Source of the DNA: a virus
Reading direction: 5' to 3' (one strand)
IMG/VR virus record: IMGVR_UViG_3300050821_004771
Span: 1-23,575 of that record
Length of the DNA: 23,575 nucleotides
Numbering within the stretch: the stretch's first letter is position 1; every line of letters begins with the position of its first letter. A program made the position numbers and the translations under genes. Below are positions 1 to 23,575 of the stretch, piece after piece. Below the pieces are notes generated by a model. The model was given only the letters and a program-made list of their open reading frames with translations, did not search any database and was not told the DNA's origin.

Positions 1-1
1 A

Positions 2-97
2 GATGCTGCCCGCCGTAACATTGAGAAAGCCCTTGAAAAGCGGTGGCCAGGACGAAAGTATACCGGACGGATCGCCAAGAGAAGGAAGATCAAGTGA
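2..97 (+). CDS. C-terminal end of an unidentified gene (partial)
   Basis: An open frame enters from the left edge and ends in TGA, giving 31 residues rich in Lys and Arg (ending KRRKIK). Its stop overlaps the GTG start of the next gene in a GTGA junction, the coupling used throughout this operon, which is the main reason to believe it is real. The basic tail suggests contact with nucleic acid or membrane, but the fragment is too short for a function. Confidence 0.55.
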   Translation, partial: DAARRNIEKALEKRWPGRKYTGRIAKRRKIK

Positions 98-717
98 CCG
101 ACCTCTTCTTCAGAGTGGCCCCGAGAGACGGAGTGAGAGAAGCCATTGCTATTGCCTGCTTCAGGAGATGGAAAAGCGACCCTCTGGTTAATCTTAGGTT
201 GATCGGTGCCAGCGAGATAGCGCTACACAAGGTGTTCCAGCCCATAGAGATCAGTTTGCCAGAAGAGAACTTCCACTTCGCCAGCAGACAGTGGGCGGAC
301 GATCACGCGGAGACAGAACCCTACTTTTTAGTTGACGACGACGAGATGCCACTGGGAGCGGATTGGGTCGAACATGCGGTCAATCTGTGGAGACTGTACA
401 ACTCCGACCGGAAGTACGTGATGATGGTCGGCAGGCCCATGCTCACAGTGGAAGATGTGGCGAGACACCACGAGAGGCTACGCAATTCCAGGCAAGAAGT
501 AGAGGAAATGTCGTATTGGTGGGGATGCCCCTATATGAGTTACCAGGGAGCAGTGCCTTACGGGACGATGAACGGGAGAGCGGATCAGCAGGACCCTACT
601 GTGGAAGCGTGGGCTAAAGCGAATGGCAAGAAACAAGCCCTTTGTATGAGACTGTATTACAACCATTTTGGACTGAGTTTCTCACAAGTTCAGCCGTCAC
701 TATACGGAAGGTTTTAA
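94..717 (+). CDS. Small GT-A-like glycosyltransferase
   Basis: A 207-residue protein. Residues 77-90 hold a hydrophobic strand followed by an acidic triplet (PYFLVDDDEMP), which resembles the DXD metal and nucleotide-sugar binding site of GT-A glycosyltransferases. The upstream 'REAIAIACFRRW' stretch and the order of elements fit a short GT2-like domain, although the protein is shorter than most. I chose GTG at 94 over an upstream GTG at 43 because 94 has a ribosome site (AAGGAAG, 5 bases away) and forms a GTGA overlap with the previous gene. Its stop overlaps the ATG of the large fusion glycosyltransferase, so the two are probably co-translated and act on the same glycan. Acceptor and donor sugar are unknown. 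The family call rests on motif and context. Confidence 0.65.
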   Translation: MTDLFFRVAPRDGVREAIAIACFRRWKSDPLVNLRLIGASEIALHKVFQPIEISLPEENFHFASRQWADDHAETEPYFLVDDDEMPLGADWVEHAVNLWRLYNSDRKYVMMVGRPMLTVEDVARHHERLRNSRQEVEEMSYWWGCPYMSYQGAVPYGTMNGRADQQDPTVEAWAKANGKKQALCMRLYYNHFGLSFSQVQPSLYGRF

Positions 718-2732
718 TGCGGCCTCTGTATACCATCGCCATTCCGGTGTTCAATCATCTCCATTTGACTAAGAAATGCCTGGAGAGTCTGAAGATCAGC
801 AAAGGGATTGGTAGAGCAGAGATCATTGTGGTGAACGACGCCAGTACGGACGAGAACGCCACCGCTGATTATCTGAACACTGCCGGGGTTGGCGTAATTA
901 CCCTGGAACAGAACTCCGGCCTGGGGAGGTGTCTCGATAAAGCGCTGGAATTTGCCCATGCACCGTACTTCGTCACGTTGAACAACGATGTGGAGATCCT
1001 GTGCCCCGACTGGCTGGAGATGATGCGGGAACAATTTGTGAACGATCCCAAGATGGCTTTGGTGGGAATACAGGCGGCGGATGTGTGCGGGAGCATTGAT
1101 GCGAACGGGCGTGGTTACCAAGGCGCTTCGTTTGAGTATGTGGAAGGCGCGGTGATGATGGGACGAACATCGCTGCTCAGACGAATTGAAGGAGGGCTGT
1201 TCGATCCTGAATACAGATTCGCCTACTTTGAGGACAACGACCTGAGCCTGAGAGTAAGGAAGATGGGGTACCACATAGGGAAAGTGCCTGCGGCTGTCCG
1301 ACACAAGCGCTGCGGGACGATGGGAACGGTGATCCAGCAAGGAGTGGATGTGGATGGGTTCCACCGGATCAACGAGGAGACTTATAAGAAGCGGTGGGGA
1401 AGGTACATCAAGTGCCGTAACTTCACAGAGAGCTGGGGGATTCAAAGGAGCGGTGCAAACGGTGACGTGCTGTTCCTGACTCCTATCCTACGGGAGATCA
1501 AGAAACAAAACGCAGAAGCAATCGTCTCCGTATACACCAATTGCAGAGAAGTGCTGGCAGATAATCCCGACTGCTACGCTCCCCTGACTCCCATCGGACC
1601 ACCGGACGCTTACGATCACTGGATTAACCTCGATGGAGCTTACGAATCCCGAACGGGAATGCACATTATAGAAGCCTACCAAGAAGTGAGCGGAGTATCG
1701 ACGGACGACTGGAGATTGCACTTGTATCCCGGCGAGGAAGCTAGAAAATGGGTCAAGGAAACCGTTTGGAAGGAACCATACGCGGTCATTCACCCACACA
1801 TTGGACAACCGTGGATGGGAAGGAATCCCAATACCAAATTCATGTGGAGAGTGGCCACTTGGCTTAAGGAAAGAGGATGGAAGGTAGTGCTGTTAGGAAC
1901 CGCGTACACTCCAGGGATACCCTGCGATCTCAATTTGCAGGGAAAGACCACGTTACGGCAAGCGGCTTCTTTGGTGGAGGGAGCGGGACTATTTTTCGGA
2001 GTGGACAGCGCCCTGATGAACTTTGCACAGGCTAGTTTGATCCCCACTGTAGGGATATTCGGGGCCATGAACTATAAGAATATACTCCTGCCGTTCCCGT
2101 TCGTGAAAGCGTTGACAGCCAAACCAATGGAATGCGGGTGTCTGGGATGCCACACTGTTTATGCCGAGAGACCCAAGGGGAGCCCTGGCAGATGCATCCG
2201 AGAACGGGGCGACGTGTGCATGGACAGACTGAGAGAAGAAGACGCGGTCAAAGCGATTGAACAGGTGCTCGGTGCCAAGGAGTTGTACAAAGAGACGAGC
2301 AAGATCAGAGCGAGAGTCCTGCCGTTCTGTCAGGGGAAAGGGATTGATATTGGCTGCGGGAGAGACCCACTGACCGACGACTGTGTGGCTTACGACGATG
2401 ACCCATGGCCGGAAGTCACTATGCGAGGGGATGCCAGAAGGATTCCGATTAGCGATGGGACGTTCGACTGGGTCTATTCCAGTCATTGCATCGAGGACTT
2501 GGACGACACCGAAGCAGTGCTCAAAGAATGGGTGAGGATACTGAAGAAGGGTGGCAAGCTAATCGTAGTAACACCATGTCCAGACCTTTTTACTGGGTTC
2601 AACAAAGAACATGTTTGGCCGGGGTTCACACCAGATGAGTTGTCACAATTTGTGCGGAACGCTGGATGTATGCCAGAAATCAGTGACGTGTGGGCCGACT
2701 ATTCTACGGTTGTAGTGGCGAGGAAACTGTGA
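717..2732 (+). CDS. Three-domain fusion: GT2 glycosyltransferase, GT9-like glycosyltransferase, SAM methyltransferase
   Basis: A 671-residue multidomain glycan enzyme. Residues 1-245 are a GT2 domain: start 'YTIAIPVFN', nucleotide-binding 'VVNDAST' (38-44), a DXD-like 'LNNDVE' (88-93) and the acidic catalytic stretch 'FEDNDLSLRVRKMGY' (171-185). Residues 247-515 resemble GT9 (heptosyltransferase) proteins: 'GDVLFLTPILRE' (249-260), the central 'AVIHPHIG' strand, and 'GVDSALMNFAQAS..PTVGIFG' (428-449). Residues 535-671 are a class I methyltransferase with 'GIDIGCGRD' (542-550, SAM-binding loop) and 'GTFDWVYSSHCIEDL' (581-595). The ATG at 717 forms TAATG with the upstream stop and has a GGAAGG site. 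The likely job is successive sugar addition and methyl capping of a surface glycan; substrates are unknown. No frameshift is needed: all three domains lie in one frame. Confidence 0.88.
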   Translation: MRPLYTIAIPVFNHLHLTKKCLESLKISKGIGRAEIIVVNDASTDENATADYLNTAGVGVITLEQNSGLGRCLDKALEFAHAPYFVTLNNDVEILCPDWLEMMREQFVNDPKMALVGIQAADVCGSIDANGRGYQGASFEYVEGAVMMGRTSLLRRIEGGLFDPEYRFAYFEDNDLSLRVRKMGYHIGKVPAAVRHKRCGTMGTVIQQGVDVDGFHRINEETYKKRWGRYIKCRNFTESWGIQRSGANGDVLFLTPILREIKKQNAEAIVSVYTNCREVLADNPDCYAPLTPIGPPDAYDHWINLDGAYESRTGMHIIEAYQEVSGVSTDDWRLHLYPGEEARKWVKETVWKEPYAVIHPHIGQPWMGRNPNTKFMWRVATWLKERGWKVVLLGTAYTPGIPCDLNLQGKTTLRQAASLVEGAGLFFGVDSALMNFAQASLIPTVGIFGAMNYKNILLPFPFVKALTAKPMECGCLGCHTVYAERPKGSPGRCIRERGDVCMDRLREEDAVKAIEQVLGAKELYKETSKIRARVLPFCQGKGIDIGCGRDPLTDDCVAYDDDPWPEVTMRGDARRIPISDGTFDWVYSSHCIEDLDDTEAVLKEWVRILKKGGKLIVVTPCPDLFTGFNKEHVWPGFTPDELSQFVRNAGCMPEISDVWADYSTVVVARKL

Positions 2733-2914
2733 AACAGCAACCGGATATGACTTGGGCTCTACCGATTTTCGTTCTATTTGCTATAGGAATATGTCTAATC
2801 GTTGCTCAGGGCATAATCACTATCTACTGTATTACCAAGAGAGAACACGGAAAAAGAGCATCTAAATTGCTGGAATTTTGGGCTGGATATGACAAGGAGC
2901 AAAGAGAATCGTGA
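2729..2914 (+). CDS. Small single-pass membrane protein
   Basis: A 61-residue protein starting at a GTG that overlaps the fusion gene stop (GTGA), with AGGAAA just upstream. Residues 8-32 form one strong hydrophobic helix (ALPIFVLFAIGICLIVAQG onward), followed by a basic and acidic cytoplasmic-type tail ending in KEQRES. It ends in a GTGA overlap with the methyltransferase gene. Its place between glycan enzymes suggests it could tether them or the glycan machinery to the membrane, but this is inference. No family recognised. Confidence 0.7.
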   Translation: MKQQPDMTWALPIFVLFAIGICLIVAQGIITIYCITKREHGKRASKLLEFWAGYDKEQRES

Positions 2915-4074
2915 ACTCTTGCCGAAGCTGCGGGAGCCCGACTGAACACGTTTTATCACTCGGGGAGATGCCGCTGGCTAACCATCTGCTCGCCTATCCC
3001 AGCGAGAGCTATAAGAAGTATCCGCTGGACCTGATGTTCTGCCCTAGTTGCAAGTTAGGGCAACTAAGAGATCAGGTCGATCCCGGACTAATGTTTGAGG
3101 AATATGTCTACTACTCTAGCGTCAATGGACCGACCGTAGAAAGCGCCAAAGCACTAGTCACTAACCCTTCTATTACCCAAGTGTTCCTAAATAAGATCCC
3201 GGACACCGCAGACGGGAACATTCTCGTCGCGGAGATCGGATCAAACGACGGTTATCTGTTGCAACACTACGCAAAGTATTCGATACCTGTGTTGGGGGTT
3301 GATCCGGCCAAGGGACCGGCCAATGCAGCGGCACTCAAGGGAATACCCACAGTGCAGGACTACTTCACACTCAAACTGGCTCGCACTCTACCGAAAGCCG
3401 ATGTGATTTATGCCCATAACGTGCTGGCTCATGTGCAGGACTTAAACGACTTCGTGGCTGGGATAGCGGAGATGCTAAAACCGGACGGGGTAGTAGTGAT
3501 TGAGGTTCCCTATCTGGGAGATATGCTGGACAAAGGAACTTGGGACCTTTGTTACCATGAGCACAATTACTACTTCTCCGTCCACGCTGCATTCATCCTA
3601 TTTGCCAGACACAACCTATTTCTCAATAAGGTTGAGAGGATTCCATCCCACGGCGGGTCGCTGAGAATGTTCCTCGGTAACAGTGAATTTAGAGGATTCA
3701 CCTGTGTCGAAGAACAGTTCGACTTCGATAGGTTGCGAGATGAGATAGTTCAGCAGACCAATGCTCTATTCGATTTTATAAGAGATACAAGAGTGCAAGT
3801 CTGGGGTTTCGGCGCGGCGGCCAAAGCAACTGCGATGCTGTATTACTGCGGAATTTGTGATGACCTTATACCTAAAATAGCCGATTCCACTCCAGCCAAA
3901 ATCGGTAAGTTTATACCAGGAACTGGTGTTCGCATTGTTCATACAGACGAATGGTTACAGGAACAGCCGAAGTACACCTGCATATTCGCTTGGAACTACG
4001 AAGAGGAGATCAGAAAGAAATACCAAGGGGGGTACAAAGGGACTTTCTTCACTCCCTATAAGCTGCCGCAATGA
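2911..4074 (+). CDS. Sugar C-methyltransferase-like enzyme (zinc-binding N-terminus, class I MTase)
   Basis: A 387-residue protein with the three-part plan of deoxysugar C-methyltransferases (TylC3/NovU type). A zinc-binding N-terminal domain has Cys4, Cys7, Cys44 and Cys47, with 'SLGEMPLANHLL' between them. The class I SAM domain has 'VAEIGSNDGYL' (106-116) and acidic 'GVDPA' (129-133). The conserved catalytic-type 'YHEHNYYFS' lies at 215-223, and a C-terminal Rossmann-like part begins 'VWGFGAAAKATAM' (297-309). In characterised relatives the enzyme methylates a nucleotide-linked keto-sugar carbon. The length matches the family. It starts at GTG in a GTGA overlap with AAGGAG upstream. Together with the two glycosyltransferase genes it indicates synthesis of an unusual methylated sugar. 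The exact substrate cannot be read from sequence. Confidence 0.88.
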   Translation: MNSCRSCGSPTEHVLSLGEMPLANHLLAYPSESYKKYPLDLMFCPSCKLGQLRDQVDPGLMFEEYVYYSSVNGPTVESAKALVTNPSITQVFLNKIPDTADGNILVAEIGSNDGYLLQHYAKYSIPVLGVDPAKGPANAAALKGIPTVQDYFTLKLARTLPKADVIYAHNVLAHVQDLNDFVAGIAEMLKPDGVVVIEVPYLGDMLDKGTWDLCYHEHNYYFSVHAAFILFARHNLFLNKVERIPSHGGSLRMFLGNSEFRGFTCVEEQFDFDRLRDEIVQQTNALFDFIRDTRVQVWGFGAAAKATAMLYYCGICDDLIPKIADSTPAKIGKFIPGTGVRIVHTDEWLQEQPKYTCIFAWNYEEEIRKKYQGGYKGTFFTPYKLPQ

Positions 4075-4325
4075 TCGACCTAATCGCAGTCGAAGAGGCT
4101 TACCAGAAAATTTGCTACGGGTATTCGGAGCCGGATGAGATGAGATTGAACGTACAGACTGCCAGTGAGATGCACGTTCAGGCCAATTCCAAGTTTAATA
4201 ATGCCACAGTGATTGTGGACCGGAACCTACTGGATGGCGAGATCGTATTAGTGAATAACAAGATCAAAGAGAACCCGCCGTACCCATTGGAAGAGAAGCA
4301 CTGGATGTCCCGAGTGACGATATGA
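4071..4325 (+). CDS. Hypothetical small protein of the glycan operon
   Basis: An 84-residue soluble protein starting in an ATGA overlap with the methyltransferase stop. It looks like a helix (residues 3-17) followed by beta strands (24-58) and a short charged end. No cysteines in a zinc pattern and no membrane segment are present. I do not recognise a family. It is kept as real because both its ends form 4-base overlaps with neighbours, as in the rest of the operon. Confidence 0.68.
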   Translation: MIDLIAVEEAYQKICYGYSEPDEMRLNVQTASEMHVQANSKFNNATVIVDRNLLDGEIVLVNNKIKENPPYPLEEKHWMSRVTI

Positions 4326-4459
4326 GGTACGGTGTGAGGAAGGTCCAGATGGACTGGAAACCGATTACCGAGTGGCTGGATGACAAATATCGATTCCTGA
4401 TGCTCGGTGCCATGGCCATCGAACTCATCCTGTTAAGCTGGATCGCGTGGAAAGCGTGA
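4322..4459 (+). CDS. Tiny single-pass membrane protein
   Basis: A 45-residue open frame in ATGA overlap with the gene before it. The N-terminal half is charged (MRYGVRKVQMDWKP, then EWLDDKYR) and the C-terminal half is one hydrophobic helix (FLMLGAMAIELILLSWIAW, residues 25-43). It resembles the other small membrane proteins in this operon in size, not in sequence. The role is unknown; it could anchor a glycan enzyme or be an unrelated phage membrane protein. Confidence 0.6.
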   Translation: MRYGVRKVQMDWKPITEWLDDKYRFLMLGAMAIELILLSWIAWKA

Positions 4460-4470
4460 GGAGCCAAGAG

Positions 4471-4629
4471 ATGCCGGAAGACCGTGGAGTAGTGGTTACT
4501 CTGTGGAAGTTCTCGTGGAGAGAACGGTTGCAACTGGCGCTGGCCGGTAGACTGTACCTAACCGTGGCCACGTTAAATCAGCCGCTGCAACCAGTCCAGA
4601 TAACCTTAGATAAGCCGAAGCTCCAATGA
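4471..4629 (+). CDS. Conserved-looking small phage protein
   Basis: A 52-residue protein with the pattern 'LWKFSWRERLQLALAGRLYL' followed by a Thr/Pro/Gln-rich end with 'PLQPVQI'. I recall very short proteins of this pattern recurring in unrelated phages, with no known function. The ATG at 4471 is preceded by GAGGAG with 7 bases spacing. An in-frame GTG at 4456 would give a GTGA overlap with the previous gene and add five residues, but has a poor ribosome site. Its stop overlaps the next ATG. Confidence 0.68.
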   Translation: MPEDRGVVVTLWKFSWRERLQLALAGRLYLTVATLNQPLQPVQITLDKPKLQ

Positions 4630-4814
4630 GCCAATGCTGGGTGGATGGAGATGGTAAATCCTCTAGGGCGCACAAAGACCATCGGGGAACTTATGACGGA
4701 CGCGAACAGGATTTCTGCTCGCGCTGCGGTAGACCAATTGGACTGCTCAATGGATTCTATAGAACGGGCCAGAAAGTCGCTGCGACTGTACCAAAAGCAT
4801 CTGGAAAGGACTAA
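4626..4814 (+). CDS. Possible small zinc-binding protein (competing frame)
   Basis: A 62-residue frame starting in an ATGA overlap with the gene before it. It has Cys4, His16, His19 and a 'DFCSRCGRPI' knuckle (Cys31, Cys34), which looks like a small zinc site. Its TAA lies 4 bases before an ATG at 4819 that has a strong ribosome site. That arrangement argues it is translated. Against it, the frame of the following gene is also open from 4645 and would overlap this one for 170 bases if that start were used. Only one of the two readings is likely to dominate. Confidence 0.5.
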   Translation: MSQCWVDGDGKSSRAHKDHRGTYDGREQDFCSRCGRPIGLLNGFYRTGQKVAATVPKASGKD

Positions 4815-4818
4815 CGAA

Positions 4819-5136
4819 ATGAGCCTATTTGACAGAGCCCAAAAGAAGCGGAAAGAAGCCGACCGAGTGGTAGATCTAGCAGTAGAAGAGAACTTCAAAA
4901 CATCGCCTCCACAGCAGCCAGTCGAAATAACGATGGTTGAGAAGTTACGCCGCAGACGCCAGGACAAGGTTCAGTTGGCCAACCAACTGGACGAGGACAT
5001 CATGGCACTGGATCACGAGATTACGTGGTTGGAACGTCACCCCGGCAGTGAGTACGTTATAAAAGAGTTCGTTCGCCGACATGAAGAAGAGGTCGAGAAG
5101 GCAAAGTTAGATCGGCCCACCCCTCCACGGTACTAA
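4819..5136 (+). CDS. Charged coiled-coil protein, last gene of the glycan operon
   Basis: From ATG 4819 (GGAAAGGA, 8 bases upstream) the protein has 105 residues. It is highly charged and mostly helical, with a likely coiled coil over the first 30 residues and again over 'MVEKLRRRRQDKVQLANQLD' to 'EEVEKAK'. The frame is open further upstream to ATG 4645 (163 residues), adding another helical stretch, but no ribosome site is seen there and it would overlap the small zinc-type frame. No family recognised. The stop codon lies inside a hairpin (5129-5160) that may end the operon. Confidence 0.7.
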   Translation: MSLFDRAQKKRKEADRVVDLAVEENFKTSPPQQPVEITMVEKLRRRRQDKVQLANQLDEDIMALDHEITWLERHPGSEYVIKEFVRRHEEEVEKAKLDRPTPPRY

Positions 5137-5160
5137 CTCGCCCGCTTCGCGGTCAGTACC
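5129..5160 (+). terminator. Hairpin at the end of the glycan operon
   Basis: Outer arms GGTACT and AGTACC enclose an inner CCGC-TTC-GCGG stem, and the whole overlaps the stop codon of the last gene. The inner part reads GCGAAGC on the other strand, a sequence known for an unusually stable DNA mini-hairpin. No T-run follows on the plus strand, so a classical rho-independent terminator is not shown; it may act as an mRNA end stabiliser. Confidence 0.4.
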
Positions 5161-5261
5161 TCCTCCCCCGAAGCTGACTCCTGCCCCTACTGTTGACCAG
5201 CCGACTTGACAAGCTATGCTAGACTGGACGGGTAGGCGGGCGGGAATAGATATCAATACAC

Positions 5262-5377
5262 TGGCCGGAACCACTGACCCACCGTACCAATAACCAAGCG
5301 GCTTACTAGTAGAACATATCCAGACACCCGGTGGGTGTCGCGCTCCCTCGCTACTTCCCTCGCTTTGGTTCCGGCCA
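5262..5377. repeat. 12-bp perfect inverted repeat (TGGCCGGAACCA / TGGTTCCGGCCA)
   Basis: Two perfect 12-base inverted copies, at 5262-5273 and 5366-5377, lie 92 bases apart in the gene-free region. The gap holds GC-rich sequence with two TCCCTCGCT copies. This could be paired protein-binding sites or the ends of a structured element. Confidence 0.55.
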
Positions 5378-5512
5378 TGGCTTGACAATCGGACAAAGGG
5401 TCCCCCGAATCGCCGGAGCAATCGCCAACCGAATGCCAACTAATCGGCCAGTGCATCGGCCATTGTATCGCGTCACGATCTATCGTTCCCTCGACCAGTG
5501 CACTGACACTTG

Positions 5513-5542
5513 AGTAACCTTTCGCGAAGCGAACAGGTTACT
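5513..5542 (+). repeat. Strong hairpin with a GCGAAGC core
   Basis: AGTAACCT and AGGTTACT pair as the outer stem and TTCGC with GCGAA as the inner stem, leaving a GAA loop and one unpaired C. The centre is d(GCGAAGC), a very stable mini-hairpin. It sits at the border between the GC-rich and AT-rich halves of the gene-free region. It could be a single-strand initiation site, protein-binding cruciform or RNA end; no T-run follows. Confidence 0.55.
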
Positions 5543-5559
5543 ACATAGGAACACGTCAA

Positions 5560-5645
5560 CATTTAGACGGTCATCTAAATGCAGTACCATTGAGTTAAGG
5601 TTACACTTTGGTTAAGCATTTAGATACTTGTTTGAATGTCTAAAC
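5560..5645. repeat. CATTTAGA / TCTAAATG operator-like boxes
   Basis: CATTTAGA (5560-5567) faces TCTAAATG (5574-5581) as a perfect palindrome with a 6-base centre. A second CATTTAGA (5617-5624) faces TCTAAAC (5639-5645). Four related half-sites within 86 AT-rich bases suggest cooperative binding of a repressor or replication initiator. No cognate protein is identified. Confidence 0.5.
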
Positions 5646-5761
5646 GACTTTCTAATCTCCGGCCAGACAATTGCAATCCGTTTGCGTCGCTGTAAGTCCA
5701 ATAGATCGCGTCACGGTACTAGAACTTTAGTATCAATTTGCGAATAGTACTCTGATTCCGC

Positions 5762-5791
5762 TTGACAGGAATATATGATTATGATTACTAT
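5762..5791 (+). promoter_or_regulatory. Sigma70-type promoter for the accessory block
   Basis: A perfect TTGACA -35 box (5762-5767), an 18-base spacer and TACTAT (5786-5791) as -10. Transcription would start near 5798 and leave a leader of about 40 bases ending in AAGGAG before ATG 5838. It overlaps an in-frame upstream ATG at 5775, which argues against that start. Confidence 0.5.
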
Positions 5792-5837
5792 GATCACGTT
5801 CGATAGCAGTGCAAACCAAACGAAGGAGTCAAACGAA

Positions 5838-6251
5838 ATGGACAAGGCACGCTACCTTTACAGCGTATTAGCAAGCGCAATTCAGGCTCGCAAAACTTGT
5901 CAAGAGAGACAGAATGGCGAATGGTTCGCTACGTGGACCGCGCAAGTAAACAATCTGGTCAAAGAACTGATGCCAAGTGGCAGCGGTATCGACTGCGGGA
6001 CAAAGATTGATCTCGATGCGTCGCACGCGAAGAAATTAGTGTTCTACGCTCCGTTCCATCATATGAACGAGAATGGTTACTACGATGGTTGGACAGAACA
6101 CACTATAACAGTGACGCCATCGTTCACAGGGATAAACCTAAGAATATCGGGACGCAATCGGAACGAGATCAAAGAGTATCTGTACGAAACATTCGATTGC
6201 GCCCTGTCTCAAGAGATTACCGACGAACAGATTTTAGACTCACGGAAGTAG
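5838..6251 (+). CDS. Conserved phage/plasmid hypothetical protein
   Basis: A 137-residue protein. The start at ATG 5838 is chosen for its AAGGAG site (9 bases away); the frame extends to 5775, but that part covers the promoter. Residues 26-56 include 'NGEWFATWTAQVNNLV' and 'MPSGSGIDCGTKIDLD', followed by 'KLVFYAPFHHMNENGYYDGW' and 'ITVTPSF' then 'LRISGRNRNEIKEYL'. I recognise this pattern from accessory proteins of phages and plasmids, where no function is established. It is probably a mixed alpha/beta domain. It is first in a run of small accessory genes. Confidence 0.75.
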   Translation: MDKARYLYSVLASAIQARKTCQERQNGEWFATWTAQVNNLVKELMPSGSGIDCGTKIDLDASHAKKLVFYAPFHHMNENGYYDGWTEHTITVTPSFTGINLRISGRNRNEIKEYLYETFDCALSQEITDEQILDSRK

Positions 6252-6260
6252 CTATTGCTC

Positions 6261-6288
6261 GAACGGATTCCTAAACGGGAGTCCGTTC
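6261..6288 (+). repeat. Intercistronic hairpin (GAACGGATTC / GAGTCCGTTC)
   Basis: A 10-base-pair stem with one G-U pair and an 8-base loop lies 9 bases after the previous stop and 20 before the next ATG. No T-run follows. It is one of several such hairpins between accessory genes. Confidence 0.5.
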
Positions 6289-6307
6289 CTTGGAGTAGCT
6301 AACCAAA

Positions 6308-6430
6308 ATGAAAACGAAGCCAAAGGCCAAAGAGATACAGTGCAGATGCGGATATATTTGGACTCCCAGAGTACCGGAGCCGAAAGAGTGTCCTCGATGC
6401 AAACGAAGGTTAGACAGAGCGGGAGCGTAG
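6308..6430 (+). CDS. 40-residue zinc-ribbon protein
   Basis: The frame encodes 40 residues with 'QCRCGYIWTPRVPEPKECPRC' spacing: Cys12-x-Cys14-Gly, then Cys28-x2-Cys31. This is a rubredoxin-like or zinc-ribbon knuckle common in small phage proteins. The start ATG has GGAG 12 bases upstream. The rest is Lys/Arg rich, fitting nucleic acid binding. Its role is unknown; small ribbons of this type are often nucleic-acid or protein adaptors. Confidence 0.65.
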   Translation: MKTKPKAKEIQCRCGYIWTPRVPEPKECPRCKRRLDRAGA

Positions 6431-6483
6431 TAGCAAGCGTAGCGCCGGACGCATAATCGGCGAAGCAATCGGGAGAGGGAGCG

Positions 6484-6825
6484 ATGGGATACAGTTGCAC
6501 AAAGGATGCGGCAGACACACTCGCGGTAATCGGGAAGATGTTCGCTACAGACGGCAATCCGAACGTGCTCACGATCAGAGGCAAGCACTACTTCTTTGAA
6601 CGCGGCAGAGAGAACGAAGACGGTAGTATCACTGGAAAGCTCATGGAGATGCTACCGGGAGATTTCTGCCAAGAAGTAGGCAAGGTCAAAATCAACGCGG
6701 ATGGCAGCGTGTTTAGGTTCGCCCGGTTAAAAGTGGAAGAGATGTGCGAAGCGATGGACACCGCAAGGGACATGCAAGCTAGAAACCCGCAGCTACTTCG
6801 GCAGTGGGGGTACGGAACGATCTAG
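6484..6825 (+). CDS. Conserved accessory phage protein
   Basis: A 113-residue protein with a strong ribosome site (GGGAGAGGGAG). The order 'CTKDAADTLAVIG', then 'NVLTIRGKHYFFERGREN', 'DGSITGKLMEML' and 'SVFRFARLKVEE' recalls small accessory proteins of phages and conjugative plasmids, where the middle forms a beta sheet. No catalytic motif is seen. Like its neighbours it is separated from the next gene by a strong hairpin. Confidence 0.72.
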   Translation: MGYSCTKDAADTLAVIGKMFATDGNPNVLTIRGKHYFFERGRENEDGSITGKLMEMLPGDFCQEVGKVKINADGSVFRFARLKVEEMCEAMDTARDMQARNPQLLRQWGYGTI

Positions 6826-6835
6826 AGCGGGAGTG

Positions 6836-6886
6836 CCTCGCGTCGCATCCCTTCGCTGAGGGGATGCGGCGAGGGAACATTCCCTC
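6836..6886 (+). promoter_or_regulatory. Two mutually exclusive hairpins before the 310-residue gene
   Basis: Hairpin one pairs CCTCGC..CGCATCCC (6836-6851) with GGGATGCG GCGAGG (6861-6874), 14 pairs with a 2-base bulge. Hairpin two pairs GAGGGAA (6871-6877) with TTCCCTC (6880-6886). They share bases 6871-6874, so both cannot form fully at once. An AT-rich stretch and a GGGAGG ribosome site follow. This looks like a leader with alternative folds. Confidence 0.5.
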
Positions 6887-6912
6887 TAAATTAAAATCGG
6901 GAGGAAAGTGAG

Positions 6913-7845
6913 ATGAGACACATACACCATAGCAGTGAGATACCGCATCTCTGGATACACCAATCACAAGACAGTGCCAAGAATAGCAGTGGTAACCTGT
7001 ACTTCGACGCGACCACGATCTATTCCTATGGGAGTCACTTTCCCATTGCGGACATAGTGACGCGCAAAGGTGAACGCGCAGTGATGTTCACTACGCGAAC
7101 CTACAGTGTTACTACAGCAAAACATCTTTCACACGTACACGGAGCGATACCCGCTGGAGTACAAGTGTTCAATGTCCCGGAGATATTCGCCCATAACTAC
7201 GCCGCGAAGGACAAGCACAAAGCGAATCTCGAAAGCTACAGACACCGGATCAATGAGTTTGCCCTAAAGAGCGTCAGGGCCCGGAGTGCCTATAACAAAG
7301 AGTGGAAGCACCAAGAGGCTATAGCACTCGCGGCAGAGGCCAATCTGTATGCCAAGTTCTTCGGACTCAGATTCAAGCCGCCTACCGTTCCCGCACTCGA
7401 TGGAAACCTGATTCAAAAACTGAAAGCGGAGGATGACAAGCGCCTTGCGGCAGTGAACAAGGCCGCGAAGGAACGCGAGAGACTGAGGGAAGAGGGACGC
7501 CAAAAGCAAAGGGCGGAGTTTATCGAACGGTTCCGCAATGGGGGATCATTCTACGGGTACGGCGGGAACTATGACGTGCCGACTATGCTCCGATTGGAAG
7601 GCGAAGAGGTAGTTACGTCTAGAGGTGCCAGAGTACCGGTGTCCCATGCCAAGCGGACGCTCACTTTTGTGCGAGAGGTAATGCAATCGGGAGAGGAATG
7701 GAAGTCTAATGGCCATACGTTCCACATCGGACCGTACAGTCTGGACAAGATCGAAGCGAATGGGACCGTGTATGCAGGATGTCACGTGATCCCCTGGGAA
7801 GAGATAGAGAGACTGGCACCGGAACTAGAAGCAATACAGAGTTAA
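6913..7845 (+). CDS. Conserved phage/plasmid protein with central coiled coil
   Basis: A 310-residue protein with a good ribosome site (GGGAGG, 8 bases). The N-terminal part (about 1-90) has 'HLWIHQSQDSAKNSSGNLYF', 'ATTIYSYGSHFPIADIV', 'AVMFTTRTYSVTTAKH' and 'GAIPAG', a pattern I associate with hypothetical proteins of phages and plasmids. Residues 160-210 are a charged coiled coil (KAAKERERLREEGRQKQRAE). The C-terminal part (about 220-305) repeats a small beta-rich unit. No enzyme motif is visible. The widespread occurrence of similar proteins suggests a host-interaction role, but that is not shown here. Confidence 0.75.
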   Translation: MRHIHHSSEIPHLWIHQSQDSAKNSSGNLYFDATTIYSYGSHFPIADIVTRKGERAVMFTTRTYSVTTAKHLSHVHGAIPAGVQVFNVPEIFAHNYAAKDKHKANLESYRHRINEFALKSVRARSAYNKEWKHQEAIALAAEANLYAKFFGLRFKPPTVPALDGNLIQKLKAEDDKRLAAVNKAAKERERLREEGRQKQRAEFIERFRNGGSFYGYGGNYDVPTMLRLEGEEVVTSRGARVPVSHAKRTLTFVREVMQSGEEWKSNGHTFHIGPYSLDKIEANGTVYAGCHVIPWEEIERLAPELEAIQS

Positions 7846-7853
7846 TGGGAATC

Positions 7854-7885
7854 CCCTCCGTCTGCTCTCCCGATCAGACGGAGGG
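7854..7885 (+). repeat. Perfect 11-bp hairpin after the 310-residue gene
   Basis: CCCTCCGTCTG pairs perfectly with CAGACGGAGGG around a 10-base loop, 8 bases after the stop codon. The sequence after it (TTAGGG) has no T-run. It could terminate in a factor-dependent way or protect the mRNA 3' end. The remaining bases to 7983 hold only the leader of the next gene. Confidence 0.5.
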
Positions 7886-7983
7886 TTAGGGCAAGGGACA
7901 TCGTTGCGGCAGTCCTCGTAACCAGCGGCGGCGGGTACGCTGGCCCGAACACCCGCCAGTACATCGGGACAAAGGAGAACAGA

Positions 7984-8283
7984 ATGAGCACCGATAGAAA
8001 GCCCACCCAGAACGTGACCCTAACAGAATTGCAACTAGCGGACATTGCCACGATCACCGGCCAGATAGACCGTCTGGGCAAGAGTCTGGTCGAAGCCATG
8101 ACCCAACGGGATGAGTTGGTATCTGCGCTGGAGCGGATTCGCAACAAGATCGACATAGCCAATATCCGGCGTGACGGCAAGTGGGCTATACAGACGCTCG
8201 ACGCGATAGACGAGATCGCACAACGGGCGCTTGCGGGACAAGCAGGGAGGGAAGTTACGAGGGCCGAAGGCCCGAGTAACTGA
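7984..8283 (+). CDS. Small helical hypothetical protein
   Basis: A 99-residue protein preceded by AAAGGAG. It is mostly alpha helical with a likely coiled coil from residue 14 to 55 (QLADIATITGQIDRLGKSL and on). The last 15 residues (after GQAGRE) are encoded by a hairpin, so they may reflect RNA structure instead of protein function. No family recognised. Confidence 0.65.
   Translation: MSTDRKPTQNVTLTELQLADIATITGQIDRLGKSLVEAMTQRDELVSALERIRNKIDIANIRRDGKWAIQTLDAIDEIAQRALAGQAGREVTRAEGPSN
8253..8281 (+). repeat. Hairpin with tandem GA mismatch at the end of the helical gene
   Basis: AGTTAC/GTAACT and GGGCC/GGCCC stems flank opposed GA steps, which can form stable sheared pairs, with a GAA loop. 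It covers the last codons and stop of the gene. Its outer AGTTAC arm and GAA loop echo the hairpin at 5513-5542. Confidence 0.5.
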
Positions 8284-8304
8284 GTGGAGGGAATAGCATT
8301 GCCA

Positions 8305-8326
8305 GTGCTAAGCCTTAGCTTAGCAC
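8305..8326 (+). repeat. Perfect 9-bp hairpin (GTGCTAAGC / GCTTAGCAC)
   Basis: A perfect 9-pair stem with a CTTA loop lies 20 bases before ATG 8347. It argues that the in-frame upstream GTG at 8284 is not the start, since the intervening codons would be the hairpin itself. Confidence 0.55.
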
Positions 8327-8346
8327 CAAAAGGATGGAATTGTCAA

Positions 8347-8511
8347 ATGGAACTGACAGACGCGGACGTGCTGTACATTCGGGATGCCTCGCTGGACGAC
8401 TTGAGAGAGGAGCTGGAATACGCCAATCCAACCGACACAGAGTACCGCAAGGCACTCGCTGCGGAGATACTCAGACGCACCGCCAAGGCACCAGAAGGAG
8501 AAGCGCAATGA
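8347..8511 (+). CDS. Small acidic hypothetical protein
   Basis: A 54-residue protein from ATG 8347 (MELTDADVLYIRDASLDDLR). An AAGGATGGAA stretch lies 8 to 17 bases upstream. It is helical and acidic with no motif. A longer form from GTG 8284 is possible but would translate the hairpin. It ends in an ATGA overlap with the next gene, which supports both. Confidence 0.6.
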   Translation: MELTDADVLYIRDASLDDLREELEYANPTDTEYRKALAAEILRRTAKAPEGEAQ

Positions 8512-8669
8512 CTCACGAAGAGATCGGCGAATTGCAGCACAAAGCAGGCCGGAGCCGTAGCCCGATGGTTAGGTGTTGGGAAGACCAAGACCCGGCCACT
8601 CGGGTAGCCATCTGGATAGCGGCAGTGGGAGCGTTGGTTGTCGTAATGGGGTTGTGCTGGATGTTCTAA
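8508..8669 (+). CDS. Small C-terminal-anchored membrane protein
   Basis: A 53-residue protein in ATGA overlap with the gene before it. Residues 1-33 are polar and charged; residues 34-52 form one hydrophobic helix (VAIWIAAVGALVVVMGLCWM) at the very end, so it is probably tail-anchored with a cytoplasmic N-terminus. No family recognised. It is the last gene of the accessory block. Confidence 0.62.
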   Translation: MTHEEIGELQHKAGRSRSPMVRCWEDQDPATRVAIWIAAVGALVVVMGLCWMF

Positions 8670-8768
8670 ACGCCTCTCAGATACCCTCTAGAACGCAATA
8701 GGAGACGATTTGCGCAACTTTGGTCCCGAAAGGGCAAAATACCTTGTACCTGACTTTTACACAGTTAG

Positions 8769-8784
8769 TACTACAATCGTAGTA
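8769..8784. promoter_or_regulatory. Palindromic operator-like site TACTAC-AATC-GTAGTA
   Basis: A perfect 6-base inverted repeat around AATC, inside an AT-rich 170-base gap. It overlaps a weak promoter-like pair (TTTACA at 8756, TAGTAT at 8780). It is a likely target for the HTH protein encoded just downstream, or for another repressor. Confidence 0.45.
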
Positions 8785-8802
8785 TAAGATCGTAAAAATT
8801 CA

Positions 8803-8833
8803 TGTTGACAGTCCGTGTTAACAGGACTAAAAC
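8803..8833 (+). promoter_or_regulatory. Promoter with overlapping operator before the HTH gene
   Basis: TTGACA (8805-8810), 17 bases, then TAAAAC (8828-8833). TGTTGACA and TGTTAACA form a direct repeat 13 bases apart, and AGTCC/GGACT (8810-8814, 8824-8828) flank the second copy. A repressor bound here would block the promoter. The predicted start of transcription (about 8840) is only a few bases before ATG 8843, so the mRNA may be leaderless. Confidence 0.55.
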
Positions 8834-8842
8834 GCATGGGTC

Positions 8843-9088
8843 ATGTCAAAGAAACCCACAAACAAACAGACTGGCAAGCAGTATGTCGGCATCATTGAAG
8901 CGGCACACATCCTGGGCACTTGGCCGAGCTACATTCACACTCTCATGCGTATGAGCAAACTGCGCGGTGCCAAGATCGACGGCAAATGGAAGCTCGACTT
9001 CAATGAAGTGAAGGCCTACGCGGAGCGCTTGCATGAGAAACGGCTATCGCGGTCCGACGTGCTGGGTGGCGATGGGGACGCCGCTTGA
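8843..9088 (+). CDS. Excisionase-family (MerR-like) HTH DNA-binding protein
   Basis: An 81-residue protein. Residues 14-66 match the winged-HTH layout of excisionase/MerR-like proteins: 'YVGIIEAAHILGTWPSYIH' (helix-turn-helix), 'LMRMSKLRGAKIDGKWKLD' (wing with Gly and Trp) and 'FNEVKAYAERLHEKR' (closing helix). Proteins like this act as excisionases or small repressors. No integrase is present in the window, so a regulatory role is as likely. It has no ribosome site and lies right behind a promoter with operator-like repeats, suggesting self-regulation and leaderless translation. Confidence 0.78.
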   Translation: MSKKPTNKQTGKQYVGIIEAAHILGTWPSYIHTLMRMSKLRGAKIDGKWKLDFNEVKAYAERLHEKRLSRSDVLGGDGDAA

Positions 9089-9135
9089 TCTCCTATAAAG
9101 AAGGAGTAAACCCTGATTTCAGCAGATTTGATGAA

Positions 9136-9183
9136 ATACTGTATTACAGCCGAAATACAGTAATACAGTATGACACGTAATAC
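9136..9183. repeat. GTAATACA repeat cluster (operator or centromere-like)
   Basis: A perfect 12-base inverted repeat, ATACTGTATTAC (9136-9147) and GTAATACAGTAT (9160-9171), is followed by a further GTAATACA (9176-9183), with AATACAG also inside the loop. These lie directly before a ribbon-helix-helix gene. Such proteins bind short tandem or inverted repeats in their own promoter, so this is probably its operator. The region may also fold as an RNA hairpin. Confidence 0.62.
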
Positions 9184-9195
9184 AAAGAGGGTTAA

Positions 9196-9741
9196 ATGCC
9201 ACAATCTAAAGCACCTAAACCGACATTACTCGTAAAGGCGCCTGACACAAAGTACGTCGTACCTGATGAAGACCACGAGATAATGATCAGTTGTCGTATC
9301 AGCAAGAGGGTGCTTCGGTTGGTGGAATTGAGCGTTGACGAGGCTAAAAAAAGACTGCCGCTCAAGACCAAAACGGACTATTACCGCTGGTCGATTGAAC
9401 ACGGTTTGAAGGTTATGATCCCCGATCTGAAGAACGACAGAATTTCGGCTTTTCACGAGCAACTGGAGAACCATCGGGAGTTGCTGCGGGAACAGAACCT
9501 GCGACGCCAGGTGCTAGGACAAATGGACGACATCCGTAAGGAAGTTGCCTTGCTGGAATCATTGAACGCTCAGAGCGAGATTCCTAAATTCCTTCGCAAA
9601 GAGTACCGAAGCATTATGGCCTACCCAGTGACTTTCTGGACCAACCGAGTGAGGGAGCAATTTGAAACCGAGTACAAGGACAGAATCAAGCGGGACAGGA
9701 TCAGTGTGGGACCGAGCGATGCCGAAGACGAAGAAGAATGA
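9196..9741 (+). CDS. Ribbon-helix-helix-like DNA-binding protein
   Basis: A 181-residue protein with AGAGGG before its ATG. Residues 30-77 fit a ribbon-helix-helix fold: strand 'IMISCRIS', helix 'RVLRLVELSVDEAKKRLP', turn, then helix 'KTDYYRWSIEHGLKVM'. Residues 85-125 form a coiled-coil-like helix and the end is acidic (DAEDEEE). The repeat cluster immediately upstream is the expected kind of target, so it probably represses itself and possibly the recombination operon behind it. A ParB-like partition role is possible but no ParA is seen. Confidence 0.65.
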   Translation: MPQSKAPKPTLLVKAPDTKYVVPDEDHEIMISCRISKRVLRLVELSVDEAKKRLPLKTKTDYYRWSIEHGLKVMIPDLKNDRISAFHEQLENHRELLREQNLRRQVLGQMDDIRKEVALLESLNAQSEIPKFLRKEYRSIMAYPVTFWTNRVREQFETEYKDRIKRDRISVGPSDAEDEEE

Positions 9742-10300
9742 AATGCCGGAATGGTTGCGGCGGGACTTGCAACGGTGGGAACACTGGGGACCAGTGCATG
9801 AATTCCGTGCGGATATGGCTCGTTCCAATGCGGTTTCGGCTGGAGTAACTATACTCAACTACATGGAGGCTATGGTTGGCTATAGTGGGAATTGGCTGAC
9901 TTTTTGCGCGATGACTGACGTACTGAACGTGCTTCCAAAAGACCTGAAGATTGCGATTGAACTGCGTTTCGGTGAATGCTTCATCAGAGTCTTGGAGAAA
10001 GGACTGAAAGTGAAAGCCCAAAGCGAGATCCAAATACCCTGTGATGTCTGTGGCCAGTTGGTACGTCTGTGGTCGGACGGAACCATAGTGGATCACCGGA
10101 ACAAGCGGACCCACCACCGATGTAAGGGAAGCGGGACCGAACGACATGCTGCGAAGGTAGAGCCAACACCACCCGTTACAGGTGATCCTACTTGCGCCTC
10201 TTGTGGGATGACCATGCGGAAAGAAGGTCAAGTGTGGGTTTGCGATAATTGCGGAGATACCAGTGTGCCGGATTCACTGCGAGGTACGGTTGCCAGTTAG
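9719..10300 (+). CDS. Zinc-binding protein, two Cys clusters
   Basis: A protein of 193 residues from ATG 9719; ATG 9743, just after the previous stop, would give 185. The helical N-terminal half has no known motif. The second half holds 'IPCDVCGQLVRLWSDGTI' with a following 'THHRC' (a Cys/His zinc site) and a C-terminal zinc ribbon 'CASCGMTMRKEGQVWVCDNC'. It may be a replication or recombination accessory protein that binds DNA, given that it is translated just before the helicase, whose GTG start lies inside its 3' end. Confidence 0.65.
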   Translation: MPKTKKNEMPEWLRRDLQRWEHWGPVHEFRADMARSNAVSAGVTILNYMEAMVGYSGNWLTFCAMTDVLNVLPKDLKIAIELRFGECFIRVLEKGLKVKAQSEIQIPCDVCGQLVRLWSDGTIVDHRNKRTHHRCKGSGTERHAAKVEPTPPVTGDPTCASCGMTMRKEGQVWVCDNCGDTSVPDSLRGTVAS

Positions 10301-12791
10301 TTCTATCGGGATACTGCCGGAACCCTCCGCTCTTGGCCTGCCTGAGCGTTTCTCCGACTGGAGGCCAGGGCAGGAAGATGCCGCTTTGCGTGCGGTCGAA
10401 AGTACCAAGCGATTCGTCGTGCTGGCACTTCCTACGGGCTCTGGCAAGAGTCTGGCGTACCTGGCAGCGGCGCAACTGTCCGGGGAGCGGACTGCGTTCC
10501 TAACGAGTACGAAGGGACTACAAAACCAACTGTGTCTGGCACCGGAAACCAAAGTTCTTACGTCTACATTTCGCTGGATTCCCATAGGTGATCTGAAGTG
10601 CGGTGACGTTGTTATGGGTTTTGATGAATACCTTGCACCGACCAGACGTTACTGGAAACCTTCAAGGGTTTTGTCTGTGCGTTGGTCGAAGCGTCCGGCC
10701 TATGTTTTATTTCTGGAAGATGGAACAACGGTAACAGCGACAGCGGATCACCAATGGCTTTGTCGAAGTTGGGGCGGTCAGTCTCCGTGGATTACAACCA
10801 GCAATCTCAGAGTGGAAGGAAAATATGCTTCGCACCTCTCCAAAATAGTAGATGTTTGGGAGACCGATCAAAGTTATCAAGCAGGATACCTTGCTGCCGC
10901 ATTCGATGGCGAAGGTCATTTGACGCAGCGTCGCTATAGAAAAGGTGACGGACGTGATAATGGTGTTTCAGTAGGATTGTTCTTCTCTCAAGTGAAAAAC
11001 GAGATGCTTGAGCGTGTTAAGGAATATCTCTACCTGAAGAAATTCCGATTCAGTAAGCATCTTCAAACAAGAACAAATCCGAAACATCGCAATTGCGAAA
11101 TCATTGAAGTTGGTCATCGTAGAGACATCATTCGTTTCCTTGGTCAAATTAGACCTGTGCGTCTTCTTGGTAAGGTCAAGTTGGACTTGTTCGGCATGAT
11201 CGGACCAGTCCGTAGAGTTAAGGTAATAGGCCGAGAATATATTGGCACGTGCGACATGGTTGACATCTCTACTACGAGCAAGACTTTTGTTGCCGAAGGT
11301 TTCGCTACACACAACTGTAGTGACTTCCAATCGAGCGGTCTATTAGACATCCGGGGACAGAACAACTACCCCTGCCTTTATCACAATGGGACTGAGCCGC
11401 GCAGAGCGGGTGAACATGCAAGATTAGGCGGCAACCAGTCAGCAGAACACGGCCATACGCGAGGACATGCCTCACCAGCGTTTCCCTCGGCTGAGATGCC
11501 GACAGTCCCTACCCTTTCTTGTGACGAAGGACCGTGCCATGGGGGAGTCAGATGCGAGTTGAAGGAGAGCGGTTGCGTCTACTTCGACCGAGTTAGGTTG
11601 GCTCGCCAAGTCACTCTGGTTTCTACCAACTACTCCTATTGGATGCACCAAATGGAAAACGGCGGAGGTCTCGGTCCGTTCTCTATGTTGGTGTTGGATG
11701 AGGCTCACGATGCCCTGGATCAGCTTTCAAATTATCTGGCAGTCGAGCTGTTCCCCTCCGATCTGGATATTCTTGGTGAGGATAGATTCCCCGAACACAA
11801 TGCATTCGAGCCTTGGAAAGTTTGTTCACGAGTTTGGCTGGACCGTGCCCGGTCGCAACGAGAGTCCCTCGAAGCGGCTGTAAAGGCCGGTTTGGCTGAC
11901 GGTGATAGTCGGCGGGCCGTGCATCAAGCGAAGCATCTCAAGAAACTTGAGCGGAAACTGGCGCAGTTGTCTTCCGCTCAGGGAGACTGGGTCTTCCAGG
12001 TGACGCGGCGAGGACCCAGTGGGAGCCTAGTAGCCCGCTTTGACCCGGTGTGGCCTGCCGACTATGCCGAAAGGAGACTGTTCTGTGGGATTAAGAGGGT
12101 CGTTCTTACCTCCGCCACGATTCGTCCGAAGACTCTTGAACTTCTGGGTATTGGTCATGGCGATGTGGACTTTCAGGAGTACCCTTCCAGCTTTCCAGTG
12201 GGTAGGCGTCCTGTCTATTTTGTCCCTAGTGTACGCATGGACAAGCGAGCGACGCCCGGACACATGCGAGCCTGGATATCGAAGATCGACGCTATCATTA
12301 GGCCCAGACTCAAAGGGAAGGGAATTATCCACGCTGTTTCCTATCAAAGAGCGCAGTGGATCGCCAGAAACTCCGAGTTCGCCGGACACATGTTTGTCCA
12401 TAACACAGGAACAGCACGAGAGACGATTGCGAAGTTTAAGGAGGCGGTCCCACCGGCAATTCTAGTTAGTCCCAGTGTCTCAACGGGATTTGACTTCCCT
12501 GATGATGAGTGTCGCTGGCAGATCCTATGCAAAGTCCCGTTCCCTGACACTCGCGACTTAGTCACCAAAGCTCGCAGTGACCGGGATAGAGACTATCCTA
12601 TGTACCAAGCGATGCAAGAGATCGTTCAGATGGCGGGGAGAAGTACCAGGAGCGAGGACGACTGGTCGGAGGTACTGATAGTAGACGACCACTTTGAATG
12701 GTTCTGGCCTAAGTTCAAGAAGTTCGCTCCGAAGTGGTTTGCAGAAGCAGTCGAGTTGTGTAAGGTCATACCCAAACCCTTAGAGAAGTAA
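10263..12791 (+). CDS. XPD/DinG-like Fe-S DNA helicase interrupted by an intein
   Basis: An 842-codon frame for a superfamily 2 helicase plus intein; spliced length would be 581 residues. Walker A 'LPTGSGKS' is at 56-63, motif Ia-like 'TSTKGLQNQL' at 81-90, 'NNYPC' at 367-371, then Cys420, 425, 431 and 438 (an Fe-S cluster region as in XPD/DinG), DEAH box at 479-482, and motif VI 'QMAGRSTR' at 789-796. The enzyme would unwind DNA 5' to 3' in replication or recombination. GTG 10263 has GGAG 6 bases upstream; TTG 10290 is an alternative. Residues 376-416 between the YPC cysteine and the others are unusually Gly/His rich. Confidence 0.88.
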   Translation: MCRIHCEVRLPVSSIGILPEPSALGLPERFSDWRPGQEDAALRAVESTKRFVVLALPTGSGKSLAYLAAAQLSGERTAFLTSTKGLQNQLCLAPETKVLTSTFRWIPIGDLKCGDVVMGFDEYLAPTRRYWKPSRVLSVRWSKRPAYVLFLEDGTTVTATADHQWLCRSWGGQSPWITTSNLRVEGKYASHLSKIVDVWETDQSYQAGYLAAAFDGEGHLTQRRYRKGDGRDNGVSVGLFFSQVKNEMLERVKEYLYLKKFRFSKHLQTRTNPKHRNCEIIEVGHRRDIIRFLGQIRPVRLLGKVKLDLFGMIGPVRRVKVIGREYIGTCDMVDISTTSKTFVAEGFATHNCSDFQSSGLLDIRGQNNYPCLYHNGTEPRRAGEHARLGGNQSAEHGHTRGHASPAFPSAEMPTVPTLSCDEGPCHGGVRCELKESGCVYFDRVRLARQVTLVSTNYSYWMHQMENGGGLGPFSMLVLDEAHDALDQLSNYLAVELFPSDLDILGEDRFPEHNAFEPWKVCSRVWLDRARSQRESLEAAVKAGLADGDSRRAVHQAKHLKKLERKLAQLSSAQGDWVFQVTRRGPSGSLVARFDPVWPADYAERRLFCGIKRVVLTSATIRPKTLELLGIGHGDVDFQEYPSSFPVGRRPVYFVPSVRMDKRATPGHMRAWISKIDAIIRPRLKGKGIIHAVSYQRAQWIARNSEFAGHMFVHNTGTARETIAKFKEAVPPAILVSPSVSTGFDFPDDECRWQILCKVPFPDTRDLVTKARSDRDRDYPMYQAMQEIVQMAGRSTRSEDDWSEVLIVDDHFEWFWPKFKKFAPKWFAEAVELCKVIPKPLEK
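10533..11315 (+). mobile_element. 261-residue intein with LAGLIDADG homing endonuclease motif
   Basis: Host codons 91-351 form an in-frame intein. It begins with Cys1 (CLAPETKVLT), has a block B 'TATADHQW' (Thr70, His73) and ends 'VAEGFATHN' with penultimate His260 and Asn261, followed by Cys+1 of the helicase: all residues needed for standard class 1 splicing. One LAGLIDADG motif is clear (GYLAAAFDGEGH, 118-129), and 'RFLGQIRPVRLL' near 201-212 fits the end of that domain, so the endonuclease probably works as a homodimer. It sits right after a conserved helicase motif, a typical insertion point. Its codons look more AT-rich than the flanks, consistent with separate ancestry. Confidence 0.88.
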
Positions 12792-12819
12792 AATTCAAAA
12801 CAAAAAAGGAGCAACACCA

Positions 12820-13665
12820 ATGCCACTTGGCAAGCCTAGTGTAGTGAAAGGGAAGTCGGGCCAGGGATCAAAGGACCGCAAGCCGATCAGCGTTGCACCG
12901 TCAGACGCAGTCTCAGGCGGCGGGGCACCGGACAACGTGGACACCACCATTATGGAGATGACCGCGACCACGTGGGACTATAACGGCAGTCAGGAACCAA
13001 GCGCGTTCCTTCTGGTTAAACTGAAGGACGACGATGAGACCGAACACGAACAGTATTACTCCGCTGGCGATCTGAGTAAGATCGTTCCGTCTGACGACGG
13101 AGCGTGCTTCTACCCGGCAGAGGGGAGCAGTGTAACTGGACTGAATAACAACTGCAATGCCTACTTGTTTCTCGGCGCACTTGTGGATCAGGGTTTCCCG
13201 GAAGACAAGCTGCGGGATGAAGGGTTCCAGACTGCGGTGGGACTCCGGGGGCATATGAATGCGATTGCACCGAAGAAGAAGAGGGAGGGACTGGAGGGAG
13301 GGAACAAACCCATTGGGGTGTTCACCAAGATCCACTCACTGCCGTGGGAGGGAACAAAGGGTAAGGGAAAAGCCCAACCTTCCACCACATCTCGTGGGGC
13401 TTCGACTCCCGCACGTGGAGCTTCGGAATCCTTAAACGGTTCGGGGAGTGAGCTGAACGATGAAGCAATCGAAGCCGTGGTTGCTGCATTGGCCAAGGCA
13501 GAAGGGCCGATAGAAGTCAAACGGCTGGGGATGGCTGCGTTCCAAGCCGCTCCCAAAGCCGCTCATAGGAAGGAGCTGATTAAGTACGTCGTCCAGAACG
13601 ACTTCCTGGAACAAGACGGGTTGCCGTTCGCGGTGGACGGTGACATGGTGGTGATGACCGAATAG
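12820..13665 (+). CDS. Putative phage ssDNA-binding protein
   Basis: A 281-residue protein with AAAGGAG upstream. A disordered Gly/Ser/Lys-rich N-terminus (1-40) is followed by a beta-rich region (about 40-175: 'SAFLLVKLKDDDETEHEQYY', 'GLNNNCNAYLFLGALVDQGF'), which could be an OB fold. A low-complexity linker (about 185-205) leads to a C-terminal domain (about 210-281) resembling a winged helix. Its place between helicase and PD-(D/E)XK nuclease, with the RecA-like ATPase nearby, supports a ssDNA-binding function. No motif proves it; high expression would fit the strong ribosome site. Confidence 0.5.
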   Translation: MPLGKPSVVKGKSGQGSKDRKPISVAPSDAVSGGGAPDNVDTTIMEMTATTWDYNGSQEPSAFLLVKLKDDDETEHEQYYSAGDLSKIVPSDDGACFYPAEGSSVTGLNNNCNAYLFLGALVDQGFPEDKLRDEGFQTAVGLRGHMNAIAPKKKREGLEGGNKPIGVFTKIHSLPWEGTKGKGKAQPSTTSRGASTPARGASESLNGSGSELNDEAIEAVVAALAKAEGPIEVKRLGMAAFQAAPKAAHRKELIKYVVQNDFLEQDGLPFAVDGDMVVMTE

Positions 13666-13678
13666 AAAAGGAGGAGCA

Positions 13679-13954
13679 ATGAGTTGGAGTGCATCATTCG
13701 TAAAAGCCGTACCAAGAGCAGAAGCCTCTGTAGCGATAGATCAGTTGACTACAGGGGCACAAACCGAAGGACCGGCGATAGCTCAATGCGAATTGGCTAA
13801 GAAGGCGGCCAAAGAGATTCTCGCTGGCATTCCTGGTCCTTATGTGCAGGTCTCACTTAGCGGTCACGCGAACGGAGTCGGTTGGCAGAAGAAAGAAGGA
13901 ATGGCCAACGACACCATCTACATCAGTGTGACACAAATAACGGAGGTTCCATAA
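13679..13954 (+). CDS. Small hypothetical protein in the recombination operon
   Basis: A 91-residue protein with an AAAGGAGGAG ribosome site. It is helical up to about residue 48 (AIAQCELAKKAAKEIL) and beta-rich after it (YVQVSLSGHANG, TIYISVTQI), a compact alpha/beta fold. I recall similar short proteins in phages next to nuclease and recombinase genes, with no known activity. It lies 4 bases before the nuclease gene. Confidence 0.65.
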   Translation: MSWSASFVKAVPRAEASVAIDQLTTGAQTEGPAIAQCELAKKAAKEILAGIPGPYVQVSLSGHANGVGWQKKEGMANDTIYISVTQITEVP

Positions 13955-13958
13955 ACAA

Positions 13959-14558
13959 ATGCGTCTAGTAGAGCGGTTCATTGACTTAGACCCGTTAGTC
14001 ATGTCTCGTAGTCGTGTGGACCGCTCTACTGACAAACTGCACGTAAGCGAGGTCATTAGGTGGGTGGATAATAGAGTGATCCACAGGGGGCAACGTAAAC
14101 CTTACGAAGACCTTTCTCCTAACGAGAAGAAGCGCATGGGGAACTACGTCAGTGTGGGTTATGCGTGGGAGGACTTACTAGCCCAGTCACTCGCGCCGGT
14201 CTTCGGTGGGGAGTACGTTCGTACTGGTGAGATTGAACTGGACGGGATAGTTGGCACCCCGGACGGACTGGAACTAACTGGACTGGCGATAGACGAGACT
14301 AAGGCCACTTGGAGATCCAGTCGCCGGAGCATCGAGACCGATTTCTGGTCGTGGTTCGTCCAGGTCAAGGCGTACTGCTGGATGTTGAAGCTCAACCGGG
14401 TGAGTCTGCGGGTGTTCTTTGTGAACGGTAATTATGCGGACAGCGGACCACAGGTGAAACAGTTCGACGTGGAGTTCACTGACAGAGAATTGCAAGACAA
14501 CTGGCAGTTGATAATGTTCAATGCCCGCGCGATGGAGAAGGAACGTGCCAAAAGGTAA
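13959..14558 (+). CDS. PD-(D/E)XK nuclease (Cas4/RecB-like)
   Basis: A 199-residue protein with all elements of the RecB/Cas4-type nuclease fold: 'GYAWE' (Glu71), 'VGTPDG' (Asp102), 'IDETKAT' (Glu113-x-Lys115) and the downstream 'VQVKAY' QxxxY motif (Gln135, Tyr139). These coordinate metal for DNA cleavage. No four-cysteine Fe-S signature of full Cas4 is present, and no cas1 or cas2 is nearby, so it is a phage recombination exonuclease, not a CRISPR gene. It probably makes single-stranded ends for the RecA-like ATPase encoded two genes further on. The start ATG follows the previous gene by 4 bases. Confidence 0.82.
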   Translation: MRLVERFIDLDPLVMSRSRVDRSTDKLHVSEVIRWVDNRVIHRGQRKPYEDLSPNEKKRMGNYVSVGYAWEDLLAQSLAPVFGGEYVRTGEIELDGIVGTPDGLELTGLAIDETKATWRSSRRSIETDFWSWFVQVKAYCWMLKLNRVSLRVFFVNGNYADSGPQVKQFDVEFTDRELQDNWQLIMFNARAMEKERAKR

Positions 14559-14976
14559 ACTCGCTTATGATGCGACTAGTGTTCCGGTTACTCGTAGCCA
14601 AGACGAATTGAAGAAGTTGCTGATGAAGAACGGCGCATCCGGCATGGCTTTTGTGAGTCAGCCTCCGCTTGAAGGATTCCAGGCTCAAGTTGTAATCGAA
14701 GGTAAAACTTATACCATCAGAGTTCAGTGTGTAGCTCGCCAGATGAAACATGAGGACGACCAGAATCAGGAAGAACGCCGTATCTGGCGGGTGCTTTACT
14801 ATCACATGAAAGCGGTATTTGAGTCTGCTAACTCCGGTTTGCTGGAATTTCGGGAGTTGATTCTACCTTACATTGTTACACGCCAGGGGAAGACTATAGC
14901 GGAGCATATACTGCCGCAGCTTGAATCGGCGGTACAAACTGATCCCGGCAAGTTATTACCTTCGGGAAAGGATTGA
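14545..14976 (+). CDS. Conserved phage protein of recombination modules
   Basis: A 143-residue protein. GTG 14545 is preferred because AGAAGGAAC lies right before it; ATG 14521 is an alternative. It overlaps the nuclease gene by 14 bases. The pattern 'DATSVPVTRSQDELKKLLMK', 'GASGMAF', then 'RIWRVLYYHMKAVFESANSG' and 'FRELILPYIVTRQGKTIAE' is one I recognise from many phages, always without a known function. Its constant place beside nuclease and recombinase genes hints at a recombination or replication role. Confidence 0.75.
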   Translation: MPKGKLAYDATSVPVTRSQDELKKLLMKNGASGMAFVSQPPLEGFQAQVVIEGKTYTIRVQCVARQMKHEDDQNQEERRIWRVLYYHMKAVFESANSGLLEFRELILPYIVTRQGKTIAEHILPQLESAVQTDPGKLLPSGKD

Positions 14977-14978
14977 AC

Positions 14979-15773
14979 GTGGCTCAGTCAAAGAAAAATG
15001 AATCGGGATTCATTAGAGCGGGAGTCCCACTGAAGCACCGGATGATCGCCTGTACCCAAGCGTTCCAAAAGACAGGAAAATCCAGACTGGCCCTCACCGG
15101 CCCACCCCCTATTGCAATCATCAATATCGACCAGGGGATTCATCGCGCCATCCAGGGCCGTGCTCGTGAGTTGGGCATGACCGCTCAGACCTTCCAGGAA
15201 TCCATCGAACTCTACATCGCGGACTATCGCCAGCAGTTCACTAACCTCCGCAACGGGAACAGCGCCCAGAACGTGATGAAAGCAGCTGAAGAACAACTGG
15301 ACAGAATGCGAGACGATTACATCGAAGCATTGCGCGACGCTCACACTGTCATGGTAGACGGCGGAGGGGAGCTATACGAGACCGTACGACTGGCCTGCTT
15401 CGGTAAGACTGAGAAGGTGATGGGGAGGGAGTACGGTCCGGTCAACCGTGAGATGAAGCTGTGGCTGGACTTGGGTCGTGCTAGTGACGCCAACGTCTTG
15501 TTCACCCACCGCCTCCGCGACCAGTACGTCAACGACAAGAAGACAGGCGGGAGCGAGATGGAAGGCTGGAAGAAGATGGTCTATGAATGTGACATCGTGC
15601 TCCAGCACTGGAAGGACGATAAGGAACCATTCCCCGACCGTTTCCATTGCACTATTTTGGAGTCTGGTATGAACCCGGAAGCAGAGGGTGAGGACTTCGC
15701 CGGTCCTCTAGTGGACTTTGCCAACATAGCTCAGCTCGTCTTTCCTGAGAGCGAGGAAAGGGACTGGCGTTAA
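14979..15773 (+). CDS. Sak4-like RecA-fold ATPase (AAA_24 type)
   Basis: A 264-residue ATPase from GTG 14979, which has AAAGGA 6 bases upstream; a TTG at 14973 would overlap the previous stop. Walker A-like 'AFQKTGKSRLALTG' is at 28-41, Walker B-like 'HTVMVDGGGELYE' at 122-134, and a further charged region follows. The layout matches phage Sak4/AAA_24 proteins, which are short RecA-like recombinases that promote single-strand annealing with an SSB partner. The putative ssDNA-binding protein and the PD-(D/E)XK nuclease just upstream complete a plausible recombination set. Confidence 0.78.
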   Translation: MAQSKKNESGFIRAGVPLKHRMIACTQAFQKTGKSRLALTGPPPIAIINIDQGIHRAIQGRARELGMTAQTFQESIELYIADYRQQFTNLRNGNSAQNVMKAAEEQLDRMRDDYIEALRDAHTVMVDGGGELYETVRLACFGKTEKVMGREYGPVNREMKLWLDLGRASDANVLFTHRLRDQYVNDKKTGGSEMEGWKKMVYECDIVLQHWKDDKEPFPDRFHCTILESGMNPEAEGEDFAGPLVDFANIAQLVFPESEERDWR

Positions 15774-15805
15774 GGCAACCGTTCTGTCAGGTGTACGAAC
15801 AGAGT

Positions 15806-16168
15806 ATGAGACCGAAACGAATAACCAAGCGCAAAACCAATGGGACTCACCTTCACGTGAACAGCGGCGGTGGTCACTACCCTCGTATCTCTGCCGGTCC
15901 TTGTCGTGGCAAGTACGTTCACCGCATAGTTGCAGAAGCCCTGTTGCGCCGCAGACTCAAGCCCAACGAGACGGTAGACCATAAGAATCAGAACACACTG
16001 GACCCGGACCCTACTAATCTGCAAGTGGTCAGTTGGGCTGACCATGCCAAGATCACTGCCAGAAGGAGAGACCGACGATTGGACTTAGCTGGGTTCGAGC
16101 GGGGAGTGGACTATAACGTAGTGCTGGACGGCGGGGAAGTGATGGAGATGGAACCCGGAAGTGAATGA
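15806..16168 (+). CDS. HNH endonuclease (HNH_3 type)
   Basis: A 120-residue protein from ATG 15806; an in-frame GTG 15791 would add five residues and neither has a clear ribosome site. It has the HNH_3 arrangement: 'KYVHRIVAEALL', 'ETVDHKNQNTLDPDPTNLQV' (His and Asn core) and 'SWADHAKITARR'. Such proteins nick or cut DNA and often spread as free-standing homing endonucleases. It sits between two recombination genes, so it may be a selfish insertion in the operon. Confidence 0.8.
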   Translation: MRPKRITKRKTNGTHLHVNSGGGHYPRISAGPCRGKYVHRIVAEALLRRRLKPNETVDHKNQNTLDPDPTNLQVVSWADHAKITARRRDRRLDLAGFERGVDYNVVLDGGEVMEMEPGSE

Positions 16169-16247
16169 GTACATTACATTGGCGGTCATAGCGGTGTTCG
16201 CTGTCCTACTGTTCTTAGGAACAATCTGGTGGACTAAGCGTGATTAA
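16161..16247 (+). CDS. 28-residue single-pass membrane peptide
   Basis: GTG 16161 opens a frame of 28 residues, mostly one hydrophobic helix (YITLAVIAVFAVLLFLG, residues 4-20), ending WWTKRD. It overlaps the HNH gene by 8 bases and the ERCC4 gene by 8 bases, the same close coupling as real genes here. A weak GGAA stretch precedes it. Size and composition fit small phage membrane peptides, but the short length makes chance possible. Confidence 0.45.
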   Translation: MNEYITLAVIAVFAVLLFLGTIWWTKRD

Positions 16248-16980
16248 GTTAGACAATCGTATCGGTAGTGGAGACCTTGGGCACTACTTCGATAAATGGC
16301 AAGTCCCATTCCAACTGTGCCGTCTGGATTACGGTGACTGCGCCATAAAGGGCAACGGTCCCAACGGCAGTACTATGGAGGTGGGAGTTGAGATCAAAAA
16401 GATCAGGGACGCCCTCAATTCTATTTGCGATGGAAGATTTGCTGGTCATCAGTTGCCCGGATTGATCGAGAATTACAACCGTATCTGGTTGGTAGTCGAG
16501 GGTCAATTCTCCTGTGACTACAGCAGTGGCTTGCTAATGTACCGAAGAGGCAAGAAAATGGAACCGCTATCAGTAGGTACTCGCCAGTTCATGTTTAGAG
16601 ACGTTGATGCTTGGTTAACCACTATGGAGGTAAAGGGTGGTGTACATGTCCGTCGCACCCTGTCCAGATTGGAGACCGCCAGATTTATAGCAGACCTACA
16701 CCACTGGTTCACTTCCAAAACTTATGAAGAGCACAGATCGCACCTGGCTTTCAATGAACCGGACTTCGACACAGAGATTCTGTTCAAACCAAACGGAGTC
16801 CAGTCCATGGCCAAAGAGTTACCTGGAGTGGGTTGGACTAAGAGTAAGGCTGTAGCCAAGCACTTCAAATGTCCAGGTGAGATGCTTGCTGCTGATGAGA
16901 TTGAATGGGCTAGTATAGAAGGAATTGGAAAGCTTACCGCTAAGAAGATAGTAGATTATATATGGCTGCCAAAGCGATAA
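16240..16980 (+). CDS. ERCC4/XPF-like structure-specific nuclease with helix-hairpin-helix
   Basis: A 246-residue protein. The N-terminal ERCC4 fold shows 'LDNRIGSGDL' (4-13), 'YGDCAIKG' (31-38), 'VGVEIKKIRDALNSI' (48-62; Glu51 and Lys53 correspond to the ERK-type motif) and 'DGRFAGHQLPGL' (64-75). The C-terminal part has two helix-hairpin-helix units ('LPGVGWTKSKAVAKHF' and 'IEGIGKLTAKKIVDYI') for DNA binding. XPF/Mus81-type nucleases cut branched or flap DNA. Here it probably resolves replication or recombination intermediates. It starts at a GTG overlapping the small membrane peptide and its end overlaps the next HNH gene. Confidence 0.85.
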   Translation: MIKLDNRIGSGDLGHYFDKWQVPFQLCRLDYGDCAIKGNGPNGSTMEVGVEIKKIRDALNSICDGRFAGHQLPGLIENYNRIWLVVEGQFSCDYSSGLLMYRRGKKMEPLSVGTRQFMFRDVDAWLTTMEVKGGVHVRRTLSRLETARFIADLHHWFTSKTYEEHRSHLAFNEPDFDTEILFKPNGVQSMAKELPGVGWTKSKAVAKHFKCPGEMLAADEIEWASIEGIGKLTAKKIVDYIWLPKR

Positions 16981-17405
16981 CGTGTAAAAACTGTAGTTCT
17001 ATCACATCTAACAACGTCTTCTGCTCTCGTGGATGTTACTCGTCTTGGAGGTCTGTTACACCGGAACAAACGAGAAAGAGAAAAAGAGAGTATTGGAACC
17101 GCTGGAGTAGAACCACCGGGAGAGAATCGGTAAATGAAACGGCAAGGAATAGGGCAAGAGAGATACGAAGTTATTTGATTGCCGTAAAGGAAACTACTCC
17201 GTGTGCAGACTGTGGACTCAGTTTTCCTCATTACGTGATGCAATTCGATCATGTAGGTATGAAGAAAGATACTGTATCCAGACTAGTTACTAGAGGCTGG
17301 GGAGCTGTTCAAAGAGAATTGGAGAAATGTGAGGCTGTTTGTGCCAACTGTCATTGTATACGAACCTGGGAACGGAGAATTAACCGTAAGGCTGTTAAGT
17401 CGTGA
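16962..17405 (+). CDS. HNH endonuclease with N-terminal zinc knuckle
   Basis: A 147-residue protein. Cys8, Cys11, Cys21 and Cys25 form an N-terminal zinc site. The HNH core has 'PCADCGLSFPHYVMQFDHVG' (Cys81, Cys84, Asp96-His97) and 'EKCEAVCANCHCIRTWERR' (Cys127, Cys130, His131). It likely cleaves DNA as a free-standing homing endonuclease. The ATG overlaps the ERCC4 3' end by 19 bases, and the gene lies directly after that nuclease, so it may be a selfish element. Confidence 0.82.
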   Translation: MAAKAITCKNCSSITSNNVFCSRGCYSSWRSVTPEQTRKRKREYWNRWSRTTGRESVNETARNRAREIRSYLIAVKETTPCADCGLSFPHYVMQFDHVGMKKDTVSRLVTRGWGAVQRELEKCEAVCANCHCIRTWERRINRKAVKS

Positions 17406-17614
17406 GTCTCTCGGCTCTCTGTGACGATTCTCTCTGGCCAAACGGTGGTGGTTTTCACGAAGGTAATGCGAGCGAGAACCTTCACTGCTCCGGTCGGATT
17501 CATTCCCGTCACAAAGAAAAGATTGAATACTGCACTTGTGAGTGTCATCCGAAGAAGAGGTACAAACCTAAGTGGCTTGCAATGCTAGATGTTCCCGATG
17601 TGGAGTTGTACTGA
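17402..17614 (+). CDS. Small Cys/His-rich protein
   Basis: A 70-residue protein starting in a GTGA overlap with the HNH gene. It has Cys29, His34, His37 and a tight 'YCTCECHPKKR' cluster (Cys44, 46, 48, His49), which could bind one zinc. Similar tiny Cys/His-rich proteins are common in phages without known role. The end is basic then acidic. The frame overlaps the next gene by 43 bases. Confidence 0.6.
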   Translation: MSLSALCDDSLWPNGGGFHEGNASENLHCSGRIHSRHKEKIEYCTCECHPKKRYKPKWLAMLDVPDVELY

Positions 17615-17808
17615 GATCGGTCAGTGTGGATACCGCGTTGCGGTGGTTGTCCGACTGGGCTAAGAATCACAACTGCTGGCGTCCGGTGACCGATCCAATA
17701 GACTGTTTCTGGTGTGGGAGGATATTCGATAATGGCAACTTCAAAGCGCTTGGGGAACACGTCCAAAGAGAATGCAAGGGCAGAGGTAAACTTACTGATG
17801 GACAATGA
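17572..17808 (+). CDS. Small protein with two zinc-finger-like motifs
   Basis: A 78-residue protein from GTG 17572. It has 'NARCSRCGVVL' (Cys7, Cys10) with 'HNC' nearby, and a second 'CFWCGRIFDNGNF' with 'EHVQREC', a CCHC-like finger. GTG 17626 would drop the first site. No good ribosome site is visible for either, so the start is uncertain. Overlap of 43 bases with the gene before is larger than usual here. Function unknown; nucleic acid binding is plausible. Confidence 0.5.
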   Translation: MACNARCSRCGVVLRSVSVDTALRWLSDWAKNHNCWRPVTDPIDCFWCGRIFDNGNFKALGEHVQRECKGRGKLTDGQ

Positions 17809-17965
17809 GACTTTCTCTACCTGGGCAGAATGGGCTTCGCTCGTAAACACCTTTGTAGACCTCAGTGGAATGGGGGAAGGATCTGCTAACCCAGTAGGGA
17901 CAGTGACTGTGGAAGAACGCGACGGGGTGTTTACTATGAAGATGGAGATGAGCGGGCCGTTCTGA
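17798..17965 (+). CDS. Small hypothetical protein
   Basis: A 55-residue protein from ATG 17798, preceded by AGAGGT at 10 bases, overlapping the finger protein by 11 bases. The frame is open upstream to 17714, but that part lies inside the finger gene and has no ribosome site. It has a helical start (TFSTWAEWASLVNTF) and a beta-rich end (GTVTVEERDGVFTMKME). No family recognised. The stop codon falls inside a hairpin. Confidence 0.55.
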   Translation: MDNETFSTWAEWASLVNTFVDLSGMGEGSANPVGTVTVEERDGVFTMKMEMSGPF

Positions 17966-17980
17966 AACATAGTTTCAGAA
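17960..17980 (+). terminator. Perfect 9-bp hairpin ending the recombination operon
   Basis: TTCTGAAAC pairs with GTTTCAGAA around ATA, covering the last gene's stop. Five bases later a new promoter begins. No T-run follows, so it may be a weak or factor-dependent terminator or a barrier between operons. Confidence 0.42.
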
Positions 17981-17985
17981 AACAG

Positions 17986-18016
17986 TTGACAAGGTATGTT
18001 ACGATGTGTTTATACT
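17986..18016 (+). promoter_or_regulatory. Promoter for the AbrB-like gene; probable leaderless transcript
   Basis: Perfect TTGACA (17986-17991) and TATACT (18011-18016, five of six consensus bases) with a 19-base spacer; TTTATA at 18009 would give 17. The predicted start is about 18023, adjacent to ATG 18024, and there is no ribosome site. Confidence 0.58.
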
Positions 18017-18023
18017 CCTGTCC

Positions 18024-18197
18024 ATGATACGGGACATCAAAAAAGTACGGCAAACCAGCGGTAATCCAGAGTATCCGGTAGTCTCTGTCACTTTGACCAA
18101 GGCAATTCGTGAGGAATCCGGGATAAGGACGGGAGACCGTGTGCTATTGGAAGCTACTGGTGGTCGGATTGTAATTACCAAGGAGAAAACAAAATGA
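18024..18197 (+). CDS. AbrB/MazE-like DNA-binding regulator
   Basis: A 57-residue protein with the swapped-hairpin layout of AbrB-type regulators: 'YPVVSVTLTKAIREESGIRTGD' in sequence then 'RVLLEATGGRIVITK'. Proteins of this type dimerise to bind DNA as transition-state regulators or antitoxins. No toxin gene of the MazF type follows, so a simple regulator is more likely. ATG 18024 is chosen because it meets the predicted start of transcription; an upstream in-frame ATG at 18006 would precede the -10 box. It overlaps the next ATG in an ATGA junction. Confidence 0.75.
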   Translation: MIRDIKKVRQTSGNPEYPVVSVTLTKAIREESGIRTGDRVLLEATGGRIVITKEKTK

Positions 18198-18631
18198 CCG
18201 CGAAACAGACCGAACAGCTGCGTGAGGCAACAGCACAAGAGTCTTTGGGAGTCGTGCCATCGTATCGGGATATCAAACTGTCTCCCAGATTCGCTAGCGA
18301 CGTATTGCAACGCCAATCCATCTCCGATCAGATTGATGAGTTGGAAGAGAAGAAGAAAGTCATCTCCGACCGGATATTCGAGGAGCTGGCTGCGACTGGA
18401 CTAAAAGCCGTTCAGGTGGACGACTATAGACCCACTATAGTGGACTCCAATCGGAGGTCGATCTCTGCCGAGAGGCTACTGGAGCTGGGAGTCCCGGCCA
18501 CCACCATAGAAGCGGCGACGGTTGTCAGTCACTCCGCCTATCTGCGAGTGTACGACACAGCCAAGGGGCGTACTCGTGGTCAAGAACAGCGTTCAGGAGT
18601 CGAATCTATCAGGAAAGGAGGTAAACACTAA
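18194..18631 (+). CDS. Helical phage protein of unknown function
   Basis: A 145-residue protein with AAGGAG before ATG 18194. Residues 40-72 form a coiled coil (SISDQIDELEEKKKVISDRI). After it come 'GLKAVQVDDYRPTIVDS', 'SISAERLLELGVPATTIEAA' and 'YLRVYD', a layout I recognise from phage proteins located near recombination genes, where a short helical pair leads to a small domain. No enzyme motif. It is coupled to the AbrB-like gene (ATGA) and to the next gene (TAATG). Confidence 0.65.
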   Translation: MTAKQTEQLREATAQESLGVVPSYRDIKLSPRFASDVLQRQSISDQIDELEEKKKVISDRIFEELAATGLKAVQVDDYRPTIVDSNRRSISAERLLELGVPATTIEAATVVSHSAYLRVYDTAKGRTRGQEQRSGVESIRKGGKH

Positions 18632-18966
18632 TGCCTAGAGGAACAGGGAGTCTGTATTCCGGTCTGGTAGCAAAGCGTCGGGAGTTGGAGCAGGCCATCG
18701 AGACCATTGACAATGCGATCCGACTAATCCATGGCAAGGGTGCCAAGGGTCAAGGGAGGTCGAAGCCTCGTGGTCCTATGAGCGAGGAGACCAAGGCCAA
18801 GCTCAGAGCGGCTCATGCCAAGCGCAAGAAGCAAGCCGAAGCACAATCCACACGGTCGCGTCAGCCTCACAAGGGACGCACTCCGGCCCGCACTCCAGTT
18901 CGCGCACCGTTGGGAGTCAGAACTAGACCCAGGCAACAGGAAGACGGGATGGAAGTGGAAGCTTAA
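18631..18966 (+). CDS. Basic, probably DNA-binding, small protein
   Basis: A 111-residue protein. The ATG forms TAATG with the previous stop and has AAAGGAGG upstream. A helical N-terminus (LVAKRRELEQAIETIDNAIR) is followed by a Lys/Arg/Ala/Pro-rich part with 'PMSEETKAKLRAAHAKRKKQ', resembling the short DNA-binding segments found in phage homing endonucleases and histone-like proteins. The Pro/Arg repeats near 83-100 suggest disorder. It is probably a nucleic acid-binding protein; the target is unknown. Confidence 0.6.
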   Translation: MPRGTGSLYSGLVAKRRELEQAIETIDNAIRLIHGKGAKGQGRSKPRGPMSEETKAKLRAAHAKRKKQAEAQSTRSRQPHKGRTPARTPVRAPLGVRTRPRQQEDGMEVEA

Positions 18967-18990
18967 AAACGGAAGCCTGAACGGTATCTT

Positions 18991-19048
18991 GCTCCGGTCG
19001 CCTGCCAGTGTGCGTGGTGAGTTGGGTGTGCCCAAGGACGACCGGAGC
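18991..19048. repeat. 10-bp inverted repeat (GCTCCGGTCG / CGACCGGAGC)
   Basis: Perfect 10-base arms at 18991-19000 and 19039-19048 flank 38 bases that include a GGG-TGTG-CCC mini-stem. It fills most of the 104-base gap between two genes. It could be a structured leader, an operator pair or a small RNA end. Confidence 0.5.
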
Positions 19049-19070
19049 TATCCCACCAAGGAGAAACTAA

Positions 19071-19268
19071 GTGTCAGATCAAGCGCTCGCAGTCCTGTCG
19101 TTCGTAGGGTTCCTGTTCATCTCTCTGTGTACTGTGACAGGAGCTTTTATCTGGCTCCGATGGGGCCTTACTGGAGTAGCTGCGTTGTGGCGGTTCCGTC
19201 ATATAATTGACTCTACAGTGAGAGAAGACTTTGATTCCGTTATCCAAACGCGAAACACAAGTAGTTAA
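19071..19268 (+). CDS. Small membrane protein
   Basis: A 65-residue protein from GTG 19071 with AAGGAG 9 bases upstream. Residues 5-32 form one or two short hydrophobic stretches (ALAVLSFVGFLFISLCTVTG then AFIWLRWG), followed by a basic and acidic soluble end. No family recognised. The following HTH gene begins inside its 3' end. Confidence 0.65.
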   Translation: MSDQALAVLSFVGFLFISLCTVTGAFIWLRWGLTGVAALWRFRHIIDSTVREDFDSVIQTRNTSS

Positions 19269-19419
19269 GTTGCTATGCGACGGTAAGAACTATCGTGATA
19301 TCGGACAATTGCTAGGGATCTCTCATCACACTGTGAGAGTGCATAAGCGCACGATATTTTTCAAGTTGCAGTTAAACTCGATTGCGCTTTTGGTGAGATG
19401 GTATCTGGGGGCGAAATGA
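19231..19419 (+). CDS. Stand-alone LuxR/GerE-type HTH protein
   Basis: A 62-residue protein that is nearly all GerE-type HTH: 'LSKRETQVVKLLCDGKNYRD' (helices 1-2), 'IGQLLGISHHTVRVHKRTIF' (recognition helix) and 'KLQLNSIALLVRWY' (helix 4). There is no sensing domain, so it should bind DNA constitutively or be controlled by partner binding. The TTG 19231 start is chosen because later starts would remove helix 1; AGAGAAG lies upstream. It overlaps the membrane protein gene by 38 bases. Probable transcription regulator of the late or host genes; target unknown. Confidence 0.75.
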   Translation: MIPLSKRETQVVKLLCDGKNYRDIGQLLGISHHTVRVHKRTIFFKLQLNSIALLVRWYLGAK

Positions 19420-19595
19420 GCGAAGCGACAGAAATAGTTCACTGGCCGGGGAGAGATGTCCCGTCTTGCGACAGACACGCGGCTCAATTGAAGTCCCTGG
19501 GTCAGACAATGGGGTTTACCGTATCTTCCACACCTTGGCCTGCCGGTGGAGTCTGCAAGAATTGCGAGAACGAGGCAAAGCGAGGCAAGCCATGA
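19416..19595 (+). CDS. Small zinc-binding phage protein
   Basis: A 59-residue protein from ATG 19416 in ATGA overlap with the HTH gene, preceded by GGGGGCG. It has 'DVPSCDRHAAQL' (Cys18, His21) and 'GGVCKNCENEAKRG' (Cys48-x2-Cys51), a split zinc site. Similar proteins are found in many phages; activity unknown. Codon choice looks slightly different from earlier genes (more GCG, GAC), as in the next gene, hinting at a different origin. Confidence 0.62.
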   Translation: MSEATEIVHWPGRDVPSCDRHAAQLKSLGQTMGFTVSSTPWPAGGVCKNCENEAKRGKP

Positions 19596-20206
19596 CGCGA
19601 GACTTGGCTGACACCGTGAAAGCACGATGGCGCGTCGGGCGAACAATTCCGCTCAACGTATACGAAAATGACCGGCCTGTGTGTCAGTGCCATAACGAGC
19701 TTGACGCAAAGGCAATCGTTGACGCGATGAACGCAACAGGCGAAGGCATTCCCATAATCCACGGAGCCGCTGAACTCGCCGAGCACGACGCCAAGATCAG
19801 GCGGGAAGCCTACGACGAAGGCATTAATCATGGAATCGGCGAAGCAAGCAAAACGTGGGACGCCGAAGCCGCGAGAATCAGGCGGGAAGCTGTCGCGGAG
19901 TTGAAGCAAGCAATCCGGGTATGTGCTCAAGAGCGCGGGGCTGACAACGTGTACGCCTTCATAGACGAATACTTGCCCAAGTGGGCCAACGAAGCAGACG
20001 GAGGGAAAGGAGTGAGCGACTGGGCAGACAAGTGGGCAGTGGAATTTATGCTACGGCATTCGATTAAGTGGGCTGGCGATATTCCCGGTGCAGTTCAAGA
20101 CATGGCCCTGCTTCTGCGTCGTGCAAATCTTCTCGGCTATCAGGAAGCGGAGAATGATTACAGAGAGTCGATGAGGGCCGCGCCCAAGCCCGAGGGAAAG
20201 GAATAG
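19592..20206 (+). CDS. Hypothetical phage protein with small N-terminal sheet domain
   Basis: A 204-residue protein from ATG 19592 in ATGA overlap, with GAGGC upstream. The N-terminus 'WRVGRTIPLNVYENDRPVCQ' leading to 'DAKAIVDAMNATGEG' is a short sheet-helix unit that recurs in phage proteins. A long charged helix follows (HDAKIRREAYDEG, then 'DAEAARIRREAVAELKQA'), then a region that may be globular. An upstream in-frame start at 19466 would run through the zinc protein gene and is rejected. Function unknown. It is the last plus-strand gene; the next genes run the other way. Confidence 0.65.
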   Translation: MTRDLADTVKARWRVGRTIPLNVYENDRPVCQCHNELDAKAIVDAMNATGEGIPIIHGAAELAEHDAKIRREAYDEGINHGIGEASKTWDAEAARIRREAVAELKQAIRVCAQERGADNVYAFIDEYLPKWANEADGGKGVSDWADKWAVEFMLRHSIKWAGDIPGAVQDMALLLRRANLLGYQEAENDYRESMRAAPKPEGKE

Positions 20207-20259
20207 AGCGAAGGGTTGATGTCACAAACCCGCCGATTCTGTTTCATAAGGTTATCTGA

Positions 20260-20727
20260 CTAGGTGATATTCAGTTCAGTCCACACCGCTTCCACCCCTG
20301 CTTGAAGATAAGTACTCTGGATCTCCTCCGTAGGAACTTCCGGCACTTCCATCAGCTCTAAGTGCGGTTCATCGTGAAAACTCTTCCCATCCCTCAGTCC
20401 ACACGACGGTGCCAGGACTACTATCCTTTGCCACGACGCGGCGTTCTCATCCCAGTCGGGGTGATCGTCCGGGAGATCCATCGGGACTACGTCTACAGCC
20501 ACACCCATTACGTGGTTGCTCTCAGTCCCCTTGGCATTAGTCACTATCCTGCCGATCACGTTACCGTCGTTATCTCGTCCTTCCTGCCACAGAGCATTCT
20601 GCTGGGCTACGGTCCTAATCCCTTGAGTGACTCTGATAGAGAAGTCCAACTGAGCCGCAAGAGAATGTACCCTCTTAGACAACTCTGGGTGTACCTCAAC
20701 CAAGCGAGATTCCGATATAGCGTCCAC
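20260..20727 (-). CDS. Endolysin, M15-type peptidoglycan peptidase
   Basis: A 155-residue protein matching the VanY/CwlK-type M15 peptidases. It has 'IRVTQGIRTVAQQNALWQEG' (substrate-binding Arg), the zinc site 'ESNHVMGVAVDV' (His and Asp in SxHxxGxAxD) and 'FHDEPHLEL' (second His, with the preceding acidic residue). These cut peptide stems in peptidoglycan. There is no signal peptide, so the holin upstream should release it. GTG 20727 has AGGAGA upstream and starts 2 bases after the holin stop. Probably the main lysis enzyme. Confidence 0.85.
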   Translation of the reverse strand: MDAISESRLVEVHPELSKRVHSLAAQLDFSIRVTQGIRTVAQQNALWQEGRDNDGNVIGRIVTNAKGTESNHVMGVAVDVVPMDLPDDHPDWDENAASWQRIVVLAPSCGLRDGKSFHDEPHLELMEVPEVPTEEIQSTYLQAGVEAVWTELNIT

Positions 20728-20729
20728 TG

Positions 20730-20897
20730 CTATCTCCTAATGGGCAGCAATCCAACCACCCCACCAAAGTTCAACAGGACACACAGTAGCCCAGCGAAGA
20801 ACATGATCCTGCCGATCTCTGCCACCTTCCCGTCCTTGGCCACCAGATAGATTACTAGTCCTAACAGCATTACTAGGGCCGCGACTGTGAGAACCAT
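20730..20897 (-). CDS. Putative holin, 55 residues with two membrane helices
   Basis: The frame encodes 55 residues with two hydrophobic helices: 'MVLTVAALVMLLGLVIYLVA' (1-20) and 'IMFFAGLLCVLLNFGGVVG' (31-49), joined by a short charged turn (KDGKVAEIGR) and ending 'LPIRR'. A GGGAGGGGAGAG ribosome site precedes its ATG. Size, topology and position 2 bases before the endolysin fit a class II holin. The end overlaps the endolysin ribosome site, giving coupled expression. A purely structural membrane role is less likely. Confidence 0.75.
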   Translation of the reverse strand: MVLTVAALVMLLGLVIYLVAKDGKVAEIGRIMFFAGLLCVLLNFGGVVGLLPIRR

Positions 20898-20924
20898 GGT
20901 CTCTCCCCTCCCTCTCCTCTTCTC

Positions 20925-21368
20925 CTATCTAATAAGGCGATCAATTATCCTTGAGACCGGAACACTTCCTCCGAGCATGAAAGCAATGGCAACATTGGCC
21001 AATTTGTCGGTGATGGTAGATGCTTCGATCAGTACCTTCTCCATGACCGCGATCATTAGCCGAGCGGACTTCTGCTCCTCTAAAGAGACTTCGGGGTCGT
21101 CAGCGCGTTGGAGTAACAGAGCTTTCAAATGTACGCGGTCGCTGGAGGTGATACGCAGCGCTATCAAATCCTCCAGCAGACCGTCCATCTCCGCGTACTT
21201 GGGATCGTCGTGGTGCAGTTCTTGGGCTACTTTGGACTGCACCTGAGCCCACAACGGGCTGACCTTAGTGTCTACAGTGGCAAAGCTGATCTCCAAACTG
21301 TTGATGCGTCGGCTTATGTTCAGGTACAACATCACCACCAGGGACGCTAGACCGGAGATCCCCGCCAA
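20925..21368 (-). CDS. Membrane-anchored protein with cytoplasmic-type helical domain
   Basis: A 147-residue protein from TTG 21368. The N-terminus is one hydrophobic helix (GISGLASLVVMLYLNI) and may extend further upstream (the frame is open to an ATT near 21398), so the true start is uncertain. The rest is helical and charged, with no motif. Its place behind the holin, in the same lysis operon, suggests a spanin-like or second holin-type role, but no lipobox is seen. An alternative is a tail or adsorption accessory. Confidence 0.55.
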   Translation of the reverse strand: MAGISGLASLVVMLYLNISRRINSLEISFATVDTKVSPLWAQVQSKVAQELHHDDPKYAEMDGLLEDLIALRITSSDRVHLKALLLQRADDPEVSLEEQKSARLMIAVMEKVLIEASTITDKLANVAIAFMLGGSVPVSRIIDRLIR

Positions 21369-21410
21369 TAGTAGCCCGATCAGGAGTTGGGTGTTAATCG
21401 TTCACCCGAT

Positions 21411-21986
21411 CTATTTGATCTGGTTAATCACGACTCCCGTGGCCACCGGTGGCGGAGCTGCGATCAGTGGCACGTTCACGGTCATCACTAGCGGTGCCGG
21501 AGCCACACCACCTGCTGGAGTAGGCATCTGCACCGATACCGTCAGATTGTAGCTGGGCGGTGATCCTGCCGGAGCGCTGCCTTGCGTGTCCGTGGCAGGC
21601 ACCGAGACTACTACCTGATCGAGTGCCCCGGCTTCGTTAACATCCGGTCCTGAGTCCGGCGCAATCGTAATCGCCGGGTCGTCCACTGTCCAGGAGTCCA
21701 CTGTTCCTGCCGGGAATCCTGCCGCATCTGCCAAGCCGTTTAGAATCGCATCTGCTTCAAAAGTGCTGGAACCGCCTACTGGTGTACCTGTGATGGACAT
21801 ACTGCCTCCCTTTCCAATCTGTGAGATTTGAACTGCCGTTGGTAATTTCTTTTGCCCTTGAATTGCTGCTACGATTGCTTGGCCTTCCAAGACAGTCGTG
21901 TCTATCAACTGGTTTAGTAGGTCAACGATCTCTCGCAGCAATTTGTTCTGACTGTCTTCCATTCTGTCCTCTATTCTATCTTTCAT
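21411..21986 (-). CDS. Ig-like phage protein with an internal start
   Basis: A 191-residue protein. Residues 1-62 are a helical, partly coiled-coil section ending 'QISQIGKGG'; residues 63-165 are beta-rich with 'GTPVGGSSTFEADAIL', 'VDSWTVDDPAITIAPDSGP' and 'YNLTVSVQ', as in Ig-like domains of phage surface or tail proteins; the end is Pro/Ala rich. Met63 (21800 on the plus strand) is preceded by AAAGGGAGG, a stronger ribosome site than the one at the first ATG, so a shorter protein of 129 residues may also be made. Probably a virion decoration or secreted adhesin; not proven. Confidence 0.6.
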   Translation of the reverse strand: MKDRIEDRMEDSQNKLLREIVDLLNQLIDTTVLEGQAIVAAIQGQKKLPTAVQISQIGKGGSMSITGTPVGGSSTFEADAILNGLADAAGFPAGTVDSWTVDDPAITIAPDSGPDVNEAGALDQVVVSVPATDTQGSAPAGSPPSYNLTVSVQMPTPAGGVAPAPLVMTVNVPLIAAPPPVATGVVINQIK

Positions 21987-22027
21987 CCTATCCTACCCTC
22001 TAACTGCTGTCAGTTCCTTTTAGGACA

Positions 22028-22807
22028 CTACGACACTACACCCTGTAAATCAGATTGCAAGGTCGTAAGGTCCACTCCAGTGGGATCTAGATTACCAGAG
22101 GTAAGCCAGTCCCTGGATAGCAGGGCATGACTCTCATCGGTGTACTTCTCAAAGAACTCCCAAGTCATAAACTGTCTCATGCCCCAAGTGATGCACCACA
22201 ACCCAGTAGGATTGTAGTCAGGGCACCACACTGCATGACCACCCGCTATCCCACCGTCGTCCGGCACCACTGTCCAATCCTGTCCCGCTGCGTTCTGATC
22301 CATGGCAGATTGAGGGACGTTGAACCCTATGTAACTCCCGCCAAATAGGAATATAGACTGCTTGACGTGCAGAACGCTGGCCGGATCTGGGTCGGCATAG
22401 GCGAGAATCTTGTCTCCCGAGATCCCAGATTGTCTCCAATCATTCAGCACATCCAGCTCCACTCCACCCTGGTCAGTAGACGGGTCTGCGGGGTTGTAGC
22501 TGCACCACTGTTCGTAAGCCAGTTCAATAGCCGAGTCGGGCAGAGTGACTCTGGCCAGATTGACATTCTTTCCCAAGTTGATCTTCCATGTCTGGATGGC
22601 GTGACCCACTGCGGCTATGGTGCAGTCACCCAAATTGTCGTTGAGCATCATGCCCCACGATCTGTAACCCTTCGACCAGTAGACTGCCTGTGGGGGAGTG
22701 GCTGGAGAGACGTACTTCTTCATCTTGAGCGTGCGGTCGTCCAGACGTGGGGGGAGCTTACCTAGCTTGCGATTGCGTTGGTAGAGACGTTCGCGTTCAA
22801 ATGACAT
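22028..22807 (-). CDS. Papain-like cysteine peptidase
   Basis: A 259-residue protein from ATG 22807, which has GAGGAG 7 bases upstream; a GTG further upstream (22849) lies inside the previous gene. The pattern 'NDNLGDCTIAAVGHAIQTW' (likely nucleophile Cys), 'GGIAGGHAVWCPDYN' (likely catalytic His) and 'LWCITWGMRQFMTWEFFEKY' matches papain-fold cysteine peptidases found in phages and Acidobacteriota. It could process a virion protein or act on the host envelope at entry or lysis. The short N-terminal basic stretch is not a signal peptide. Coupled (TAATG) to the previous gene. Confidence 0.72.
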   Translation of the reverse strand: MSFERERLYQRNRKLGKLPPRLDDRTLKMKKYVSPATPPQAVYWSKGYRSWGMMLNDNLGDCTIAAVGHAIQTWKINLGKNVNLARVTLPDSAIELAYEQWCSYNPADPSTDQGGVELDVLNDWRQSGISGDKILAYADPDPASVLHVKQSIFLFGGSYIGFNVPQSAMDQNAAGQDWTVVPDDGGIAGGHAVWCPDYNPTGLWCITWGMRQFMTWEFFEKYTDESHALLSRDWLTSGNLDPTGVDLTTLQSDLQGVVS

Positions 22808-23109
22808 TAGGGTCTCCTCAGCATTGGATCGGACTGGGACTCCAACCACTCCACGTATTTAGCTCGTTGCTCATCGTGCAGTTCCGCGTGACGGCAGTGA
22901 CCGGGGAAGAAGAAGCCCAGCACACCGGAGAGCACCTTGCCCCATAGCTTCCCGGCGTAAGCAGCTCGTCCTGCCCGAGCACTGATAGTCTCCCCTTCAA
23001 CGCCGCCAAGGACTACGTTGACGAAGCAGTCGAACCCTATGGCAACGTCCATCAAGTATGAACGCATTACGCTATGCACTTCTGGTACCCAAACACCGAC
23101 AGCATCCAC
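22807..23109 (-). CDS. Conserved phage protein ('ETISARAG' type)
   Basis: A protein of up to 100 residues with 'FDCFVNVVLGGVEGETISAR' leading to 'AGRAAYAGKLWGKVLSGVLG' and 'FFFPGHCRHAEL'. I recognise this pattern from small phage proteins lying near lysis genes; function is unknown. GTG 23109 begins 12 bases after the previous stop but has no clear ribosome site; ATG 23067 and 23052 are alternatives. The stop overlaps the ATG of the cysteine peptidase. Confidence 0.62.
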   Translation of the reverse strand: MDAVGVWVPEVHSVMRSYLMDVAIGFDCFVNVVLGGVEGETISARAGRAAYAGKLWGKVLSGVLGFFFPGHCRHAELHDEQRAKYVEWLESQSDPMLRRP

Positions 23110-23121
23110 CTGAGCACTCTA

Positions 23122-23541
23122 TTAGGTGGCGGACGGAGTACCCAACACGGGTGCGGCTGGGGGTACCACCGCAAGCTCAAGATTTGAAGGCACCGACTGA
23201 GCGCCGTTCAGGAGCGATACCACGAAGTAGCAATAGTTCCCCGGAGGCAATGGCGGCAAAGGGAATCCCGAGTCAGTGTAGGTCAGCACAGCCAGCGGAA
23301 CAGCGCCGGAGATCAGCACGAATCCGGTTGCACCTGCCACCGTTGTGGGCGGCACTGCTGGACAGGCTCCGTTCAAGCGATAGACTTGGTATCCCAAGGT
23401 GGGATTAGCCGCCGCATCGGTAGAGGCTACCCAGAATAGAACCACGTTGTGCGCGGGTGTTAGAGTGACCTTGACCTGAGCCCGCGCTGGACACGCTGCC
23501 AGGAGAACTACGGCTATGAATATAAGCAGCTTGGCTTTCAT
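23122..23541 (-). CDS. Secreted protein with fibronectin-III-like domain
   Basis: A 139-residue protein with AAGGAG before its ATG. Residues 1-21 are a signal peptide (MKAKLLIFIAVVLLAACPAR); Cys17 after LLAA could also be a lipobox. Residues 30-125 have the FN3-like order 'NVVLFWVASTDAA', 'GYQVYRLNG', 'TYTDSG', 'PGNYCYFVVSLLN', ending in a Pro-rich tail. Such domains bind carbohydrate or protein. I associate close relatives with Acidobacteriota surface proteins, so this may be a host-derived or host-targeting gene. It is the start of the visible minus-strand block. Confidence 0.7.
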   Translation of the reverse strand: MKAKLLIFIAVVLLAACPARAQVKVTLTPAHNVVLFWVASTDAAANPTLGYQVYRLNGACPAVPPTTVAGATGFVLISGAVPLAVLTYTDSGFPLPPLPPGNYCYFVVSLLNGAQSVPSNLELAVVPPAAPVLGTPSAT

Positions 23542-23575
23542 TCGATCTCCTTCACCACTTTTCTGGCCGTCTTGA
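23538..23575 (-). CDS. C-terminal end of an unidentified gene (partial)
   Basis: On the minus strand a frame runs in from the right edge and ends TGA in an ATGA overlap with the secreted protein gene. The 11 visible residues (KTARKVVKEIE) also carry the ribosome site of that gene. The overlap pattern supports it, but the fragment is too short to identify. Confidence 0.4.
   Translation of the reverse strand, partial: KTARKVVKEIE

Follow-up and report, generated by a model that had tools for sequence, protein, structure and literature searches.

Chloroviruses are a well-established case of virus-encoded capsid glycans. A064R of chlorovirus PBCV-1 (PMC9614988) is a protein of 638 aa that combines two rhamnosyltransferase domains with a methyltransferase (MTase) for the synthesis of the capsid N-glycans; the MTase 2-O-methylates the terminal sugar, and A061L adds a second methyl afterwards. 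A similar set of domains is found in WsaE of Geobacillus stearothermophilus, a soluble protein with two glycosyltransferase (GT) domains and an MTase, the latter capping the S-layer glycan with a 2-O-methyl (PMC2943079). Among phages, mycobacteriophages have more recently been shown to use GTs of their own to glycosylate both the capsid and the tail tube (Freeman 2023, cited in PMC12363180). We found no described GT9-based capsid module in the open-licence papers searched.

Here we describe a gene from an uncultured phage that joins a GT2, a GT9 and a class I MTase domain in one chain (Table 1). It lies in the window, which is the whole stretch of 23,575 nucleotides that was analysed (IMG/VR record IMGVR_UViG_3300050821_004771). 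The fusion and A064R, as the latter is described in the passages cited above, share the same layout, a virus-encoded GT-GT-MTase chain with predicted solubility, and they also resemble each other in the role that we propose, since in both cases the product would be part of a capsid glycan and an extra MTase is involved. Unlike the fusion, A064R belongs to a eukaryotic algal virus, and its first domain (D1) is described as having a GT34-like GT-A fold, not a GT2 one. The second (D2), which was set against the fusion by description, resembles few known proteins and is not called a GT9 in those passages. No A064R domain appeared among the PDB sequence matches of the fusion, and activity and glycan are proven for A064R whereas those of the fusion are predicted. 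The fusion would most likely be a phage functional analogue of A064R.

In contrast to the fusion, WsaE is cellular, carries its MTase at the N-terminus, has two rhamnosyltransferase domains and serves a repeating-unit polymer. Che8 gp110 and Corndog gp38 of mycobacteriophages (PMC12363180) are likewise phage-encoded GTs, and they decorate the capsid; they come from another host group and, compared by their description in the relevant part of that source, are not presented as fused to a GT9 or an MTase. Our preferred reading, to which we assign a probability of about 0.55, is that the window gene encodes a trifunctional soluble enzyme making a methyl-capped glycan directed to the virion.

Table 1. 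Fusion gene, its domains and the adjoining reading frames in the window
Feature	Position	Residues	Strand	Characteristics
Upstream ORF, 224 aa	43..717		+	No family match; 73-79% identical, same place, in L002/L003
GT2-GT9-methyltransferase fusion, 671 aa	717..2732		+	Uninterrupted single frame
GT2 domain	717..1421	1-235	+	PF00535; NND (DxD-type) and FEDNDL motifs
GT9 domain	1422..2270	236-518	+	PF01075; GANGDV; DSALMN; C-terminal Cys cluster
Class I SAM-dependent methyltransferase domain	2277..2729	521-671	+	PF08241; KETSKIR...GIDIGCGRDP
55-aa ORF	2747..2914		+	Separates fusion and C-methyltransferase; one strong hydrophobic segment
NDP-sugar C-methyltransferase-type protein, 387 aa	2911..4074		+	PF08421 3e-17, methyltransferase, PF08484 7e-26

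Three glycan-enzyme domains in a single frame

The sequence-only reading of the window had proposed that three enzyme classes are fused in one chain. Profile searches bore this out: three Pfam families occur in order in one 671-aa frame, and each scores above its curated cut-off. These are Glycos_transf_2 (PF00535; E 1e-15, res 6-124, 58.5 bits vs a cut-off of 23.3), Glyco_transf_9 (PF01075; E 4.4e-9, res 352-454, 36.5 bits vs 22) and Methyltransf_11 (PF08241; E 1.5e-11, res 568-617, 45.2 bits vs 21.2). The same families were detected in the most divergent copy, that of L004 (GT9 5e-17, GT2 1e-15, MTase 2e-11). The C-terminal domain has, in addition to the Methyltransf_11 match, the glycine-rich motif I of class I MTases (GIDIGCG), and the NND motif of the GT2 domain is shared by all four fusions and the other aligned GT2s of viruses.

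The borders that we found (GT2 1-235, GT9 about 239-520, MTase about 524-671) are near those drawn from the letters. Note that Pfam matches just the C-terminal half of the GT9 domain, and that its GD motif sits in the first half. When the domain was aligned by hhalign to 21 canonical GT9 proteins, the alignment ran end to end over 264 columns with a probability of 98.6%, and it is this near-complete coverage of the segment that sets the extent of the GT9 domain.

The ATG of the fusion overlaps the stop codon of the upstream ORF (TAATG). When each domain was tested separately by the Nei-Gojobori method on the three close copies, dN/dS was 0.07-0.15 per domain, which argues that the frame is neither chance nor chimeric. 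Structure prediction of the fusion from a 4-row alignment gave a pLDDT of 37. The protein has no membrane part (hydropathy does not exceed 1.6 in any segment of 19 residues) and is soluble.

The GT2 domain had been described beforehand as being of the polymerising type, and this was not sustained, as there is no membrane segment and the models matched were generic GT2 ones. A weak match to chondroitin synthase (1e-6) does not demonstrate processivity. A processive integral-membrane GT2 synthase does not fit a protein with no membrane segment; soluble processive enzymes are compatible with it.

The GT9 domain departs from the heptosyltransferases

As occurs with WaaC, WaaF and WaaQ, the fusion has a GT-B domain of the GT9 family with the conserved GD (D13) motif. 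Unlike them, it is without H266, is joined to a GT2 and an MTase, and is found in a phage context. Heptosyltransferases share the signature D(T/S)(G/A)xxH (PMC3559599; also PMC5713226), and D13 and H266 are the sole residues conserved in all those compared (PMC3559599). In the alignments to 3tov and 1psw, the D13 equivalent is invariant in the fusions (GANGDV or GAFGDV). The signature reads DSALMN or DSAPMN in 4/4 fusions, with Asn replacing the His, a residue that is present in 21/21 readable canonical GT9 loci. The C-terminal part of the domain also carries a Cys cluster (C473/C475/C478/C493/C501).

These results bear on the main rival to a virion glycan, in which the enzyme would alter an envelope glycan of the host during infection, such as the LPS core or the O-antigen, and thereby block re-adsorption of the phage or of its rivals. 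GT9 enzymes are classically LPS heptosyltransferases (PMC5713226), and the best NCBIfam match of the GT9 part is heptosyltransferase III (7e-13, res 343-453), a match that falls below its cut-off. Against this stand the Asn at the H266 position of every copy and the missing membrane segment. The earlier suggestion that the GT9 domain points to LPS core is therefore not supported: since the signature His is Asn in all four copies, a role in heptose transfer or LPS-core synthesis is unlikely, and ADP-heptose is probably not the donor judging by these residues.

Distribution of the fusion

The full GT2-GT9-MTase order was found in three other virus contigs, L002 and L003 (~84% identity) and L004 (53%), the range being 53-85%, and the first 41 residues of the fusion were recovered at the end of contig L005 in the viral scan. 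The fusion had been expected to be uncommon, and it is: few full copies were found among 2.9 million viral contigs at limited search sensitivity. No full-length relative was present in the 50,697 phage records or the 72,556 plasmids searched, and no cellular full-length homologue was found in the genome collection. A profile search of 398 Pseudomonadota genomes likewise gave no full fusion, the best matches covering the GT2 part only. This cellular profile sampling covered Pseudomonadota with few candidates scored per genome, which makes the rarity a statement at limited sensitivity. Among the sequences searched, the order GT2-GT9-MTase is seen only in this phage group.

Several matches were set aside. 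L015, from Mesorhizobium, is an ordinary methyltransferase, and the GT9 matches in nominal phages came down to bacterial heptosyltransferases in Salmonella records and one weak match in a Campylobacter phage.

The fusion of transferases in one chain is in itself nothing new, because the same Pseudomonadota genomes contain other multi-domain glycan enzymes (GT2+GT4, GT2+WbsX and MTase+GT2+GT4). Two of these, L048 and L049 (~1140 aa), likewise unite an MTase, a GT2 and a GT-B domain; they differ from the fusion in that the MTase comes first, the GT-B domain is a GT4 and not a GT9, the chain is much longer and the loci are cellular. The existence of such chains would suit the idea that the fusion is a moron, a gene captured from a cellular glycan cluster and carried by chance with no fixed role for the phage, and so would the different position of the cassette in the two phage lineages described below. 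We think this improbable: the fusion is conserved over 53% identity, the close copies show a dN/dS of ~0.1 for each domain, the C-methyltransferase partner is always present, and the search for a cellular full-length homologue in the genome collection came back empty.

Position of the cassette in two phage lineages

The first lineage comprises the window, L003 and G001. G001 is 56,329 bp long and has an end repeat of 127 bp, which indicates that it is complete, and it carries terminase, portal, major head protein and family A DNA polymerase genes. In this lineage the cassette is the first on the replication-gene strand, divergent from the packaging genes, and does not adjoin the head gene. This weakens the virion reading. 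In the second lineage (L004/G003) the order is portal, one gene, major head protein, two small genes, cassette and later structural genes, and the cassette consists of the fusion, the C-methyltransferase and a TPR-GT9 gene. The major head protein of this lineage matches phrog_9953 (9e-13), and a later gene matches phrog_399 weakly (9e-5).

Because it comes first on the replication-gene strand in the window lineage, the cassette could well act on the host early, in favour of the host-surface explanation. Neither an integrase, nor a thymidylate synthase (PF00303), nor an NDP-sugar dehydratase was found in the window (G000), G001 or G003. A complete 56-kb relative that is free of integrase makes lysogenic conversion unlikely and, together with the solubility of the fusion, argues against serotype conversion. 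Relatives of the fusion's parts, moreover, lie in the late head module. Of the two targets that had been put forward from the sequence, coating of the virion is thus the better half, and a change of host receptors is less likely, given the integrase-free complete relative, the lack of a membrane part and the relatives in the head module. Overall, we regard modification of the host surface as unlikely.

The same early position could also fit DNA hypermodification, in which the glycan is placed on modified phage bases and blocks restriction; DNA is a known substrate of some phage GTs (Pyle et al. 2024, cited in PMC12619734). Yet no PF00303 gene for base pre-modification was found in the window, G001 or G003, and a protein target agrees better with an NDP-sugar C-methyltransferase and with a cassette that in G003 lies in the head module. 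DNA as the target is accordingly very improbable.

MTase-GT9 proteins linked to the major head gene

When a GT9+MTase profile was run over the 398 Pseudomonadota genomes, a single match fell below 1e-14. This was a 533-aa prophage protein of the order MTase-GT9, encoded 1.3 kb downstream of the major head protein (phrog_1357), and its MTase shares 34% identity with the MTase of the fusion. Nine such prophage loci were found in eight genomes of the same class, all nine of them downstream of the major head protein. In L081 the distance from the head gene is larger, and the intervening sequence has head-gene fragments.

The scan of viral contigs gave no match with the single G023 MTase-GT9 protein as query and 14 loci with the nine-protein alignment. 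The major head protein lies 1.2-2.7 kb upstream in the 12 of 12 informative contigs, the other two having been left out because their upstream sequence is too short. Between the head protein and MTase-GT9 there is usually an ORF of 110-145 aa, the size of a decoration protein, and in the one locus tested the genes that follow are structural and head-closure genes. Together these make at least 21 other loci in which relatives adjoin the major head protein. Since most of these share the head family phrog_1357, their common position largely reflects one inherited event.

The slot also holds further genes for sugar modification, namely a TylF-type O-methyltransferase in L119, other methyltransferases in L118 and L123, and a second GT9-like gene in L122-L124, L126 and L127. 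In L117 a stand-alone GT2 gene directly follows MTase-GT9, and so the three activities of the fusion exist there in unfused form.

The head-linked proteins (L061, L077-L084, L114-L127) share with the fusion the MTase subfamily, a GT9-type GT-B domain with the Asn signature, and the C-terminal Cys cluster. They differ in their MTase-GT9 order, in having no fused GT2, and in the first signature residue, which is Glu instead of Asp: the head-linked signature is PETG or TETG, then V/T, M/L and Asn. L127, a GT9 that carries no MTase, reads DTGLMH. Their loci also contain a head-protein family different from that of the fusion's. An HMM of the head-linked MTases gave 60-77 bits for the MTases of the fusions and ≤25 for the few other MTases tested, a score difference that, with this small control set, shows kinship and would place the fusion MTase in the same subfamily. 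That the two groups join MTase and GT9 in opposite orders points to functional coupling.

We also considered whether the GT9 of the fusion belongs to the head-linked GT9 clade, and this found no support, as head-linked GT9s are no nearer to it in HMM score than canonical ones are. The shared H-to-N change may consequently be convergent and is no proof of descent. Another candidate oddity, an in-frame TGA in the relatives of the G023 protein, proved to mark only that these end sooner, near residue 515-518, whereas the protein of G023 extends further at its end.

Some additional observations were made at these loci. The slot downstream of the major head protein (L061 7758-11624; L077-L084; L114-L127) holds GT9, GT2 and varied methyltransferases, and is a candidate for a general virion-glycosylation locus. 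In L061, a GDSL/SGNH-type hydrolase (12324-13520) with an N-terminal hydrophobic segment follows MTase-GT9 (PF13472 1.8e-7, just under the cut-off); it might be a glycan acyl-modifying enzyme. In L081, two C-terminal pieces of the major head protein (residues about 278-316) lie on the minus strand (8003-8839) between the head gene and MTase-GT9, and in L114 and L118 the last ~20 residues of the head gene have been split off after insertion.

A possible route to a methyl-capped virion glycan

In the virion reading, the GT2 domain would add one sugar and the GT9-like GT-B domain the next, from a nucleotide-sugar donor that is probably not ADP-heptose. The C-terminal MTase would then close a short glycan by O-methylating its last sugar. 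The dedicated glycan with a fixed methyl group that had been proposed from the sequence is supported as probable. The gene that lies 3' of the fusion in 4/4 contigs carrying the full fusion has the domain set of an NDP-hexose C-methyltransferase (PF08421, methyltransferase and PF08484); judging by its family, its product probably makes a branched (C-methyl) donor from a host NDP-4-keto-sugar.

The acceptor would most likely be the phage's own virion, either a head or a decoration protein, because relatives of the parts of the fusion adjoin the capsid gene in more than 20 other phages. This reading builds on three domains that are conserved and under selection, on the C-methyltransferase that accompanies them, and on the head-module location of the cassette in L004 and of the MTase-GT9 relatives of the same MTase subfamily. 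From these we infer that each domain is active, in what order the domains act, which kinds of sugar they use, and that the acceptor is the virion.

A broader proposal, which we hold tentatively and at slightly less than even odds, is that tailed phages have a recurrent module for capsid glycosylation, built from GT9-derived GTs and methyltransferases, which lies between the head/decoration and the head-closure genes and makes methyl-capped virion oligosaccharides. The window gene would be its most consolidated form, and the module an independent parallel to the chlorovirus machinery. If this is true, gene neighbourhood would predict virion glycosylation in phages and mass spectrometry could test it, and GT9 would extend beyond LPS with a specific His to Asn change. 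The related MTase-GT9 proteins in prophage-bearing Pseudomonadota make a laboratory test possible that does not need the uncultured phage.

Other genes of the window

The ORF upstream of the fusion could be a fourth GT-A transferase: the DDD of its VDDDEMP motif aligns with the NND of the GT2 domain, but with an hhalign probability of 1%. Structure prediction from a 3-row alignment gave a pLDDT of 36. The 55-aa ORF that follows the fusion is missing from L002 and L003.

Further along the plus strand, a helicase ORF (10263-12791; Helicase_C_2, DEAD) is apparently interrupted by an intein, which begins CLAPETKV, ends FVAEGFATHNC and has a weak LAGLIDADG_3 match (E 0.0017). Two small ORFs on the same strand (15791-16168 and 16962-17405) look by eye like HNH-type homing endonucleases, and the replication region seems on their account rich in mobile elements. 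Finally, on the minus strand, 22028-22849 encodes a phrog_19005 protein (3e-33, unknown function) that has no Pfam match and lies near the late-strand endolysin.
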